Assembly: GCF_030553305.1 (NCBI RefSeq)
Contig: NZ_JARRAH010000003.1
Location: forward strand, 62,001 to 126,000
From: Halomarina ordinaria
Lineage (GTDB): Archaea; Halobacteriota; Halobacteria; Halobacteriales; Haloarculaceae
DNA: 64,000 nucleotides
Direction: 5' to 3'
Shown piece by piece: positions 1-64,000 of this stretch. The notes under the pieces are model-generated. The model was not told the DNA's origin. It ran no database searches and saw nothing but the letters and a program-made list of their open reading frames with translations. Positions within the stretch are counted from its first letter, which is position 1, and each line of letters begins with the position of its first letter. Position numbers and translations under genes: made by a program.

Positions 1-80
1 ATAGTTCGAGGTTCGCCGCAGGGACCGCTCGACAGTCCGGAAATCGCCATCGACTGAGGTGCTCGCGTCCGTTCGACGAC

Positions 81-90
81 AGCTTAATGG
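81..90 (+). promoter_or_regulatory. TATA box of folCP (leaderless start)
   Basis: AGCTTAATGG is centred about 27 bp upstream of the ATG at 114, the distance expected between an archaeal TATA box and a transcript that begins at the start codon. The alternative in-frame ATG at 87 lies inside this box, which argues for the start at 114. Confidence 0.6.
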
Positions 91-113
91 AGTCGCCCGC
101 GCGGACATGTGCC

Positions 114-2501
114 ATGAAGTACCACGAGGCGGTCGCGTCGATACACGCCCTCCAGCGACGACGACCGAAGTTCGGGACGGCGACGACCGCCCGACTCCTC
201 TCGCACCTCGGCGACCCGCACGAGGACCTCGACTGCGTGCAGGTGGCGGGGTCGAACGGGAAGGGGAGCACCGCCCGGTTGCTGGAGAGCGTCCTCCGCA
301 CGTCGGGCGTGCGCGTCGGTCTGTTCACCTCGCCGAAGCTCACCGACCTCCGCGAGCAGGTGACGGTCGACGGCCGACCCGTCGCGCGCCGCGACCTCGC
401 GACGTCCGTCGAACGCCTCGAACCGTGCATCGAAGCGCTCCGAGCCGAGGACGACGCCCCGACGCACTTCGAGGTGCTCACCGCCCTCGCGCTCCACCAC
501 TTCGCCCGTCAGGACGTCGACGTGGCGGTGCTGGAGGTGGGTATCGGCGGGCGCTACGACGCGACGAGCGTCGTCTCGCCGGTGGCGAGCGCGGTGACGA
601 GCGTCTCCCTGGAGCACACCGACCTGCTCGGCGACACCGTCGAGGCAATCGCCCGCGACAAGGCGCAGGTCGCGCCAGAGGGGAGACCGCTCGTCACCGG
701 CGCGACGGGTGCGGCCCTCGACGCGGTTCGGGGCGAGACGGACGTACTCACCGTCGGGGAGCGCGACGCCGACGTGGTCGCGGTCGAGACGGGGATGCGT
801 TCGGCCGTCGAGAGCGACGTCGCCGTCACCGGCCCGGACTGGGCGCTCGAGACACAGCTCTCGCTGCTCGGGCGCCACCAGGCGACGAACGCGGGAATCG
901 CCGCGACGCTGGCCCGGCAGGTCGCCGACGTCGACGAGTCGACGGTCGCCGACGGCCTCCGGCGGGCCACCTGGCCCGGTCGGTTCGAGGTCGTGGAGCG
1001 AGAGCCGTGGGTGGTCCTCGACGGGTCGCACAACCCGGCGGCGACGGCGACGCTCCGCGACCTGCTGGCGCGCTACGACTACGACGACCTGCACGTCGTC
1101 TTCGGGGCGATGTCCGACAAGGACCACGCCGGCATGGTCGAGGCGCTCCCACCGGTCGACACCGCGTTCGTCACCCGCCCCGAGGTCGACCGGGCGGCGA
1201 GCGTCGACACGCTCGCGGACGTCTTCGAGGGCCACGCGACGCACATCGAGGCGGTCCCGTCCGTCCCGGAGGCGACCGACCGTGCGGTCGAGGCGGCGGC
1301 CCCCACCGACTTCGTGCTCGTCACCGGGTCGCTGTACGCCGTCGCCGAGGCGCGCGACCGGTGGACACGGCTGGTCGTCCCGAACGACCGGACGTCGCCC
1401 CGGCCCCCCCTCGCCGGTGGGCGGTTCCCGGAAGTGGCGCGCGAGACGCTCGACCACCGGACGTTCGAGACACGCCTGCGACGCGAGCAGGCCGAGCGCG
1501 TCGCGGAACGGCTCGATGCGCTCGGCGGGGAGTGCGTTCGCTCCGCCGTCGGCGCCCCCGAGGGCCTCGAGGCGGTCGCCCTCGGGGGAACCGTCCCCTG
1601 CCTCCGCGAGCTCGCCGCCGACCTCTCCGGCGAGGGCCACGGGCTGGGGTCGGTCGCGCGACAGGTGGACGCTGCGCTCGACCCGCCCCCCGCGAACCCG
1701 TTCGGCAACGACCGCCGTCGAACGGCCGTGATGGGCGTCCTGAACGTCACGCCCGACAGCTTCCACGACGGCGGCGAGTACGACGAGTTCGAGGCGGCGG
1801 TCGCCCGGGCGCGGGAACTGGTCGCCGCCGGCGCCGACGTCGTCGACGTCGGGGGCGAGAGCACGCGGCCGGGTGCCGACCCCGTCCCCGTCGAGGAGGA
1901 GCGCTCGCGCGTCGTGCCGGTCGTCGAGGCCGTCTCCGACCTCGGCGTCCCGGTCTCCGTCGACACGCGGCGGGCAGCGGTCGCGAGCGCCGCGCTCGAC
2001 GCGGGGGCGTCCGTCGTCAACGACGTCTCCGGCCTCGCCGACCCGGCGATGCGGTTCGTCGTGGCCGACCACGACGCCGCACTGGTCCTGACCCACAGCG
2101 TGTCGGCGCCCGTCGACCCCGACCGGCGCGTCACGTACGACGACGTGGTCGACGACGTGCTCCGCGACCTCGGAGAGCGGGTCCTGCTCGCCGAACGGGC
2201 GGGCGTCGACCGCGAACGCATCGTCGTCGACCCCGGCCTCGGGTTCGGCAAGCGCGCGGCCGAGTCGTTCGAACTCGTCGACCGCCTCCGCGCGTTCCGG
2301 GCCCTCGGCTGTCCCCTCCTGGTCGGCCACTCCCGCAAGTCGATGTTCGACCGCGTCGGCTGTCCGGGCGGCGAGCGCCTCCCGCCGACGCTCGCGGTCA
2401 CCGCGCTGGCGGCCGAGCGGGGGGTGGACGTCGTCAGAGTACACGACGTCGCCGAGAACGCGGCGGTGGTCAGGACGGTCGCCGAGGCGCGAGGCCAGTG
2501 A
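114..2501 (+). CDS. folCP: Bifunctional folylpolyglutamate synthase / dihydropteroate synthase
   Basis: A 795-residue fusion of two folate enzymes. Residues about 1-430 are a FolC/Mur-ligase domain with the ATP loop GSNGKGS near residue 45 and a mid-domain DGSHNP motif. Residues about 540-795 are a dihydropteroate synthase TIM barrel starting MGVLNVTPDSF, followed by GGESTRPGA, VSVDTRR and a closing GHSRKS phosphate-binding motif. A linker of roughly 100 residues joins them. Such bridged FolC-FolP proteins are known in haloarchaea, where both activities are thought to serve tetrahydrofolate synthesis in the cytoplasm. The start at 114 was chosen over 87 because of the TATA spacing. The gene fits the folate theme of the window, which also carries MTHFR, GcvT-type enzymes and panB. 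Confidence 0.95.
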   Translation: MKYHEAVASIHALQRRRPKFGTATTARLLSHLGDPHEDLDCVQVAGSNGKGSTARLLESVLRTSGVRVGLFTSPKLTDLREQVTVDGRPVARRDLATSVERLEPCIEALRAEDDAPTHFEVLTALALHHFARQDVDVAVLEVGIGGRYDATSVVSPVASAVTSVSLEHTDLLGDTVEAIARDKAQVAPEGRPLVTGATGAALDAVRGETDVLTVGERDADVVAVETGMRSAVESDVAVTGPDWALETQLSLLGRHQATNAGIAATLARQVADVDESTVADGLRRATWPGRFEVVEREPWVVLDGSHNPAATATLRDLLARYDYDDLHVVFGAMSDKDHAGMVEALPPVDTAFVTRPEVDRAASVDTLADVFEGHATHIEAVPSVPEATDRAVEAAAPTDFVLVTGSLYAVAEARDRWTRLVVPNDRTSPRPPLAGGRFPEVARETLDHRTFETRLRREQAERVAERLDALGGECVRSAVGAPEGLEAVALGGTVPCLRELAADLSGEGHGLGSVARQVDAALDPPPANPFGNDRRRTAVMGVLNVTPDSFHDGGEYDEFEAAVARARELVAAGADVVDVGGESTRPGADPVPVEEERSRVVPVVEAVSDLGVPVSVDTRRAAVASAALDAGASVVNDVSGLADPAMRFVVADHDAALVLTHSVSAPVDPDRRVTYDDVVDDVLRDLGERVLLAERAGVDRERIVVDPGLGFGKRAAESFELVDRLRAFRALGCPLLVGHSRKSMFDRVGCPGGERLPPTLAVTALAAERGVDVVRVHDVAENAAVVRTVAEARGQ

Positions 2502-2570
2502 TGGACCGGTGTTCGACGCCGAACGCCTCCGAACGTATCGCCCCCCGAACGACGCGCCACACTCCGACCG

Positions 2571-3167
2571 ATGACCGTCGGTGACGACCTCCTCGGTGTC
2601 CACGGACTCGAGGGACCAGTCCCCCTTCCACAGCTCCCGTTGCAGGCGGTCGACCTCCCGTCGGCCCTCGCCACGCCGGGACCGACCCGTGCGGTTGCGG
2701 CGTTCCTGTCGACCCTCGTCTTCGGCGGGGCCGTCCTCTATCGGTACGGCGGCCGTCTCGACGAGGCCGTCGACGCGACTGCGGCCAACCCGCTCGTCTC
2801 GGCGCTCTACGGCCTCGCCGCCTACGGTCTCGCGGTCTTCCTCGTCGGCTACGCGTACAGCCAACTGGCCCGTCTCGGTGTCGTCAGTCCCGCCGTCGCG
2901 ACGCTCGTCGGCAGCGTCCTCGCCGTCCTCCTGCTGTCGCTCGCCGGCCTCGGGTTCGTCGTCGCCGGGACGTGGCTCACGACGGCCGTCGGCGGCCGCG
3001 ACCCGTGGCTCGGGCTGGTGGGGGTCGGCGCCGTCGGGGCGCTCGTCTGGCTGGTCTTCCCGTTCGGGCTCGCGCTCGTCGTCTGGTTCGGCATCGCCGG
3101 CGTCGGCGTCGGTGGCCCGACCCGCCGGTGGATTCATCGCGACGCCACCGAGTCCGGCGAGGGCTAG
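2571..3167 (+). CDS. Integral membrane protein, unknown function
   Basis: A 198-residue protein with about four hydrophobic segments (roughly 41-58, 75-96, 108-133 and 147-178), a polar N-terminus and a short charged C-terminus containing TRRWIHRD. The composition is rich in Gly, Ala, Leu and Val in alternating hydrophobic blocks, unlike a shadow reading frame. It sits 70 bp after folCP on the same strand and may be cotranscribed with it. I recognise no functional motif. The start is the first ATG of the frame and is not fixed by any clear promoter. It converges on the BCCT transporter gene. Confidence 0.7.
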   Translation: MTVGDDLLGVHGLEGPVPLPQLPLQAVDLPSALATPGPTRAVAAFLSTLVFGGAVLYRYGGRLDEAVDATAANPLVSALYGLAAYGLAVFLVGYAYSQLARLGVVSPAVATLVGSVLAVLLLSLAGLGFVVAGTWLTTAVGGRDPWLGLVGVGAVGALVWLVFPFGLALVVWFGIAGVGVGGPTRRWIHRDATESGEG

Positions 3168-3279
3168 CCCCGTCGGTCACTGGCGGCGGTAGTCGGAAGC
3201 GAAAGCGAGGGAGAAGCGTGAGAAGCGTGCGAGTCCGCGGACGGCGGTCCGTCCACGGCGGTCGGTACGGCCGTCGGGG

Positions 3280-5031
3280 TCAGTCGTCGCCCTCCGCGGT
3301 TCCACCCCCTTTCACGTCGGTCACCACGTCGCTGCCACTCGTGACCACCTCCACTTCGCCACGCTCGGTGATGTCCTGGATGCGTTCGGCGAACTCCTCG
3401 GATTCGAGGATCTCGTACTCGTTGTCGAGCCCGAGGTAGACCGTGTAACACATCACCAGCAGGATGACGGCGAACGGGAAGCCGGTCGCGATGGACGCGG
3501 TCTGGAGCGCCGCGAGCCCGCCGCCCCAGAGCAGGAGCGCCGCGACGGCGCCCTCGGTCACCGCCCAGAAGATGCGCTGGGCCTTCGGGACGTCGTGTTT
3601 CCCACCCGAGGTGAGGTGGTCGACGACGAGCGACCCCGAGTCCGAGGAGGTGACGAAGAACGTGATGACGAGCAACGTCGCCAGGATGCCGGAGACCGCC
3701 CCGAGCGGGAACTGCTCCAGCATGGCGAACATGGCGATGGTCTGGCCCGCATCGTTGTAGGCGGCGAGCGCGGCACCGTTCCCGTTGAGGGAGTTGAACA
3801 GCGCGCTGCCGCCGAACGTCGACAGCCAGATGGTCGAGAACAGGCTGGGCAGGAACAGCACGCCGATGACGAACTCGCGGACGGTCCGGCCCTTCGAGAT
3901 GCGCGCGATGAACATCCCGACGAACGGCGACCACGCGATCCACCACGCCCAGTAGAAGATGGTCCATCCCTGGACCGTGGCGGCCCCGCCGCCCTGCGCG
4001 CCCGTGTAGAACGACAACGCCGGCAGGTTGCTGAAGTAGGCCCCGAGCCCCTGGACCCAGGAGCTGAAGATGTAGACGGTCGGGCCGACGGCCATCAGGA
4101 ACCCGAGCAGGAGGAACATCAGGTAGAGGTTGAACGTGCTCAGACGCTTGACACCGCCGTCGAGGCCCGCCGCGACGGACGCCGTCGCGATGGCGGTGAT
4201 GCCGGCGATGAGCAGTATCTGCACCCAGGTCGCCTCCGGGACGGAGATGATGCCGAGCATGTCGCCGCCGACGTACGAGATGCCGCCGTTGACCTGGGCG
4301 ACCCCGAGTCCGAGCGACGTCGCGAGGCCGAACAGCGTGGCGAAGACCGTCACCAGGTCGATGACGTGTCCCGGCCAGCCGTAGATGCGGTCGCCCAGCA
4401 GCGGCCAGAAGATGGAGCGGAAGGTGAGGGGGAGCCCCCGGTTGAACGAGAAGAACGCCAGCCCGAGGCCGACCAGTCCGTAGATGGCCCACGGGTGGAA
4501 ACCCCAGTGGAAGAACGTCTGGGCCAGCGCCACGGACGCCGCCGCGCCGGTCCCCGCCTCGACACCGTAGTAGCCCGGCACGTTGCCGAAGTACTCGAGC
4601 GGTTCCGAGACGCTGAAGAACATCAGCCCGATGCCCATCCCCGCGCTGAACAGCATCGCCATCCAGGCGAAGTCGCTGAACTCCTTCTCGGCTTTGACGC
4701 CGCCGATGCGGATGGTCCCGTACTTGCCGAAGGCGAAGTAGAGGATAGTCAGGATGAAGACGTTCACCACGAGGAGGTAGAACCAGCCGAAGGTCCCCTC
4801 GAAGAAGCCCCTGACGGCCGCGTACGCCGCCGCGGCGTCGCTCCCGAGCAGGATGGTCACCGCGACGAACACCCCGATCAGGAGCAGCGCGACCGGGAAG
4901 ACGACCGGGTGGACGTCGAACCCCCACCGCTCGATGTTCGTGTCCCCGACCTCCCGGTCGGAGTCCGGGTGGAACAGTTCCACCTGGAGACCGTCCGACA
5001 TCTCCCCCGTCATCTCGTCAGTGTCTGCCAT
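3280..5031 (-). CDS. BCCT-family betaine/choline/carnitine transporter
   Basis: A 583-residue secondary transporter with about twelve membrane segments after a short acidic cytosolic N-terminus. It carries family signatures: the HWGFHPWAIYGLVGLGLAFF segment, the tryptophan-rich stretch FYWAWWIAWSPFVGMFIARI, and the downstream TSSDSGSLVVDHL loop. BCCT carriers take up quaternary ammonium compounds such as glycine betaine by Na+ or H+ symport, for osmoprotection or as carbon and nitrogen source. The ATG at 5031 is preceded by a GGAGGGGG Shine-Dalgarno-like run, unlike the leaderless genes around it, and a TATA-rich stretch near 5217-5233 suggests a long leader. Two dimethylglycine-oxidase-like genes lie a few kb away, so betaine catabolism is plausible. 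The substrate is inferred. Confidence 0.93.
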   Translation of the reverse strand: MADTDEMTGEMSDGLQVELFHPDSDREVGDTNIERWGFDVHPVVFPVALLLIGVFVAVTILLGSDAAAAYAAVRGFFEGTFGWFYLLVVNVFILTILYFAFGKYGTIRIGGVKAEKEFSDFAWMAMLFSAGMGIGLMFFSVSEPLEYFGNVPGYYGVEAGTGAAASVALAQTFFHWGFHPWAIYGLVGLGLAFFSFNRGLPLTFRSIFWPLLGDRIYGWPGHVIDLVTVFATLFGLATSLGLGVAQVNGGISYVGGDMLGIISVPEATWVQILLIAGITAIATASVAAGLDGGVKRLSTFNLYLMFLLLGFLMAVGPTVYIFSSWVQGLGAYFSNLPALSFYTGAQGGGAATVQGWTIFYWAWWIAWSPFVGMFIARISKGRTVREFVIGVLFLPSLFSTIWLSTFGGSALFNSLNGNGAALAAYNDAGQTIAMFAMLEQFPLGAVSGILATLLVITFFVTSSDSGSLVVDHLTSGGKHDVPKAQRIFWAVTEGAVAALLLWGGGLAALQTASIATGFPFAVILLVMCYTVYLGLDNEYEILESEEFAERIQDITERGEVEVVTSGSDVVTDVKGGGTAEGDD

Positions 5032-5428
5032 GCGTTACCCCCTCCGTACGAAACCGCGATTCGCGTGTGTTCATGTCCGTTTTCCCCCATCTGTGGGTTG
5101 CTCACCGAACGGTCCCGGCCGGACATCACGAGCGTGACGACCCGTCACGTCGCCGATCCTGGCCGTGGGTCGTACGTGTGCGTAGTGTTATCGCACCGTC
5201 ATACAGAACCAGGCGGTTAAGTATAATAAAATTTGGGCAGCGGTGACCGCCGCCGCTCCCGGCGAAAAACGGTCGAAAACCGGCGCACGGCGCCGACGTT
5301 CCGTTCGATTCAGGGTCCGGAGTGCTGGCCGAAACGACGGACTCACCCGGGGGCGATTCGACCGGGAAACCCGGTGAACGTGCCGGGTCCGACGGTGAGT
5401 TAAGCCACTGGAGCCCCTACAACACGTA
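5032..5428. other. Divergent intergenic region with promoters for the BCCT and zinc-ribbon genes
   Basis: A 397-bp gap between divergently transcribed genes. An AT-rich block at 5217-5233 contains TATA-like sequence in both directions and is the best candidate for the transporter promoter; that would give a leader of roughly 150 nt. GAGTTAAGC at 5397-5405 is correctly placed for a leaderless zinc-ribbon transcript. No gene is seen in the gap. Confidence 0.5.
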
Positions 5429-5845
5429 ATGACAGATAGACTATCTGTCGTGTTTGACCGGCTCAAGCGGGTCGCCAAACTGGTCGTCGACCCGCTCCGG
5501 AAGGACCCGGACGCGAGGCGGTTTCAGCTCTCGATTCCCGACGCGCACACGAGCACGGTCGACGGCGACACGGGGTGGGGTCGACGGCCGCCCGCACGGG
5601 TGCGGTGTTCGCGGTGCGGCGCCGGAATCAATCAGCGCAACCCGCACGACGACCTCGACTGCCCGGAGTGCGTCGCCACGTTCTCCTACCGGGAGTTCTC
5701 TCGACTGGAGCTCGTCTACCTGCGCTGTCCGGTCTGCGCGGACCGGATGCGTCACGGTCGACGCCACCCCAACGTCTTCGACGTCCCCGAGTGGGCGACC
5801 TGTCCAGGGTGTCAGTACCACTGGGAGTTCGGCCACTCCTTCTGA
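5429..5845 (+). CDS. Zinc-ribbon protein with four CxxC motifs
   Basis: A 138-residue soluble protein. Four CxxC pairs at Cys60/63, Cys78/81, Cys100/103 and Cys125/128 should form two zinc ribbons. The N-terminal 50 residues are basic at first and then polar. The protein has no catalytic motif, so a nucleic-acid-binding or protein-interaction role is likely but not shown. A TTAAG box about 27 bp upstream of the ATG supports leaderless transcription from this start. A reading in another frame overlaps it but lacks the organised cysteines. Function unknown. Confidence 0.85.
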   Translation: MTDRLSVVFDRLKRVAKLVVDPLRKDPDARRFQLSIPDAHTSTVDGDTGWGRRPPARVRCSRCGAGINQRNPHDDLDCPECVATFSYREFSRLELVYLRCPVCADRMRHGRRHPNVFDVPEWATCPGCQYHWEFGHSF

Positions 5846-5895
5846 GGTGTCGACACGAGGCCATGATTTACGGTCACCGTCGCGCTACCGCCGGT

Positions 5896-6057
5896 ATGGT
5901 CAACGTACCGGCGACGGTCGCCGCGGCGCTGGTGGTCGTCCTGTTCGGCGTGGCCCTGGTGACGATGACGACCGGCGACTTCGCCGTCGCTGGCGCCTGC
6001 TTCATGAGCGCGAGCGTCCTCATCTACCTCCGGGAGACGCGACTCGTCTCCCGCTGA
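5896..6057 (+). CDS. Small two-helix membrane protein
   Basis: A 53-residue protein beginning MVNVPATV with two hydrophobic segments, about residues 4-22 and 28-44, and a positively charged C-terminus. GATTTACGG about 27 bp upstream of the ATG at 5896 matches a leaderless haloarchaeal promoter and decides this start over upstream in-frame codons. It follows the zinc-ribbon gene by 50 bp. Function unknown; small proteins of this kind are common and usually uncharacterised in haloarchaea. Confidence 0.55.
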   Translation: MVNVPATVAAALVVVLFGVALVTMTTGDFAVAGACFMSASVLIYLRETRLVSR

Positions 6058-6115
6058 GCGACCGACGGGGCAGACGGACACGTCGTCGGGGGAGCGACGT
6101 CGCGGCCGGGTCCCG

Positions 6116-6559
6116 TTACAGTTCGTCGACCCCCATACGCTGTGAGACGACGGGAACCGTCGCGGTCCGGACCACCTTGTCGGTCGTCCCTCCGAGGAGC
6201 GTGCCGATCTTCCCGCGGTAGGCGGAGCCCATCACGATGGCGTCCATCCCCTCCTCGTCCGCGTACTCGACGATGCGGTCGCTCACCGACCCGCTGAGGA
6301 TGTCGCGGTGGCAGTCGACGCCCCGGCTGGTCGCCGCGTCGCAGATCTCCGAGAGGATCTCCTCCCCGTACTCGCGGTACTCCCTGCGCAGTTGTTCCTC
6401 GTCGTCCCGGATCGACAGCGCGCGCGGCGCCCCCGGTAACTCGATGACGTAGATCGCGTGGACGTCCGCGTCGAGCGCCGCGGCGAGTTCGATTCCGTGG
6501 AGAGCACCTTTGCGCCCCTCGTCGCTCCCGTCGTACGGGATGAGTAGGTGTTCGTACAT
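6116..6559 (-). CDS. UspA-family universal stress protein
   Basis: About 147 residues starting MYEHLLIPYDGS, the usual N-terminus of the UspA fold. A nucleotide-binding-type loop, VMGSAYRGKIGTLLGGTTDKV, is near the C-terminus, followed by VPVVSQRM. These proteins bind ATP or other adenylates and respond to stress; the ligand cannot be predicted. A GTG three codons upstream (6568) is an alternative start, but MYEH aligns best with family N-termini. The gene is transcribed toward the small membrane protein gene, and a TATA-like AACTTATTTC lies about 40 bp upstream. Confidence 0.92.
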   Translation of the reverse strand: MYEHLLIPYDGSDEGRKGALHGIELAAALDADVHAIYVIELPGAPRALSIRDDEEQLRREYREYGEEILSEICDAATSRGVDCHRDILSGSVSDRIVEYADEEGMDAIVMGSAYRGKIGTLLGGTTDKVVRTATVPVVSQRMGVDEL

Positions 6560-6658
6560 GTGTGACACCCCAGTCGGAGTTCCGAACGTGTCGTGAAATA
6601 AGTTACCACGTCTCGCACCGTCTGCACGGCCGTACGCGGGGTCGAGCCGAGACGGTCG

Positions 6659-7918
6659 TCAGATGGTCGCCGCGATGTTCTCGACGGAGTAGCCCGCCGA
6701 CTCGACGGCGTCGACGATGGCCGCGGCGTGTTCCGCGCCGCTGGTCTCGACCCTGAACACGAGGTACGCCTCGCCGATCTCGAGGTTGTCGACCGACCGG
6801 TCGTGGCGCACGTCGTGGATGTTCGCGCCGTAGTCGGCGACGATGCCGGCGATCTCCTCCATCGTCCCCGGCCGGTCGTCGATGCGGATACGGAGGCGCA
6901 GGAGCTGCTGGCGCGCGGTCAGTGCGTGGACCAGGACTGTCTGGAGACGCGTCATGTCGAGGTTCCCCCCGCAGAGCAGCGGCATCACCGTCTCGCCGGC
7001 CACGTCGACGTCGCCGCCCAGGAGCGCGGCCACCGACGCCGCGCCCGCCCCCTCGACGACCTGCTTCGCCCGTTCGAGCAACAGGAGGATGGCGCGGGCG
7101 ATCTCGGTGTCCGTGACGGTGACGACCTCGTCGACGTTGCGCCGGATGATGCGCAGCGTCGTCTCGGAGATGCCGCCGGTGGCGATGCCGTCGGCGATGG
7201 TGTTGACCTCGTCGAGGGTCACCGGAATCCCCTTGTCGAGGCTCTCGTGGACCGTCTGTGCCCCGGCGGCCTGGACGCCGACGACGCGCGTCTCCGGCGA
7301 GAGGTGTTTGATGGCCGTCGAGATACCGGAGATGAGGCCGCCCCCGCCGATGGGGACGAGGACCGTGTCGACGTCGGGACAGTCGTGGTACATCTCGGTG
7401 CCGAGCGTCCCCTGCCCGGCGATGATGTCCGGGTCGTCGTAGGCGTGGACGAACTCGGCGTCCGTCTCCTCGACCGCCGCCTTCGCGTGGGCCATCGTCT
7501 CCTGGAAGTCCTTGCCGACGAGTTCGACCGTCGCGCCGTACCCCCGCGTCGCGTCGACCTTCGCCTGCGGCGCCGTCTCCGGCATGTAGATGGTCGACTC
7601 AGCGCCGCACTTCGTCGCGGCGAGCGCGACACCCTGGGCGTGGTTGCCCGCGCTGGCGGCCACGAACGACTCGACGCCGCGGTCGACGTCCTGCCGTATC
7701 TTGTTGTACGCACCGCGGGTCTTGAACGACCCCGTCCACTGCAGGTGCTCCATCTTCAGGTACACCGTCGCGTCGACGAACCCGCCGAGCGACGAACTGA
7801 GTTCGACCGGCGTGCGCTTGACGACCGTGTCGTCGTCGAGACGGGTGCGCGCGCGCTCGATGTCGCTGTACTGGACGGGGAGTTCGTCTGTGTCGGTGTC
7901 TGCGTCGGTGTCGGTCAT
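6659..7918 (-). CDS. ilvA: Threonine (serine) ammonia-lyase with C-terminal ACT domain
   Basis: A 419-residue PLP enzyme of the threonine/serine dehydratase family. SFKTRGA places the PLP lysine at residue 66, GGGGLISG is the phosphate-binding glycine loop, and an ACT regulatory domain fills the last 80 or so residues. It deaminates threonine to 2-oxobutanoate and often serine to pyruvate. It starts only 50 bp downstream of the first dimethylglycine-oxidase-like gene on the same strand, with no clear promoter between, so cotranscription is likely. In that context serine made from glycine plus methylene-THF could be its substrate; that role is inference. The N-terminal run of Asp and Thr residues is unusual but fits haloarchaeal style. 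Confidence 0.92.
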   Translation of the reverse strand: MTDTDADTDTDELPVQYSDIERARTRLDDDTVVKRTPVELSSSLGGFVDATVYLKMEHLQWTGSFKTRGAYNKIRQDVDRGVESFVAASAGNHAQGVALAATKCGAESTIYMPETAPQAKVDATRGYGATVELVGKDFQETMAHAKAAVEETDAEFVHAYDDPDIIAGQGTLGTEMYHDCPDVDTVLVPIGGGGLISGISTAIKHLSPETRVVGVQAAGAQTVHESLDKGIPVTLDEVNTIADGIATGGISETTLRIIRRNVDEVVTVTDTEIARAILLLLERAKQVVEGAGAASVAALLGGDVDVAGETVMPLLCGGNLDMTRLQTVLVHALTARQQLLRLRIRIDDRPGTMEEIAGIVADYGANIHDVRHDRSVDNLEIGEAYLVFRVETSGAEHAAAIVDAVESAGYSVENIAATI

Positions 7919-7968
7919 GGTCGTGGAGTCGAGGTCGGGTCAGTTCGCGGTCGGTCGTCGGACGGTGC

Positions 7969-10518
7969 TCACCGGAGTATCTTCTCCCGGCCGGGGTCGA
8001 ACAGCGGTTCGTCGCGCACGGTCGCGGCGTAGGTCTCGCCCTCGCACAGGACCTCGACGCTGGTCCCCGCCTCGGCGTACTCGCTCGGGACGTACGTGTA
8101 GGCGATGGACTCCCCGATGGCGTAGCCGAAGTCGCCCGCCTGGACGTAGCCGATGGCCTCGCCGTCCTTCAGGACGGGCCGGCCGCTCAGGACGACGTCC
8201 GTCGAGTCGTCGAGGGTGAGGGGCGTGACGCGGGTGTCGATGCCCGCCTCGCGCGCCGCTTCGAGCGCCTCCTTCCCGACGAAGTCGGTGTCCGTGTCGA
8301 CGGCGAACGGCAGGCCCGCCTCGTAGGGGTTGGCGTCCGTGTCGATGTCGGTCCCCCAGAGGCGGTAGCCCTTCTCCAGGCGCATCGACTCCAGCGCGCC
8401 CCCGCCCATCGGTCGCACGCCGAGGTCGTCGCCCGCCTCCCACAGCGTCTCCCAGAGGCGCGAGCCGTACTCCGTCGGCGCCCACAGTTCGTAGCCGAGT
8501 TCCCCGACGTACGACACCCGGAGCGCGACGACGGGCACCTCACCGACGTAGAGCCGTTTCGCGCGGAAGTAGGGGAGGCCGTCGTTCGAGACGTCGGCGT
8601 CTGTACACCGCTGGAGGAGGAGGCGCGCCTTCGGTCCCCACAGCCCGATAGTGGACTTCGCGCCCTCCTCGACGTGGACCGAGACGGTCTCGGGGGCGTG
8701 TTCGCGCAACCACGTCCCGTGGATGCCCGGCGAGTTCCCGCCGCCGGTCGTGACCATGTACTCCTCGTCCCCGAGGCGGACGACGGTGACGTCCGCGAGG
8801 ATGCCGCCCCCCTCGTTGCACAGGAGGGAGTAACGCACCTGCCCGACGTCGATGGCCACGTCGTTCGTACACATCCGCTGGAGGAACGCCTCGCTCCCCT
8901 CCCCCGAGACCACGATGGAACTGAACGACGTCATGTCGAACAGCGAGACGTGCTCGCGGGTGTGGAGGTGTTCGGCGCCCTCGATGGGCGAGCGGTTGAT
9001 GCCCTGCCAGCCGTCCTGTTCGGGGATGCGGTCCTCGTAGCGCTCGACGAGGTCCGCGTTCGAGTCGTACCACTGGGCGCTCTCCCACCCACCGCTCTGG
9101 ACGAAGTGCGCCCCCAGCTCCCGCTGGTGGTGGTGGAACGGACTCGTCCGCAGGCCGCGGTGGTCCTCGGGTTGCCAGCGCGGTTCGACGATGGAGTACA
9201 CCTGCTCGTAGCGCTTCGCCCCGCGGTCGACGAAGTAGTCTTTCTCGCCGGCGTGGGGTTCGAACCGGCGGACGTGGACGCTCCCCGTGTCGACCGGTCC
9301 CGACGGCAGGCGGGGGACGTCGTTCTCCATCCACTCGGCGACGATGCGGCCGTACCCGCCGGAGTGCGTCCACCAGATGGCGAGGGCGCTCCAGAGGCCG
9401 TCGACGGTCGTGGGACCGACCGCCGGCATCCCGTCGGGCGTGAACACGAAGATGCCGTTCTCGGTGACGGCGTACTCCGCGTCCGCCGACGCCGGCAGGA
9501 GTTCGTCGAACGCCTGCTTGGCCGACTTCTCGCGGTTCGGGTGGGTCGGGCGCTCCCAGTGTTCCCTCGTGAAGCCGCGGACCGACGCCTGTCGCTCCTC
9601 GCTGTTCGCCCCCATCGCCTCGGGGTCGACCGACAGCGACTCGTGGTTGTACGACCCCATCCCGAGGGAGTCGCCGTGGGTGCGGAAGTAGAGCGAGTTG
9701 TCCTGGTCGCGCCCGACGGGCTGGTGCGGTCCCTCGCTCATGTACTCCTGGATGTCGCGGTTCCCGGGGACGTCGAGGCCGGCGGTGTTGTCGCCGACCG
9801 ACCCCCCGGTCCCTTCGAGTTCCGCGAGCGGTTCGGTGACGACGTACTGGTGTTCGACCGGCGCGATGGGGAGGTCGAGACCGGCCATCCGGCCCGTCTG
9901 GTAGCCCCAGTTGTTCGTCGCGACGACGCAGCGGTCGCACTCGACGCGGCCGCGGTCGGTCTCGACGGCTCGAACCTCGCCGCCGGCCACGTCGAGGTCG
10001 GTCACCGTCGTGTCGCCGTAGAACGCGGCGTCCGTGTGCTCGACGTACCACTGGAGCGCCGCGATGCCGTCGACGCGGCCGTCGGTGGGCGAGTAGTACC
10101 CGCCCAGTATCTCCTGTTCGTCGACGAGCGGGAGGTGCTCGACCACCTCCGCCGGCGAGAGCAGTTGCGGGTCCGGCAGGCCGTAGGCGGTGGCGTTCTC
10201 GACGCGGCGCTGGAGGAAGTCCATCCGCTCCTCGCTGCGGGCGACTTCGATGCCCCCGACCTCGTCGTACGCCCCCATCTCCGAGAGCAGGCGACTCGTG
10301 TAGTAGGCCGCCTTCGTCTGGAGCTTCGACGGCGAGGTCTGGAACATGATGCCCGGGGCGTGGACCGACGACCCGCCGGTCACCGGTAGCGGCCCCTGGT
10401 CGACGACGACCACGTCCTCGGCGCCGAGCTCCGAGAGGTGGTAGGCGACGCTACAGCCGACGGCACCGGCACCGATGACGACGGTCTCCGCTCGCGACGG
10501 GAGGTCCGTGGAACTCAT
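7969..10518 (-). CDS. FAD-dependent dimethylglycine/sarcosine oxidoreductase fused to GcvT domain (paralogue 1)
   Basis: An 849-residue fusion. The N-terminal DAO-type half has the Rossmann motif GAGAVG at residues 16-21 and GGSSVHAPG, where His53 corresponds to the histidine that carries covalent FAD in dimethylglycine oxidase. The C-terminal half is a GcvT aminomethyltransferase domain that keeps the catalytic Asp (GGILAD, Asp576). Known relatives oxidise dimethylglycine or sarcosine and pass the methylene group to tetrahydrofolate. The enzyme is soluble. A TATA-like CTTATGATAC at about 10543-10553 lies upstream, and the gene shares a strand with paralogue 2 and ilvA. Substrate choice between dimethylglycine and sarcosine is open. 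Confidence 0.9.
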   Translation of the reverse strand: MSSTDLPSRAETVVIGAGAVGCSVAYHLSELGAEDVVVVDQGPLPVTGGSSVHAPGIMFQTSPSKLQTKAAYYTSRLLSEMGAYDEVGGIEVARSEERMDFLQRRVENATAYGLPDPQLLSPAEVVEHLPLVDEQEILGGYYSPTDGRVDGIAALQWYVEHTDAAFYGDTTVTDLDVAGGEVRAVETDRGRVECDRCVVATNNWGYQTGRMAGLDLPIAPVEHQYVVTEPLAELEGTGGSVGDNTAGLDVPGNRDIQEYMSEGPHQPVGRDQDNSLYFRTHGDSLGMGSYNHESLSVDPEAMGANSEERQASVRGFTREHWERPTHPNREKSAKQAFDELLPASADAEYAVTENGIFVFTPDGMPAVGPTTVDGLWSALAIWWTHSGGYGRIVAEWMENDVPRLPSGPVDTGSVHVRRFEPHAGEKDYFVDRGAKRYEQVYSIVEPRWQPEDHRGLRTSPFHHHQRELGAHFVQSGGWESAQWYDSNADLVERYEDRIPEQDGWQGINRSPIEGAEHLHTREHVSLFDMTSFSSIVVSGEGSEAFLQRMCTNDVAIDVGQVRYSLLCNEGGGILADVTVVRLGDEEYMVTTGGGNSPGIHGTWLREHAPETVSVHVEEGAKSTIGLWGPKARLLLQRCTDADVSNDGLPYFRAKRLYVGEVPVVALRVSYVGELGYELWAPTEYGSRLWETLWEAGDDLGVRPMGGGALESMRLEKGYRLWGTDIDTDANPYEAGLPFAVDTDTDFVGKEALEAAREAGIDTRVTPLTLDDSTDVVLSGRPVLKDGEAIGYVQAGDFGYAIGESIAYTYVPSEYAEAGTSVEVLCEGETYAATVRDEPLFDPGREKILR

Positions 10519-10718
10519 GTCACCCCGTACTGCGGTCTATCAGTATCATAAGTACACCGGTGGGGGCCACGACCCGAACCGGTAATCGCACGTCTCGCCA
10601 TCTCAGAGGCTCGAATACGAGAGATGAGGGCTGACCGCCCGCGACGACCGTGGCGTTCCCGTGACGGGCGGGCGAACCACAGTATGACAGGGATGTTATG
10701 CGACGGGGTCGCCCGGGC

Positions 10719-13283
10719 TCAGACGAGCGGTTCCTCGCGGACGGTCGCCGCGTACCGCTCGCCCTCGTAGAGGACCTCGACCTCGGTCCCCGGTTCCGCG
10801 TACTCCGGCGGCAGGTACGTGTAGGCGACGCAGGCGCCGACGGTGTAGCCGTACTCCGCGCTGTGGACGTAGCCGATGGCCTCGCCGTCCTTCAGGACGG
10901 GGCGGTCGGCCATGACGACCGCCTCCTCGTCGTCGAGGGTGAGGCAGGCCACCTTCTGGCGGAGGTCCTCGGCCCCCCCTTCGAGCGCCTCCTTCCCGAT
11001 GAAGTCGGTGTCCATGTCGACGGCCCAGCCGAGGCCGGCCTCGTAGGGGGTCTGTTCGGTGTCGAGGTCCGCGCCCCACAGCCGGAACCCCTTCTCGATG
11101 CGCAGGGCGTTCAGCGCGCCGTTACCGTAGGGTCTGAGGTCGTACTCCTCGCCGGCCTCCACGAGGTGTTCCCAGAGCGTCTCGCCGTACTCGGAGGGGG
11201 TGTAGAACTCCCAGCCGAGTTCCCCGGCGTAGGAGACCCGCAGCGCGGTGACGGGGACGTTCCGCACGAAGAACTGCTGGCTCGTGAAGAACGGGAAGGC
11301 GTCGTCCGAGAGGTCGACGTCGGTCACCGCAGAGAGGACGTTGCGCGCTTCGGGGCCGGTACAGACCATCGCGGCCAGGCTGGAGGTGACGTCGTTGACG
11401 TGGACGCCCTCCGGGGCGTGCTCGCGCACCCAGGCGACGTGGTTGTTGCCCACCTCGCGGCCGGTCGTCAACAGGAGGTAGCGCTCCTCGCCGGTGCGCG
11501 TGACGGTGATGTCGGCGCGGACGCCGCCCGCCTCGTTGCACATCAGCGTGTAGCGCACGCCGCCGACGTCGAGGTCCACGTCGTTCGTACACAGGCGCTG
11601 GACGAACGCGCCGGCCCCCTCGCCGACGACCTCCATCTTGTTGAACGGGGTCATGTCGTGGAGGCCGACCTTCTCGCGGACGTGGAGCGCCTCCGCGCCC
11701 TCGATGGGCGACCAGTAGGTGGCCTCCCACCCCTCGCGGTCGGGGATGCGCTCGCCGTACTCCTCGACGAGGTCGGCGTTCGACTCGAACCACTGGGGCG
11801 CCTCCCAGCCGGCTTCCGCCCACATCTCGCCGCCGGCCGCGACGTGGGAGTGGTACATCGGCGTCCGCCGGATGTCGCGCTGTTTGCCCTCCCAGACCCA
11901 CTTCGGGTGGACGATGTTGTAGACGATACGGTACTCCTCGCCGCCGATGTCGCGGGTGAAGTCCCAGCTCCCCTCGTGGGCGTCGAAGCGGTTGACGTCG
12001 GCGTGGCCGAGGTCGATGGGGCCGTCGGGCAGGCTGGGCGTCCCGTTGACCATCCACTCGGCGAGGGCCTTCCCGGCGCCGCCGGCGTGGGTGATCCAGA
12101 TGGCGGCCGCCGTCCAGAGGCCGTCGTAGCCCTGGACCGGCCCCATGACCGGCAGGCCGTTGGGCGACTCCGCGAACATCCCGTTGTACCTGTGCTCGAG
12201 GTCCTTCCCCGCCGTGGCGGGGATGAGTTCGTCGCTGGCCTGCCGGGGCGCCTTGTCCGGGCGGTCCGGGTGGGTGGCGGTCTCCAGGTGGTGCTCCGTG
12301 AAGTCGTGGACGGACGCCTGGTTGCCGTCGGGGTCGTTGCCGCCCAGTTCGCGGGGGTCCGGCACGACCGGCTCGTGGTTGTACGAGCCGATGCCGTAGG
12401 CGTCCCCGTGGGTCCGGAAGTACATCGCGTTGTCCTGGTCGCGCAGGATGGGCCGGTCGGGGGACGCGAGCAGTCGTGTGGCTTTCTCGCCGGAGACGTT
12501 CTCGTACTGCTCGAACAGCGGGTGGTCGGTGACGTCGGCCGCGTTCGCCGACAGCTCCTCGAGCGGTTCGGTCATCGTGTACTGGTGTTCGACCGGCGCC
12601 ACCGGGAGGTGGACGCCGAGTCGCTCGCCCAGTTGCCGCGCCCAGATGTTCGTCGCCACGACCACCTCGTCGCAGTCGATGCGTCCGTGTTCGGTCTCCA
12701 CGGCGACGACCGACCCGTCCTCGACGACGACGTCCTCGGTCCGGGTGTGCGGGACGAACGTCGCGCCGCGGTCCATCGCCGCCCGCGCCAGCGCGTCGCA
12801 GGCGACGACGCCGGAGGCCTGCCCGTCGGTGGGCGAGTAGTAGCCCCCGAGAATCTGCTCCTCGTCGACGAGCGGGAGGTGCTCGACCACCTCCGCCGGC
12901 GAGAGCAGTTGCGGGTCGTCGATACCCCACGCCGTGGCGTTCTCGACGCGGCGCTGGAGGAAGTCCATCCGCTCCTCCGTTCGAGCGACCTCGATGCCCC
13001 CGACCTCCTTGTACGCCTGCTGGCCGTCCGCCCCCTCCAGGTCCGAGTACAGCTGTCGGCTGTAGTCGGCGAACTTGGTGAGTATCTTGTCCTCGGCCGT
13101 CTGGAACATGATGCCCGGGGCGTGCGTCGACGAGCCCCCCGTCGTCGGCATCGGTCCCTGGTCGACGACGACGACGTCGTCGCGGCCGAGGGCCGTCAAC
13201 TGGTACGCGAGGTTGCAGCCGACGATACCGGCCCCGACGACGACGGTACCGGCTTCGGTCGGCACGCTATCGGTGGTGTCCAT
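10719..13283 (-). CDS. FAD-dependent dimethylglycine/sarcosine oxidoreductase fused to GcvT domain (paralogue 2)
   Basis: An 854-residue paralogue of the gene just downstream, with the same two-part layout. The Rossmann GAGIVG is at residues 17-22, the FAD-anchoring loop GGSSTHAPG puts the covalent-FAD histidine at residue 54, and the GcvT catalytic aspartate (GGVRAD) is residue 591. The ATG at 13283 begins MDTTDSVP; the frame is open much further upstream, but that part is shadow sequence, and AACTATATCCC about 35 bp upstream is the likely TATA box. The two copies are 200 bp apart in tandem. They probably arose by duplication and may split the two successive demethylations, dimethylglycine to sarcosine to glycine. 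Confidence 0.9.
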   Translation of the reverse strand: MDTTDSVPTEAGTVVVGAGIVGCNLAYQLTALGRDDVVVVDQGPMPTTGGSSTHAPGIMFQTAEDKILTKFADYSRQLYSDLEGADGQQAYKEVGGIEVARTEERMDFLQRRVENATAWGIDDPQLLSPAEVVEHLPLVDEEQILGGYYSPTDGQASGVVACDALARAAMDRGATFVPHTRTEDVVVEDGSVVAVETEHGRIDCDEVVVATNIWARQLGERLGVHLPVAPVEHQYTMTEPLEELSANAADVTDHPLFEQYENVSGEKATRLLASPDRPILRDQDNAMYFRTHGDAYGIGSYNHEPVVPDPRELGGNDPDGNQASVHDFTEHHLETATHPDRPDKAPRQASDELIPATAGKDLEHRYNGMFAESPNGLPVMGPVQGYDGLWTAAAIWITHAGGAGKALAEWMVNGTPSLPDGPIDLGHADVNRFDAHEGSWDFTRDIGGEEYRIVYNIVHPKWVWEGKQRDIRRTPMYHSHVAAGGEMWAEAGWEAPQWFESNADLVEEYGERIPDREGWEATYWSPIEGAEALHVREKVGLHDMTPFNKMEVVGEGAGAFVQRLCTNDVDLDVGGVRYTLMCNEAGGVRADITVTRTGEERYLLLTTGREVGNNHVAWVREHAPEGVHVNDVTSSLAAMVCTGPEARNVLSAVTDVDLSDDAFPFFTSQQFFVRNVPVTALRVSYAGELGWEFYTPSEYGETLWEHLVEAGEEYDLRPYGNGALNALRIEKGFRLWGADLDTEQTPYEAGLGWAVDMDTDFIGKEALEGGAEDLRQKVACLTLDDEEAVVMADRPVLKDGEAIGYVHSAEYGYTVGACVAYTYLPPEYAEPGTEVEVLYEGERYAATVREEPLV

Positions 13284-13428
13284 GAATCCGCTTGGGAGGT
13301 GGCCCCGGCGGCGGGATATAGTTTCGCCCCACCCGGCGGGTTCCTCGATTCGTCCGAACGCTGGTAGGTCGAGGAACGGGCACACCGCCGTGCCCGGCGC
13401 TTTTGACGGTCGGTCCGCTGGGGGGCGT

Positions 13429-14385
13429 ATGGAGTACGAACCGGTCACGCACACCACGGCCGACCGGCGCCTCGGTCGCCTCCCCTCGGGGGCCGAGGTG
13501 GGCGTCACCGTCCACCGGTACGTCGGGGGCGACGGGCCGACCGTCCACGTCCAGGCCGCCCAGCACGGCATCGAACTCAACGGGGCGGCGGCGCTCCGGC
13601 GCCTCCACGGGCGCCTCGTCTCCGGGACTGTGGCGGGGACCGTCGTCGTCGTCCCCGTCGCGAACCCGCTGGCGTTCGACCACCGGTCGTACCTGACGCC
13701 GGCGGCGTACGACGCGCTGAACCCGAACCTGAACCGCGTGTGGCCCGGCGACGACGGCGGGAGCCTCCAGGAGCGCCTGGCGGCCCGCCTGTGGGAGCTG
13801 GTGCGCGAGGCCGACGCCGTCGTCGACCTGCACACGGGGACCGCGGACACCCTCGAACACGTCCGCTTCCGGCCGGAGGCCCCCGAGTCGCGGGCGCTCG
13901 CGGAGGCGTTCGGTTCGGAGTACCTCCTCGCAGACCGGGCGAACGCGATGGAGGACGGCGGCGGGAAGTTGCGGGCCGCGGCGGTACGGGCGGACATCCC
14001 GGCGGTCACGGCGGAACTCGCGAACAGTCGGACGGTGGCGCACTCGGCCGCCGACGCCGGCGCCGACGGCGTGTGGAACGTCCTCCGGGAACTGGACGTC
14101 CTCCCCGATTCCCCGGTCTCGACGCCGTCGCCCGCCGTCCTCGAGGACGACGCGGCGTCGCCCCGCGCCGCGTCGTCGGGGCTGTTCGAACTCCGCCCGG
14201 ACGTGAGCGTCGGCGACCGCGTCGACGCCGGGGACGAACTGGGGGCGGTCTTCTGTCCGTCGTCGTTCGAACGGCTCCAGACCGTGACGGTCGGGTCGTC
14301 GGGCGTCCTCTACTCCCTCGCCCGGGAGGCGGTCGTCGTCGCGGGCGAGCGCCTCGCCGGCGTCGCCACGCCCGTCGAGGGATAA
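13429..14385 (+). CDS. Succinylglutamate desuccinylase/aspartoacylase-family metallopeptidase
   Basis: A 318-residue M14-like zinc hydrolase. The zinc ligands are visible as HGIE (His46, Glu49) and VVDLHTG (His135), with a TAELANS segment near residue 190 for the catalytic glutamate. Relatives cleave N-acyl or amide-linked amino acids, for example aspartoacylase or ectoine-related deacylases. A GCGCTTTTGACGG box lies 27 bp upstream, supporting a leaderless ATG at 13429 although the frame is open farther upstream. It is divergent from the dimethylglycine-oxidase paralogue 2 and might process an osmolyte derivative; the substrate is not known. Confidence 0.85.
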   Translation: MEYEPVTHTTADRRLGRLPSGAEVGVTVHRYVGGDGPTVHVQAAQHGIELNGAAALRRLHGRLVSGTVAGTVVVVPVANPLAFDHRSYLTPAAYDALNPNLNRVWPGDDGGSLQERLAARLWELVREADAVVDLHTGTADTLEHVRFRPEAPESRALAEAFGSEYLLADRANAMEDGGGKLRAAAVRADIPAVTAELANSRTVAHSAADAGADGVWNVLRELDVLPDSPVSTPSPAVLEDDAASPRAASSGLFELRPDVSVGDRVDAGDELGAVFCPSSFERLQTVTVGSSGVLYSLAREAVVVAGERLAGVATPVEG

Positions 14386-14468
14386 GCCATTCCGCACGCT
14401 GATGGCCGCTGCGGCGGGTGAGCCATGTGAACTGACTTCAATGGGTTGGCTATTCCTGACATATCGTT

Positions 14469-15512
14469 ATGAACCTCGATGTGTCGCTAGTTAACAAGAC
14501 TATGGGACTACGAACCTCCTTCGACGTCCTCTCGCGAATCGTCGAGCGGTACGAGTCGCGGGGGCGGTCGGTGCGGCGGGTCGAGGTGGCGACGCGCGAG
14601 GCGGGTGGGGAGTGCCTCTGCGCGACGATGGACGTCGCGGTGTCGCTCTGCTCGGCGGTCGGTGGGGGGACGCGGCCGGCACTCCCCCCACGGACGGCGA
14701 CGCTGACCGAGGGCGACCGACTCCAGGTGGAGTTCTCGGCGGCGGACCTCCTCGACCTCCCGCCCGCCGCGACGGAGGCCGTCTCGATGGCGACGCGGGC
14801 CGTCGGCGTCACCGACGAGGAGGTCGTCCTGACGGTCGACCTCACTGTCGACCCCGCGGCGGTCGACGAGGGTATCGACGAGAACGACGCCCCACGCGAC
14901 CGCGGGGACGACGTCGCTCCGGACACGGCCGCGCTCGAGGCCGTTCGCGACGAATCGCTCCCGCCGTACGAGGACACCGACTACCTCCGGGCGCTCTACG
15001 AGGCCTGCGACACCTTCTCGGAGATGAGCCGGCGTATCGAGATGGACGTCGCCGCGGAGACGGTCCGGCGGTACATGATAGAGGCCGGCGTCCACGACCC
15101 GGTGTCGTACGCCACGTCGACCGGGGACGAGGGACCGTCTCCCGACGGGGACGCGAGCGCGCACCCCGGCGACGGCGGGGGGGACCCGACCACGGACTCC
15201 GACCCGGACCGGAACCCGGGCCCGACGACGGACGACCGCGAGTCGCTCCCCGACGAACGGCTGGTGGCCGACGGCGTCGGTCTCCCCGAGGAGGTCGAAC
15301 TGTCCGACGTCGTCGAGGCCGTCGTCGACTCCGTCTCCGTCTTCGAGGTGCAGCGGAAACTCGACCTCGACCGCCGGCCGACGGTCGAACTCCTGCGGCA
15401 GCTCGACCTGCTCGACCTCGTGATGCACCGGGTCGCGGACGGCCCGAACCGCGGGACGTCCTACGAGGAGGTCGCCACGCGCATCAGGCGCTGTGCCGCC
15501 GGCGAGGCGTAG
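14469..15512 (+). CDS. Uncharacterised haloarchaeal protein with HTH-like segments and acidic linker
   Basis: A 347-residue protein that I do not recognise. Residues about 12-150 form a compact alternating-hydrophobic domain. Residues about 170-205 (YLRALYEACDTFSEMSRRIE) look like a helix-turn-helix. A long Asp/Pro/Gly-rich linker at about 215-260 is followed by a second helical region with VFEVQRKLDLDRRPTVELLR that also resembles an HTH. It may be a DNA-binding regulator. ATG at 14502 (MGLRTSF) is an alternative start. It lies 70 bp before the MTHFR gene on the same strand, so MTHFR or the neighbouring methyl-transfer genes are possible targets. Confidence 0.75.
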   Translation: MNLDVSLVNKTMGLRTSFDVLSRIVERYESRGRSVRRVEVATREAGGECLCATMDVAVSLCSAVGGGTRPALPPRTATLTEGDRLQVEFSAADLLDLPPAATEAVSMATRAVGVTDEEVVLTVDLTVDPAAVDEGIDENDAPRDRGDDVAPDTAALEAVRDESLPPYEDTDYLRALYEACDTFSEMSRRIEMDVAAETVRRYMIEAGVHDPVSYATSTGDEGPSPDGDASAHPGDGGGDPTTDSDPDRNPGPTTDDRESLPDERLVADGVGLPEEVELSDVVEAVVDSVSVFEVQRKLDLDRRPTVELLRQLDLLDLVMHRVADGPNRGTSYEEVATRIRRCAAGEA

Positions 15513-15516
15513 CGCG

Positions 15517-15570
15517 TACTTAAACGGGTTCGCTGGAACACCCACAGAGGCAAGTGTCGATAGGCCTATC
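15517..15570 (+). promoter_or_regulatory. MTHFR promoter with perfect 12-bp palindrome
   Basis: GTACTTAAACG at 15517-15526 is a good TATA box. Transcription would start near 15547, giving a leader of about 36 nt. Within that leader GATAGGCCTATC (15559-15570) is a perfect palindrome flanked by GTGT and ACAC. It could be an operator or a small hairpin just ahead of the ATG at 15583. Confidence 0.4.
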
Positions 15571-15582
15571 CGTACACGACCT

Positions 15583-16443
15583 ATGTCCCTGGGAACACGG
15601 ACCACGACCGCGCCGGCGGGGGTCGAGGCGCTCCTCGCCGACGCGCGCTTCGAGCTGATGCCGTTCGAGAGCTTCGACGACGAGCTAACGCACCTCCCCG
15701 AGGGCGCCACCGTCGCCATCACCACGTCACCACAACTCGGTATCGAGCGGACCGTCGAGCGCGCCGAGGAGGCCGCGGCCCGCGGGTACGACGTCGTCCC
15801 GCACGTCGCCGCCCGCTACGTCACCGACCGCGACCACCTGTCGGACATCGCCCGCCGCCTGACGGACGCCGGCGTGACCGACGTCTTCGTCCCGGGCGGC
15901 GACCGCGAGGAACCGGCCGGCGAGTTCGAGTCGGCGCTCGACCTGCTCACCGCACTGGAGGAGACGTCGTACTCCTTCGAGGAGGTCGGCATCACGGGGT
16001 ACCCCGAGGGACACGCGTTCATCGACGAGAAGACGCTCATGGACTCGATGGAACGGAAGGAGCCGTACGCGACGTACATCGTCACCCAGCTCTGTTACGA
16101 CCCCGACGCCGTCGTCGAGTGGGTCGAGGACCTCCGCGAGCGGGGCATCGACCTCCCCGTCGAGGTGGGTATCCCCGGCGTGATGAAGTACCAGCGGCTC
16201 CTGAAGATATCCCGGAAGGTCGGCGTCGGCGACTCCGTGAAGTTCCTCAAGAAGACGACGGGCGTCCTCGGGTTCGTCCGCCAGCTCGTCGGGTCCCGCG
16301 GGACGTACCGCCCCGACGACCTCATCGACGGGCTGGCGCCGTACGCGAACGACGAGCACTACGCCATCCGCGGAGTCCACGTCTACACGTTCAACGAGAC
16401 GGCCGACACCGAGGAGTGGCGCCACGACCGCCTCCAGGGGTAG
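15583..16443 (+). CDS. metF: Methylenetetrahydrofolate reductase-family protein
   Basis: A 286-residue TIM-barrel protein of the short MTHFR family. Typical segments include VVPHVAARYV, the TDVFVPGGD strand, and the FVTQL-like YIVTQLCYDPDAV region, followed by VEVGIPGVMK. The family reduces 5,10-methylene-THF to 5-methyl-THF, using FAD. The ATG at 15583 (MSLGTRT) was chosen over an upstream in-frame start that overlaps the preceding gene. The gene sits between dimethylglycine-oxidase-like genes, which make methylene-THF, and a DmdA-like gene, which would make methyl-THF, so it could balance the two pools. It converges with the oxidase gene with only 10 bp between stops. Confidence 0.85.
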   Translation: MSLGTRTTTAPAGVEALLADARFELMPFESFDDELTHLPEGATVAITTSPQLGIERTVERAEEAAARGYDVVPHVAARYVTDRDHLSDIARRLTDAGVTDVFVPGGDREEPAGEFESALDLLTALEETSYSFEEVGITGYPEGHAFIDEKTLMDSMERKEPYATYIVTQLCYDPDAVVEWVEDLRERGIDLPVEVGIPGVMKYQRLLKISRKVGVGDSVKFLKKTTGVLGFVRQLVGSRGTYRPDDLIDGLAPYANDEHYAIRGVHVYTFNETADTEEWRHDRLQG

Positions 16444-16453
16444 CGCACCCGAC

Positions 16454-17884
16454 TCACTCGTCCCCGGCGGCCGCGTCCTCCCCGGCCGGGTCGACGCTCC
16501 GCTCCGTCCGGAACAGGTTCCCGGGGTCCCACTCGCGCTTGACCGCCGCCAGTCGGTCGCGGTTCTCGCCGTAGGCGGTCCGGACCCGGGCCTCGGGTTC
16601 GTCGTCGGGCAGGAAGTTCAGCGGGACAGCTCCCGTCGTGTGTGGCCGGAGCGCCTCGTGGAACGCCCGGACCCACGCGACGTGGTCGTCGTCCCGGTCG
16701 GGGTCGTTCCACCGCGTCTCGACGAGGAGGTGATGGGCGTCCTCCCGGTGGGGATAGGCGGTCGCGTCCGGCGCCGGGTCCGTCTCGGCGCCGCCCCGCG
16801 GCGAGACGAACACCGTCGCCCCCTCGGAAGGTGCGTCCGCGATGAACTCGGCGATGGCGTCGACGACCGGGTCGGTGAGCGTCTCGACGTACTGGCTCCG
16901 GAGGTGGGTTCGCGCGGACCCGCCGCTCGCGCCGGCGCGCTGGAACGACGCGTACGACCGGGGCCGGAGGCTGTCCATGACGGGGTCGCCGGCCGCCCTG
17001 AGCGGGTCGAGGACCCGACACCCCTCCGCCGGCGACCCGGCGTAGCAGGCGATGAGGATGGCGACGCGCGTCCCCCTGACCGACTCGGGATAGACGGTCG
17101 AGTCGGGGAGGACCATACTCCCGAACAGCAGTCGCACCTCGCGCGGTGCGTCGGCCACGAACCGCCGGTAGCGGCGTGCCACCGCCCGGGTCTCCTCGGC
17201 GGGGTAGACGAGCGACCCGGCGAACACCTCGTGCACCTCGTGGAGCCGGAACTCGAAGCTCGTGACGACACCGAGGGCGCCACCGCCGCCGCGGAGCGCC
17301 CAGAAGAGGTCCGCGTGCTCCGACTCGCTGGCGTGGACCCACTCCCCGGCGGCCGTGACGACGTCCGCCGACAGGAGGTTGTCGCAGGTGAGGCCGTACA
17401 CCCGGCTGAGCCAGCCGACGCCGACGCCGAGCGTCAGCCCGGCGACGCCGATGTCGGGGTCCTGTCCGCCCGGGACGGCGAGGTCGAACGCCTGGGTCTC
17501 GTGGTCGACCACGCCCCACGTGGCGCCCGCCCCGACCCGCGCCGTCCGCGCGTCCGGGTCGACGCGCACCCCGTCCATCGGGCCGAGGTCGAGGACGACG
17601 CCGTCGTCACAGACCGCGCTGCCCGAGACGTGGTGGCCGCCGCCCTTGACCGCGAGCGGGAGGTCGTACTCGCGGGCGACGTCCACCCCCGCGACGACGT
17701 CCGCGACCCCCGCACACCGGAGGACGACGCCGGGGTACCGGTCGACGCGGGCGTTCCACACCGTCCGGGCGTCGTCGTAGCCGTCGTCGTCGGGGGAGAG
17801 CACCGCGCCGCGGACGCGCGCCCGGAGCCGGTCGAGCGCCGCGCTCGGGAGGCGCGTCGTCGGGGGGGTGGTGTCTCCGGTCAT
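16454..17884 (-). CDS. FAD-linked oxidase of the berberine-bridge (BBE/PCMH) family
   Basis: A 476-residue flavoprotein. The N-terminal PCMH FAD-binding domain has GGGHHVSG at residues 81-88, where His84 is the expected covalent FAD site. The position that carries a second FAD-linking Cys in plant BBE appears to be Asp (QDPDIGVAG), so only single attachment is expected. The C-terminal end has NFLPDDE and the closing WDPGNLF, which is the BBE-type substrate domain. Relatives oxidise sugars, alkaloid or amine substrates with O2. It begins 54 bp after the DmdA-like gene with no visible promoter, so the two are probably one operon. The substrate is unknown. Confidence 0.88.
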   Translation of the reverse strand: MTGDTTPPTTRLPSAALDRLRARVRGAVLSPDDDGYDDARTVWNARVDRYPGVVLRCAGVADVVAGVDVAREYDLPLAVKGGGHHVSGSAVCDDGVVLDLGPMDGVRVDPDARTARVGAGATWGVVDHETQAFDLAVPGGQDPDIGVAGLTLGVGVGWLSRVYGLTCDNLLSADVVTAAGEWVHASESEHADLFWALRGGGGALGVVTSFEFRLHEVHEVFAGSLVYPAEETRAVARRYRRFVADAPREVRLLFGSMVLPDSTVYPESVRGTRVAILIACYAGSPAEGCRVLDPLRAAGDPVMDSLRPRSYASFQRAGASGGSARTHLRSQYVETLTDPVVDAIAEFIADAPSEGATVFVSPRGGAETDPAPDATAYPHREDAHHLLVETRWNDPDRDDDHVAWVRAFHEALRPHTTGAVPLNFLPDDEPEARVRTAYGENRDRLAAVKREWDPGNLFRTERSVDPAGEDAAAGDE

Positions 17885-17938
17885 CTCGCTGGTTCGCCAC
17901 GTGCGGCGAAGAAATCGTGAGTCGAGCGGTCCGGTCGG

Positions 17939-19312
17939 TCAGTCGTCGCTCGCGTCCTGGCGGGCGTGGAGCTTCGCCTGTTCGCGGGCGCTCGGGTTGA
18001 CCGACTCCTTGAACGGCACCTTCGCCACCTTCGCGTACACCGGTTCGTCGTCCTCCTCGGCGTACTCCTCGGGGAGGTGGACCTGGAACTCCAGGTCCGG
18101 TTCCTCCTCGTAGACGGCGTCGTTGAGCGGCGCGTCGGTCGCCTCCTGGAGTTTGTCGGCCGGGACGAACCCGAGGCCGATGTTCGTCTCCAGTTCGGGG
18201 TTCCACCACGGCGAGGTCATGTAGCCGCACTCCTCACCCGTCTCGGGGTCCGAGACCAGCCAGAAGTCGGGCGCGTAGTCGCGGATGGGTTCGCCCGCCA
18301 TCTTCAGGCCGACGAGCTTCAGGTTGAACGGGTACTCGCCGTTCTCGATGGCCTCCTTCTGTTCCTCGAGGGCCTCCTTCCCGATGTAGTCCCCCTCCTT
18401 CTCGTCGGGGACCTGGTAGCCGAGGTTCACCTGGAACGGCGACGTCTCGTGGTCCATGTCCTGGCCCCACGAGAGGATGCCGGCCGCGATGCGCCGGTGG
18501 TGGCCGGGCGCGATCTGCATCCCGCCGTGGTCCTTCACGGTTTCGAGGACCGGGTCCCAGACGCGTTCGGCGTTCTCCATCGCGTCGCGGACGTAGATCT
18601 CGAAGCCCTTCTCGCCGGAGAAGCCGGTCTGACTCACCAGCACCTCGCAGCCGTCGACCTCCGCCTCCAGCAGGCCGTAGTAGGGGATGTCGCTGACCTC
18701 GTCGCCGACGACCTCCCGCATGACGTCCTCCGAACGGGGGCCCTGGATCTGCATCGGCGCGACGTCTATCTCGTCGATCTCCACGTCGAAGTCCATGCCG
18801 ACGTTGACGCCCTGGAGCCACTGCATGAGCGTCGAGTCCGAGATGGAGAACCAGAACTCGTCCTCGGCGACCCGGAGCAATACGGGGTCGTTCAGGATGC
18901 CGCCGTCCTCGTTACAGAGGATGACGTACTTGCCGTGCATCGGTTCGATGGCGGTGGCGTCGCGGGTGATGACGTAGTCGGTGAGCGCCTCGGCGTCGGG
19001 ACCCTTCACGCGGATCTGGCGCTCGACGGCGACGTCCCACAGCGTCACCGTGTTCGTCAGCGCCTCGTACTCGGCCATCGCGCCGCCGTCTTCGGGTTCG
19101 ACGAGGCCGCGCGGGTGGTAGATACGGTTGTACACCGTACATCGCCACGCCCCCTCTTCGTTGAACGACTTGTGGAAGAACGGTGACTTGCGCACGCGCG
19201 TCGAGACAAGCATCCTGATGCCGGGGTCGCCGCTCTGGCGCAGGTTCCGTGGCAGGACGCGGTCAGACTGGTCGACGCCCGGGTGATTCGGGTGTCCGTC
19301 GTTGTCTGGCAT
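17939..19312 (-). CDS. GcvT-superfamily THF-dependent demethylase (DmdA/LigM-like)
   Basis: A 457-residue single-chain GcvT-fold protein without a dehydrogenase domain. The catalytic aspartate is kept (GGILND, Asp142). The segment GILSWGQDMDHETSPFQ resembles DmdA/LigM-type methyltransferases (GLLSYGNDMTxExTP in that group) more than glycine-cleavage T protein. Known relatives move a methyl group from dimethylsulfoniopropionate or from aromatic methyl ethers to THF, giving 5-methyl-THF. The ATG at 19312 (MPDNDGHP) follows a TTTTATG box. It is preceded by a Bat-type regulator and followed by a BBE-type oxidase on the same strand. The methyl donor cannot be deduced. Confidence 0.82.
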   Translation of the reverse strand: MPDNDGHPNHPGVDQSDRVLPRNLRQSGDPGIRMLVSTRVRKSPFFHKSFNEEGAWRCTVYNRIYHPRGLVEPEDGGAMAEYEALTNTVTLWDVAVERQIRVKGPDAEALTDYVITRDATAIEPMHGKYVILCNEDGGILNDPVLLRVAEDEFWFSISDSTLMQWLQGVNVGMDFDVEIDEIDVAPMQIQGPRSEDVMREVVGDEVSDIPYYGLLEAEVDGCEVLVSQTGFSGEKGFEIYVRDAMENAERVWDPVLETVKDHGGMQIAPGHHRRIAAGILSWGQDMDHETSPFQVNLGYQVPDEKEGDYIGKEALEEQKEAIENGEYPFNLKLVGLKMAGEPIRDYAPDFWLVSDPETGEECGYMTSPWWNPELETNIGLGFVPADKLQEATDAPLNDAVYEEEPDLEFQVHLPEEYAEEDDEPVYAKVAKVPFKESVNPSAREQAKLHARQDASDD

Positions 19313-19438
19313 ACTCGTGTAGTACGCTAGCAATCGAACATAAAAGGGGTCGTTAACAATCAATGGTGTTTATGTAGCGCTCGTCGAGACTCCGCCCTCG
19401 CCCCCGGCAGGGCGGCGAGCGTTCCGTCGCCCAGGTGA

Positions 19439-20095
19439 CTACTCCGTCTCCTGGTCGGCGATGGTGGCGGCGACGAGGTTCCGCATCCCCCGCCGCAGAC
19501 GGCCGCTCATCGCCGTCGACGAGAGGCCGATCTCCTCGGCCACCTCGCTGAGCGAGATGTCGCGCGGTTCGCTGAAGTAGCCCTTCTCGTAGGCGAGTTG
19601 CAGCGCCGCCTTCTGTTCGGTCGTCAGGCCGAACGAGCGGTCGCCGGAGGCGTCCTCGTTGCCGTATATCTCCACGATGTCGAGCGTGATGTCGTTCTCG
19701 GTCGCGTACGTCCAGACGGCGTTGAGCGCCTCCCGGTCGGGCAGGAGGAGACGGACGAGCCAGCCGTTGCCCCGCGTCTCCGTGTGGACGAGGTAACCGT
19801 TCGCCCGCGTGACCGCGGTGCTGATGAGCTTCGTCTCCGGGGTGTGCTCGATGTAGTAGATGCCCGTCCCGTCGGTCCAGTCGACGAGTTCGTAGTCGTG
19901 GACCGTCTCGTCGGCCTCGAAGGCGGCCTCGAGTGCCGCCCGGTCGTCGTACTCGACGAGGAACGGGAAGACGGTCATCCCGGGGCTGGTCGTTCCCTGC
20001 GTGATGACGCGTATCCGGACGTCGTCGAGGGTCCGCAGGGTCGGGACGAGCGCCATGCGGTCGTGTTTGACGTGGACTTTCGCTGTGATGGACAT
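19439..20095 (-). CDS. Bat-type helix-turn-helix transcriptional regulator
   Basis: A 218-residue regulator of the haloarchaeal bacterio-opsin-activator type. About 150 N-terminal residues form a sensing domain of alternating strands with no cofactor motif. The C-terminal HTH_10 domain starts LTTEQKAALQLAYEKGYF and includes SLSEVAEEIGLSSTAMSGRLRRG. A GTTATTTATC box about 75 bp upstream may be its promoter. It stands directly upstream of, and on the same strand as, the DmdA-like/BBE pair, with a separate promoter for that pair in the 126-bp gap, so it is the natural candidate to control them. Confidence 0.92.
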   Translation of the reverse strand: MSITAKVHVKHDRMALVPTLRTLDDVRIRVITQGTTSPGMTVFPFLVEYDDRAALEAAFEADETVHDYELVDWTDGTGIYYIEHTPETKLISTAVTRANGYLVHTETRGNGWLVRLLLPDREALNAVWTYATENDITLDIVEIYGNEDASGDRSFGLTTEQKAALQLAYEKGYFSEPRDISLSEVAEEIGLSSTAMSGRLRRGMRNLVAATIADQETE

Positions 20096-20479
20096 GGGGG
20101 CGTGGCCTCCGCCGCTGACGCGCCGTCGCGTCGGGCGGACCGGTCTGTCAGGAGAGTAACCCCGGGTGATAAATAACGTTTACATACACTGGTGGGGGAC
20201 GGCCACCGACATCTCGCCGGACCCCTCATATAATCGACTTCCGGGGCGGGCGCCTCGACGGGACACTGCCGACGGCGACTCAAATGAACCACGCGCCTTC
20301 GTCGGCGAGCTACAGCACAGGACGGAGCTCGTCTCTCGGGGTGCCGGTCTCAGCGCGAGCCGGGCCACGCCGGAGACGCGCGGCGAGCGGGTGGAGGAGG
20401 GAGCGGCGACGGACCCGGCGGCCCAGTTCTCCGACGAACTCGGGCGCCACCCCGCCGGCCAGGCTGACCGAACGGACCG

Positions 20480-20768
20480 ATGACCGACTACGCGCTCCAC
20501 GAGCCGCCCTACTCGGGGACGCCTCGGCGAGACCGCCGACCACTTCCTCCTGTCTTCCTTCGGGGGCCCGCCGGAGAACTTCGCCGACCTCCAGTTGCCG
20601 GTCGTTGACCCGGGCGGGAACCTCAACCTGAACGCGCTGGAGACGGTACACGGTGGCGCACACAGCGTCGGGGCCATCGACGATGTCGACGAGGACACCA
20701 CCGAGGACGCGAAAACGCTGCTGGAGGGCCTCGCCGACGAGGCGTTCGACCACGACCCCGGCGGATGA
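20480..20768 (+). pseudogene. Decayed small gene: matching N- and C-terminal pieces in different frames
   Basis: An ATG at 20480 opens MTDYALHEPPYSG, a convincing haloarchaeal N-terminus, but the frame soon becomes meaningless. The +1 frame then reads ETADHFLLSSFGGPPENFADL and on to NLNLNALETVHGG and LADEAFDHDPGG, ending in TGA at 20766. The acidic, ordered character of both pieces suggests one gene of about 100-120 residues that lost an internal piece and its frame. The tail faintly recalls small domains seen in phage-related proteins, but I cannot name it. The ATG overlaps a TGA that ends an unconvincing upstream frame. Confidence 0.4.
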
Positions 20769-21086
20769 GACGAACGTGCTCTCCCCACCGGCCGAGGTAC
20801 CCGACACTATGGCAAAATTCTGGTAGTTCCGCCGGCGAACGGGTGCGGACACCGACCGGCGGGCGGGCGGCGCACTGTTTCCGGACCCGGAGCGGTCCGG
20901 AGTATCGCGGGGTATCGGGTGAGAGACGCACTCACACTGAGTTCTGGCCGAGACGGTTCGACGGGCTGTCGTCGAGACCTTCACGAATTATAACTGCGTC
21001 CGAGACTGTTTGCCAGGCTGGAATATAAACCCCTGTACGTGTACGCGCGAGGGGCTTTGGGGCCCAGGACAGTAGGAAGAAGTGAG
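20769..21086. other. Intergenic stretch without a supported gene
   Basis: About 320 bp between the decayed gene and the 55-aa protein. A GGAATATAAACC box at about 21020-21031 is the likely promoter of the downstream small gene. No other structure is seen. The stretch 20166-20479, before the decayed gene, holds only an open frame of doubtful character. Confidence 0.3.
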
Positions 21087-21254
21087 ATGAGTAACGCAAA
21101 ACGTAGCCATCTTCGACGCAGCGATTCCACGACCAACGACATCTATCTCCCCGCCGTCTCGCTCCCCCCCAACTTCGGGGTCGTCGAGAAGACCGTCACG
21201 AAGTTCCTTCGCCGTCACGGTCGCGTGCTGATTCCGGACACCTACAACCGGTAG
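21087..21254 (+). CDS. Small basic protein of 55 residues, unknown function
   Basis: Begins MSNAKRSHLRRSD and ends VLIPDTYNR. The N-terminus is strongly basic and the rest is mixed, which is unusual among the acidic proteins around it. An ATATAAA box about 60 bp upstream and a purine-rich AGGAAGAAGTGAG directly before the ATG support expression with a short leader. No motif is recognised; a nucleic-acid-binding role is possible because of its charge. It stands alone between a decayed gene and a UspA gene. Confidence 0.45.
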   Translation: MSNAKRSHLRRSDSTTNDIYLPAVSLPPNFGVVEKTVTKFLRRHGRVLIPDTYNR

Positions 21255-21491
21255 ATCGACCGACGGCCGCGACGGTGATACGCCGCGCTCGACCGACGGC
21301 GGCTTCGTGACCGAGCGCCGACGCGTTCCTTCGCGTTCCGACGATCGACTAGCCGGCGGTCCGACACAACGTCGGGTACCTCGTGACGGACACCGCTGTC
21401 ACCGTCACCACCGTACAGGGGCCCCACCGGCCGTACGAACGTCCTCTGTGTGTAGAGGTACCGTTATACACGGCGGTTACGAACGTTTCCT

Positions 21492-21914
21492 ATGTACTCG
21501 CGGATACTCCTGCCGACGGACGGAAGCGACGGCGCGGCGGAGGCGGCCGAGACGGGCCTCGAACTGGCTACCCGGTTCGACGCCTCGGTCCACGCGCTCT
21601 CCGTCATCGACGCGCGGTTCGTCGCGTCGGACTACGACCTCGTCGTCGAGGCGGCCGAACGCGACGCCGAACGGGCGCTCGACGCGGTCGACGAACTCGG
21701 GAACGAGTACGGTGTCCCCGTCGAGAAGCACCTCCGCCGGGGCGTCCCCGCCGAGGAGATCGTCGACGCCATCGGGGCGTACGACGTCGACCTCGTCGTC
21801 ATGGGGACCCACGGACGGACCGGTATCGACCGGCTCGTCCACCTCGGGAGCGTCACCGAACGCGTCGTTCGCGCCGCCCCCGTCCACGTGACGACGGTGC
21901 CGCTGCACGGGTGA
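21492..21914 (+). CDS. UspA-family universal stress protein
   Basis: A 140-residue Usp-fold protein beginning MYSRILLPTDGSDGA. It has the ATP-binding loop VVMGTHGRTGIDRLVHLGSV (the classical GxxGxxGxxxx(GS) pattern) and ends PVHVTTVP. This class normally binds ATP. GTTATACA at about 21463-21470 is properly placed for a leaderless transcript from this ATG. It is the second Usp protein of the window and is not close in sequence to the one at 6.1-6.6 kb. Its partner genes are not evident. Confidence 0.94.
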   Translation: MYSRILLPTDGSDGAAEAAETGLELATRFDASVHALSVIDARFVASDYDLVVEAAERDAERALDAVDELGNEYGVPVEKHLRRGVPAEEIVDAIGAYDVDLVVMGTHGRTGIDRLVHLGSVTERVVRAAPVHVTTVPLHG

Positions 21915-22330
21915 ACCGACGACGACCCGTCGCCGGGACCCGTGACGGGGGGTGACGTGACGGCTCGTGGATACTTGTGAGCAGTATTCGTGTCAACCGG
22001 TACCATTTACCTGTCACCCCTCACAGGTTCCGGCGGGGTTCGGAGGTTTCCGACCTGATTCCTGTCGACCCCTGACGCATGGTACAAGGACAAGACGCCG
22101 CGACACCGTCTGAGAGTTAGTCACCAGCTGGCACGTACGCGGCGTCTCATGACACTGCACCGAGCGTCGGCTCTTTCGAGGCTCCCGTCTACCGGGGCTA
22201 CCACCAGCCACCCGAGACGCCGCGTTACCACTCCGTGCCAACCCATCGCTTACCCGTCGTCTCCCCGCGAGCCGAAGCGCCCGTGCGAGGAGGGTCGGTC
22301 ACGTCGGAGCGGTCGGGACGGGCTCGCTCG
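21915..22330. other. Intergenic stretch without a supported gene
   Basis: A 416-bp gap between the UspA gene and the end of the ADC-fold gene, which converge here. I see no promoter that would serve either gene and no coding-like frame. Confidence 0.3.
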
Positions 22331-23119
22331 TCAGCCGTCCTCGGTGAGGTAATCGCGGATACAGCGCCCCTGCGAGTAGGTGAACGTGACCGTCCCGTGG
22401 AGGACCGACGGCGTCGAGAGCGGTTCGTCGGGGGCGAACCGCTGGAACCGCGACCCCGACGGGAAGTCGAAGTCGACGCGGTCGACCTCGGCCTCGTACA
22501 GTTCGCTGACGAACGGGATGGGCACCTCGACGAGTTCGTTCACCTGTGCGCGGCCGCCCGCCGGGTCCGGGAGCTGTCGGTGTGCGTAGTAGTGGAGGTG
22601 GCCGGTGAGCGTGTCGACCTGTTCGTCGCCGACGCTCGCCTCCGCCTCGATGACCGGGTTGCCCGCGACGGAGAGCGTCGAGACCAACTGGCCGTCGTCC
22701 TCCGTCCAGTCGCACGTTCCCTCCAGCGCCGGGATACCGCTACTCTCTCGCGTGTAGGCCTGCATCTGCGGCGAGTCGTTCCAGTAGCCCACCCAGAACC
22801 GACCGGGGACGGACATCTCGCCCGCCGCCGCGCTGGTCGCACGGCTGTCGTGGTCGGCGACTTCGACGGTCAGGTAGGTGAGGGTGTACGGGTCGAGGTG
22901 GCTCGTCTGGTCGGCCGACGGCACCCGGTACATGTTCATCTGGACGAGGTTGTTCGGGTGGGGTTCGAGTCCGGGCGGGAGCGCCGCCTCGAGGGCCTCG
23001 GGGTCGGCCTCGTAGCCGACGATGAGCATCCGCGCGTTCTTGATCAACTGTGGCGCCGGGACGTGTTCACCCTCGGGCATTCCGGTGTACGCCTCGGGGT
23101 CGAACGGTGTTTCACTCAT
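22331..23119 (-). CDS. Acetoacetate-decarboxylase-fold protein lacking the catalytic lysine
   Basis: A 262-residue protein of the acetoacetate decarboxylase family. The family block normally reads RExxGFPK, with a Schiff-base lysine. Here it is RESSGIPA, with Ala131 in that place, and the whole chain has a single lysine (residue 27). Simple ADC chemistry is therefore unlikely; ADC-fold relatives with other hydrolytic, aldol or dehydratase activities are known. The ATG at 23119 (MSETPFDP) was chosen because the upstream in-frame stretch overlaps the neighbouring gene. It is the last gene of an apparent operon with a 61-residue protein (22 bp upstream) and an FAD monooxygenase. Confidence 0.85.
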   Translation of the reverse strand: MSETPFDPEAYTGMPEGEHVPAPQLIKNARMLIVGYEADPEALEAALPPGLEPHPNNLVQMNMYRVPSADQTSHLDPYTLTYLTVEVADHDSRATSAAAGEMSVPGRFWVGYWNDSPQMQAYTRESSGIPALEGTCDWTEDDGQLVSTLSVAGNPVIEAEASVGDEQVDTLTGHLHYYAHRQLPDPAGGRAQVNELVEVPIPFVSELYEAEVDRVDFDFPSGSRFQRFAPDEPLSTPSVLHGTVTFTYSQGRCIRDYLTEDG

Positions 23120-23141
23120 GGTCGTTGGATAGGACGGAAGG

Positions 23142-23327
23142 TCACTTGTTCGCGTCGACGCCGACGGCTGCGGGGGTGAAGACGTCGGGGAGCGGTTCGT
23201 CTCGGACACCCCGGACGTCGTCGAGGACGGGTTTCAGGTACGCTCGGAACAGCTTCTCGACATCCGCGTCGACGACCGCCCGATACTCCTCCCACCACTC
23301 CTCGCTGGCGAATGGTTCCTCGGTCAT
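23142..23327 (-). CDS. Small acidic protein of 61 residues between a monooxygenase and an ADC-fold gene
   Basis: Begins MTEEPFASEEWWEEYR and continues as a predicted helix (AVVDADVEKLFRAYLKPVL) before a Pro-rich C-terminus. The composition is acidic, typical of a true haloarchaeal protein, and GGGGGAGGA just upstream of the ATG is a strong Shine-Dalgarno match. The 22-bp spacing to the ADC-fold gene implies translational coupling or a shared message. It has no known motif and could be a small subunit or chaperone for either neighbour. Confidence 0.65.
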   Translation of the reverse strand: MTEEPFASEEWWEEYRAVVDADVEKLFRAYLKPVLDDVRGVRDEPLPDVFTPAAVGVDANK

Positions 23328-23434
23328 GATATTCGTCCTCCCCCGTCAGATGCGACGTGCGAGGCATCGCACTGGCAGAAGGAACGAACTGTTTCACACG
23401 AACGATGATAAAGGTCCCGTCGCGAGAGGCGAGG

Positions 23435-24565
23435 TCAGTCCATGTAGTCGTCCCCCATCCGCTGGCCCCGTGCGACGAGTCGCCGACCGGCCGCGAGGCG
23501 TGACGCCGCCCAGTCACGGAGCGACCCGACGACGTCGCTCCCGTCGAGCGTCGCCGCGAGTTCGACGCCGTCGGCGGCGGCCTTCGCCGTCCCGGCGGCG
23601 GTGTGCGGTCGGGCGACGAACGCGGCGTCCCCCAGCAGGCAGACGCGGCCGAACGCCATCTCGGGGACCGTGAGGTCGTATATCGTCTGAACGAACGGTC
23701 GGTCAGTACCCGCCACGAGGTCCGCGAACACGGCCGGGAGCCGTTCGTCGACGTCCGTCCGCAATCCGTCCACCACGTCGACCCTGAGGTCGCCCGGGGC
23801 GACCGAGAACGTCCGCTGGCGGCCGTCGGCGTCCGTGAGGAGTCGCGCTCGCTCCGCCCTCTCGAGGTCATCGTACCAGACCCAGTTGAGCCGACGCCGG
23901 CCGGTCGCGGTCTCCCCGTCGGGCCCGGGGATGAGGTAGGCCAGAATCAGGCCGTCGGGTCCCTGATAGAAGGTGAACGTGTCCTCGAACTGTTCGCGGA
24001 CGCCGGGGCGAACGGCGGCTTCGGGGGTGACGCCCCGCCAGGCGACGTAGCCGGCGTCCTCGGGCTCGACGTCGGGGAGGAGGGCCTCGCGGGTCGCCGA
24101 CCGCCCGCCCTCGGCCACGACGGCGAGGTCCGCCTCGACCGCGTCGCCCTCCTCGAAGCGGACCGTGACCGTCCCGTCGTGGACGTCGACTCCGGCGGTC
24201 GTCCGTCCCGAGTGGTAGCGGTCGTCGGGGAACGACTCGCGGAGGCACCGGTAGACGGCGTCCCACGACGTGAATGTCATCGCCTCCTCGTACCCTCGCT
24301 CGACGGTCCCGTTCCGGTCGAGGTACTCGCGCCGCGACGTCGTGGTCGTGATGTGCTCGGGGGTCGTTCCGTGGTCCCGCAGGACGTCGAGCATCAGGGG
24401 CTGGGCGACGATACCCGCCCCACGGCTTCGCAGTTCGACGTCCGACCGCTCGAAGACGGCGACCTCGTGCCCGGCCGCGCGGAGGGCGAGGCCGGTGAAC
24501 AGCCCGCCCATCGAACCGCCGGAGACGGCGATACGGAGTTCGTTCGGGTCCGACGTACGCCTCAT
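23435..24565 (-). CDS. FAD-dependent aromatic-hydroxylase-type monooxygenase
   Basis: A 376-residue class A flavoprotein monooxygenase. The dinucleotide motif is GGSMGG near residues 16-21, followed by VAVFERS; the middle motif is AEGGRSATR, a variant of the usual DGxxSxxR; the GD motif is CLLGDAAFVARP. Relatives hydroxylate aromatic or heteroaromatic rings such as 2,6-dihydroxypyridine using NAD(P)H and O2. The ATG at 24565 (MRRTSDPN) follows a TTTTAG box about 30 bp upstream; the open frame upstream of it is shadow. It is the first gene of the operon with the 61-residue and ADC-fold proteins, suggesting breakdown of some cyclic compound. Confidence 0.85.
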   Translation of the reverse strand: MRRTSDPNELRIAVSGGSMGGLFTGLALRAAGHEVAVFERSDVELRSRGAGIVAQPLMLDVLRDHGTTPEHITTTTSRREYLDRNGTVERGYEEAMTFTSWDAVYRCLRESFPDDRYHSGRTTAGVDVHDGTVTVRFEEGDAVEADLAVVAEGGRSATREALLPDVEPEDAGYVAWRGVTPEAAVRPGVREQFEDTFTFYQGPDGLILAYLIPGPDGETATGRRRLNWVWYDDLERAERARLLTDADGRQRTFSVAPGDLRVDVVDGLRTDVDERLPAVFADLVAGTDRPFVQTIYDLTVPEMAFGRVCLLGDAAFVARPHTAAGTAKAAADGVELAATLDGSDVVGSLRDWAASRLAAGRRLVARGQRMGDDYMD

Positions 24566-25187
24566 GGGTTCGAGCGTCCCTACGTCGGTCACGACTAAAA
24601 CCCCGGACGGTCCGGGAGCGCCGCAGGACGTCGTCGACCATAGTCGAGTTCGAACGTGACACGACGCCGCTTCGTCAGGCACCTGTCGTAACGTGTCACG
24701 AGCGGACAAAAAGAGGTATAACATCCCATCCCATAGTACCTGAAGAGGACTGTAGTGTTCCAGAGGTACTACAGGCGCGAAGTCACCGACCCGATGGCGG
24801 GCCTGCGTTCTCGGAGTCGTGTGACGGGCAGACCGGGGGAGACGTCTCCCGTACCGCCCGTGCGAGTGTTCGACGACGGGCCCCGTGTGACTTCCGAACC
24901 TCATCCCCACCTGTGTTCCTCGACGGCGTCGCACCACACACGAGACGGTCGCGCCGTCGGAACGGTATTGTGTCTTCGAGCCTCTACAGTACACTGACGT
25001 CCCCGCCGCACCGACGCTACCGAACGAACGGTCAGCGGTCTGTGTGACGAACCGTGCAGTCGACTGTGTGATGTCGAGCGCGGGCGGCGGAGTTAACAAA
25101 CGAACTCCATTCGAGTAATAACGTTTCTAGTAAACAGGCGGGTTCCTAACAGCTCGATTAATACGTCTCGGACGGCTAGCTCGAGAT
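24566..25187. other. Divergent intergenic region with promoters only
   Basis: A 622-bp gap between the divergent monooxygenase and metal ATPase genes. A TTTTAG box near 24594-24602 serves the former, and ATTAATAC at 25157-25164 is placed about 27 bp before the ATPase ATG. Nothing in between looks coding. No metal-sensing regulator gene is present beside the ATPase. Confidence 0.4.
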
Positions 25188-27827
25188 ATGACAGACGAGG
25201 CTCCCGGTTCCGATACGGCACCATCCGGGAGGGGGGCGGCGCAGTCTTCCGGCGGTCGTGACCCCCGTCGCGGCCGCAGGCAGGACGCCGACGGCGAGCA
25301 CCACTCGTCGCGCGGGGGCCCTCCCGAGGGTAGTCTCGACGACGAGACGGCCGTCGAGTTGACGGTACCCGGCATGGACTGCGCGTCCTGTGCGAAGAAA
25401 GTCGAAGCGAGCGTTCGACAGCTCGAGGGAATCGACTCGGTCGACCCACAGGTGACGAGTGGGCGACTGCTCGTCGGCTACGACGAGTCCGAGACCGACG
25501 CCGACGCCATCAGCGACCGCGTCGAGAAAGCGGGGTACACGGTCGAGGCGAGTAGCGGACCGCGGACGGCCCAGTTCGACGTCCCGGACATGGACTGTGC
25601 CTCGTGTGCCGGGAAGGTCGAGAACGCCCTCGGGTCGGTTCGCGGTGTCAGGCGGTACGAGACGCGGCCGACGAGCGGGACCGTCCGGGTCGAGTTCGAC
25701 GAGCGGACCGTCTCACGTCGTCGACTCGTCGACGCCATCGAGGACGCGGGGTACGCCGTGACGAACGCCGAGGAGGACGACGCGGCAGGGGTGGGCCGGC
25801 CGGACAGCGTCTGGCGAAGCCAGCGGGCCGTCAAGACGTGGATCAGCGGGGCGTTCGTCGGCCTCGGCCTCCTCTTCGAGTTCGTCCTTCGAGGACCGAA
25901 CGTCGAGGTACTGGGCGTCCTCGGTCGAGAGGTACTCCTCGCGGACGTACTCTTCCTGGTCGCGGTCGCGGTCGGTGGCCAGACCATCGTCCGCAACGGC
26001 TACTACTCCGCACGTAACTGGAACCTCGACATCGACCTCCTGATGAGCGGTGCGATCGTCGGCGCGCTCGTCGCGAGCCTGGGCTTCGGCGCAGCGCTGT
26101 ACTTCGAGGCCGCGACGCTCGCGTTCCTGTTCAGCGTCGCCGAGTTGCTCGAACGCTACTCGATGGACAGGACCCGCGACTCCCTCCGCGAACTGATGGA
26201 CCTCTCACCCGACGAGGCGACGGTCCGTCGCGATGGAACCGAGGTGACCGTTCCGGTCGACGACGTCCGGGTCGGCGAGGTCGTCCTCGTCCGCCCGGGC
26301 GAGAACGTCCCGATGGACGGCGAGGTCGTCAACGGCGAGAGCGCGGTCAACCAGGCGCCCATCACGGGCGAGTCCGTCCCCGTCGACAAGACGACCGGCG
26401 ACGAGGTGTACGCCGGAACCGTCAACGAAGGGGGGTACCTCGAGGTGAAGGTGACCAGCGAGGCGAGCGACAACACCATCTCGCGGGTGGTCTCGATGGT
26501 CGAGGACGCCCAGTCCAACAAGACCGACCGCGAGCAGTTCGTCGAGCGGTTCGCGCACTACTACACGCCCGCCGTCGTCAGCGTCGCGCTCGCAGCGATG
26601 GTGATTCCGCCGCTCGCGTTCGGTGCGGACTGGGTGACGTGGTTCGTCCGCGGGCTGACGCTCATCGTCCTCGCCTGTCCGTGTGCGTTCGTCATCTCGA
26701 CGCCCGTCTCGGTCGTCTCGGGTATCACCAGCGCCGCGAAGAACGGCGTCCTCATCAAGGGCGGCGACCACCTCGAAGCGATGGGCGAGGTCGACGCCGT
26801 GGCCCTCGACAAGACGGGCACCCTCACGAAGGGGGAACTCGTCGTCACCGACGTCGTCCCGCTCAACGACAACACCGAGGAGGACGTGTTACGGTGTGCG
26901 CGCGGCCTCGAGACCCGGTCGGAACACCCCATCGGCGAGGCCATCGTCGCACAGGCCGACGACCGCGGCGTCGACGACCGCGAGGTCGACGGCTTCGAGA
27001 GCATCACCGGCAAGGGCGTCCGGGCGGACCTCGACGGGACACCCCACTTCGCCGGCAAACCGGGCCTGTTCGAGGAACTGGGCTTCGACCTCTCGCACGT
27101 TCACGCGACGACCGAAGGGGGAACGGTCACGACGACGAGCCGGCACCTCTGCGAGCGCAACGACTGCGTCGACCTGCTCGAGGGGACGGTCCCAAGGCTC
27201 CAGTCGGAGGGCAAGACCGTCGTGCTGGTCGGGACCGACGACGAACTGGAGGGCGTCATCGCCGTCGCCGACGAGCTCCGTCCCGACGCCGCTGCGATGG
27301 TCGAACGACTCCACGACCTCGGCGTCGCACACGTCGTCATGCTCACCGGCGACAACGAACGGACCGCGAACGCCATCGCCGAGCAGGTCGGCGTCGACGA
27401 CGTGCGCGCGGAACTCCTCCCCGAGGAGAAGGTCGACGCGGTCGAGGCGCTCCAGCGCGAGTACGGCACCGTCGCGATGGTCGGTGACGGCATCAACGAC
27501 GCGCCCGCGCTCGCGACCGCCGACGTCGGCGTCGCGATGGGGGCGGCCGGGACCGACACCGCCCTCGAAACCGCCGACATCGCGTTGATGGGCGACGACC
27601 TCTCGCGACTGCCGTACCTCTACGACCTCTCGCACCGGGCCAACGGGGTCATCCGGCAGAACATCTGGACGAGCCTCGGGGCGAAAGCGGTGCTCGCCGT
27701 CGCCGTCCCGTTCGGCCTGCCCATCTGGGCGGCCGTGCTGTTCGGCGACGCCGGGATGACCGTCGGCGTCACCGGGAACGCGATGCGGCTGTCGCGGGTT
27801 CGCGCCACGCCCGGTGAGTCGCCCTGA
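25188..27827 (+). CDS. P1B-type heavy-metal ATPase, Zn/Cd/Pb type
   Basis: An 879-residue metal-exporting ATPase. A disordered N-terminus is followed by two HMA domains with MDCASC (Cys65/68 and Cys137/140). The membrane motif CPC is at residues 497-499 and continues ISTPV, and the phosphorylated aspartate is Asp541 in DKTGTLT. SEHPIGEA and the GDGINDAPA hinge are intact. The TM6 context CPCxxVISTPV, a lysine in NIWTSLGAK and an aspartate in LFGDAG are those of the ZntA/CadA (P1B-2) group rather than copper pumps. An extra CERNDC pair sits in the nucleotide domain. Likely function is export of Zn2+, Cd2+ or Pb2+. A TATA box supports the leaderless ATG. Confidence 0.94.
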   Translation: MTDEAPGSDTAPSGRGAAQSSGGRDPRRGRRQDADGEHHSSRGGPPEGSLDDETAVELTVPGMDCASCAKKVEASVRQLEGIDSVDPQVTSGRLLVGYDESETDADAISDRVEKAGYTVEASSGPRTAQFDVPDMDCASCAGKVENALGSVRGVRRYETRPTSGTVRVEFDERTVSRRRLVDAIEDAGYAVTNAEEDDAAGVGRPDSVWRSQRAVKTWISGAFVGLGLLFEFVLRGPNVEVLGVLGREVLLADVLFLVAVAVGGQTIVRNGYYSARNWNLDIDLLMSGAIVGALVASLGFGAALYFEAATLAFLFSVAELLERYSMDRTRDSLRELMDLSPDEATVRRDGTEVTVPVDDVRVGEVVLVRPGENVPMDGEVVNGESAVNQAPITGESVPVDKTTGDEVYAGTVNEGGYLEVKVTSEASDNTISRVVSMVEDAQSNKTDREQFVERFAHYYTPAVVSVALAAMVIPPLAFGADWVTWFVRGLTLIVLACPCAFVISTPVSVVSGITSAAKNGVLIKGGDHLEAMGEVDAVALDKTGTLTKGELVVTDVVPLNDNTEEDVLRCARGLETRSEHPIGEAIVAQADDRGVDDREVDGFESITGKGVRADLDGTPHFAGKPGLFEELGFDLSHVHATTEGGTVTTTSRHLCERNDCVDLLEGTVPRLQSEGKTVVLVGTDDELEGVIAVADELRPDAAAMVERLHDLGVAHVVMLTGDNERTANAIAEQVGVDDVRAELLPEEKVDAVEALQREYGTVAMVGDGINDAPALATADVGVAMGAAGTDTALETADIALMGDDLSRLPYLYDLSHRANGVIRQNIWTSLGAKAVLAVAVPFGLPIWAAVLFGDAGMTVGVTGNAMRLSRVRATPGESP

Positions 27828-27890
27828 TCCCAGCGGCCCGGTTCGCGGGGACCAGTGTGTTATACAACGTCCAGGGACGTCCGGAGACGT

Positions 27891-28484
27891 ATGCAGGAGT
27901 TCCCGGTGCGCGACCTCAGCGCGCGAGCGAACAGCCGTATCGTCAAGTCGGCGGTCACCCCCCGTCCCATCGGGTGGGTGAGTACGACGAGCGTCGAGGG
28001 AGTGGACAACCTCGCCCCGTTCAGCTGTTACAACTACGTCTCGTCCGAACGGCCCGTGCTGATGTTCAGCGCGAACGCCCGTGACACCGGTGAGCGGAAA
28101 GACACCGCCAGGAACGCGCTCGAGACCGGGGCGTTCGTTGTCAACGTCGTCACCGAAGGGGTCGCAGAGCAGATGGACCGGACCTCGGCGGACCTCCCGC
28201 CGGACGAGAGCGAGTTCGACGCCTTCGGCGTCGAGCGGGCACCGTCGACGCACGTCACGCCGCCCCGCGTCGCGGACGCCGTCATCAACATCGAGTGTAC
28301 GTACCGGGAGTCCGTCGAGATACACGACCGCACGGTCGTCTTCGGGGACGTCGAGACGTTTCACGTTTCGGAGGCGGTGCTGGTCGACGGCGACCTCTCG
28401 ATGGAGGCGCTCGACACGGTCGGTCGCCTCGGCGGACCGTACTACACGAGCATCGACCGGATGGAGCTGACCAGGCAGTTCTGA
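27891..28484 (+). CDS. Flavin-reductase-like FMN-binding split-barrel protein
   Basis: A 197-residue protein with the split-barrel flavin reductase pattern: SAVTPRPIGWVSTTS near the start, LAPFSCYNYVSSERPVLMF, and ETGAFVVNVVTE. Such proteins bind FMN and reduce flavins or act as oxidoreductases. Start 27891 (MQEFPVRD) is favoured by TTATAC about 27 bp upstream; the earlier in-frame codon lies within that promoter. It follows the metal ATPase by 63 bp but has its own promoter. Substrate unknown. Confidence 0.9.
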   Translation: MQEFPVRDLSARANSRIVKSAVTPRPIGWVSTTSVEGVDNLAPFSCYNYVSSERPVLMFSANARDTGERKDTARNALETGAFVVNVVTEGVAEQMDRTSADLPPDESEFDAFGVERAPSTHVTPPRVADAVINIECTYRESVEIHDRTVVFGDVETFHVSEAVLVDGDLSMEALDTVGRLGGPYYTSIDRMELTRQF

Positions 28485-28621
28485 GTCGGGAAGAATCGCC
28501 TATCAATTGTCTCTCCGGTGGACCATCGCCGCCGTTCGCGTCGCCTGGCGTGCTTCGGCCGGGGGCAGCGCGCCCCCAGACATCGGCAGGGTTCTTACCC
28601 GAGTCGGGAGGAGTCCGATGT

Positions 28622-29785
28622 ATGCCGGACCCATCCACGCTCCCCCGTCCGATCGGCAGCGAACGCGTCACCGGGATGCGCGAGTCCGTCATCCGGGAGA
28701 TGACGCGCGAGGCGCACCGACACGACGCCATCAACCTCGCGCAGGGGATACCCGACGAGGACGAGACCCCGCACCGGGTGAAACAGGCCGCGAAGGACGC
28801 GATCGACACGTCGAGTCAGTACACGATAACCTGGGGCCTCCCGGAACTCCGCGAGGCGGTCTCGGGACGCTACGCCGACTGGAAGGGCGTCTCGTACGAC
28901 CCGGTCACCGAGGTCACCGTCACCACCGGGACGAGCGAAGCGGTCGTCGCCACGCTCCTCTCGCTCTGTGACCCCGGCGACGGCGTCATCTACTTCGAAC
29001 CGACCTACGAGAGCTACATCCCCGCCGTCCAGTTCGCGGGGGGCCGTCCCGTCCCGCTCGACATCACGGACGGTCTCGAAGTGGACGCGGAGGCGCTCCG
29101 TGGCGCCGCGACGGAGGCCTCCCTCCTGCTCCTCAACCATCCCCATAACCCGACGGGGACGGTCTTCACGCCGAGCGAACTCGAGGTGATCGCCGAGGTC
29201 GCGGTCGCGGAGGACCTCGTCGTCGTCACGGACGAGATCTACGAGCACATCGTCTACACGGACGACTACGTCAGTCCCGTCGAAGTCGACGGCCTCGCCG
29301 AGCGGACGGTCGTCTGTACGGGTCTCTCCAAGACCTACTCCGTGACCGGGTGGCGCGTCGGGTTCGCGCTCGCACCCGAACCCCTCTCCGCCGAACTCCG
29401 CAAGGTCCACGACTACACGAGCATCTGTGCTCCGACCCCCTTCCAGGTGGCCGGCGTCGAGGCGCTCTCGCTCCCCGACGGGTACTACGCCGACCTCGCG
29501 GCGTCGTACGAGCGCCGGCGAGACACGCTGTACGACGGCCTCCGGGACGTCGGCCTGGACCCCGTCGAACCGGACGGCGCGTACTACATGCTCACGCGCT
29601 ACCCCGGCGACGTCGACGACACCGAGTTCGCGCTCCGCCTCGTTCGAGAGGCGGGCGTCGCGGTCGTCCCCGGGAGCAGTTTCTACACGGACGGGACCGC
29701 GGACTGGGTCCGCTTCACCTTCTCGCGGAACGAGGCCACCATCGAGGAGGCGCTCGCCCGCCTCGACGAACACCGCTTCTGGTAG
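28622..29785 (+). CDS. PLP-dependent class I/II aminotransferase
   Basis: A 387-residue fold-type I aminotransferase. The PLP lysine is Lys237 in GLSKTYSVTGWRVGF, with LNHPHNPTG and VVTDEIYEH supplying the PLP-contacting Asn, Asp and Tyr, and RFTFSR the carboxylate-binding arginine near the end. Family members transfer amino groups between amino acids and 2-oxo acids; the specificity cannot be read. The ATG at 28622 follows a GGGAGGAG Shine-Dalgarno-like run and a TTCTTACC box; the upstream open frame belongs to another frame of the flavin reductase gene. It is followed 67 bp later by a dehydrogenase. Confidence 0.93.
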   Translation: MPDPSTLPRPIGSERVTGMRESVIREMTREAHRHDAINLAQGIPDEDETPHRVKQAAKDAIDTSSQYTITWGLPELREAVSGRYADWKGVSYDPVTEVTVTTGTSEAVVATLLSLCDPGDGVIYFEPTYESYIPAVQFAGGRPVPLDITDGLEVDAEALRGAATEASLLLLNHPHNPTGTVFTPSELEVIAEVAVAEDLVVVTDEIYEHIVYTDDYVSPVEVDGLAERTVVCTGLSKTYSVTGWRVGFALAPEPLSAELRKVHDYTSICAPTPFQVAGVEALSLPDGYYADLAASYERRRDTLYDGLRDVGLDPVEPDGAYYMLTRYPGDVDDTEFALRLVREAGVAVVPGSSFYTDGTADWVRFTFSRNEATIEEALARLDEHRFW

Positions 29786-29852
29786 TCGTCCTTCCCCGGT
29801 CGAGGAGTCCGCTCCCCCACTGCTAACTGGGCGGGGCGCGAACCCCCGTTCG

Positions 29853-30866
29853 ATGCGTGTCGCAGCTTTCAGCGAACTCACCGGCCCGGACGGCGTCTCG
29901 ATAATCGACAGACCGACCCCCGACCCCGGACCCCGAGAGGCGGTCGTCGACGTCGAGGCGTGTGCGATCAACCGTCACGACCTCTGGATCCTCGAGGGTG
30001 ACTCCGCGATGGTCGAGACGGACGACCTGCCGTTCGTCAGCGGTCTCGACGTCGCCGGGACCGTCCGGGCCGTCGGCGAGGGCGTCACCGGTGTTCGGGA
30101 GGGCGACCGGGTGGTACTCTGCCCGAACGAGACGTGCGGGACGTGTCGCTACTGCCGAGAGGGTCCGGAGAACCTCTGCGAGAACTTCTCGCTCTACCAC
30201 GGCGGGCTGGCCGAGGTCGCCCGCGTCCGGGGCGACCGCCTGGTCACGCTTCCCGACGACATCGAAACGACGGCGGCCGCCGCGCTCCCGACGGCCTACA
30301 CGACCGCGTACCACATGCTCCGCCGCGTCGAGGCCGGGCCGGCCGACCTCGTGTTCGTCCCGGGCGCGACCGGCGGCGTCGGCGTCGCCGGGGTGCAACT
30401 GGCGGCGACGTTCGGTGCACACAGCGTCGGGACGTCGTCCTCGCGGGAGAAACTCGACCGCCTCGAATCGCTCGGCCTCGACCACGCCATCGAGAGCACC
30501 GACCCGGACGAGATCCGGGACGCGGTCGCCGACATCGGACCGGTCGACGGCGTGCTCAACCACCTCGGTGGCGCGTACACCCAGGTCGGTCTGGACGTCC
30601 TGCGACGCGGCGGCCGGATGGCGGTCTGCGGCCGGACGGCCGGTGGGACCTCCGAGGTCGACATCCCCGACCTCTTCCTCGGCCACAAGCGCGTCGTCGG
30701 GAGTACGATGGGGACGCAGGGCGACCTGGAGCGACTCGTCGGCCTCGTCGCCGACGGCGCGCTCGTGCCGGAGGTCGACGGGACCTACCCGCTCGAGGAG
30801 ACCGGTGCGGCGTTCGCGGCGATGCAGGACCGCGAGAGCGTCGGTAAACTCGTCGTAACCCCGTAG
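29853..30866 (+). CDS. Zinc-type alcohol dehydrogenase / quinone-oxidoreductase-like MDR protein
   Basis: A 337-residue medium-chain dehydrogenase. The catalytic-site segment reads CAINRHDLW, with a lobe of four cysteines (CGTCRYCREGPENLC) for structural zinc, and the Rossmann motif GATGGVGVAGVQLA. The first zinc ligand cysteine (ACAINRHD) is offset from the usual position, so it could be a quinone-reductase-type member. It uses NAD(P)H. CTAACTGG about 27 bp upstream supports a leaderless ATG at 29853. The gene ends at an AT-rich spacer and converges with a hydroxyacid dehydrogenase. Confidence 0.9.
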   Translation: MRVAAFSELTGPDGVSIIDRPTPDPGPREAVVDVEACAINRHDLWILEGDSAMVETDDLPFVSGLDVAGTVRAVGEGVTGVREGDRVVLCPNETCGTCRYCREGPENLCENFSLYHGGLAEVARVRGDRLVTLPDDIETTAAAALPTAYTTAYHMLRRVEAGPADLVFVPGATGGVGVAGVQLAATFGAHSVGTSSSREKLDRLESLGLDHAIESTDPDEIRDAVADIGPVDGVLNHLGGAYTQVGLDVLRRGGRMAVCGRTAGGTSEVDIPDLFLGHKRVVGSTMGTQGDLERLVGLVADGALVPEVDGTYPLEETGAAFAAMQDRESVGKLVVTP

Positions 30867-31524
30867 GGCGCTCCCTGTCGAAATGGGTTCTCGCGGGTTC
30901 TCCGGATGCACTAAAGGGATGACACGTCCGACTACGATGACCCGGACAGTACAGACCGACGTCGTTCCACGCCCTGTCACGGTGACGAACTGCTACGGGG
31001 ATGCAAACCAAATCCCCCGATATAATGACTGTTGGATTATTCGTTTCGCAGTGTCCACTATTAGTGTGTGGTTATAGAGCGTACTACCGACATATATTAG
31101 ACTTCCTCGGCCGTGGGCAATCTCACACCGTACTTGTGTATAATATATACAATAGTGTACTACACCCACAAATATCGTGCGCGCACCATTACACGTAGAA
31201 GCAGACTGCTGAGAGATAGATTCCACGGTCTATTTCATTGGTAATGCACAGGTCGTGGCCTCGGTCGAGGTCACGACGCGAAGTAGTGATCGGTACTAGT
31301 GACCGGTGGTGAATCACCGATTCAACCGATATTCGACCCGAAGAACGGATATACGGTCGGGGTGTTCATCGGAATCTGTCGACACCGCCTCCGGGGACTT
31401 CGTCGTCTCTCGACCGAGTGAGTATATCAATTTTGAACATGTACATAAATATACGATATACAAGTGAACCGGTATACGTGTGCGTTTCATCAGATAATAT
31501 TGTGAGTAATGTACATGTATGACC
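30867..31524. other. AT-rich spacer between convergent genes
   Basis: A 658-bp gap between two gene ends. From about 31000 to 31510 the sequence is far richer in A and T than anything else in the window, with runs such as ATAAATATACGATATAC and the palindrome TACATGTA near 31512. Short frames occur on both strands, but their proteins lack haloarchaeal character. No terminal inverted repeats or transposase pieces are apparent. It may be a remnant of acquired DNA or an unannotated RNA. Confidence 0.5.
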
Positions 31525-32493
31525 CTATCTGTTCAGCGCATCCCGATTCACGAACCCGTGCGGTTCCCCGGCCTCCAGGAACCGCACGACGTTCTCGGCG
31601 GCCTTGCGTCGCACCTCGTCGAGCGAGCGTTCGGAGTACCACGCGACGTGGGGCGTCACCACGACCGAGTCCAGTTCGAACAGCGGCGACGACTCGACCG
31701 GTTCGTCGACCATGACGTCGAGGCCGGCCCCGCCCAGTTCTCCCTCCCTGAGAGCGTCGTTCAGCGCCGTCTCGTCGACCAGCGGGCCGCGAGCGGTGTT
31801 GACGAGGACGGCATCCTTACGCATCCGTGCGAACGCGTCGGCGTCGAACAGGTGTCGCGTCTCGTCGACCAGCGGGGCGTGAACCGAGACGATGTCGGAC
31901 TCGGCCAGCAGCGTCTCGAAGTCGACCCGTTCGACCGGTTCGTCGGCGATATCGCCGGCGTCGAGGTACGGGTCGTAGACGAGGTACTCGAAGTCGAACC
32001 CCCGCGCTAGTCGCACGACGGCCCGGGGTATCTTGCCGTACGCCACGAAACCGACCGTCTTGCCGACTACCGGTTCGATCGGCGTGGCGACCTTCCAGTC
32101 CCAGGTCCCGGATTCGACGGCCGCGGTGTACTGGGCCGTCTCGCGTACCACGGTGAGTAACAGCGCGAGCACGTGTGTCGCGACCTCTTCCTCGCAGTAC
32201 GAGGGGACGTTCGTGACGGCGACCTCGCGCCCCGTCGCCGCCTCGACGTCGACGTTGTCGACACCGATGCCGTACCGCGAGACGACGACCAGGTCGTCCA
32301 GCGCGTCGAGCACCGCGGCGGTCACGTCGGCGTACTCGACCAGCAGTGCGTCGGCACCGCGCGCCAGTTCGACGAGCTCCGCGGGGCTCTCTGCGTGCCC
32401 CACGACCACGTCCGCGTCGACAGCGTCGAACACCGCTCGCTCCACCTCCGCGTCCGGGTAGTCGGCCTGCGATATCGCTATCTGGTACGTCAT
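31525..32493 (-). CDS. D-isomer-specific 2-hydroxyacid dehydrogenase
   Basis: A 322-residue NAD(P)-dependent enzyme of the D-2-hydroxyacid family. The dinucleotide loop is VGFVAYGKIPRAV (in place of the more common GxGxxG), with catalytic Arg in RYGIGVDN... and NTARGPLVDE, Glu in VDEPVE and His in TPHVAWYS. It interconverts 2-oxo acids and D-2-hydroxy acids such as glyoxylate/glycolate or hydroxypyruvate/glycerate. The ATG at 32493 has a CGTTTTTTGCC box about 27 bp upstream. It lies at the edge of the sugar-acid cluster, where a glycolaldehyde or glyoxylate side product would be plausible; that link is inference. Confidence 0.92.
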   Translation of the reverse strand: MTYQIAISQADYPDAEVERAVFDAVDADVVVGHAESPAELVELARGADALLVEYADVTAAVLDALDDLVVVSRYGIGVDNVDVEAATGREVAVTNVPSYCEEEVATHVLALLLTVVRETAQYTAAVESGTWDWKVATPIEPVVGKTVGFVAYGKIPRAVVRLARGFDFEYLVYDPYLDAGDIADEPVERVDFETLLAESDIVSVHAPLVDETRHLFDADAFARMRKDAVLVNTARGPLVDETALNDALREGELGGAGLDVMVDEPVESSPLFELDSVVVTPHVAWYSERSLDEVRRKAAENVVRFLEAGEPHGFVNRDALNR

Positions 32494-33107
32494 GGCGTAG
32501 GAAGTGACTCGCGGGGGCAAAAAACGTCGGGGCGGGCGGCGAGTGGACGAGGGTGAGACGGCGGGTCCGTGAACGATTTGCCGTCCGCACCGACTGCGTA
32601 TCGAAGGCAGAGACCCCCCGTGGTGAGGGAGAGACGAACGCACAGCGGACGCGGAGCGACTCCGACGGGGTGGTCGAGGACCCCTCTCGTTCTCTCCTAC
32701 CGAACGAACGTCGGCCGTTGAGAGCCCGTTGGTTCGTTTGCATAACGGCTATATGTTTGTTATTCGAACCCGCCAAGGTCGATACGCTCACGGAATGGGA
32801 GCGGGCGAGCGTGTCGTCGAAGGAGGAGCCTCGAATCGTCTCAGCGCCGACCCTGTCCAGCGGTCGTTCACGGGCGCGTTCCGATTCCTCGCCTTGGGAC
32901 CGCCGACATCTCCCTGGACGGTCTATTCTGTAATAGAGAACGGGCGTCTTCGTACGAGTGCCTGTCACGTTCGCGCTGTCGTGTGGTCGAAGACGCCGAT
33001 TGACGACGGTCCGTGACCTCTCTTCCGTTCGGGCTCTCGGAACCCCGCCTTCGGTGAGGACGCGACCCCCTCCCCCCGCAGTCCGTTCCGTATCGCAGAA
33101 CACCCCG
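32494..33107. other. Gene-free region containing an imperfect inverted repeat
   Basis: A 614-bp gap between two same-strand genes. GGTTCG at 32731 and CGAACC ending at 32770 flank a core with ATAAC and GTTAT arms around CTATATG. This looks like a regulator-binding site or a promoter. Open frames here lack coding character. Confidence 0.35.
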
Positions 33108-33863
33108 TCAGTAGTTGATGTTGAGTTCGATGACGTTGGCCGCGCTGAGGACGCGCTCGGGGAGGCTGCCGTGGAGGTCCTCGTCGCCGATTCGACTCGC
33201 GGGCGCGGAGACGCTGATGGCGCCGCTGACCACGCCCGAGGGGCCCCTCACCGGCGCGGCGACACACCGGAGCCCCTCGAGTCGCTCGCCGTCGTCTATC
33301 GCGTAGCCTCGTTCGCGGACGTCGGCCAGCGTGTCGTTCAACTCCTCGCGAGTCCCGACGCTGTGGGGCGTCTTGGGTGCGAGTCCGCGCCGGTCGACGA
33401 TCTCCTCGACACGTTCCTCGGGCAGGTGTGCGAGTATCGCCTTCCCGAGCGCGGTGATGTGGAGCGGCGTCCGGAGGCCGGCGTACGTGTCGAGGTCGAC
33501 GGCCTCCTCGCCCTTCGAACGCATCAGGTAGACGCCCATCCCCTGCTCCTCCACGAGCAGGTTGGCGAGCTCGCCGGTCTCGTCGGCCAGCGCCTTCACC
33601 TCCGGCTCGGCGACCTGGTAGAACTCCATGGACTTGCGGGTCGAACCGCCCACCTCCAGGAACTTCAGTCCGAGCCGATACTCGTCGCCGGCCTTGACGA
33701 CGTATCCGTGCTCCCGGAGCGTCGTCAGGTGGTTGTGGACGGTGCTCTTGCTCGTCTCGAGGGCGTCCGCGAGTTCCGTGACGCCGCTCGGCCCTCGGTC
33801 CATCAGCTCCTCGACCAGCGTGAGCGTCTTCTCGGTCGCCCGCACCGGGTGTTTCGCGTCCAT
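33108..33863 (-). CDS. IclR-family transcriptional regulator
   Basis: A 251-residue regulator. The N-terminal winged HTH includes [25 protein letters not shown], and the IclR effector domain has [17 protein letters not shown] and [11 protein letters not shown]. The ATG at 33863 ([14 protein letters not shown]) is the standard IclR N-terminus; earlier in-frame codons are noise. In Haloferax an IclR protein, XacR, activates the xylose/arabinose oxidative pathway. This gene stands at the edge of a similar set of enzymes, so it is the leading candidate for their control. The effector is probably a sugar acid intermediate. Confidence 0.94.
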
Positions 33864-34325
33864 GCGAGTGGGTTCCTCGGAGCACCCACATAAGTGTTCT
33901 CGATGGCAGAACGCGGCCAACGGTCACCCCGGTCGGCGGCTCGCGCGGGAAGCGACGGCACACCCCGTGGACCGGAGCGCCACGCCCGACGTCTATAGCG
34001 CCGTCGCGAGTCGGCACAGGTCCGGGACGTCGATTCCTCGACTGGCGCGTCGGACGTCGCGGTCGCTCACGCCCGGCGTTCCGTGTTCACACGGCGTTCG
34101 AGAGGTGGTACCAGCCGAGGGTTCTCGATGATAGAACGCCCTCGACGGTCGACCCTGTCGATGGGGGTCGTGACGCGTCGGTCTTCGCGGAGCGAAACGC
34201 GGGGGCGTCAGGACGACGCGACCGACCGCGAGTCCCTGCTCGTCGACGGCGGCGAGCGAGGTCGTGACGCGTCCGGGGCCGGTCCGGGCGGGTGGTCCGG
34301 GAACCGGACGGGGACGACTGGTGCC
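33864..34325. other. Intergenic stretch without a supported gene
   Basis: A 462-bp gap between the start of the IclR gene and the end of the first enolase gene. The sequence GTGACGCGTC occurs twice, near 34168 and 34264, without other structure. I see no coding frame of haloarchaeal character. Confidence 0.3.
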
Positions 34326-35501
34326 CTACTCGTAGGTGTGGACGCTCCCGGTCTTGTTCGCCTCGACGTAGTCCCAGTCGTACTCGACGCCGAGTCCGGG
34401 GTCGTCGGGGACCGGCACCGTCCCGTCCTCGTCGACGGTGTCGAACATGTCGGAGTACGCACCCCGGTACACCGGCGGCTGGGTGTTCCGTGCCTCCGGG
34501 TGGACGAGCGCGAGTTCGTAGTAGTTCGCGTTGCGCGTGGCGGCGATACAGTGGCGCTGGGCGGGGCCGGGCGCGTGGAACTCGACGTCGAGGCCGAACC
34601 CCTCCGCGACGCGCGCTATCTTCATCGCGCCCGTGATACCGGCGTCGTACTCCGGGTCCGCGCGGACGAAGTCGGTCGCGTCGTTGGCGATGAAGTCCGT
34701 GTGCGGTTCGAGTCCCCTGACGTGTTCGGTCTGGAGGACCGGCGTGTCGATCATGTCGCGGAGCTTCCGATGGGCGTGCTGGGAGATGCCGCCGTCCCTG
34801 TAGGGGTCCTCGTACCAGAGGTAGTCGTACTCGTCGCACGCGCGACCGACCTTCAGCGCGTCCGCGAACGTCTCCAGTTCGCAGGCGGGGTCCGACATCA
34901 GGTCCATCTCGTCGCCCACCCGCTCGCCGACGGCGCGTATCGTCGCGACCTCCCGCTGGACGTCGCGCGCGTCGTCGCTCCCGCCCCACCCGTGTATCTT
35001 GAACCCGGGGTAGCCCGCCGCCAGACACTCCTCGGCGAAGTCGGCGTACGCTTCCGGCGAGTCCAGGCCGCCGTGGTCGTCGGCGTGGTAGGTCGAGGCG
35101 TACGCCGGGAGGCGCCTGCGGTACGTCCCGAGGAGTTCGTGGACCGGTGCGTCGTAGTACTTGCCCGCGAAGTCCCACAGGGCGATGTCGAGCGGTCCGA
35201 TGCCCATGCGGTCGTACTTCCTGAGCGCCCGCTTGACCTCGCTCCAGTGTCGCTCGCGGTCGAGCGGGTTCCTCCCGACGAGGTAGTCGGCGAACGTGTT
35301 GAGCTGCGCCGCCGCCGGGGAGTTCCCGCCGACGTACTCGCCGGTGATTCCCACGTCGGTGTGGACCTTCAGCGCGAACAGTTTCCGGTGGGTCGTCGTC
35401 CCCGGTTCGTACGCGAGGTTGAACCCGTTCCCGTCGGTGCCGACGTCCTCGAGCGGGTACCGGAACTCGGTGCTCTCGATTCGCGTGATTGTCGGTGCCA
35501 T
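34326..35501 (-). CDS. Enolase-superfamily (mandelate racemase-like) sugar-acid dehydratase 1
   Basis: A 391-residue enzyme of the mandelate racemase subgroup. The base motif is Lys168-x-His170 (FKIH), the metal ligands are Asp204, Glu231 and Glu259, and the His309 (FHAPGP) dyad completes the site. Enzymes of this type dehydrate aldonic acids to 2-keto-3-deoxy acids or racemise 2-hydroxy acids. The GTTTATTAGG box centred 27 bp upstream gives a leaderless ATG at 35501. Its catalytic motif differs from the second enolase gene at 42.6-43.8 kb, so the two likely act on different sugar acids. The exact substrate cannot be named. Confidence 0.9.
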   Translation of the reverse strand: MAPTITRIESTEFRYPLEDVGTDGNGFNLAYEPGTTTHRKLFALKVHTDVGITGEYVGGNSPAAAQLNTFADYLVGRNPLDRERHWSEVKRALRKYDRMGIGPLDIALWDFAGKYYDAPVHELLGTYRRRLPAYASTYHADDHGGLDSPEAYADFAEECLAAGYPGFKIHGWGGSDDARDVQREVATIRAVGERVGDEMDLMSDPACELETFADALKVGRACDEYDYLWYEDPYRDGGISQHAHRKLRDMIDTPVLQTEHVRGLEPHTDFIANDATDFVRADPEYDAGITGAMKIARVAEGFGLDVEFHAPGPAQRHCIAATRNANYYELALVHPEARNTQPPVYRGAYSDMFDTVDEDGTVPVPDDPGLGVEYDWDYVEANKTGSVHTYE

Positions 35502-35654
35502 ACCTCGGCCATCACGGTGGGTCCTAATAAACGCTGGTGGGTTCGCAGGCGTCGTCGTCCCCACGGGGGCTCGGCGGCGGGGTGTTCCCTCTTCGTCGAG
35601 ACGGAACGAGTCGAGCCCGTAGCTTTACCGTGTCGCAGCGAGAGCGTGTCACGC

Positions 35655-36398
35655 ATGAGCGACCACGCGCTCGAAGACAGTGCTGCGCTCGTGACGGGAG
35701 CCACCTCGGGAATCGGTCGGGCGACCGCCCTCCGACTGGCGGCCGCGGGAGCCGACGTCGCGCTCGCGGCCCGACGCGAGGAACGGCTCGAAGCCGTCGC
35801 CGAGGACGTCCGCGAGACGCACGACCGGGCGGCCATCGTCGTCCCGACCGACGTGCGTGACCGCGGGCAGGTGACGACGGCGGTCGACGAGACCGTCGAG
35901 GCGTTCGGCGGGCTGGACGTCGTCGTCGCCAACGCGGGCCTCGGCGTCGACGCCGACGTGGAGGACCTCTCCGTCGAGGAGTACGAACTGATGACCGACG
36001 TCAACGTCGACGGGATGTTCTACACCGCACAGGCCGCAGTGCCGCACCTCCGGGAGTCCGACGGTACCCTCGCCTTCGTCGGGAGCTTCGCCGGGAAACA
36101 CCCGCGGCCCGACGCTCCGGTGTACGCGGCGACGAAGTGGTGGACGCGCGGGTTCGCGCTGAGCCTCGCGGGCGCGGTCGGCGACGACGGCGTCGCCGTC
36201 ACCGTCGTCAACCCGACGGAGGTGCGGACGGAGTTCGGGTCGGAGTCGGGAGACGCCTTCGAGGAACGCTACGGCCCCGACGAGGCGTCCGAACCGGAGG
36301 ACGTGGCCGACGCCGTCGTCTTCGCCGCGAAACAGCGGCCGCCGAACTCCGTGAGCGAACTCGACCTCTACCGCCGGGACAAGTTCTCGCACTTCTGA
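35655..36398 (+). CDS. Short-chain dehydrogenase/reductase
   Basis: A 247-residue classical SDR with the cofactor loop TGATSGIG, NAG at residue 93-95, and the catalytic set Ser144, Tyr157 and Lys161 (YAATK). It is NAD(P)-dependent. The ATG at 35655 (MSDHALED) has AGCTTTACC about 30 bp upstream, and it is divergent from the first enolase gene. In this cluster it could oxidise a sugar or a 2-keto-3-deoxy acid; the family does not fix the substrate. Confidence 0.9.
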   Translation: MSDHALEDSAALVTGATSGIGRATALRLAAAGADVALAARREERLEAVAEDVRETHDRAAIVVPTDVRDRGQVTTAVDETVEAFGGLDVVVANAGLGVDADVEDLSVEEYELMTDVNVDGMFYTAQAAVPHLRESDGTLAFVGSFAGKHPRPDAPVYAATKWWTRGFALSLAGAVGDDGVAVTVVNPTEVRTEFGSESGDAFEERYGPDEASEPEDVADAVVFAAKQRPPNSVSELDLYRRDKFSHF

Positions 36399-36497
36399 CG
36401 GACGGGGCCGACGGCGGCACCTCGTGACCGCGACCGACCGCCGGCAACGTCGGCTCGAAGTCGAAGCTATACATACCCGTGCCGCGAGGCCCACACT

Positions 36498-37283
36498 ATG
36501 TCCGAAGGACCTGGACTGGCGCGCATCGACGAGGCCACCGCCCCGCTCGTGGGGACGTGGGCGTCGATTCCCGACCCGTCCGCGGTGGAACTGCTCGCGG
36601 GGCTGGGGTACGACTTCCTCGCGGTCGACCAGGAGCACTCCCCGATGTCGTACGAGACGATCGGGAACCTGCTCCGCGCGGTGGACGCCGCCCCCGGCGA
36701 GACGGAGTCGCTCGTCCGCGTCGCCGACGGCGACCCGACGACGCTGAAACGGACGCTCGACCTCGGCCCGTCGGCGGTGCTCGTCCCGATGGTCGAGACG
36801 GCCGAGCAGGCCGCCGAGGTCGTCGAGGCGTGTCGCTACCCGCCGGCCGGCCGGCGCGGACTCGGCGTCGCCCGCGCGTCCGACTACGGTCGCTCGCTCG
36901 CCGAACACGTCGAGACGGCCGACGACGCGGTCGTCCGGTACGTCCAGATCGAGACCGAGCGGGCCGTCGAGAACGCCGCGGAGATCGCCGCGGTGCCGGG
37001 CGTCGACGGCGTGTTCGTCGGCCCCGTCGACCTCTCGATGTCGATGGGCCGGTTCGGCGAGTGGGACGACGAGGAGTTCGTCGACGCGGTGGGCCACGTC
37101 GTCGACGCGGCCCGCGACGCCGGCGTCGCGGTGGGGACGCTCGCGACGAGCGCCGAGGAGCGCGAGGCGCGTCTCGCGTGGGACGTCGACTACCTCGTCG
37201 CCGGCGTGGACGTGGTGCACCTCGCCGAGAGCGCGGCGGCGGCGCTCGAGCACTCGCGAGCGGTGACCGACGGCGAGGAGTGA
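36498..37283 (+). CDS. HpcH/HpaI-family class II aldolase
   Basis: A 261-residue TIM-barrel aldolase. The histidine base lies in VDQEHSPMSYE, arginine in GRRGLG, and the metal site in QIETERAVEN and VGPVDLSMSMG. Relatives such as HpaI, RhmA and GarL cleave 2-keto-3-deoxy acids to pyruvate and an aldehyde. GCTATACATACC centred 27 bp upstream supports a leaderless ATG. Together with the DapA-type gene that converges on it, it offers an aldolase route beside the dehydratase route of this cluster. Confidence 0.92.
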   Translation: MSEGPGLARIDEATAPLVGTWASIPDPSAVELLAGLGYDFLAVDQEHSPMSYETIGNLLRAVDAAPGETESLVRVADGDPTTLKRTLDLGPSAVLVPMVETAEQAAEVVEACRYPPAGRRGLGVARASDYGRSLAEHVETADDAVVRYVQIETERAVENAAEIAAVPGVDGVFVGPVDLSMSMGRFGEWDDEEFVDAVGHVVDAARDAGVAVGTLATSAEEREARLAWDVDYLVAGVDVVHLAESAAAALEHSRAVTDGEE

Positions 37284-37296
37284 GTCCGTCTCGGCG

Positions 37297-38196
37297 CTAC
37301 TCCGTGGCGACGCCTTCGACGAGCGAGGCGATGTCGTCGCGCGCGTCGTCGTCGAGTTCGACGAGCGGCGGTCTGACCTCCTCACCGTCGAGGACGCCGC
37401 GGGCGCGCAGCGCGGTCTTCGTCGCCGGAGCGAACCCGTGGGCGACGCACTGCTGGAACAGCGGCGCGACGCGCTCCTCGTGAATCCGGCGGGCCGTCGC
37501 CACGTCGCCCGACCGGACCGCGCGGGTCGACGCAGCGAACGCCTCCGGAATCACGTTCGACAGCGCGTTGATGCCGCCGGCGGCGCCGAACACCAGCCCC
37601 GCGACGAGGTGGCTGTCGAACCCCTCGAACAGCTGGAACCGGTCGGGCGTCCGGCGCAGGAGTTCCGAGAAGTAGTTGAAGTCGCCGCTGGAGTCCTTCA
37701 GGCCGAGGACCCGGTCGTGGTCGGCGAGGGTGACCACCGTCTCGGGGGCGATGGGACGCCCGACGCAGGCGGGGATGTTGTAGAGGTACACCGGGAGGGC
37801 GGCGTCGTCGGCGACGGCGCGGACGAACGCCGCGTCGCCCGCGGGGTCGTTCGAGCCGTGGAAGTACGGGAGCGTGACGAGGGCGGCGTCGGCCCCGGCG
37901 TCGGCGGCCGTCTCGATTCGCGCGAGCGTCTCCGGGACGCTCGTCTCCGCCGCGCCCGCCATCACCGGCGCGCCCTCGGCGGCGTCGACCGTCGTCTCGA
38001 TGACCGCCCGGTACTCCGCGTCGTCGAGGCTCGCGAACTCGCCGGTCGTCCCGCAGGGGACGAGTCCGTCGACGCCACCCCCGAGGACGTGGTCGACGAG
38101 CCTCGCGAGTGCCTCGTGGTTCACCTCCCCGCCCTCGAACGGGGTGACGAGTGGACAGTGAGCGCCTTCGAACCGTCGTGCGACGTCTTCGGTCAT
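37297..38196 (-). CDS. DHDPS/NAL-family 2-keto-3-deoxy-sugar-acid aldolase
   Basis: A 299-residue class I aldolase. The Schiff-base lysine is Lys167 (GLKDSSGD), the tyrosine is Tyr139 (YLYNIP), and CGTTGEF at 48-54 is the family signature. Given the neighbours, 2-keto-3-deoxygluconate/galactonate-type cleavage is more likely than lysine biosynthesis. Start 38196 (MTEDVARR) has AACCTATAACT about 27 bp upstream; an earlier in-frame codon falls upstream of that promoter. Its end nearly touches the HpaI-type gene (13 bp). Confidence 0.9.
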   Translation of the reverse strand: MTEDVARRFEGAHCPLVTPFEGGEVNHEALARLVDHVLGGGVDGLVPCGTTGEFASLDDAEYRAVIETTVDAAEGAPVMAGAAETSVPETLARIETAADAGADAALVTLPYFHGSNDPAGDAAFVRAVADDAALPVYLYNIPACVGRPIAPETVVTLADHDRVLGLKDSSGDFNYFSELLRRTPDRFQLFEGFDSHLVAGLVFGAAGGINALSNVIPEAFAASTRAVRSGDVATARRIHEERVAPLFQQCVAHGFAPATKTALRARGVLDGEEVRPPLVELDDDARDDIASLVEGVATE

Positions 38197-38345
38197 GTAG
38201 GACTCTCCCCCGCGACGGTAGTTATAGGTTGGTACCTCGACGGGAGTCGTCGTCGCGTCCGTCGACACGGGTCGTGGTCGACACCCGGTGGTGTAGTGTG
38301 TCGAAGAGAAGTCGAGAGGGTCGACTCGGAGGCGGTGGCGCCGCG

Positions 38346-39785
38346 TCAGTAGGTGTCGTACACCGTCTTGCTGATGGTGTAGAAGTCGAGCGCCGCGTCG
38401 CCCTGTTCGCGGTACGTCTCGCTCGAGGAGTCCTTCACGCCGCCGAAGGGGACGTGCAGTTCGAGGCCCGTCGTCTTCTGGTTGATCTTGACGACGCCCG
38501 CCTCTATCTCGCGCACGAAGCGGTTCGCCTCGGTGTGGTCGTCGGTGACGACGCTCGCGGCGAGACCGTAGTCGACGTCGTTGGCGACCGCGAGCGCCTC
38601 GTCGAAGTCAGAGACCGGGATGACCGCGAGGACCGGCCCGAACACCTCCTCCTGGGCGAGACGCATCTCGGAGTCGACGTCGGAGAACACCGCGGGTTCG
38701 ACGAAGTGTCCCTCGCGGTCGAGCGCCGACCCGCCGTACTCGAGGGTGGCGCCCTCCCCCTGGGCGACGTCGACGTACTCGAGGGTGCTCTCCAGTTCGG
38801 ACTCGCTGACGTGCGGTCCCATGCCCGGGTCGTCGAGTCCGTGGCCGTGGTCGATCGACGCGGCGCGGTCGACGATAGCGTCGACGAACTCGTCGTACAC
38901 GTCCTCGTGGACGACGGCGCGGGAGGTCGCGGTACACGCCTGGCCGGTGACGCCGAACGCGCCGGCCGCGACGATGTCGGCCGCCTCCTCGGGGTCCGCG
39001 GTGCGTGAGACGACCGTCGGGTTCTTCCCGCCCATCTCGAGCTGGACACGCTTGCCGTCGGCCGTCGCGGTGTCGTAGACGGTGTTCCCGACGGCCGTGC
39101 TGCCGGTGAACGAGACGGCGTCGACCGCCTCGTGGCCGGCGAGGGTGTCACCGACCGCGCTCCCGGGGCCGGTGACGACGTTGAGGGCGCCGGCGGGGAG
39201 CCCCGCCTCCTCGAGCGCGCGCGCCATCTCGTGGACGACGCCGGGCGCGAGCGTGGCGGGCTTTATCACGACCGCGTTGCCCGTCGCCAGCGCCGGCGCG
39301 AGCTTCCAGGCGGGGATGGCGATGGGGTAGTTCCACGGCGTTATCAGCCCGACGACACCCAGCGGTTCGTTCGTCGTGTAGAGGTTCACGTCACGTGCGC
39401 TCGAACTCTTCACGGTCCCGCCGAGGTCGCTCGCCTTCGCGCCGTAGTAGTGGAAGATGTCGATCGCTCGCTGGACCTCGCCGCCCGCCTCGGTCCGGGT
39501 CTTGCCCTCCTCGCGGACGAGCAGTTCGGTCAGTTCGTCCCGGCGTCGCTCCAGCGTCGCCCCCGCCTGTCGGAGGATACGCCCGCGCTCGGGGGCCGGC
39601 GTCTCCCGCCACTCCTCGCTCGCGTCGCGCGCCGCCTCGATCGCCCGCTCCGTGTCCTCGGCGTCGGACTGCGGATACGTCGCGACGACCTCCCCGGGCG
39701 TCGCGGGGTCCGTCGTCTCGAACGTCTCGCCGGTGTGGGAGTCGGTCCACTCGCCGTCGACGTAGTTCAGTCGCTGGTCTGGCAT
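38346..39785 (-). CDS. NAD(P)-dependent aldehyde dehydrogenase (2,5-dioxovalerate type)
   Basis: A 479-residue aldehyde dehydrogenase. Catalytic residues are Glu250 (LEMGGKNP) and Cys284 (GQACTATS), with the WNYP Asn motif at residue 152. It closely follows the pattern of the haloarchaeal 2-oxoglutarate-semialdehyde (2,5-dioxopentanoate) dehydrogenase XacF that ends the oxidative pentose pathway. GAACTATGAG about 27 bp upstream supports the ATG at 39785. The divergent neighbour is a KdaD-type dehydratase that would make its substrate, so this assignment is well supported by context, though not proven. Confidence 0.88.
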   Translation of the reverse strand: MPDQRLNYVDGEWTDSHTGETFETTDPATPGEVVATYPQSDAEDTERAIEAARDASEEWRETPAPERGRILRQAGATLERRRDELTELLVREEGKTRTEAGGEVQRAIDIFHYYGAKASDLGGTVKSSSARDVNLYTTNEPLGVVGLITPWNYPIAIPAWKLAPALATGNAVVIKPATLAPGVVHEMARALEEAGLPAGALNVVTGPGSAVGDTLAGHEAVDAVSFTGSTAVGNTVYDTATADGKRVQLEMGGKNPTVVSRTADPEEAADIVAAGAFGVTGQACTATSRAVVHEDVYDEFVDAIVDRAASIDHGHGLDDPGMGPHVSESELESTLEYVDVAQGEGATLEYGGSALDREGHFVEPAVFSDVDSEMRLAQEEVFGPVLAVIPVSDFDEALAVANDVDYGLAASVVTDDHTEANRFVREIEAGVVKINQKTTGLELHVPFGGVKDSSSETYREQGDAALDFYTISKTVYDTY

Positions 39786-39894
39786 TCGTTTCAGCGTCGA
39801 CCCGTTCGCTCATAGTTCTTGTTGTACGGACGCCCGCGCCCCTCGACCCGTCCGGAGCCGAGAAGCTATAACGGGGCGAGACGTGGAGTCGCCC

Positions 39895-40761
39895 ATGCGG
39901 TACCAGCGCCTTTCGAGCGGTGACCAGTACAGGCTGATCGCCGTCGACGGAGAGACGGCGTACGATCTGACGGCAGTCAAACCCCGATTGAACGGGTTCG
40001 GACGGCTCGCGGCGGCGGCCGACGCCGTGGGCGTCGGTGTCGACGAGGTGGCCGAGGGGCTCACGGCCGAGGCACCGACCGTCGCTCCCGACGCGCTCGC
40101 CGACGGGACGCTCCCGGTGGTCCCAGAGGAGGTGTGGGCGGCGGGCGTCACCTACGAGATCAGCGAGGCGGCGCGCGAGGCCGAGAGCGGGATGCCGGAG
40201 ATGTACCTCGACGTGTACGAGGCCGAGCGCCCGGAGATATTCTTCAAGGCGACGCCGAGTCGGACCGTCGGCCCGGGCGAGGCGGTCGGTGTCCGGGGCG
40301 ACTCCGCGTGGAACGTCCCAGAACCGGAACTCGGCATCGTGCTCTACGACGGCTCGACGGTCGGGTACACCATCGGCAACGACGTGAGCAGCCGCGACAT
40401 CGAGGGGGAGAACCCGCTGTACCTCCCGCAGGCGAAGATATACGACCGGTGCTGTTCGCTCGGCCCCTGCGTCGCGTCCGCCTCGGAGGTCGGCGACCCC
40501 CACGAGCTCTCGATGTCGATGTCCATCACGCGCGACGGCGAGGTCCGCTACGACGACCGAACCTCGATCGGCGAGATGACCCGGACCTGCGACGAACTGG
40601 TCGAGTACTGGCGGGCCCACGACGTCGTCCCCGAACTCGGCGTCCTGCTCACCGGCACCTCGCTCGTCCCCGACGACGACTTCACGCTCCGGCCGGACGA
40701 CGAGGTCACCATCGCCATCGAGCGTATCGGCGAACTCACGAACCCGGTCGTCGAGGTGTGA
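39895..40761 (+). CDS. FAH-family 2-keto-3-deoxy-pentonate dehydratase
   Basis: A 288-residue fumarylacetoacetase-fold enzyme. Metal ligands Glu143 and Glu145 lie in WNVPEPELG, and segments GVTYEISEAAREAES and ERPEIFFKATPSRTVGPGE match archaeal 2-keto-3-deoxy-D-arabinonate/xylonate dehydratases. The product would be 2-oxoglutarate semialdehyde, oxidised by the divergent aldehyde dehydrogenase. GCTATAACG is centred 27 bp before the ATG at 39895, which decides that start over the in-frame ATG at 39883. An alternative role is a 2,4-diketo-3-deoxy acid hydrolase, as in bacterial rhamnose pathways. Confidence 0.87.
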   Translation: MRYQRLSSGDQYRLIAVDGETAYDLTAVKPRLNGFGRLAAAADAVGVGVDEVAEGLTAEAPTVAPDALADGTLPVVPEEVWAAGVTYEISEAAREAESGMPEMYLDVYEAERPEIFFKATPSRTVGPGEAVGVRGDSAWNVPEPELGIVLYDGSTVGYTIGNDVSSRDIEGENPLYLPQAKIYDRCCSLGPCVASASEVGDPHELSMSMSITRDGEVRYDDRTSIGEMTRTCDELVEYWRAHDVVPELGVLLTGTSLVPDDDFTLRPDDEVTIAIERIGELTNPVVEV

Positions 40762-40900
40762 GTCGGACACGGCGTCCCGGAGACGACGCGAAGGCCAGGA
40801 GTCGCTCGTCGCCGCGGTGCGGAGCGAGACGCGCTCTCCCGGACCTTTACACGCCACATAGGTGACAGACAATAATGAGAAAAAGTAAAGTACATTAACT

Positions 40901-42331
40901 ATGCATGTAGTCGTGATGTTCGGTACCACAGTGCTACAGGCGGGTGGACAGGCACCGCTCCTCGCGTTGTTCGCGGGAATCGTGACGATCGTCCTGCTGC
41001 TGGTCGTCCTCGACCTCCCGGCGTTCGTCTCGCTCGTGATCGCCGGCCTCGTGGTCGGGGTCGTCGCGCCGGCGATCCCGTTCGCGGACGTACCAGCCGA
41101 GTTCGCGACGGCCTTCGGGAACGGGATGGCCGGTATCGGTATCCCCATCCTGATGGCGGCGATCATCGGCAAGGCGATGGTCGAGAGCGGGGCGGCGAAT
41201 CGCATCGTCCGGGGGTTCACGAGCCTCTTCGGCGACGACAACACGGAGATCTCGCTGTTCAGCAGCAGTTTCGTCATGTCGATTCCGGTGTTCTTCGACA
41301 ACGTGTTCTACCTGCTCGCGCCGCTGGCGCGCGCGGCCCGGTCGCGGCAGGGGCAAAACTACACCCTGTTCATCGTCGCCGTCGGGGCCGCGGGGGTCGT
41401 CACGCACGGGTTCGTTCCGCCGACCCCCGGACCGCTCCTCGCGGTCGAGGAATTCGGCGCCAACCTGGGCGAGACGATTCTCATCGGGCTCATGGTCGGC
41501 CTGCCGACGGCACTCATCTCGGGGCTCGGCTACGGCTACTGGATCAACCGGCGGCTCGACATCCCGCTCCGGGACGCGATGGGCACGACCGTCGAGGAAC
41601 TCGACGAGCAGAACGAGGTCCCGACCAGCGCGCTCCCCGGCGTGTTCGAGTCGCTGTTGCCCATCCTGCTTGCGGTCCTCCTCGTCACCTCGAACACGTT
41701 CGTCACGACGTTCGAGGGCTCCGTAACGGCGTTCATCGGCGAGAGCGCCACGGCCACGCTGGTCAGCGTTACGACCTTCTTCGGCGACCCGAACCTCGCG
41801 CTGACGGTCGCCGCGATGGCGGCGGCGCTCACGTTCTACCGCGTGAGCGACCTCGACAGCGACACGTTCTCCGACGAACTCACCGACGCGCTCAAGAGCG
41901 GCGGTCACATCGCCGCCATCACTGCGGCCGGTGGGGCGTTCGGTGTGATGATCGAGGCCGCCGGCGCCGGCGAGTACATCGCGGGCAGTCTCGAGCAGGT
42001 CGGTCTCGGCCTACTCGTGACGGCGTGGCTGATCGCGGCGGGCGTCCGCCTCGTCCAGGGGTCGGCGACGGTCGCCATCGTCACCACCGCGGGGATCATG
42101 GCGCCGCTGGCGAGCGGTCTCGAGGTCAACCTCGCGTACCTGGTGATGTCCATCGGGGCGGGCGCGTCGTTCTGCTCGTGGTACAACGACAGCGGCTTCT
42201 GGATCGTCAAGGAGATCGGCGGCCTCACGCAGGCGGAGACGCTCAAGACGTGGACCGTCGCGACGATCCTCATCGGATTCAGCGGCCTGCTGAGCACACT
42301 GGCCTTCTCGTCGGTCCTCCCGATGGCCTGA
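40901..42331 (+). CDS. GntP-family gluconate/sugar-acid permease
   Basis: A 476-residue membrane protein with about twelve segments and GntP-type features such as GIGIPILMAAIIGKAM, SIPVFFDNVFYLLAPLAR, VTHGFVPPTPGP and SATVAIVTTAGIMAPL near the end. GntP proteins import gluconate and related sugar acids by proton symport. ATG 40916 (MFGTTVLQ) is an equally good start. The upstream region is AT-rich (ACAATAATGAG and others). Import of an aldonic acid would feed the dehydratases and aldolases on both sides. Confidence 0.92.
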   Translation: MHVVVMFGTTVLQAGGQAPLLALFAGIVTIVLLLVVLDLPAFVSLVIAGLVVGVVAPAIPFADVPAEFATAFGNGMAGIGIPILMAAIIGKAMVESGAANRIVRGFTSLFGDDNTEISLFSSSFVMSIPVFFDNVFYLLAPLARAARSRQGQNYTLFIVAVGAAGVVTHGFVPPTPGPLLAVEEFGANLGETILIGLMVGLPTALISGLGYGYWINRRLDIPLRDAMGTTVEELDEQNEVPTSALPGVFESLLPILLAVLLVTSNTFVTTFEGSVTAFIGESATATLVSVTTFFGDPNLALTVAAMAAALTFYRVSDLDSDTFSDELTDALKSGGHIAAITAAGGAFGVMIEAAGAGEYIAGSLEQVGLGLLVTAWLIAAGVRLVQGSATVAIVTTAGIMAPLASGLEVNLAYLVMSIGAGASFCSWYNDSGFWIVKEIGGLTQAETLKTWTVATILIGFSGLLSTLAFSSVLPMA

Positions 42332-42344
42332 AGACGGTCTCACC

Positions 42345-42357
42345 GCTCCGGTTTTTT
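42345..42357 (+). terminator. Oligo-T terminator of the permease gene
   Basis: GCTCCGGTTTTTT lies about 15 bp after the permease stop codon. A run of six T after a GC-rich segment is the usual archaeal termination signal. Confidence 0.45.
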
Positions 42358-42472
42358 CGAACGTGTGGTCGACCACGGGCAGTCACTCGCTCGATTCGAC
42401 GACACGTGGCGACGGCACCCGACTGGGTGGTCGACGGCTCGATACGAGGGGGCGGCGTCCCGGTTCTGCACC

Positions 42473-42599
42473 CGACGTCGGCTACGCCTCGTCGAACAGC
42501 GCGGGACAACCCTCCCGCTGGCTCGACGTCGGCTACGCCTCGTCGAACAGCGCGGGACAACCTCCCGCTGGCTCGACGTCGGCTACGCCTCGTCGAACA
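42473..42599 (-). repeat. Tandem repeat of the 3' end of the second enolase gene
   Basis: Two units of 51 and 50 bp (starting 42473 and 42524) precede a third partial copy (42574-42599) that is the real end of the enolase gene. On the minus strand each copy reads TTCGACGAGGCGTAG, so the last codons FDEA and the stop are present three times. The spacer of each full unit contains GCGGGA and TCCCGC arms around a loop of 5 or 6 bases, a small hairpin. The two full units differ by one C. Confidence 0.9.
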
Positions 42600-43812
42600 A
42601 CGTCGCACCCTCCACGAGGTGCTCCTCGACGGCGTCGAGGTCGAGCGTGACGCCGAGTCCCGGCTTCTCCGGAACCTCGGCGTACCCGTCCTCGATGACG
42701 TCCTCCTCGACGAGGTCCGACCACCAGCCGAGTTCGTAGGAGTGGTACTCCACCGCGAGGGAGTTCGGAATCGCCGCGCCGACGTGGACGCTCGCCATCG
42801 TCCCGATGGGCGAGGAGACGTTGTGCATCGCCACCGGGACGTAGTAGAGGTCCGCGAGGTCGGCGATCTTCCGCGTCTGGCGCATCCCGCCGACCCGGGG
42901 GACGTCCGGCGCGACGATGTCGACCGCCTGCTCTTCGAACAGTCGCCGGTTGCCGTGGGTGCGGTAGACGTTCTCGCCGACGGTGATGGGCGTCGAGGTG
43001 CGCCTCGTGACCTCCGCCTGCACGTCGTGGTTCTCCGGCGGGATCGGGTCCTCCAGCCACCAGACGTCGTACTCCTCGAGGCGCTCCGCGAGTCGGTGCG
43101 CGCTCCCGGCGCTGAACGACCAGTGACAGTCGAAGGCGACGTCGGCGCGGTCGCCGACGCGCTCCGTGACGCGCTCGACGATGTCGGCCTTGTGCTCGAT
43201 CTCCGGGCCGCGGAGGTGGCGGTTTGCGCGGTCCTTCTCGTGGCCCGAGGGGACGTCGAGGTCGAACTTCAGGGCGTCGTAGCCCAGGTCCTCGACGACG
43301 CGTTCGGCCTCGTCGGCACACGCCTCGGGGTCGGCCTCCTCCTCGGTGTGGCAGTCGCAGTAGATCCGCATCTCGTCGCGGTACTTGCCGCCGAGGAGCT
43401 GGTAGGCGGGTACGTCGAGGAGTTTCCCGGCGACGTCGTGCAGCGCGAGTTCGATGCCCGAGATGGCCGAGATGGCCTTCCCGCCGATCGACCCCTCGCC
43501 GGAGAGCTTCTGGACGAGGTGTTCGTACAGGCGGTCGACGTCGAGGGGGTTCTCGCCGACGACGAACGGCGCCATCCGCTCGATGATCTCCCGTTCGCCC
43601 GCCCCCCAGTAGGACTCGCCGTCGCCCACGACGCCGGCGTCGGTGTAGACGCGCACCAGCGTCCACGGGTAGTTCCCGTCGACGATGGTGGTCTGGACGT
43701 CCGTAATCTCGACGTCCCGGGGGCCCCGGGAGTTGGAGACGCCCATGGTTTCGGCGGAGAGGTCGCGCATGGTGTACTCTGCGTTCGGGTCGGAGAGCTG
43801 TCTGTAGTCCAT
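42583..43812 (-). CDS. Enolase-superfamily sugar-acid dehydratase 2
   Basis: A 409-residue mandelate racemase-type enzyme. Lys182-x-Asp184 (LKFD) starts the site, metal ligands are Asp228, Glu254 and Glu280, and the Asp303/His330 dyad follows. Asp228-Cys-His-Trp and GENVYRTHG resemble archaeal aldonate dehydratases such as arabinonate or xylonate dehydratase. The product would be a 2-keto-3-deoxy acid for the FAH dehydratase or the aldolases. AACTTTTGTAGC centred 27 bp upstream supports the ATG at 43812. Its 3' end is repeated in tandem downstream. Confidence 0.9.
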   Translation of the reverse strand: MDYRQLSDPNAEYTMRDLSAETMGVSNSRGPRDVEITDVQTTIVDGNYPWTLVRVYTDAGVVGDGESYWGAGEREIIERMAPFVVGENPLDVDRLYEHLVQKLSGEGSIGGKAISAISGIELALHDVAGKLLDVPAYQLLGGKYRDEMRIYCDCHTEEEADPEACADEAERVVEDLGYDALKFDLDVPSGHEKDRANRHLRGPEIEHKADIVERVTERVGDRADVAFDCHWSFSAGSAHRLAERLEEYDVWWLEDPIPPENHDVQAEVTRRTSTPITVGENVYRTHGNRRLFEEQAVDIVAPDVPRVGGMRQTRKIADLADLYYVPVAMHNVSSPIGTMASVHVGAAIPNSLAVEYHSYELGWWSDLVEEDVIEDGYAEVPEKPGLGVTLDLDAVEEHLVEGATLFDEA

Positions 43813-43911
43813 CTGCGGTCGGAACTCCGGTCGACGCTACAAAAGTTTGTCTGAGGCTGCGGCGGAGACGAGAGGCGAGACGACGGGTGGGTGGTCTCCG
43901 ACTCCGGCCCG

Positions 43912-44955
43912 TCAGTCGCGCAGGGCCGAGACGTCGAAGACGGGTTTACACGTCTCGCCGGCGAGGAACGCCTCGAACGCCGCCTCGGCGTCGAGCAGGC
44001 TGAACCGGTCGTCGAGGAACGTCGCGTGGTCGACGTCGCCCGAGGCGATGAGGCGGAGCGAGCGCTCGAAGTCCTCGTACATCGACGCGTAGGAGCACTG
44101 GAGGTCGATTTCCGCGCGCACGAGCGGCGAGTACGGCATCGTGGTCTCGCCGGTCTGCCCGACGAGGACGATCTGCCCGCCCTTGCGGACCTCCTCGACG
44201 GACATCGGCAGCCCGGAGGGGTGGCCGGTCGTGTCGAACACGACGTCGTAGCCCACGCCGTCGGTCAGGTCGTCGCGGACGGCGTCGAGGTCGTCGGCCT
44301 CGACGTCGACGGTGGCGAAGCCGAGGTCCTCCGCCAGCGGCAGGCGGTAGGCGGCGTCGCGGCCGACGCCGGCGACCACGACGTCGCCGCCCTGCGCCCG
44401 CGCGATCTGCGCCGTGAGGAGGCCGATCGGACCGGGGCCGGCGACCAGGACGCGGTCGCCGGGTCGAACCTCGGAGTTCTCGATCACCGCGCGGGCGCCG
44501 ATGCTCGTCGGTTCGACCAGCGCGGCGTGTCTCGGGTCCATCCCCTCGGGGACGGGGTGGAGGGCCGTCTCGGGGACCGCGACGTACCCCTCGTAGGCGC
44601 CGTCGTGGTCGACGCCGGTGATGACGGCGTTCTGACAGACGTTCTCCTCCCCCATCTCGCACTGATAGCAGGCGCCGCAACCGCGGATGGGACGCTCGAC
44701 GACCCGGTCGCCGACCGCGAACCGCGTGACGTCCGCACCGGTCTCGACGATTCGCCCCGTGTACTCGTGGCCGATGACCGTCGGCAGTTCCATCCGTTCG
44801 AACGCCGACTCGAACTCGTAGATGCCCGCGTCGCTCCCACAGAGGCCCGCGTAGTCCACCTCGACGAGCGCCTCGTCCGGCCCGGGCGACGGTCGCTGCA
44901 GGTCGACGAGTTCCAGGGCTCCACGGCTCCGACTGGTCTTGGCGAGTCCTCGCAT
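43912..44955 (-). CDS. Zinc-dependent medium-chain dehydrogenase (sorbitol/threonine dehydrogenase-like)
   Basis: A 347-residue alcohol dehydrogenase. The catalytic zinc site shows GLCGSDAGIYEF and IGHEYTG, and the structural zinc lobe is CGACYQCEMGEENVC. The Rossmann motif is GPGPIG. It probably oxidises a sugar, polyol or sugar acid with NAD(P). TGTATAGTTC (44979-44988) is 27 bp upstream of the ATG, giving a leaderless transcript. It is flanked by the second enolase and a Gfo-type xylose dehydrogenase, consistent with a first oxidative step for another sugar such as galactose or arabinose. Confidence 0.92.
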   Translation of the reverse strand: MRGLAKTSRSRGALELVDLQRPSPGPDEALVEVDYAGLCGSDAGIYEFESAFERMELPTVIGHEYTGRIVETGADVTRFAVGDRVVERPIRGCGACYQCEMGEENVCQNAVITGVDHDGAYEGYVAVPETALHPVPEGMDPRHAALVEPTSIGARAVIENSEVRPGDRVLVAGPGPIGLLTAQIARAQGGDVVVAGVGRDAAYRLPLAEDLGFATVDVEADDLDAVRDDLTDGVGYDVVFDTTGHPSGLPMSVEEVRKGGQIVLVGQTGETTMPYSPLVRAEIDLQCSYASMYEDFERSLRLIASGDVDHATFLDDRFSLLDAEAAFEAFLAGETCKPVFDVSALRD

Positions 44956-45087
44956 GCGACCGTCTGCGTCATCGCACTGTATAGTTCTGGGGGTTCGTCG
45001 CCGCTCACTCGACGGCGCCTCGAGGAACGGCCGCCGGTTCGACGGCTCCCCCGTCGAGGCGGCGAGGAGGTGGACGCGGTGGTGAGC

Positions 45088-46164
45088 TCAGAGTTCGATT
45101 CGCTCGTCGCGTTCGGCCGACGCGTGGACGGCCGCGATCGTCCGCATGTCCGCCAGACCGTGCCGGCCGTCCGGGAGGATCGGGTCACCCGAGAGGACCC
45201 GGTCCGCGAAGTAGTCGAACTCCTCGCGCATCTCCGCGACCTCGTCGAAGTCCACGTCGTCGACCGTCACCCGGAGGCTCCCCGAAGCGAGGCGGAGTTT
45301 CGCCTCGCCGTGGAACGCCGGGTGGAGTTCGATAGCGCCCTCCGTGCCGACGATCGTGAGCTGTGAGTCCTGCTGGGCGTGCTGGCTGGTGGTACAGAGC
45401 AGCGGGAGGCCGCCCTCGAGCGTGAGCGTCATCGACGCGTACTGATCGGGGACGTCGGCGAACGCCCCGTGCGTGGAGGCCATCCGGGCTCGCACCGCGA
45501 CCGGGTCGCGGTCGAGGAGGAACCGGGCGGTGTTGATGGGGTAGATTCCGAGGTCCATCACGGAGGTGCCGTATCCCGTGACGTCGGGGTCGAGGCGCCA
45601 CTGGTCCGGGTCGGGAATCATCTCGAGGACGGGCTGGGTGTTGTTGCCGTAGGCGTGGACCGGTTCGCCGACGAACCCGTCGTCGAGGAGTTCCTTCGCC
45701 CGCCGGACCGCGGGTTCGGTGTGCATTCGGTAGGCGGTCATCAGCGGCACGCCGCCGGCCTCCGCGGCCTCGACGAGGCGTTCGGCCCGCTCCACGCTGG
45801 CCTCGAGCGGCTTCTCACAGAGGACGGCCTTCCCGAGGTCGGCGGCGGTCTCGACGTACTCGAGGTGGTAGGCGTTGGGGGTACCGACGTAGACGGCGTC
45901 GTACGCCTCGCTCCCGACGCCGTCGTGGTACTCCTCGTAGGTGATGCCCCGATCCGCGTCGTGGCGGTCCGCGAGCCGCGCTGCCTTCTCCCGACTCGAA
46001 CTCACCAGGACGGTCGCCTCGCAGTAGTCGGTCCGTTCGAGCGCCGGGACGACGACGTCGACGGTCCACCACCCCAGACCGATCAGCGCGAACCTGACCG
46101 TGCCCTCCGGGTTCGTCTCCCAGTCTCGCTCGTCGAACCGGCCGATGAGTGCGTGCTCTGTCAC
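45088..46164 (-). CDS. gfo6: Gfo/Idh/MocA-family D-xylose 1-dehydrogenase-like protein
   Basis: A 358-residue oxidoreductase with the NADP-binding segment FALIGLGWWTVDVVVPAL and the catalytic lysine in LCEKPLEA. The lead-in DWETNPEGTVRFALIG is close to the haloarchaeal D-xylose dehydrogenase that opens the oxidative pentose pathway. Start is a GTG at 46164 (reading MTEHALIG), with GACTTTAGTGC about 27 bp upstream, so the long open frame further upstream is not used. The sugar could be xylose, arabinose or glucose. Confidence 0.85.
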   Translation of the reverse strand: MTEHALIGRFDERDWETNPEGTVRFALIGLGWWTVDVVVPALERTDYCEATVLVSSSREKAARLADRHDADRGITYEEYHDGVGSEAYDAVYVGTPNAYHLEYVETAADLGKAVLCEKPLEASVERAERLVEAAEAGGVPLMTAYRMHTEPAVRRAKELLDDGFVGEPVHAYGNNTQPVLEMIPDPDQWRLDPDVTGYGTSVMDLGIYPINTARFLLDRDPVAVRARMASTHGAFADVPDQYASMTLTLEGGLPLLCTTSQHAQQDSQLTIVGTEGAIELHPAFHGEAKLRLASGSLRVTVDDVDFDEVAEMREEFDYFADRVLSGDPILPDGRHGLADMRTIAAVHASAERDERIEL

Positions 46165-46498
46165 GACCGCTCGTTCGAGTGACGGCACTAAAGTCGTACC
46201 GTCCGGCGTCACGTTGGCTCGTTCCGACGGCGACTGACGCGCCGACGGCGACGTCATCGGGAGAACTCTCCCGCCTCTCCGACAGCACGTCGCCCAGCTA
46301 TCGTCTCGTCGACGCTCGCGAACGGCGAGGACCTCCCGGAGGCCGCCTTCGGCGTGGCGAGCGTGGTCGAACTCGAGCCCGACTACTCGCGAGTGACGGG
46401 CAGGCGTCCACCACCGTGGAGACCGCGAGGCGTCTCCGGCGTTTCTCCCCGCTCTCCCCATGAAAACACTCATGCCGGCAGACGAGCGTGACGTCTGT
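46165..46498. other. Divergent intergenic region with a coding-like fragment
   Basis: A 334-bp gap. The promoter of the Gfo-type gene is at 46185-46195. On the plus strand, about 46300-46400 reads IVSSTLANGEDLPEAAFGV and then ASVVELEPDYSRVTG, which has the composition of real haloarchaeal protein although no complete gene surrounds it. It may be a leftover of a deleted gene. Confidence 0.3.
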
Positions 46499-47272
46499 AT
46501 GGGCACGTACTCGCACACGCCGGTGACCGTCGAGGACAAGCGAGCCGTCGTCGTCGGTGGGACGAGCGGTATCGGACAGGCTATCGCCCTCGGGTTCGCC
46601 GCGGAGGGGGCGGACGTGGTCGCGACGAGTCGGGACGAGGCGAAGGTCGAGGAGACGGCGCACGCCATCGAGCAACGGGGGGTCGAGACGGCGCGGGTCA
46701 CCTGCGACGTGACCGACGGCGACTCGCTCGCGCGCGTCCGGGAGACGGTGACCGACGAACTCGGCGGCGTCGACGTCGTCGTCGCGTCGCAGGGAGCCAT
46801 CTCCCGGGCGTCAGTTCGGGACATCTCCGACGACGAGTGGTCGTTCGTCACCGACGTCGCCCTCGACGGCGTCCGCCGCGTCACCCAGACGTTCGCCCCG
46901 GCGCTGGACGACGGAGGGTCGGTCGTCAACATCTCCTCGCTGTCGGCTCGGCTCGCGATGGCGGACCTCCCGGCGTACAGCGCCGCGAAGGGCGGCGTCG
47001 AGGCGTTCACCCGTGCCTCGGCGAAGGAACTCGCCCCGGACGTGCGGGTCAACGCCATCGCGCCGGGGTTCGTCATCACCCCACAGAACGCCGAGACGTA
47101 CGCCGACGGAACCGAGAAACGCGCACGCATCGACGAGCGAACCCCGCTCGGCCGCGTGGCACGTCGCGAGGAGATCGTCGGCGCGGCCGTCTACCTCGCG
47201 AGCGACGCCGCCTCCTTCGTGACGGGGGAGGTGGTGACCGTCGACGGCGGGTTCGCGGACAGCGCTCTCTAG
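46499..47272 (+). CDS. Short-chain dehydrogenase/reductase
   Basis: A 257-residue SDR with the cofactor loop GGTSGIG (residues 20-26), an unusual ASQGA in place of the common NNAG, and the catalytic Ser147, Tyr160 and Lys164 (YSAAK). The C-terminus TGEVVTVDGGF is typical. Start 46499 (MGTYSHTP) is preferred; ATG 46460 is an in-frame alternative. It may oxidise a 2-keto-3-deoxy acid or sugar in the adjacent cluster; the substrate is open. Confidence 0.87.
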   Translation: MGTYSHTPVTVEDKRAVVVGGTSGIGQAIALGFAAEGADVVATSRDEAKVEETAHAIEQRGVETARVTCDVTDGDSLARVRETVTDELGGVDVVVASQGAISRASVRDISDDEWSFVTDVALDGVRRVTQTFAPALDDGGSVVNISSLSARLAMADLPAYSAAKGGVEAFTRASAKELAPDVRVNAIAPGFVITPQNAETYADGTEKRARIDERTPLGRVARREEIVGAAVYLASDAASFVTGEVVTVDGGFADSAL

Positions 47273-47488
47273 ACCCGGTCGGTGCGCTCGGCGAGTGTAC
47301 CGGACGGACCACTAGCGAGACCCTCGACAAGGTCGAGCCTCGCGACGGACGACCCGTCACCGAACGAGGACGGCGGTTCGCCCGGTCGTGGACGAGAATT
47401 CGACCACACACGGTGAGCGACCGGAGCGCGAGCGGTCCCGTCGAACGGTCTACGCGCGTACGTCGACAGCCGAGAGCGGCCCCGGTCC

Positions 47489-48610
47489 TCAGTTCGCGGC
47501 GCAGTTGTTCGGGCCGAGTTCGAGTTCCTCGACGTCGTCGCCCGGCTGCTCCGTGCCCCAGTTGATCCGCTTGATCTCGTTGTAGTTCGCGGGCTCGTCC
47601 GCGAGGCTCTCGACGATGGTTTCGACGAACGCCTCCCGGTCGCCCTCCTCGACGTAGCTGAGCAGTTCGTTCGTCGTCTCCGCCTGCAGCTCCCCGAGTT
47701 CGGTCGCGAGCGGTCGGACGTCCTCCTCGCTGAAGTGCCCGGGGAGGACGACCGTCCCGTCGTCGAGGTCGGTCAGCTCGTCGAGGCTGTCGAACAGCCG
47801 CTCGGCGGCCTCGCGGACGGCGTCCTCGGAGCTGTCCTCGAGGTCGGGCCGACCGACGCTTCGGAGGAACAGCGTGTCGCCGGAGAGGAGCGCGTCGCCG
47901 TACTCGAACGAGACGCTGCCGGGGGTGTGACCGGGCGTGTGGCGGACCGCGAGCTCGCGGTCGCCGACCGGGAGCACGTCGCCGTCGGCGAGCTCGGTCA
48001 CGCGGTCGAGTTCCCCGGCGTCCGCCCCGTGGATGTAGTAGGGAACGTCGAGTTCCCCCGCGAGGCGCCGCGCTCCGGAGACGTGGTCCGCGTGGGCGTG
48101 CGTGTCGGCGACGCCGACGACCTCGAGGTCGCGCTCCTCGGCGGCGTTGAGGTACTCGTCGACGTACTGCGTCGGGTCGACGACGACCGCCTCGTCGCCG
48201 TCGTGGACCAGGTAGGAGACGCACCCGGTCCCAGGGCGAACGACCTGAACGACGCCGTCGACGCCGTCGACGTCGTACTGACGGTGGACGCGCCCCCAGC
48301 CGTTCATCCCGTCGTCGACGGACGTCGCGTCGTAGCCGTGCTCACGGAGGAACTCGGCCGCGCGTGCGGACGTGACGCCGGCGACACAGACGACCACGAT
48401 CTCCTCGTCCGCCGGGAGTTCGTCGAGGTGCGTCTCCAGCGTGGAGTAATCGTAGTCGAGGAGTTCGTCGTAGATGGGGAGGTTCGTGCTGCCGGGAATC
48501 CGCCACTCTTCGAAGTCATCCTCCGGTCTGACGTCGAGCACGAACGGCCCGTCCTCGTCGTCCTGTACCCGTCGTGCGACCGTCGTCGGCTCGCATGTAG
48601 TAGTGCTCAT
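47489..48610 (-). CDS. Rhodanese-metallo-beta-lactamase fusion (persulfide dioxygenase-like) 1
   Basis: A 373-residue fusion. The N-terminal rhodanese has its active cysteine at Cys75 (CVAGVTS). The metallo-beta-lactamase domain follows from about residue 120, with HAHADH at 171-176, His228, Asp245 and His292, the ligand set of ETHE1-like persulfide dioxygenases. The last residues GPNNCAAN place a cysteine (Cys370) near the C-terminus. ETHE1 enzymes oxidise glutathione or low-molecular-weight persulfide to sulfite. ATTTAAG at about 48638-48646 is the TATA box for the ATG at 48610. It heads the sulfur island. Confidence 0.88.
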   Translation of the reverse strand: MSTTTCEPTTVARRVQDDEDGPFVLDVRPEDDFEEWRIPGSTNLPIYDELLDYDYSTLETHLDELPADEEIVVVCVAGVTSARAAEFLREHGYDATSVDDGMNGWGRVHRQYDVDGVDGVVQVVRPGTGCVSYLVHDGDEAVVVDPTQYVDEYLNAAEERDLEVVGVADTHAHADHVSGARRLAGELDVPYYIHGADAGELDRVTELADGDVLPVGDRELAVRHTPGHTPGSVSFEYGDALLSGDTLFLRSVGRPDLEDSSEDAVREAAERLFDSLDELTDLDDGTVVLPGHFSEEDVRPLATELGELQAETTNELLSYVEEGDREAFVETIVESLADEPANYNEIKRINWGTEQPGDDVEELELGPNNCAAN

Positions 48611-49000
48611 AACAACCACAACTATACACTACAGCTACTTAAATCAGTTGGCTTCGCGGGCGTGTCGACAAGACGTGGTGCACCGACCGCAGTGGTCCCC
48701 TCGTTCCGTCGAGCGAAGGCGGTGCGGTGCTCGGAGGAGGGGTTTTCCAGATTCGTTCACCCTCGCTACCCCCATCACGTCGCGGGTTCCAGTCCCGACG
48801 GGGCGACCGACGAAACCGGCGTCGACGGTCGGTGTGAGTAGCCTCCCGGCACGAACCGCCCCGTTGTCGTCGCTCCCCGTCGGCCGTTCGCGCGTTCGAC
48901 TCCGAACGGCGTCGTCACTGAGTCCACACCTAATGATTCAGCAGTTATGCAATATTAATCGCGAGGAGCGTCCGCGTCCGACCGTCGCGAGAGGCGTGCG
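48611..49000. other. Intergenic stretch without a supported gene
   Basis: A 390-bp gap between the first rhodanese-lactamase gene and the YeeE pair. The TATA box of the former is near 48640. A tRNA T-arm-like sequence at about 48783-48797 has no matching tRNA around it. Confidence 0.3.
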
Positions 49001-49477
49001 TCAGTCGGTGGAGACGGTGTCCACCGTGTCGGTCTCGTCCGTCCCGGAGGAGCGGGCGAACCCCTGGACGTAGGCGCCGAGGAACATCCCGGCGATGGCC
49101 CAGAGGATAGTGAGGTTCCCGATACCGACGCTCGCGTACGCGGCGCCCGGACAGATACCCGAGAGCCCCCAGCCGACGCCGAAGACGACCCCGCCGATGG
49201 GGACGTTCCGGTCCATCGTCTTCAGGCGGCGGGTGTAGCCGCGGCCGGTGAGCGGCGCGCGGTCGAGGAACCGCGTCGCGCCGAAGAACGTGAGGGCCGA
49301 GACGACGGCGGCACCGCCCATCACGAACAGCAGACCGAGGTCCTCGAACTGGAGGAAGTCCAGAACGATTTCGGGTTTCGCCATCCCGCTGAGGGCGAGG
49401 CCGAAGCCGAAGACCAGGCCGCCCAGGAGGACCACGAGGGTGAACGCGAGACCGCGCCCGTCGTCGTCGGCGCTCAC
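49001..49477 (-). CDS. YeeE/YedE-family membrane protein, second half of a split transporter
   Basis: A 158-residue membrane protein with about four segments. GLSGICPGAAYASVG carries the conserved cysteine (Cys109) of the second repeat of YeeE/YedE sulfur transporters. The start is a GTG at 49477 (reading MSADDDG), which overlaps the stop of the partner gene by 4 bp, so the pair is translationally coupled. In bacteria YeeE (TsuA) imports thiosulfate as a single chain; here the two repeats are separate proteins. Confidence 0.88.
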   Translation of the reverse strand: MSADDDGRGLAFTLVVLLGGLVFGFGLALSGMAKPEIVLDFLQFEDLGLLFVMGGAAVVSALTFFGATRFLDRAPLTGRGYTRRLKTMDRNVPIGGVVFGVGWGLSGICPGAAYASVGIGNLTILWAIAGMFLGAYVQGFARSSGTDETDTVDTVSTD

Positions 49478-49971
49478 GGCGTCACCCCCAGCGCGGCGAC
49501 GACCTGCGCCGTCCCGATGGCGACGGCCATGAACGTCGCGACGTTGACCAGTGAGGTCCCGGAGAGCGACCCGACCCCGCAGACGCCGTGGCCGGAGGTA
49601 CACCCCTTCCCGAGGCGCGTGCCGACGCCGACGAGGACGCCCCCGACGAACAGCCGCCACGGCTGGACCTCAGTCGTCCAGCCGAACTCGCCGAACGCGA
49701 GGGCGTACACCGCGGCGCCGCCGACGATGCCGGCGGTGAAGACGACGCGCCAGTCGCGCGAGGCGAGGTACTTCGCCCGGTTGAACCGGGGGACGTCCGA
49801 GACGTACGACAGCGTGGACTCGAGGAACGTACTCGCGCCCGCGATGATGCCGGTCCCGAGGTAGATGGTCGCGACGCCGAGTCCGATGAGCAGTCCGCCC
49901 GCGGCGTACTGGGCGATACCTCGCGGGAACAGCTCCGCCAGCGCGACCAGCGGGAGTGGTGAGAGCGTCAT
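49474..49971 (-). CDS. YeeE/YedE-family membrane protein, first half of a split transporter
   Basis: A 165-residue membrane protein with about four or five segments. GKGCTSGHGVCGVGSLSG holds Cys124 and Cys131, the signature cysteines that pass thiosulfate or sulfane sulfur through YeeE. It starts 25 bp after the second rhodanese-lactamase gene on the same strand and overlaps the partner gene by 4 bp, so the three form one operon. Transport of thiosulfate or another reduced sulfur compound is likely. Confidence 0.9.
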   Translation of the reverse strand: MTLSPLPLVALAELFPRGIAQYAAGGLLIGLGVATIYLGTGIIAGASTFLESTLSYVSDVPRFNRAKYLASRDWRVVFTAGIVGGAAVYALAFGEFGWTTEVQPWRLFVGGVLVGVGTRLGKGCTSGHGVCGVGSLSGTSLVNVATFMAVAIGTAQVVAALGVTP

Positions 49972-49996
49972 TGGTTCGTGCGGAGCGCCTCCATGG

Positions 49997-51184
49997 TCAG
50001 TCGCTCGTCATCGCGTCGCTGCTCGCGGCGCAGTTGTTCGGGCCCAGTTCGAGTTCGAACGCCTCCTCGTCGGCCGTGTCCCGTCGACCGAGGTTCGTCG
50101 CGATGATCTCCTCGTAGTTCGCCGGGCGCGGGGGCATGTCCGAGAGGATGAACTCGACGAACGACTCGCGGTCCATCGACAGCGCGTCCATCCGCTCGAC
50201 CAGGTCGCCGAGGCGTGCGGTGTGCGTCCCGTCCGCCCGGGCGGTCGCGGCGTCACTGAAGTGTGCGGGCGCGACCAGCACGTCGTCGTCGAGGGACAGC
50301 ACGGTCGACTGGAGCGTCTCGTGCAGTTCGCCGGCGGCCGCGCGGGCCGCCTCTTCGTCGGCGCCCTCGAGGTCGGGACGGGCGACGCTCTCGGTGAACA
50401 GTCCGTCGCCGGTGAGGAGCACCGAGCCGTCGACGAGGTAGGAGGTCATCCCGGAGGTGTGACCGGGCGTGTGGAGCACGTCGACCTCGACGTCACCGAT
50501 CGAGAGCACGTCGCCGTCGGCGACGGTCTCGTAATCGACGTCGTACTCGACGCCGCGCTCGACCGCCGGTTCGGGGAGGACGACGCGAGCGCCCGTCTCG
50601 GCGGCGAGTTCGCGGGCGCCGCTCACGTGGTCGGCGTGGACGTGCGTGTCGAGCGCGTAGGTGACCTCGGCGCCCATCGCACGGGCGTCCTGAACGTACT
50701 CGTGGACGAACGCCCGGAGGGGGTCGACGACGGCGGCCTCGCCGTCGCTGACGACCATGTAGGCCAGGCAGCCACTGGAGGGTCGCTGGTACTGCGCGAC
50801 CGTCGCGTCCGTGTCGACGGCCAGTTCGTGGTACTCGTAGAGACGCGCCCAGCCCTGCATCCCGCGTTCGAGGTTCACGGCGTCGCGGCCCGCGTCGACC
50901 AGTTGCCCGGCGACGTACTCGCTCGACCCGCCCTTCGCGCAGACGACGACCGTCGGGTCGCCCGCGGGGATACGGTCGAGGTGGTCGTCGACCCCCTCGA
51001 GCAGTTCGAAGTAGGAGACGTTGACGACCTCCACCGAGTCGCCGTCGATGTGCCACTCCTCGAACTCGCTCGTCGCACGCACGTCGAGGAGCGTTACGGG
51101 CTCGCCGTCGTCGATGCGCCGCTTGAGCGTCTCGGGGGCGACCGATGCCACGTCCGCGTCCGGGTCGGGAAACGTATCGTCCAT
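49997..51184 (-). CDS. Rhodanese-metallo-beta-lactamase fusion (persulfide dioxygenase-like) 2
   Basis: A 395-residue paralogue of the gene at 47.5-48.6 kb, with the same order: rhodanese Cys82 (CAKGGSS), then HVHADH at 181-186, His242, Asp260 and His308. GPNNCAAS near the end repeats the C-terminal cysteine motif (Cys385), here with nine more residues. The likely function is oxidation or transfer of persulfide sulfur. It starts the operon with the YeeE pair. CCTTATGTACG at about 51210-51220 is its TATA box. Confidence 0.88.
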   Translation of the reverse strand: MDDTFPDPDADVASVAPETLKRRIDDGEPVTLLDVRATSEFEEWHIDGDSVEVVNVSYFELLEGVDDHLDRIPAGDPTVVVCAKGGSSEYVAGQLVDAGRDAVNLERGMQGWARLYEYHELAVDTDATVAQYQRPSSGCLAYMVVSDGEAAVVDPLRAFVHEYVQDARAMGAEVTYALDTHVHADHVSGARELAAETGARVVLPEPAVERGVEYDVDYETVADGDVLSIGDVEVDVLHTPGHTSGMTSYLVDGSVLLTGDGLFTESVARPDLEGADEEAARAAAGELHETLQSTVLSLDDDVLVAPAHFSDAATARADGTHTARLGDLVERMDALSMDRESFVEFILSDMPPRPANYEEIIATNLGRRDTADEEAFELELGPNNCAASSDAMTSD

Positions 51185-51415
51185 CTGTACCCCCTGCTAC
51201 TGGCCGCTCGTACATAAGGGTTCGGAGAGTAATTCCACTATAGTACAATACTATTTCTCCCTCCGTGGCCAGAAACGCGTCTACGAGGCGCTACACGCCG
51301 TCCATAGCCAGCACACTCTGAGCTACTCGTGCTTAGTTTTCCCACGGACCGACAAGCTTTTTACCGACACACGAGTATGGTGCTGTAAGCCCAATACGGA
51401 ACAGGCGAATCCACT
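51185..51415. promoter_or_regulatory. Divergent promoter region of the sulfur operons with inverted repeat
   Basis: A 230-bp divergent region. A perfect inverted repeat ATAGTA-CAA-TACTAT is at 51240-51254, between the TATA box of the rhodanese-lactamase operon and the TusA side, where GCTTTTTACC (near 51355) is TATA-like. The repeat is a good candidate operator for a sulfur-responsive regulator. Confidence 0.45.
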
Positions 51416-51661
51416 ATGAGTACGGAATACACAGTCACCGAGACGCTCGACGTGAAAGGCGAATCGTGCCCGATGCCGGTCGTGAAGACCAAGGGAGCTA
51501 TCGACGACCTGAGTGAGGGCGACGTACTGGAGGTGCTCGCCACCGACTCCGGCAGCGTGAGCGACATCGCTGGCTGGGCGGAGGCCACCGACAGCGTCGA
51601 ACTCCTCGGTCAGGAGGAGGACGCCGACGTGTTCAAACACTACGTGCGCAGGACGGCGTGA
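51416..51661 (+). CDS. TusA-family sulfur carrier protein
   Basis: An 81-residue SirA/TusA protein. ESCPMPVVKTK gives the persulfide-carrying Cys18 in the CPxP signature; the rest follows the family's beta-alpha pattern. It carries sulfane sulfur between enzymes in the cytoplasm. Its stop overlaps a GTG of the next gene by 4 bp and the DsrE2 ATG follows directly, so TusA and DsrE2 are coupled. Proximity to rhodanese fusions suggests sulfur passes among them. Confidence 0.93.
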   Translation: MSTEYTVTETLDVKGESCPMPVVKTKGAIDDLSEGDVLEVLATDSGSVSDIAGWAEATDSVELLGQEEDADVFKHYVRRTA

Positions 51662-51663
51662 CC

Positions 51664-52272
51664 ATGAGCACGGACACGTCCGAACGTTCGTCGACGGAGG
51701 CCGCCGCGGAGCGGACCGACGCGTTCGACGACGAGACCGCGGCCGAACTCGCGGCCGAGATCGACGCACTACGCGAGGAGGTCGCGGACCTCAGAGACGA
51801 GAGCGGGGACGACGAGACCTCGATGGTCATCGTCGCGACGAAGGGGACGCTCGACATGGCGTACCCGCCGCTCATCCTCGCCAGCACCGCCGCCGCCTTC
51901 GGCTGGAACGTGACCGTCTTCCACACGTTCTGGGGGCTCGACATCCTCCACGAGGAGAAGTCCAAGAACCTCAAACTGAGCGCCGTCGGCAACCCGAGCA
52001 TGCCCGTCCCGAACGCGGTGGCGGCGCTGCCGGGGATGGACTCGATGGCGACGCGCATGATGAACCGGAAGATCGCGGACAACGGCACGGCGACCATCGA
52101 GGAACTGATCGACGTGTCCCTCGACCAGGGGGTCGACCTGCAGGCGTGCCAGATGACCATCGAACTGATGGGCTACGACGAGGACGACTTCTACGACGGC
52201 GTCACGACCGGCGTGGGCGCGGCGACCGCGCTCCAGCGCATGACCGACGCGGACGTCCAGCTCCTCGTCTGA
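51664..52272 (+). CDS. DsrE2-family (DsrE/DsrF-like) sulfur-transfer protein
   Basis: A 202-residue protein: an acidic coiled region (about 1-50), then the DsrE fold with VIVATKGTLDMAYPPL, FHTFWGLDIL and DLQACQMTIELMG. Cys162 is the only cysteine and the probable sulfur-binding residue. Such proteins hand sulfur to or from TusA and rhodaneses in sulfur oxidisers. GTG 51658 is an alternative start overlapping the TusA stop. It is cotranscribed with TusA and likely DUF302. Confidence 0.9.
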   Translation: MSTDTSERSSTEAAAERTDAFDDETAAELAAEIDALREEVADLRDESGDDETSMVIVATKGTLDMAYPPLILASTAAAFGWNVTVFHTFWGLDILHEEKSKNLKLSAVGNPSMPVPNAVAALPGMDSMATRMMNRKIADNGTATIEELIDVSLDQGVDLQACQMTIELMGYDEDDFYDGVTTGVGAATALQRMTDADVQLLV

Positions 52273-52321
52273 CCACACCGCCCAGTACACGACTCACCAC
52301 CGAGACACACACCCACACATC

Positions 52322-52708
52322 ATGAACTACACGACACGAACGGACGTGAACGAATCGTTCGACGACGCCGTCGAACGGACGGTCGACGCGCTCGAGGACG
52401 AGGGGTTCGGCGTCCTCTGCGACATCGACGTGCGGGCGACGTTCGCGGAGAAGCTCGACGAGGAGTTCCGCCAGTATCGCATCCTCGGCGCCTGCAACCC
52501 GGGACTCGCCTTCGAGGGACTCCAGGCGGAACCCGACCTCGGGGCGCTCCTCCCGTGCAACGTCGTCGTCTACGAGGCCGACGACAGACAGGTCACGGTG
52601 AGCGCGGTCGACCCCTCGGCACTCATCGGTATCACCGACAACCCCGACCTCGACCCGATAGCGGCCGACGTCTCGACCCGGTTCGAGCGCGTCCTCGAGT
52701 CGCTGTGA
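52322..52708 (+). CDS. DUF302 family protein
   Basis: A 128-residue DUF302 protein with the family's YRILGACNP and LLPCNVVVYE segments; cysteines are 33, 58 and 79. The function of DUF302 is unknown, but it is often found near sulfur and redox genes. It follows DsrE2 by 49 bp on the same strand. Conserved cysteines next to TusA and DsrE2 make a sulfur-linked role plausible. Confidence 0.9.
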   Translation: MNYTTRTDVNESFDDAVERTVDALEDEGFGVLCDIDVRATFAEKLDEEFRQYRILGACNPGLAFEGLQAEPDLGALLPCNVVVYEADDRQVTVSAVDPSALIGITDNPDLDPIAADVSTRFERVLESL

Positions 52709-52839
52709 GCGCCTCACGTCGGCTCGTCTGAACGGCCGACCTCGCCGCGACATCGCCGCGACCCGAAGCGAACGGGAGGCGCGAACGGACACCCCGGCTG
52801 CCGAAAGAGCGTTCAGGACATCGAGCCACGATACACCCC

Positions 52840-53616
52840 ATGACCGACACAGACTCCGACCCGAATTCGACGCGAGACGAACCGTCGGACCCCGAGGAGG
52901 GGTACGACCGCGACGAGTCGTTCGACGCGGTGAGCGAAGCGGCCCGGACGATGGGGCGGGGGTTCTTCGAGGAGTCGAGCGCCCCCGGGTCGGCGATGGC
53001 ACACCTCTACCGGGGCGAGATCCACCGGATGAAACTGTGGCGCGAGCGACTCGACCGGACGTCGAACTGGGCGGTGACGCTCATCGCGGCCATCCTCACC
53101 TACGCCTTCTCCAGTGCCACCCGGCCACACTACGTCATCCTCGTCGGCGTGGTGATGGTGACCATCTTCCTCGTCATCGAGGCCCGTCGCTACCGGGGCT
53201 ACGACATGTGGCGGTCCCGGGTTCGGATGCTCCAGCGGAACGTGTTCGCGTACTCGCTAGACCCCTCGCAGGGTATCGAGGACCCGGACTGGCGCCCGCG
53301 TCTCTCGCGGGACTACCGCGAACCGCGCGCGAAGATCTCCTACGAGGAGGCCACCGCCCACCGCCTTCGGCGGGTGTATCTCCCGCTGTTCACGGTCCTG
53401 CTCGCGGCGTGGCTGTTCCGCGTCCTCGTCACCCCGACGACCGGGAGCGGGTGGCCCGCGAGCGCGGCGGTCGGTTCCGTGTCCGGACTGGCCACCGCCG
53501 GTCTCGTCGGGGCCTTCTACGCGGTGCTCGTCGCCATCACGTTCCGGCCGCGCGTCTGGCAGGCGACCGGTGAACTACGGCGGAGCGACGTCGGTGCCTG
53601 GAACGACATCGAGTGA
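52840..53616 (+). CDS. DUF2270 integral membrane protein
   Basis: A 258-residue protein. An acidic N-terminus of about 50 residues is followed by HLYRGEIHRMKLWRERLDRTSNWAV and membrane segments near 75-90 and 93-110, then a conserved cytosolic loop (RYRGYDMWRSRVRMLQRN) and two more segments around 182-200 and 208-232. This is the DUF2270 pattern. Function unknown. It has no clear partner; it is 131 bp from DUF302 and faces a small convergent gene. Confidence 0.85.
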   Translation: MTDTDSDPNSTRDEPSDPEEGYDRDESFDAVSEAARTMGRGFFEESSAPGSAMAHLYRGEIHRMKLWRERLDRTSNWAVTLIAAILTYAFSSATRPHYVILVGVVMVTIFLVIEARRYRGYDMWRSRVRMLQRNVFAYSLDPSQGIEDPDWRPRLSRDYREPRAKISYEEATAHRLRRVYLPLFTVLLAAWLFRVLVTPTTGSGWPASAAVGSVSGLATAGLVGAFYAVLVAITFRPRVWQATGELRRSDVGAWNDIE

Positions 53617-53787
53617 CGCCGCCGGTCGCTGGGCGTGGAGGACGCGCGAGGGGATATCCAGAGGGACCTCGCGCACGCCGAGCGGACGACGACCGTCGCA
53701 TCGCTCGGCTGGTACGCCGACGTTTCGGCTGGCCGCCCACGATGGGCGGCGCGGCGGTCGCGACGGTCGTCGTAGTGTCGTGTTTCC

Positions 53788-53982
53788 TTACGCCGACTGC
53801 TCGTTCTGTTCCTGAGCGTACTTCAGGAACGGAGGGAGAACGAGGAGTTCCACGACTGCGAGCCCGAGGATGACCCAGCGGGTCGTGCCGTCGACGAGGG
53901 TGAAGGCGACGATTACGAGTATCGACGCGCTACAGAGTCCGATTCCGTACCGAACGATCGGGTTCTCGAACGGAGAGCTCAT
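53788..53982 (-). CDS. Small two-helix membrane protein
   Basis: A 64-residue protein beginning MSSPFENPIVRYG with hydrophobic segments at about 14-33 and 38-55 and a polar C-terminus. GGATTTATGTG about 27 bp upstream (54003-54013) is a good TATA box for the ATG at 53982 and rules out earlier in-frame codons. It is acidic and well-formed, so it is probably a real gene. Function unknown. Confidence 0.6.
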   Translation of the reverse strand: MSSPFENPIVRYGIGLCSASILVIVAFTLVDGTTRWVILGLAVVELLVLPPFLKYAQEQNEQSA

Positions 53983-54550
53983 AACACGCACTTCGAACAA
54001 CCACACATAAATCCGAGGGTATCGGTGAGAAAGACTGTCAGCGTCGGCGTCGTGACTGTGGCGAGGTGTTTACAATCGAATATCAGCATCGTGCCGAAAC
54101 GCGCGTCGTCCACGGGTCGACGTCCCGTTATCGGGCGCTGAACGATACGGGAGTGGTCCGGTCGCTACCGTCGGTCGAACGGAACACCTGGGACAGGGTT
54201 CACACGTCGCCGCCGGACTTCGCGTCGGTGAACCCATCGCGCATCGCTACCCGGAGGCCGGCGCCGACCGCGAGACCGAGTAGAGAGCCGACTGCGGCGC
54301 CGAATCCCGCCGAAACACAGCCAGACGCCCAGGAGCGGTGTGTCAGTCAGCGCCTCCGTCCCGACATCGCTCGTAGCGGTCCGTCTGGCTCATGACGCTC
54401 GCTGTGCGGAACAGCAGCAGCCACGTTCCGAACGGTCGCTGCGAGTGCTGCGGCGGCCGTCGCTCTCGCGTCCGGTCCCGGGGCGCGGTGGCCTCCGTGC
54501 TGCTCGGGTCGTCCAGTCGCTCCGCCCGCTCCCGGAGACGCGCTCTGGAC
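53983..54550. other. Intergenic stretch without a supported gene
   Basis: A 568-bp gap between the small membrane protein and the RNase Z-like gene. The TATA box of the former is near 54008. Open frames in this stretch lack haloarchaeal composition. Confidence 0.3.
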
Positions 54551-55288
54551 CTACAGCGTGAGTCTCGTCCCGTCCTCGGCGCACTCGAGGTCGACCTCGG
54601 AGCGCCTCGCCAGCATGTCCTCGCTCATGTGCGTGAGGACGACGCGGTCGCAGTCGAGCGTCCCGAGGTGCGAGCGGAGCGTCGCGTAGTCGAGGTGATA
54701 CGGGACGGACTTCTCGTAGAAGTACGCCTCACAGACGAACAGGTCCGCGCCGCGGGCGGCGGCCGCGAGCGACTCGGTCCACTCCGTGTCCCCGGAGTAG
54801 GTGAGAACCCGCCCGTCGAACGCGGCTCGCAGGGCGTACGCCGGTGCACCGCTGGGGTGGACCACCTCGAAGGGGGTCACCTCGACGTCCTCGTCGACCA
54901 CCGACTCGCCCGCCCCGTACTCGCGGTAGGTGACGTCGAACGCCTGCTCGACCTCGGAGAGGCCGGGAAAGAGGACGTCCATCGCGGCTTCGACTCGCGT
55001 CTCGGTCCCGGGCGGCCCGGCCACGAGCAGGGGGGCCTCGCGCTTCGACACCAGTTGTGCGTCGAGGACGAAAAACGGGATGCCGCCGAAGTGGTCGCCG
55101 TGGAGGTGGGTGAGGAATATCGCGTCTACCGTGTTCGGGTCGACGCCCTCTCGTTTCAGCGCCGGCAGCGAGGAGGCGCCGCAGTCGAGCAGGAACCGCG
55201 ACTCGTCGGTCGCCACGTGGATGCAGGTCTGGAGTCGACCGCCACTCCCGACCGTGTCGCCGGAGCCCGCGAACGTGATGGTCGCCAT
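54551..55288 (-). CDS. RNase Z/arylsulfatase-like MBL-fold hydrolase
   Basis: A 245-residue metallo-beta-lactamase protein starting MATITFAGSGDTVGSGG, typical of the RNase Z/ElaC branch. Zinc ligands are in THLHGDHFGGIPF, HPSG and SGDTEW, with a C-terminal THMSEDM histidine. The exosite arm of true RNase Z is short or absent, so a general phosphodiesterase or related hydrolase is possible. CACTTACC about 27 bp upstream supports the ATG at 55288; another in-frame ATG lies 12 bp upstream. It is divergent from an SDR gene. Confidence 0.88.
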   Translation of the reverse strand: MATITFAGSGDTVGSGGRLQTCIHVATDESRFLLDCGASSLPALKREGVDPNTVDAIFLTHLHGDHFGGIPFFVLDAQLVSKREAPLLVAGPPGTETRVEAAMDVLFPGLSEVEQAFDVTYREYGAGESVVDEDVEVTPFEVVHPSGAPAYALRAAFDGRVLTYSGDTEWTESLAAAARGADLFVCEAYFYEKSVPYHLDYATLRSHLGTLDCDRVVLTHMSEDMLARRSEVDLECAEDGTRLTL

Positions 55289-55387
55289 GGTGGCCACCAT
55301 CGCCCTGTCGGGGGTAAGTGCTCCCGTTTGCCGGAGCGGGTCGCCGCCGCCAGTCGAACTAAGGCGGTGACGGTCGACCGTCGGGAC

Positions 55388-56134
55388 ATGGGAACGCTCG
55401 ACGACACGGCGGCACTGGTCACCGGCGGCTCGCGCGGTATCGGCCGCGGCATCGCTGAGGCGTTCGGCCGCGAGGGGGCCGCGGTCGCCGTGAACTACCA
55501 CTCGGACGACGAGGCCGCCGAGGAGACCGTCGACGCGATAACCGACGCCGGCGGCCGCGCGGTCGCCGTACAGGCCGACGTGAGCGACGAGGCCGAGGCG
55601 CGCGACCTCGTCGACCACGTCGAGACGGAGTTCGGCGGCCTCGACGTCCTCGTCAACAACGCCGGCGTCCTCGAGCCGTCGACGCTCGACGAGATGGACG
55701 TGGAGACGTGGGACCGGACGATGTCGGTCGACCTCCGCGGGACCTTCCTCGTGACGCGCTTCGCCATCGAGGGGATGCTGGAGCAGGGCCACGGTCGGGT
55801 CATCAACGTCGCCTCGCAGTTGGGCATCAAGGGCGCCGCGGAGCTCACGCACTACTCGGCCGCGAAGGGCGGCGTCATCGGCTTCACACGCGCGCTCGCC
55901 CGCGAGGTCGCCCCGGACGTTCAGGTCAACGCCATCGCGCCCGGCCCCATCGAGACGGACCTCCTCGACGACACGACCGAGGAGTGGCGCGAGGAGAAGG
56001 AAGCCGAGGTCCCGCTCGGTCGAATCGGGACCGTCGACGAAGTCGTACCGACCGCGGTGCTCCTCGCCGGCGACGGCGGGAGCTACTACACTGGCCAGAC
56101 GCTCAGCCCCGACGGCGGCGACGCGATGCACTGA
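55388..56134 (+). CDS. Short-chain dehydrogenase/reductase (FabG-like)
   Basis: A 248-residue classical SDR: TGGSRGIGRG, NNAG at 90-93, and catalytic Ser143, Tyr156 and Lys160 (YSAAK), ending TGQTLSPDGG. CGAACTAAGG about 27 bp upstream fixes the ATG at 55388. FabG-like SDRs act on 3-oxoacyl groups, sugars or many alcohols; the substrate is unknown. It is followed by the Tm-1-like gene, which converges on it. Confidence 0.9.
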   Translation: MGTLDDTAALVTGGSRGIGRGIAEAFGREGAAVAVNYHSDDEAAEETVDAITDAGGRAVAVQADVSDEAEARDLVDHVETEFGGLDVLVNNAGVLEPSTLDEMDVETWDRTMSVDLRGTFLVTRFAIEGMLEQGHGRVINVASQLGIKGAAELTHYSAAKGGVIGFTRALAREVAPDVQVNAIAPGPIETDLLDDTTEEWREEKEAEVPLGRIGTVDEVVPTAVLLAGDGGSYYTGQTLSPDGGDAMH

Positions 56135-56170
56135 GTCGGGCGGGGGCGGGACTCGACCAGAGGGGCCCGC

Positions 56171-57379
56171 TCACCCCTCGCGTACGAACTCGTCCAGCCG
56201 CCGGGCGAGCGCCAGCGCGAACGCCTCGTCGTTGACGTGCGCGTCGAGTTCGACGAGGTCGACGTCGGGGGCGAGGCCCTCCCGGAGCGCGTCGAACAGC
56301 GCCTCGTCCGCCTCGGGGTCGTGGAAGGCATCGCCCTCGGCGTCCAGCGCCGAGACGCCGTCGAGCGGGAGGTACACCGCGACCGGGCCGGTCGCGTCGT
56401 TCACCTTCTCCGCGATGATACCGCCGAGTTCGGCCGCCTCCTCGGGCGTCGTCCGCATCAACGTCACCTGCGGGTTGTGCTGGTAGAACGTCCGTCCCTC
56501 GAACCGCTCGGGGACGGACTCCGGCGGACCGAAGTTCACCATGTCGAGCGCCCCCACCGAGACCACGTGGGGGACGCCCACCTCGCCGGGTGCGTCGAGG
56601 CGGTCCGGCCCGGCGGCGAGCACGCCGCCGACGTGTTCGTCGGCCCACTCCGTCGTCGTCACGTCGAGGACGCCGTCGACGACCCCCTGTCGGACCAGGT
56701 CCTCCATGGCCCGGCCGCCGGACCCGGTCGCGTGGAAGACGATGGTCTCGTACCCCTCGGCTTCGAGGTACTCCCGGGCGCGCTGGACACACGGCGTCGT
56801 GACGCCGAACATGGTGATAGCGACCGTCGGACGCTCCTCGACGGCGACGTCGGCCTCGCGGTCGACCATGCCGGCCAGCGCCAGCGCCGCGTTCGCGATG
56901 ACGCGCCGCGAGAGCCGGTTCAGTCCCTCGATGTCCGCGACCGAGTACATCATCGTGACGTCCGTGGAGCCGACGTAGGGTTCGACGTCGCCCGACGCCA
57001 TCGTCGACACCATCAGTTTCGGGACGCCGACCGGGAGCGCCCGCATCGCCGCCGTCGCGATGGAGGTGTTGCCCGACCCGCCGAGGCCGAGGATACCGTC
57101 CAGGGTGCCCTCCTCGTGGAGTCGCTGCGCGATGTCCGCGGCGCCGTCCCCCATCACGTCCATCGCCGCACCGCGGTCACCGGCGTCTCGAAGCGACCGG
57201 AGGTCGCCGCCGCCGGCCTCGGCGACGGTCTCGGCGTCGGTGTCCGGCGGGAACTCCGGGTCGCCCACGACGCCCACGTCGACGACGTGGACGTCGATAC
57301 CCTGCGCTTCGAGGACGTCGCGAGCGAACGCGACCTCCTCACCCTTCGTATCGAGCGTTCCGACGACGACGACGCTCAC
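56171..57379 (-). CDS. Tm-1-like ATP-binding (UPF0261) domain protein
   Basis: A 402-residue UPF0261 protein. It begins VVVVGTLDTKGEEVAFARD and has GLGGSGNTSIATAAMRALPVGVPK, the nucleotide-binding region of Tm-1-like proteins. In the tomato resistance protein Tm-1 and related fungal proteins this domain is fused to a TIM-barrel domain; here the barrel is the separate gene upstream. The cellular role in prokaryotes is unknown, though ATP binding is likely. It begins 79 bp after the TIM-barrel gene on the same strand and is probably cotranscribed. Confidence 0.9.
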   Translation of the reverse strand: MSVVVVGTLDTKGEEVAFARDVLEAQGIDVHVVDVGVVGDPEFPPDTDAETVAEAGGGDLRSLRDAGDRGAAMDVMGDGAADIAQRLHEEGTLDGILGLGGSGNTSIATAAMRALPVGVPKLMVSTMASGDVEPYVGSTDVTMMYSVADIEGLNRLSRRVIANAALALAGMVDREADVAVEERPTVAITMFGVTTPCVQRAREYLEAEGYETIVFHATGSGGRAMEDLVRQGVVDGVLDVTTTEWADEHVGGVLAAGPDRLDAPGEVGVPHVVSVGALDMVNFGPPESVPERFEGRTFYQHNPQVTLMRTTPEEAAELGGIIAEKVNDATGPVAVYLPLDGVSALDAEGDAFHDPEADEALFDALREGLAPDVDLVELDAHVNDEAFALALARRLDEFVREG

Positions 57380-57458
57380 GGGGACTCACCTCCCACGATA
57401 TCCCCTGCATCGACCGACGAGAGGAACGCTACCGGGGAGACGGAACGGCGGTCGGTGC

Positions 57459-58298
57459 TCATAGCTCTATCTCCGTGAACTCGCGGGCCTGGTTCTCGAT
57501 GGCCGCCTCGGTCGGGAGGCGTTCGATGCTGGACGCGCCGAAGAAGCCGACGACGCCCTCGGTGTTGTCGAGGACGTGTCTCGCGTCGTCGGGCCAGGCG
57601 ATGGGGCCGCCGTGGCAGATGACCAGCACGTCGTCTTCGACGTCTGTCGCCGCGTCGTGAATCGCCTGCACCCGGTCGGCGGCGGTGTCGAGGTCCAGCG
57701 AGGTCTCCGCGCCGATGTCGCCGCTCGTCGTCAGCCCCATGTGGGCGACGACGACGTCGGCACCCGCCTCGGTCATCGCCCGGGCCTGGTCGGTGTCGAA
57801 GACGTACGGGCAGGTGAGCATCCCCTGTTCGCTGGCCTCCCGAATCATCGCCACCTCCTCGTCGTACCCCATGCCGGTCTCCTCCAGGTTCCGCCGGAAC
57901 TGGCTGTCCTCGTCGATGAGACCGACCGTGGGGAAGTTCTGGACGCCGGAGAAGCCGCGACGCTTCAGGTCGGCGACGAACACGTCCATCTGTCGGAACG
58001 GGTCCGTCCCGTTCACGCCGGCGAGCACCGGCGTGTCCTCGACCACCGGGAGGACCTCGTGGCCCATCTCGACGACGATTTCGTTGGCGTCGCCGTAGGG
58101 CAGGAGCCCCGCGAGCGACCCCCGACCGCCCATCCGGTAGCGCCCGGAGTTGTAGATGATCAGCAGGTCGATGCCGCCGCGCTCGGCGAACTTCGCCGAG
58201 ATACCGGTCCCGGCCCCCGCGCCGACGACAGCGCGTCCCTCGGCGACCGTCTCGCGGAGTCCGTCGAGCGCCTCCTCGCGTGTGAATCGGTTCGACAT
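57459..58298 (-). CDS. TIM-barrel protein of the Tm-1 C-terminal / PEP hydrolase-like family
   Basis: A 279-residue protein of the TIM-barrel signal-transduction (PEP hydrolase-like) family. Segments VGAGAGTGISAKFAERGGID and NSGRYRMGGRGSLAG match this family, as do GVNGTDPF and GVQNFPTVGLIDE. It is the usual partner of UPF0261, fused to it in plants and fungi. The ATG at 58298 (MSNRFTREEAL) has AACTTATCACG about 27 bp upstream. Reaction unknown. Confidence 0.9.
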   Translation of the reverse strand: MSNRFTREEALDGLRETVAEGRAVVGAGAGTGISAKFAERGGIDLLIIYNSGRYRMGGRGSLAGLLPYGDANEIVVEMGHEVLPVVEDTPVLAGVNGTDPFRQMDVFVADLKRRGFSGVQNFPTVGLIDEDSQFRRNLEETGMGYDEEVAMIREASEQGMLTCPYVFDTDQARAMTEAGADVVVAHMGLTTSGDIGAETSLDLDTAADRVQAIHDAATDVEDDVLVICHGGPIAWPDDARHVLDNTEGVVGFFGASSIERLPTEAAIENQAREFTEIEL

Positions 58299-58409
58299 CG
58301 CTCGGAGCCTCACCATCGACCGTGATAAGTTCGGGGGGCGCTCGCGAGGACGCGTGTCGGCCGGTCGCGTGAGCCACGGTTTTTTGCCCACCAGGGGAGG
58401 AGTGGTGAC

Positions 58410-59318
58410 ATGGAGATAGCGGTCATCGGAAGCGGGGCGATGGGGTCGCTCTACGGCGGGACGCTCGCCGAGGCGGGACACGACGTCACGCTCGTCGACG
58501 TCTGGGAGGAACACGTCCGGACCATCGAGGAGTCCGGCCTGCGACTCACCGACGACGACGGGGAACGGGCGATACCGGTGCGGGCGACGACCGACCCCGG
58601 AACCGTCTCGCCACCCGACCTGGCGCTCGTCTTCGTGAAGAGCACGCAGACCGACGTCGCCCTCGACGGCGCGCGACCGCTGCTGGACGAGCGTGTCGAC
58701 GTGCTCTCGCTCCAGAACGGCCTCGGCAACGCCGAGGACATCGCGGGGTACGTCCCCGAGCGCAACGTCGTCGCCGGGGTGACGACCCACGGCGCGACGC
58801 TCGAAGGGCCGGGGCGGGTGTTCCACGCCGGGAGCGGGCCGACGCGCATCGGCCGGTACTTCGTCGACGACGACGACCGGGTCGACGCGATAGCCGGGGC
58901 GTTCACGGCCGCCGGCCTTCCGACGACGGTGTCCGACGCGATTCGGGACGACATCTGGGAGAAGGTGCTCGTCAACGTCGGCATCAACGCCCCGACCGCG
59001 CTCGCCCGCGTCGAGAACGGGGCGCTCGCGAGAACACAGGAGGGTCGACGCGTCGTCGAGGCCGCGGTACACGAGGCGGTCGCGGTCGCGCGGCACGAGG
59101 GCTGTACTATCCGCGACGATATCGTCGACCACGTCGTCGACGTCGCGGAGCGGACTGGTACGAACGCCTCCTCGATGCTCCAGGACGTCCGGGCGGGGCG
59201 CGAGACGGAGGTCGAGCGCATCCACGGCGCCGTCGTCCGGCGGGCGGCGCGACACGACCTCGCGGTCCCGGTCAACCGGACGCTCGCCGACCTCGTCCGA
59301 CTCGCGCAGGGGGCGTAG
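58410..59318 (+). CDS. panE: 2-dehydropantoate 2-reductase (ketopantoate reductase)
   Basis: A 302-residue NADP-dependent enzyme. The Rossmann motif is IGSGAMGSLYGG, the catalytic lysine is in WEKVLVNVGINAPTAL, and FVKSTQT and LQNGLGN are family segments. It reduces ketopantoate to pantoate for coenzyme A synthesis. GGTTTTTTGCC (about 58378-58388) and GGGGAGGAG precede the ATG. It converges with panB with no spacer: the two stop codons abut at 59318/59319. Confidence 0.92.
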   Translation: MEIAVIGSGAMGSLYGGTLAEAGHDVTLVDVWEEHVRTIEESGLRLTDDDGERAIPVRATTDPGTVSPPDLALVFVKSTQTDVALDGARPLLDERVDVLSLQNGLGNAEDIAGYVPERNVVAGVTTHGATLEGPGRVFHAGSGPTRIGRYFVDDDDRVDAIAGAFTAAGLPTTVSDAIRDDIWEKVLVNVGINAPTALARVENGALARTQEGRRVVEAAVHEAVAVARHEGCTIRDDIVDHVVDVAERTGTNASSMLQDVRAGRETEVERIHGAVVRRAARHDLAVPVNRTLADLVRLAQGA

Positions 59319-60095
59319 TCAGGGGGGGAACTCGCCCGACCCGACGGCCTCGTGGTAGGCGTCGAGGTGCGAGACGATGTCGTCGCCGAACGTCCCGCGG
59401 AGTCCGGCGACCGTCTCGGGGAGGACGTCCTGCAGGCCGAGCAGGTCGTGGAGCGTCACCGCCTGGGCGTCGCAGTGGGGCCCGGCACCGATGCCGAGGG
59501 TGATGCCGTCGGTCGCCTCGGTGACCGTGGCCGCGGCGTCGGGGTCGACCAGTTCGAGGATCATCCCCGCCGCACCGGCGGCGTCGACCGCGCGGGCGTC
59601 CTCGACGAGTTCGTTCACCTCGGCGGACGTCTCGCCGTGCACGTCGTAGCCGTCGGTCGCGTCGTCTGTCTGGGGGGTGACGCCCAGGTGGCCGAAGACG
59701 GTGATGCCGGCGGCGTCGATGGCCTCGACCGTCGGCGCCACCTCGCTCCCGCCCTCGAGTTTGACCGCGTCCGCGCCGCTCTCCTTCTTGAGGCGGTTCG
59801 CGTTCCGGACGGCCTCGGCCGGCGTGACGTTGTACGCCCCGAACGGGAGGTCGACCATGACGAAGGTGTCCTCGACGGCCCGGCTGACGGCGCTCGCGTG
59901 GTGGACCATCTCGTCGACGGTGACGCGGTCGGTCCCGTCGTAGCCGAGCATCGTGACCCCGAGCGAGTCGCCGACCAGCGCGATGTCGACGTCGCTCCGG
60001 TCGACGAGTCGCGCCGTCGCGTAGTCGTAGGCGTTCACCAGCGTTATCGGCTCGTCGGTCGCCGCTTTCTCCTGTAGCGTCGTGAGCGAAGGCAC
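59319..60095 (-). CDS. panB: 3-methyl-2-oxobutanoate hydroxymethyltransferase
   Basis: A 258-residue TIM-barrel enzyme with NAYDYATARL, GDSLGVTMLGYD, GADAVKLEGG and GHLGVTPQ. Ligands for the metal are in GDS and EGG. It adds the methylene group of 5,10-methylene-THF to 2-oxoisovalerate, giving ketopantoate, so it draws on the same folate pool as the other one-carbon genes in the window. GGTTATTACTC about 27 bp upstream supports the leaderless ATG at 60095. Confidence 0.95.
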   Translation of the reverse strand: MPSLTTLQEKAATDEPITLVNAYDYATARLVDRSDVDIALVGDSLGVTMLGYDGTDRVTVDEMVHHASAVSRAVEDTFVMVDLPFGAYNVTPAEAVRNANRLKKESGADAVKLEGGSEVAPTVEAIDAAGITVFGHLGVTPQTDDATDGYDVHGETSAEVNELVEDARAVDAAGAAGMILELVDPDAAATVTEATDGITLGIGAGPHCDAQAVTLHDLLGLQDVLPETVAGLRGTFGDDIVSHLDAYHEAVGSGEFPP

Positions 60096-60165
60096 TCCCG
60101 GGCGTTCTGGGCGAGGCGAGTAATAACCACCGGCCCGTCGCGGTTCCGCGCGGGCGGCCCCGCCG

Positions 60166-61158
60166 TCAGTCGACGCTCACGGCGTCGCTCTCGCGGGTCG
60201 GCTCTCGCTCGCCCTCGGTGTTCCGCGCGAAGTAGGTCGCGAGCGCGGGTCCGAGGACGAGTTGCCAGACGCTGAACAGCGCCGGGAGGAGCGCGGCCAG
60301 CGGGCTGAAGAAGGCGACGGCCAGGGCGGTCGCCAGCCCGGAGTTCTGCCACCCCACCTCGAAGACGGTGGCGCGGACGCGGTCCTCCGGCATGTTCGCC
60401 GCCCGGCCGATGGCGTAGCCCGACGACAGGCCGATGAGGTTGTGGGCGACCATGGCCGCGACCGCGACGGCGCTGACCGTGAGGATGTTCTCGGCGTTCA
60501 GCCCCACCACGGCCGCGACGATGACGACGATGGCGAGGACGCTGATGGAGGGGAAGACGGCCAGACTCGCCTCGGCGGCGGTCGGCGCCACCCGCTCGAG
60601 TAGCTGACGGGCCGTGAGGCCGGCGACCACGGGCAACAGGACGATGAAGACGATCTCCTGGAACATCTCGGCGAACGTCACCTGTATCTCCGTCCCGGCG
60701 AGCAGCAACACCCACGCGGGCATCACGACCGGGGCGACGACGGTCGTGAGCGACGTGATGGCGACCGAGAGCGCGACGTCCCCCTTCCCGAGGTAGGTCA
60801 TGACGTTCGAGGACGTCCCGCCGGGGGCGGCCCCGAGCAGGATGAGGCCGATGCCGAGTTCGGCGGGGAGCGAGAAGAGCTGGACGAGGCCGTAGGCCGC
60901 CAGCGGCATGACCGTCCACTGGGCGAGCGACCCGATGAACACGTCCCGCGGTCGGTCGACGATGCGCCGGAGGTCGGCGGGCGTGAGCGTGAGCCCCATC
61001 CCCAGCATGACGACGCCGAGGAGCGGCGAGATGTACGCCCCGATCCAGGTGACGGCGTCGGGCCGGTACAGCGCCAGCACCGACGCGGCGACGACCCAGA
61101 CGACGAAGTACTTGTTGACGAAGTCGGACGCGCGTTCGGTTTTCGATAGCAGTGACAT
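60166..61158 (-). CDS. BASS-family (bile acid:sodium symporter-like) transporter
   Basis: A 330-residue membrane protein with about nine to ten segments. Characteristic stretches are MLGMGLTLTPADLR, GAAPGGTSSNVMTYLGKGDVALS and VFEVGWQNSGLATAL. BASS proteins transport organic anions with Na+. In some bacteria a BASS protein (PanS) carries ketopantoate/pantoate. Its position next to panB, on the same strand, makes this a sensible guess, not a proof. It would otherwise carry a monocarboxylate such as pyruvate. Confidence 0.9.
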   Translation of the reverse strand: MSLLSKTERASDFVNKYFVVWVVAASVLALYRPDAVTWIGAYISPLLGVVMLGMGLTLTPADLRRIVDRPRDVFIGSLAQWTVMPLAAYGLVQLFSLPAELGIGLILLGAAPGGTSSNVMTYLGKGDVALSVAITSLTTVVAPVVMPAWVLLLAGTEIQVTFAEMFQEIVFIVLLPVVAGLTARQLLERVAPTAAEASLAVFPSISVLAIVVIVAAVVGLNAENILTVSAVAVAAMVAHNLIGLSSGYAIGRAANMPEDRVRATVFEVGWQNSGLATALAVAFFSPLAALLPALFSVWQLVLGPALATYFARNTEGEREPTRESDAVSVD

Positions 61159-61373
61159 GTGTGAAGCGTGCGTTCGCGGTCGGCCACGACCGGCGGGGGT
61201 GACCGTCGCCCGTCGACGGCGAGCACCGTGTCGTCCTCGACCCCGGTCGCGCCGGGCTCCCTGCCCGGTGTTAGCGTACCTACACCGGTGATGCGGAGCG
61301 GGGTATTTATCAGTATCTACATCGCGGCGGAGAAGGGGGTCGAGGGCGGGGAGCCGTGGGCGACGAGGGGTGA

Positions 61374-62756
61374 CTACTCCGGCGGGATGACCTTACCGGG
61401 GTTGAGGGTGTTCCTCGGGTCGAGTGCCTGCTTCACCGCTCGCATCGCACCCACTGCGGCCTCCCCGTGTTCGAGTTCGAGGTACTCGCGCTTGCCGACG
61501 CCGACGCCGTGTTCGCCCGTCGCGGTGCCGTCGAGGTCGATGGCCCGCTCGACGAGTTCGCCGTAGGCCTCCTTGGCGCGGGCGGCCTCCTCGGGGTCGT
61601 CGTAGTCGGCGAGGACGAAGTAGTGGAGGTTGCCGTCGCCCGCGTGGCCGAAACAGGGGACGAACAGGTCGTAGCGCTCGGCGACGGCCCGAACCTCGGA
61701 GATCATCTCCGGGTAGCGGCTGATGGGGACGGTGACGTCGCCCGGCGGGCCGATGTCGAGGTCGGGGTCGTACTCCTCGGCCGCGTAGGTGATGTCCTTT
61801 CGCGCCTGCCAGAGGCGCTCCATCGCCTCGCCCGACGCGATCTCCATCTCCTCCAGGCCGTGCGCGTCGAAGACGCTCCGGCAGAACGCTATCTCCTCGT
61901 CGATACCGTGGTTCGCGTGGAACTCGACGAACGCCATCGGTCGCTCCGGGAGGTCGGTGTCGGAGTAGGTGTTCGCGAGCAGGGCGGTCCGGTCGTCGAT
62001 GAGTTCTATCTTCGCGACGTCGACGCCGGCGGTGACGGCGTCGGAGATGGCCTCGGTCGCGTCGGCGAGCGTCGCGAACACCGCCCGCCCCCCCTTCACC
62101 TGCTCGGGCCGGCCCGCCACCTCGAGCGTCGCGCGCGTGACGACGCCGAGCGTCCCCTCGCTGCCGACGACGAGGTCCTTCAGGTTGTAGCCGCTGGAGG
62201 TCTTCGCCGCCTTGCTCCCGAGTTCGACGACCGACCCGTCGGCGAGGACGACCTCCAGTTCGAGCACCCAGTCCGCGACCTCGCCGTACTTCACGGTCTG
62301 CTGGCCCGAGGCGTCGGTCGCTATCATCCCCCCGATGGTGGAGATGGCCCCCGAGGACGGCAGCGGCGGGAAGAACAGCCCGTGGCGCGCGAGCGCCTCG
62401 TTGACGTCCTCGCCGATGACGCCCGCCTGGACGTCGACCTGCAGGTCGTCCGGACGGACCTCGAGGACCGTGTCCATCCGCACGGTGCTCAGGCTGATAC
62501 CCCCCTCGACGGGGGTGGCGTTCGATTCGAGACCGGTGCCGGCGGCGTAGGGGGTGACCGGCACGCCGTGGTCGGTGGCGGCTCCGACGACCGCCGCGAC
62601 GTCGGCGGTCGACGCCGCGAAGACGACGGCGTCCGGTTCGACCTCGTCCGCCTCGCGGGTCCCGAAGTCGCCCGCGTGGTTCTTCCGGTCGGACGACCCC
62701 CGCGAGACGGCCCCGTCGAGGTCCAGGTCGTCGAGAAACGAACAGTCGTGGGTCAT
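61374..62756 (-). CDS. FAD-linked oxidase of the GlcD/D-lactate dehydrogenase family
   Basis: A 460-residue PCMH-type flavoprotein. The FAD loop is PYAAGTGLESNA, with SSGYNLKDLVVGSEGTLGV. The FAD-oxidase C domain ends GHAGDGNLHYF, GEHGVGVGKREYL and DPRNTLNPGKV. It oxidises a 2-hydroxy acid such as D-lactate or glycolate, passing electrons to a quinone or other acceptor. No iron-sulfur partner is adjacent. GGGCTTAATATCG (62778-62790) gives a leaderless ATG at 62756. Confidence 0.92.
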   Translation of the reverse strand: MTHDCSFLDDLDLDGAVSRGSSDRKNHAGDFGTREADEVEPDAVVFAASTADVAAVVGAATDHGVPVTPYAAGTGLESNATPVEGGISLSTVRMDTVLEVRPDDLQVDVQAGVIGEDVNEALARHGLFFPPLPSSGAISTIGGMIATDASGQQTVKYGEVADWVLELEVVLADGSVVELGSKAAKTSSGYNLKDLVVGSEGTLGVVTRATLEVAGRPEQVKGGRAVFATLADATEAISDAVTAGVDVAKIELIDDRTALLANTYSDTDLPERPMAFVEFHANHGIDEEIAFCRSVFDAHGLEEMEIASGEAMERLWQARKDITYAAEEYDPDLDIGPPGDVTVPISRYPEMISEVRAVAERYDLFVPCFGHAGDGNLHYFVLADYDDPEEAARAKEAYGELVERAIDLDGTATGEHGVGVGKREYLELEHGEAAVGAMRAVKQALDPRNTLNPGKVIPPE

Positions 62757-62844
62757 GCTCCTACGGGTGCCCGCGGCGATATTAAGCCCGGTGCTCGACG
62801 CGGGAGGAAAAGGTGAACACGAGCGGGGGAGTACTGACGCACAC

Positions 62845-64000
62845 ATGACGACGGACCGGCGGCTCGCCACCCTGGGGATGATGCTGGGTATCTTCCTCGC
62901 CGGCATCGACGGGACCATCGTGAGTACGGCCATGCCGACGGTCGTCTCGTCGCTCGGCGGCCTCGAACTCTACTCGTGGGTGTTCGCCGTCTACATGCTG
63001 TTCGCGGCCGTCACGATGCCGCTGTTCGGTCGACTCGCGGACAGCTACGGGCGCAAGCGGCTCTTCTACGTCGGTATCGGCGTGTTCGTCGTCGGGAGCG
63101 CGCTCGCCGGCGCCGCCCGGAGCATGCCGCAACTCATCGCCTTCCGCGCCGTCCAGGGCGTCGGCGCGGGGGCGATGTTCTCCATCCCCTACACCGTCCT
63201 CGGCGTCATCTACCCGCCGGACCAGCGCGGGAAGGCCATCGGGTACGGGAGCGCCGTCTGGGGCGTCTCGAGCGTCGTCGGACCCCTGCTCGGCTACCTC
63301 ATCGTCGCGACGCTGTCGTGGCGGTGGGTGTTCTACCTCAGCGTGCCGGTCGGCGTCGCGGCCGCACTGGTGACCGCCCGGTCGCTGGAGGAGACGACGG
63401 GGGCGGTCGACCGGCACGTCGACGTCGCGGGGGCCGTGACCCTCTCGATAGGGGTGGGCGCGCTCCTGGTCGCGCTCGAGACGCTCGCCGAGTCGACGGT
63501 CGTCGCCGCGGGACTCGTCGCGCTCGGCCTCGCGAGCCTCGCGGCGTTCTACGTCGTCGAACGCCGTGCCCGCGTCCCCATCCTCCCGCTGTCGCTGTTC
63601 GGCGACACGACGTTCGTCGTCACGAACGCGGCGGGGTTCCTCACGAGCTTCGCCGTCTTCGCCGCGCTCACCTACGACCCGCTGTTCGTCCAGAGCGTCC
63701 GCGGCAGCGCCTCGGGCGCCGCGCTCATCGTCTTCCCCATCTCCATCGGGTGGTCAGGGACGAGTTTCGTCTCGGGGCGCCTCATCAACCGCTTCGGCGA
63801 GCGACGCCTCGCCACCGTCGGGCCGATGCTCATGGCCGCGAGCTTCGTGGTCGCCGCCCTCTGGAGCGTCGACACGCCCCTCTGGGCGATGATGGCGACG
63901 GTGTTCGTCACCGGCGTCGGGATGGGGACGCTCACCCCGCCGCTGCTCGTCGCCATCCAGAACCACCTCGGGACCGAGCGGATGGGGCTCGCGACCTCCT
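62845..64000 (+). CDS. MFS transporter of the DHA2/EmrB-QacA type (partial)
   Basis: An incomplete gene, 385 residues to the window edge and no stop. It begins MTTDRRLATLGMMLGIFLAGIDGTIV and continues with the DHA2-type motif ALPTV-like STAMPTVVSSLGG, the motif A GRLADSYGRKRL and the motif C GAVWGVSSVVGPLLGYL. About ten segments are visible, toward fourteen expected. Such carriers are drug:H+ antiporters or exporters of organic compounds. It is divergent from the GlcD-type oxidase, 88 bp apart. Confidence 0.92.
   Translation, partial: MTTDRRLATLGMMLGIFLAGIDGTIVSTAMPTVVSSLGGLELYSWVFAVYMLFAAVTMPLFGRLADSYGRKRLFYVGIGVFVVGSALAGAARSMPQLIAFRAVQGVGAGAMFSIPYTVLGVIYPPDQRGKAIGYGSAVWGVSSVVGPLLGYLIVATLSWRWVFYLSVPVGVAAALVTARSLEETTGAVDRHVDVAGAVTLSIGVGALLVALETLAESTVVAAGLVALGLASLAAFYVVERRARVPILPLSLFGDTTFVVTNAAGFLTSFAVFAALTYDPLFVQSVRGSASGAALIVFPISIGWSGTSFVSGRLINRFGERRLATVGPMLMAASFVVAALWSVDTPLWAMMATVFVTGVGMGTLTPPLLVAIQNHLGTERMGLATS

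Follow-up and report, generated by a model that had tools for sequence, protein, structure and literature searches.

Rhodanese-MBL fusions of a haloarchaeal sulfur island and their place in a YrkH-type family with a C-terminal cysteine tail

The C-terminal cysteine tail of two rhodanese-MBL fusions of Halomarina ordinaria belongs to an enzyme family and not to the sulfur island in which both genes lie, and sequence comparison places the two proteins, called A and B here, in a YrkH-type family of rhodanese-MBL fusions with a cysteine tail that takes in both archaea and bacteria. The window, by which we mean the whole 64,000-nucleotide stretch of DNA that was analysed, sits on a 241-kb contig distinct from the 2.8-Mb main contig. 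Fusion A (47489..48610, reverse strand) has 373 residues when read from its ATG, or 376 from an alternative GTG start at 48619, 9 bases upstream, while fusion B (49997..51184, reverse strand) has 395, and in both the Rhodanese domain (PF00581) comes first and Lactamase_B (PF00753) second. The first-pass annotation had located both fusions here and had given each the motif ELELGPNNCAA with Cys370 (A) or Cys385 (B), and this is borne out: the motif is encoded at 47495..47527 in A, where the codon of Cys370 (ATG numbering) occupies 47501-47503, and at 50024..50056 in B, where that of Cys385 occupies 50030-50032, all on the reverse strand. Its wording that both proteins end in this motif is apt for A, in which it is near-terminal (GPNNCAAN), but loose for B, which continues for 8 more residues; because these residues follow, Cys385 lies outside a CAAX position, and a CAAX prenylation signal is excluded for B. 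Overall A and B are 43% identical, and their 33 tail-coding bases differ at 1 position.

Two further fusions are encoded on the main contig of the same genome, with the C-termini GPNNCAAG and GPNQCSAG, so that all four fusions of this organism carry the cysteine tail. At least one fusion was found in every one of the 145 haloarchaeal genomes searched, and the tail is present in 178 of the 180 haloarchaeal fusions read out, a figure that includes a subset (L021-L100) biased for the tail because the pattern with which it was collected contained it. The apparent losses, L187 and L196, are both broken reading frames, and in a plasmid copy from Halobacterium salinarum the tail is encoded in a shifted frame. 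Among the 89 fusions recovered with a whole-length profile, which is free of this bias, 86 have the strict motif, one has GANNC and two are broken. The tail cysteine is invariant in 103 dereplicated relatives, ranks fourth in information among 395 alignment columns, and stands in a family consensus, LE-x-G-[PA]-N-x-C-[AS], to which A and B both conform. Neither chance nor a recent conversion event between the A and B genes can account for the common tail, since every clade has it, and we found no description of the motif strings in the literature searched. The earlier suggestion that a tail conserved between diverged paralogues points to function is thus strengthened: the constraint is strong throughout the family, and the tail therefore very probably has a function, as judged from its conservation.

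What that function might be was originally tied to the neighbouring genes, whose identities are confirmed by domain matches. On the reverse strand lie a YeeE/YedE half (49474..49971; PF04143, C-terminal part of the profile) and a second YeeE half, DUF6691 (49001..49477), with an inferred GTG start that overlaps the stop of the first; on the forward strand lie TusA (51416..51661; PF01206) and DsrE2 (51658..52272; DsrE_2, PF13686). The first-pass annotation would have counted its reading as refuted if most close homologues with the same neighbours lacked the tail cysteine. They do not lack it: it is found in 95 of 96 island copies, the single exception being a broken reading frame, but equally in 26 of 27 copies with some of these genes and in all 57 with none. 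DsrE2 is matched in 131 of the 145 genomes, and in the 14 others all 16 fusions retain the tail (two of them as GANNC), including those in the six genomes that also have no TusA match. A fusion from Haliscomenobacter likewise has the tail, with no TusA, DsrE2 or YeeE gene annotated within 5 kb. An obligatory tie between tail and island is thereby ruled out, and the idea of a tail dedicated to TusA, DsrE2 or YeeE does not stand; the tail belongs to the enzyme family.

Nor is the arrangement a distinct haloarchaeal solution, as had been supposed, since Bacillales proteins and one from a Bacteroidota plasmid combine the same domain order with the same tail, and Blh, described below, also has its sulfurtransferase first. 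Bacillales plasmids encode full-length relatives with 35-40% identity, ending in REMEIGPNRCAVR or carrying ELEIGPNRCAL, in operons with TusA-rhodanese, DsrE, TusA and TauE genes, and a Bacteroidota plasmid protein has the C-terminus DLEAGANRCAIQ and only three cysteines, the same three that characterise the family. These relatives come from plasmid records, which the bacterial search covered, and the bacterial range is for that reason a lower bound. A tree from which the tails were left out groups the bacterial sequences in a single clade (100/99) and splits the haloarchaeal fusions among several deeply separated clades of paralogues, each of them tailed. Elsewhere in the Halobacteriota, MBL-first proteins of CstB type are present, and none has GPNxC. 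Among the closest described systems is the Bacillus yrkE-F-H-I-J operon, in which YrkH has been called no more than a "hypothetical second PDO" (PMC9918477). Bacillales fusions in yrk-type operons share with the haloarchaeal ones the rhodanese-MBL order, a GPNRCA tail, a GC-type cysteine and the company of TusA, DsrE and membrane sulfur-transport genes; they differ in having a TauE-type exporter in place of the split YeeE, and a CstR-like regulator. This comparison was made with the plasmid fusions, and its link to the chromosomal YrkH of B. subtilis and B. licheniformis is through operon layout.

Of the cysteines in these proteins, three are near-invariant: Cys82 and Cys385 in 103 of 103 dereplicated members and Cys139 in 102, the sole exception having Ser139. 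Exactly three cysteines are present in 77 of the 103, and this trio, with Cys139 co-conserved with the tail cysteine, is new here. Cys82 of B (50939..50941, reverse strand) is the active-site cysteine of a rhodanese predicted to be active, with a C-x5 loop in which Ser88 is kept in 102 of 103 members; its equivalent in A is Cys75 (48386..48388, reverse strand). Cys139 (50768..50770, reverse strand) corresponds in A to Cys130 (48221..48223, reverse strand), in a TGC motif that opens the MBL domain. The metal-site residues of B, namely H181, H183, D185 and H186 of HxHxDH together with H242, D260 and H308, are invariant. The column of Cys139 holds Thr in type I PDOs and His (22) or Gln (1) in 23 CstB-type proteins. 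In AcPDO, T13 is predicted to hydrogen-bond H171, which is itself hydrogen-bonded to the iron ligand D130 (PMC6060420), and if T13 corresponds, as its position indicates, to the Thr aligned in a homologue from Nostoc, Cys139 probably lies next to the iron site. Because it aligns with a residue reported to contact this site, an iron-site cysteine and a cysteine tail would appear to go together in the family.

The structure models are in keeping with a persulfide dioxygenase. AlphaFold (AF2) models both domains well, with pLDDT 92.1 for B and 89.4 for A, and leaves the tip of the tail poorly defined (about 65 and 59, respectively); in B the linker is confident and the tip of low confidence. Structural comparison ranks persulfide dioxygenases highest: 3tp9 (Z 30.9, rmsd 2.0, 243 residues aligned), 3r2u (Z 30.8, rmsd 2.0, 242), hETHE1 4chl (Z 29.1, rmsd 1.8, 225) and BpPRF (Z 28.9, rmsd 1.7, 224). 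Among the best 12 matches most are named persulfide dioxygenases, at Z 26-31, and glyoxalase II reaches 21. Sequence and model together suggest that the MBL domain is of persulfide-dioxygenase type, and iron and dioxygenase activity are predicted on that basis.

The arrangement is accordingly a variant of known fusions of persulfide dioxygenase and sulfurtransferase, and it can be set against each of them in turn. CstB (type III; 3r2u, 3tp9) has the same two domain types and gives the best fold match (Z 31), and in both the MBL domain reaches the P-N...N-G region; however, its MBL domain comes first and its rhodanese is C-terminal, the reverse of A and B, just as the first-pass annotation had it. 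A GPNxC tail occurs in none of 23 MBL-rhodanese proteins of CstB type. The third His of HxHxDH, which is Phe or Tyr in type III PDOs (PMC6060420) and Phe in CstB, is His in all 103 aligned YrkH-type members and Tyr in the Bacteroidota relative. Blh (DUF442-ETHE1, from Xylella and Agrobacterium) resembles A and B in putting the sulfurtransferase first, with an N-terminal sulfurtransferase and a C-terminal dioxygenase whose activities are coupled via a thiol persulfide (PMC5823870); it has DUF442 in place of the PF00581 rhodanese, and its carrier is glutathione. The NCBIfam Blh model NF040641 scores the two fusions at 60 and 45 bits against a cut-off of 625, with the best stretch in the MBL domain. 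Type I PDOs (hETHE1, AcPDO) and BpPRF have the MBL fold and metal-site motif in common with the YrkH type, but hETHE1 and AcPDO have no rhodanese, and that of BpPRF is differently placed. There is also an analogy of operation with DsrC/TusE, in which a conserved cysteine in the C-terminal tail carries sulfur, although the fold of DsrC/TusE is unrelated and it is a separate protein.

We tentatively favour, at somewhat less than an even chance, an intramolecular relay from Cys82 through the tail Cys385 to the iron centre, in which the tail would replace glutathione as the sulfur carrier. All of its sulfur-transfer steps are putative. Cys82 would accept sulfane sulfur, be it from a persulfide or polysulfide or from thiosulfate that the YeeE pair brings into the cell, and hand it to Cys385; the tail would then present its persulfide to the Fe(II) centre beside Cys139, where it would be oxidised to sulfite. 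The enzyme would supply its own acceptor thiol and need no glutathione, which neither haloarchaea nor Bacillus are known to possess, and TusA and DsrE2, where present, might tap the same persulfide pool without being the purpose of the tail. For the relay speak the three-cysteine pattern, the invariant metal site, the fold match to persulfide dioxygenases, the alignment of Cys139 with the type I Thr and the lack of GPNxC in CstB-type proteins, as well as a linker of variable sequence leading to an invariant tip, the persistence of the tail where a genome gives neither a TusA nor a DsrE2 match, and the example of Blh, in which transferase and dioxygenase are coupled by a thiol persulfide (PMC5823870). 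Against it are the low confidence of the tip in AlphaFold and the near-constant length of the linker (13-15 residues from Asn364-Gly366 to the tail in 184 of 186 sequences), which would suit a docked tail equally with a swinging one, as well as the one Ser139 member and the retention in 101 of 103 members of Arg269, the equivalent of the glutathione contact R163. As for the other glutathione contacts, the column of the LPKP Lys is not conserved (R58 K20 E12 Q8), and Y197 and R214 of type I PDOs fall in a gapped stretch of the alignment. CstB acts on the persulfides of bacillithiol and of CoA (PMC6060420), so the YrkH type, too, may make use of a small thiol. The broader proposition, that from Bacillota and Bacteroidota to haloarchaea a PDO oxidises a persulfide borne by the cysteine of its C-terminal tail, loaded in cis by the rhodanese domain of the same chain and received beside an iron-site cysteine, free of small thiols, is rather unlikely to hold as a whole. 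If it did, an in-cis carrier would explain persulfide oxidation in glutathione-free organisms and would be a new mode of coupling between rhodanese and dioxygenase; and with only three cysteines, all conserved, the role of each is accessible to three point mutants.

The strongest rival to the relay is a structural or redox-regulatory role for the tail cysteine, which would be the counterpart of hETHE1 Cys247 and AcPDO Cys224 and would be required for activity or stability without acting as a carrier; we consider it somewhat unlikely. Type I proteins have a similar short motif, PANxxCG, with a conserved cysteine near the C-terminus, and the near-constant linker suits a docked tail. AcPDO C224A retains 1.3% activity, and this residue is at the surface, far from the iron (PMC6060420), and hETHE1 Cys247, conserved in most predicted ETHE1 enzymes, has been seen as a sulfinic acid (PMC4383860). 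However, the two motifs look alike and do not align: the type I cysteine falls just after Asn364, at a column with no conserved cysteine in the YrkH type, and the tail cysteine comes about 18 residues later. The partner residue AcPDO Cys87 has no counterpart in three-cysteine members, and a structural role leaves the pairing with Cys82 and Cys139 unexplained.

That the tail is instead an arm for handover to the external carriers TusA, DsrE2 or YeeE seems improbable to us. It would fit the joint presence of both YeeE halves, TusA and DsrE2 at 66 of 80 B-type loci, and the DsrE and TusA genes that flank the Bacillales copies, but the tail is just as constant in the neighbour-less copies (57/57), in the fusions of DsrE2-less genomes (16/16, six of these genomes being without TusA as well) and in Haliscomenobacter. 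Still less probable is a cysteine switch, in which the tail cysteine would bind the iron or cover the site while substrate is absent, shield it from oxidation and leave when persulfide arrives: an invariant cysteine on a short tail, the probable position of Cys139 near the iron site, and the confident linker and low-confidence tip in B would all accord with it, but the literature searched reports such behaviour for none of the other persulfide dioxygenases. The window also holds, beyond DsrE2, a gene for a DUF302 protein (52322..52708, forward strand), which is a recurrent but not a constant neighbour of fusion loci.

On Thiothrix and Acidiphilium plasmids, a fusion of ArsR and rhodanese adjoins a stand-alone dioxygenase-type metallo-beta-lactamase (MBL) protein that has no C-terminal cysteine tail (locus L166, 3686-5113; locus L257, 732-2214), so that, in contrast with the rhodanese-MBL fusions, the rhodanese is here attached to the regulator and not to the MBL. 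On a Nostoc plasmid (L254, 246-2191), a phosphatase-like protein, a type I dioxygenase and TauE are separate proteins, a gene set that looks like a split Blh operon.

Among the fusions themselves, only that of locus L024 (5992-7179) has serine, not cysteine, at position 139 (fusion B numbering), and the island neighbours are absent there. A few copies are disrupted near the C-terminus by stops or frameshifts (L187, 4448; L196, 3942; L275, 401-1525); in L275 the following reading frame still encodes an undamaged tail. Gene order is shared between a Lysinibacillus plasmid (L251) and a plasmid recorded under the name Stenotrophomonas rhizophila (CP031730.1, locus L248), and the latter record may reflect a wrong label, contamination or recent plasmid transfer.

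YeeE is encoded in the window by two overlapping genes (49001-49971), a PF04143 half and a DUF6691 half, which co-occur at most related loci. The full island together with DUF302 is found in 7 of the 80 haloarchaeal loci compared. The DUF302 gene of the window lies at 52322-52708; such genes repeatedly adjoin haloarchaeal sulfur-transfer clusters and also lie alongside yrk-type operons of Bacillales (L164, L165 and L250 are further examples).
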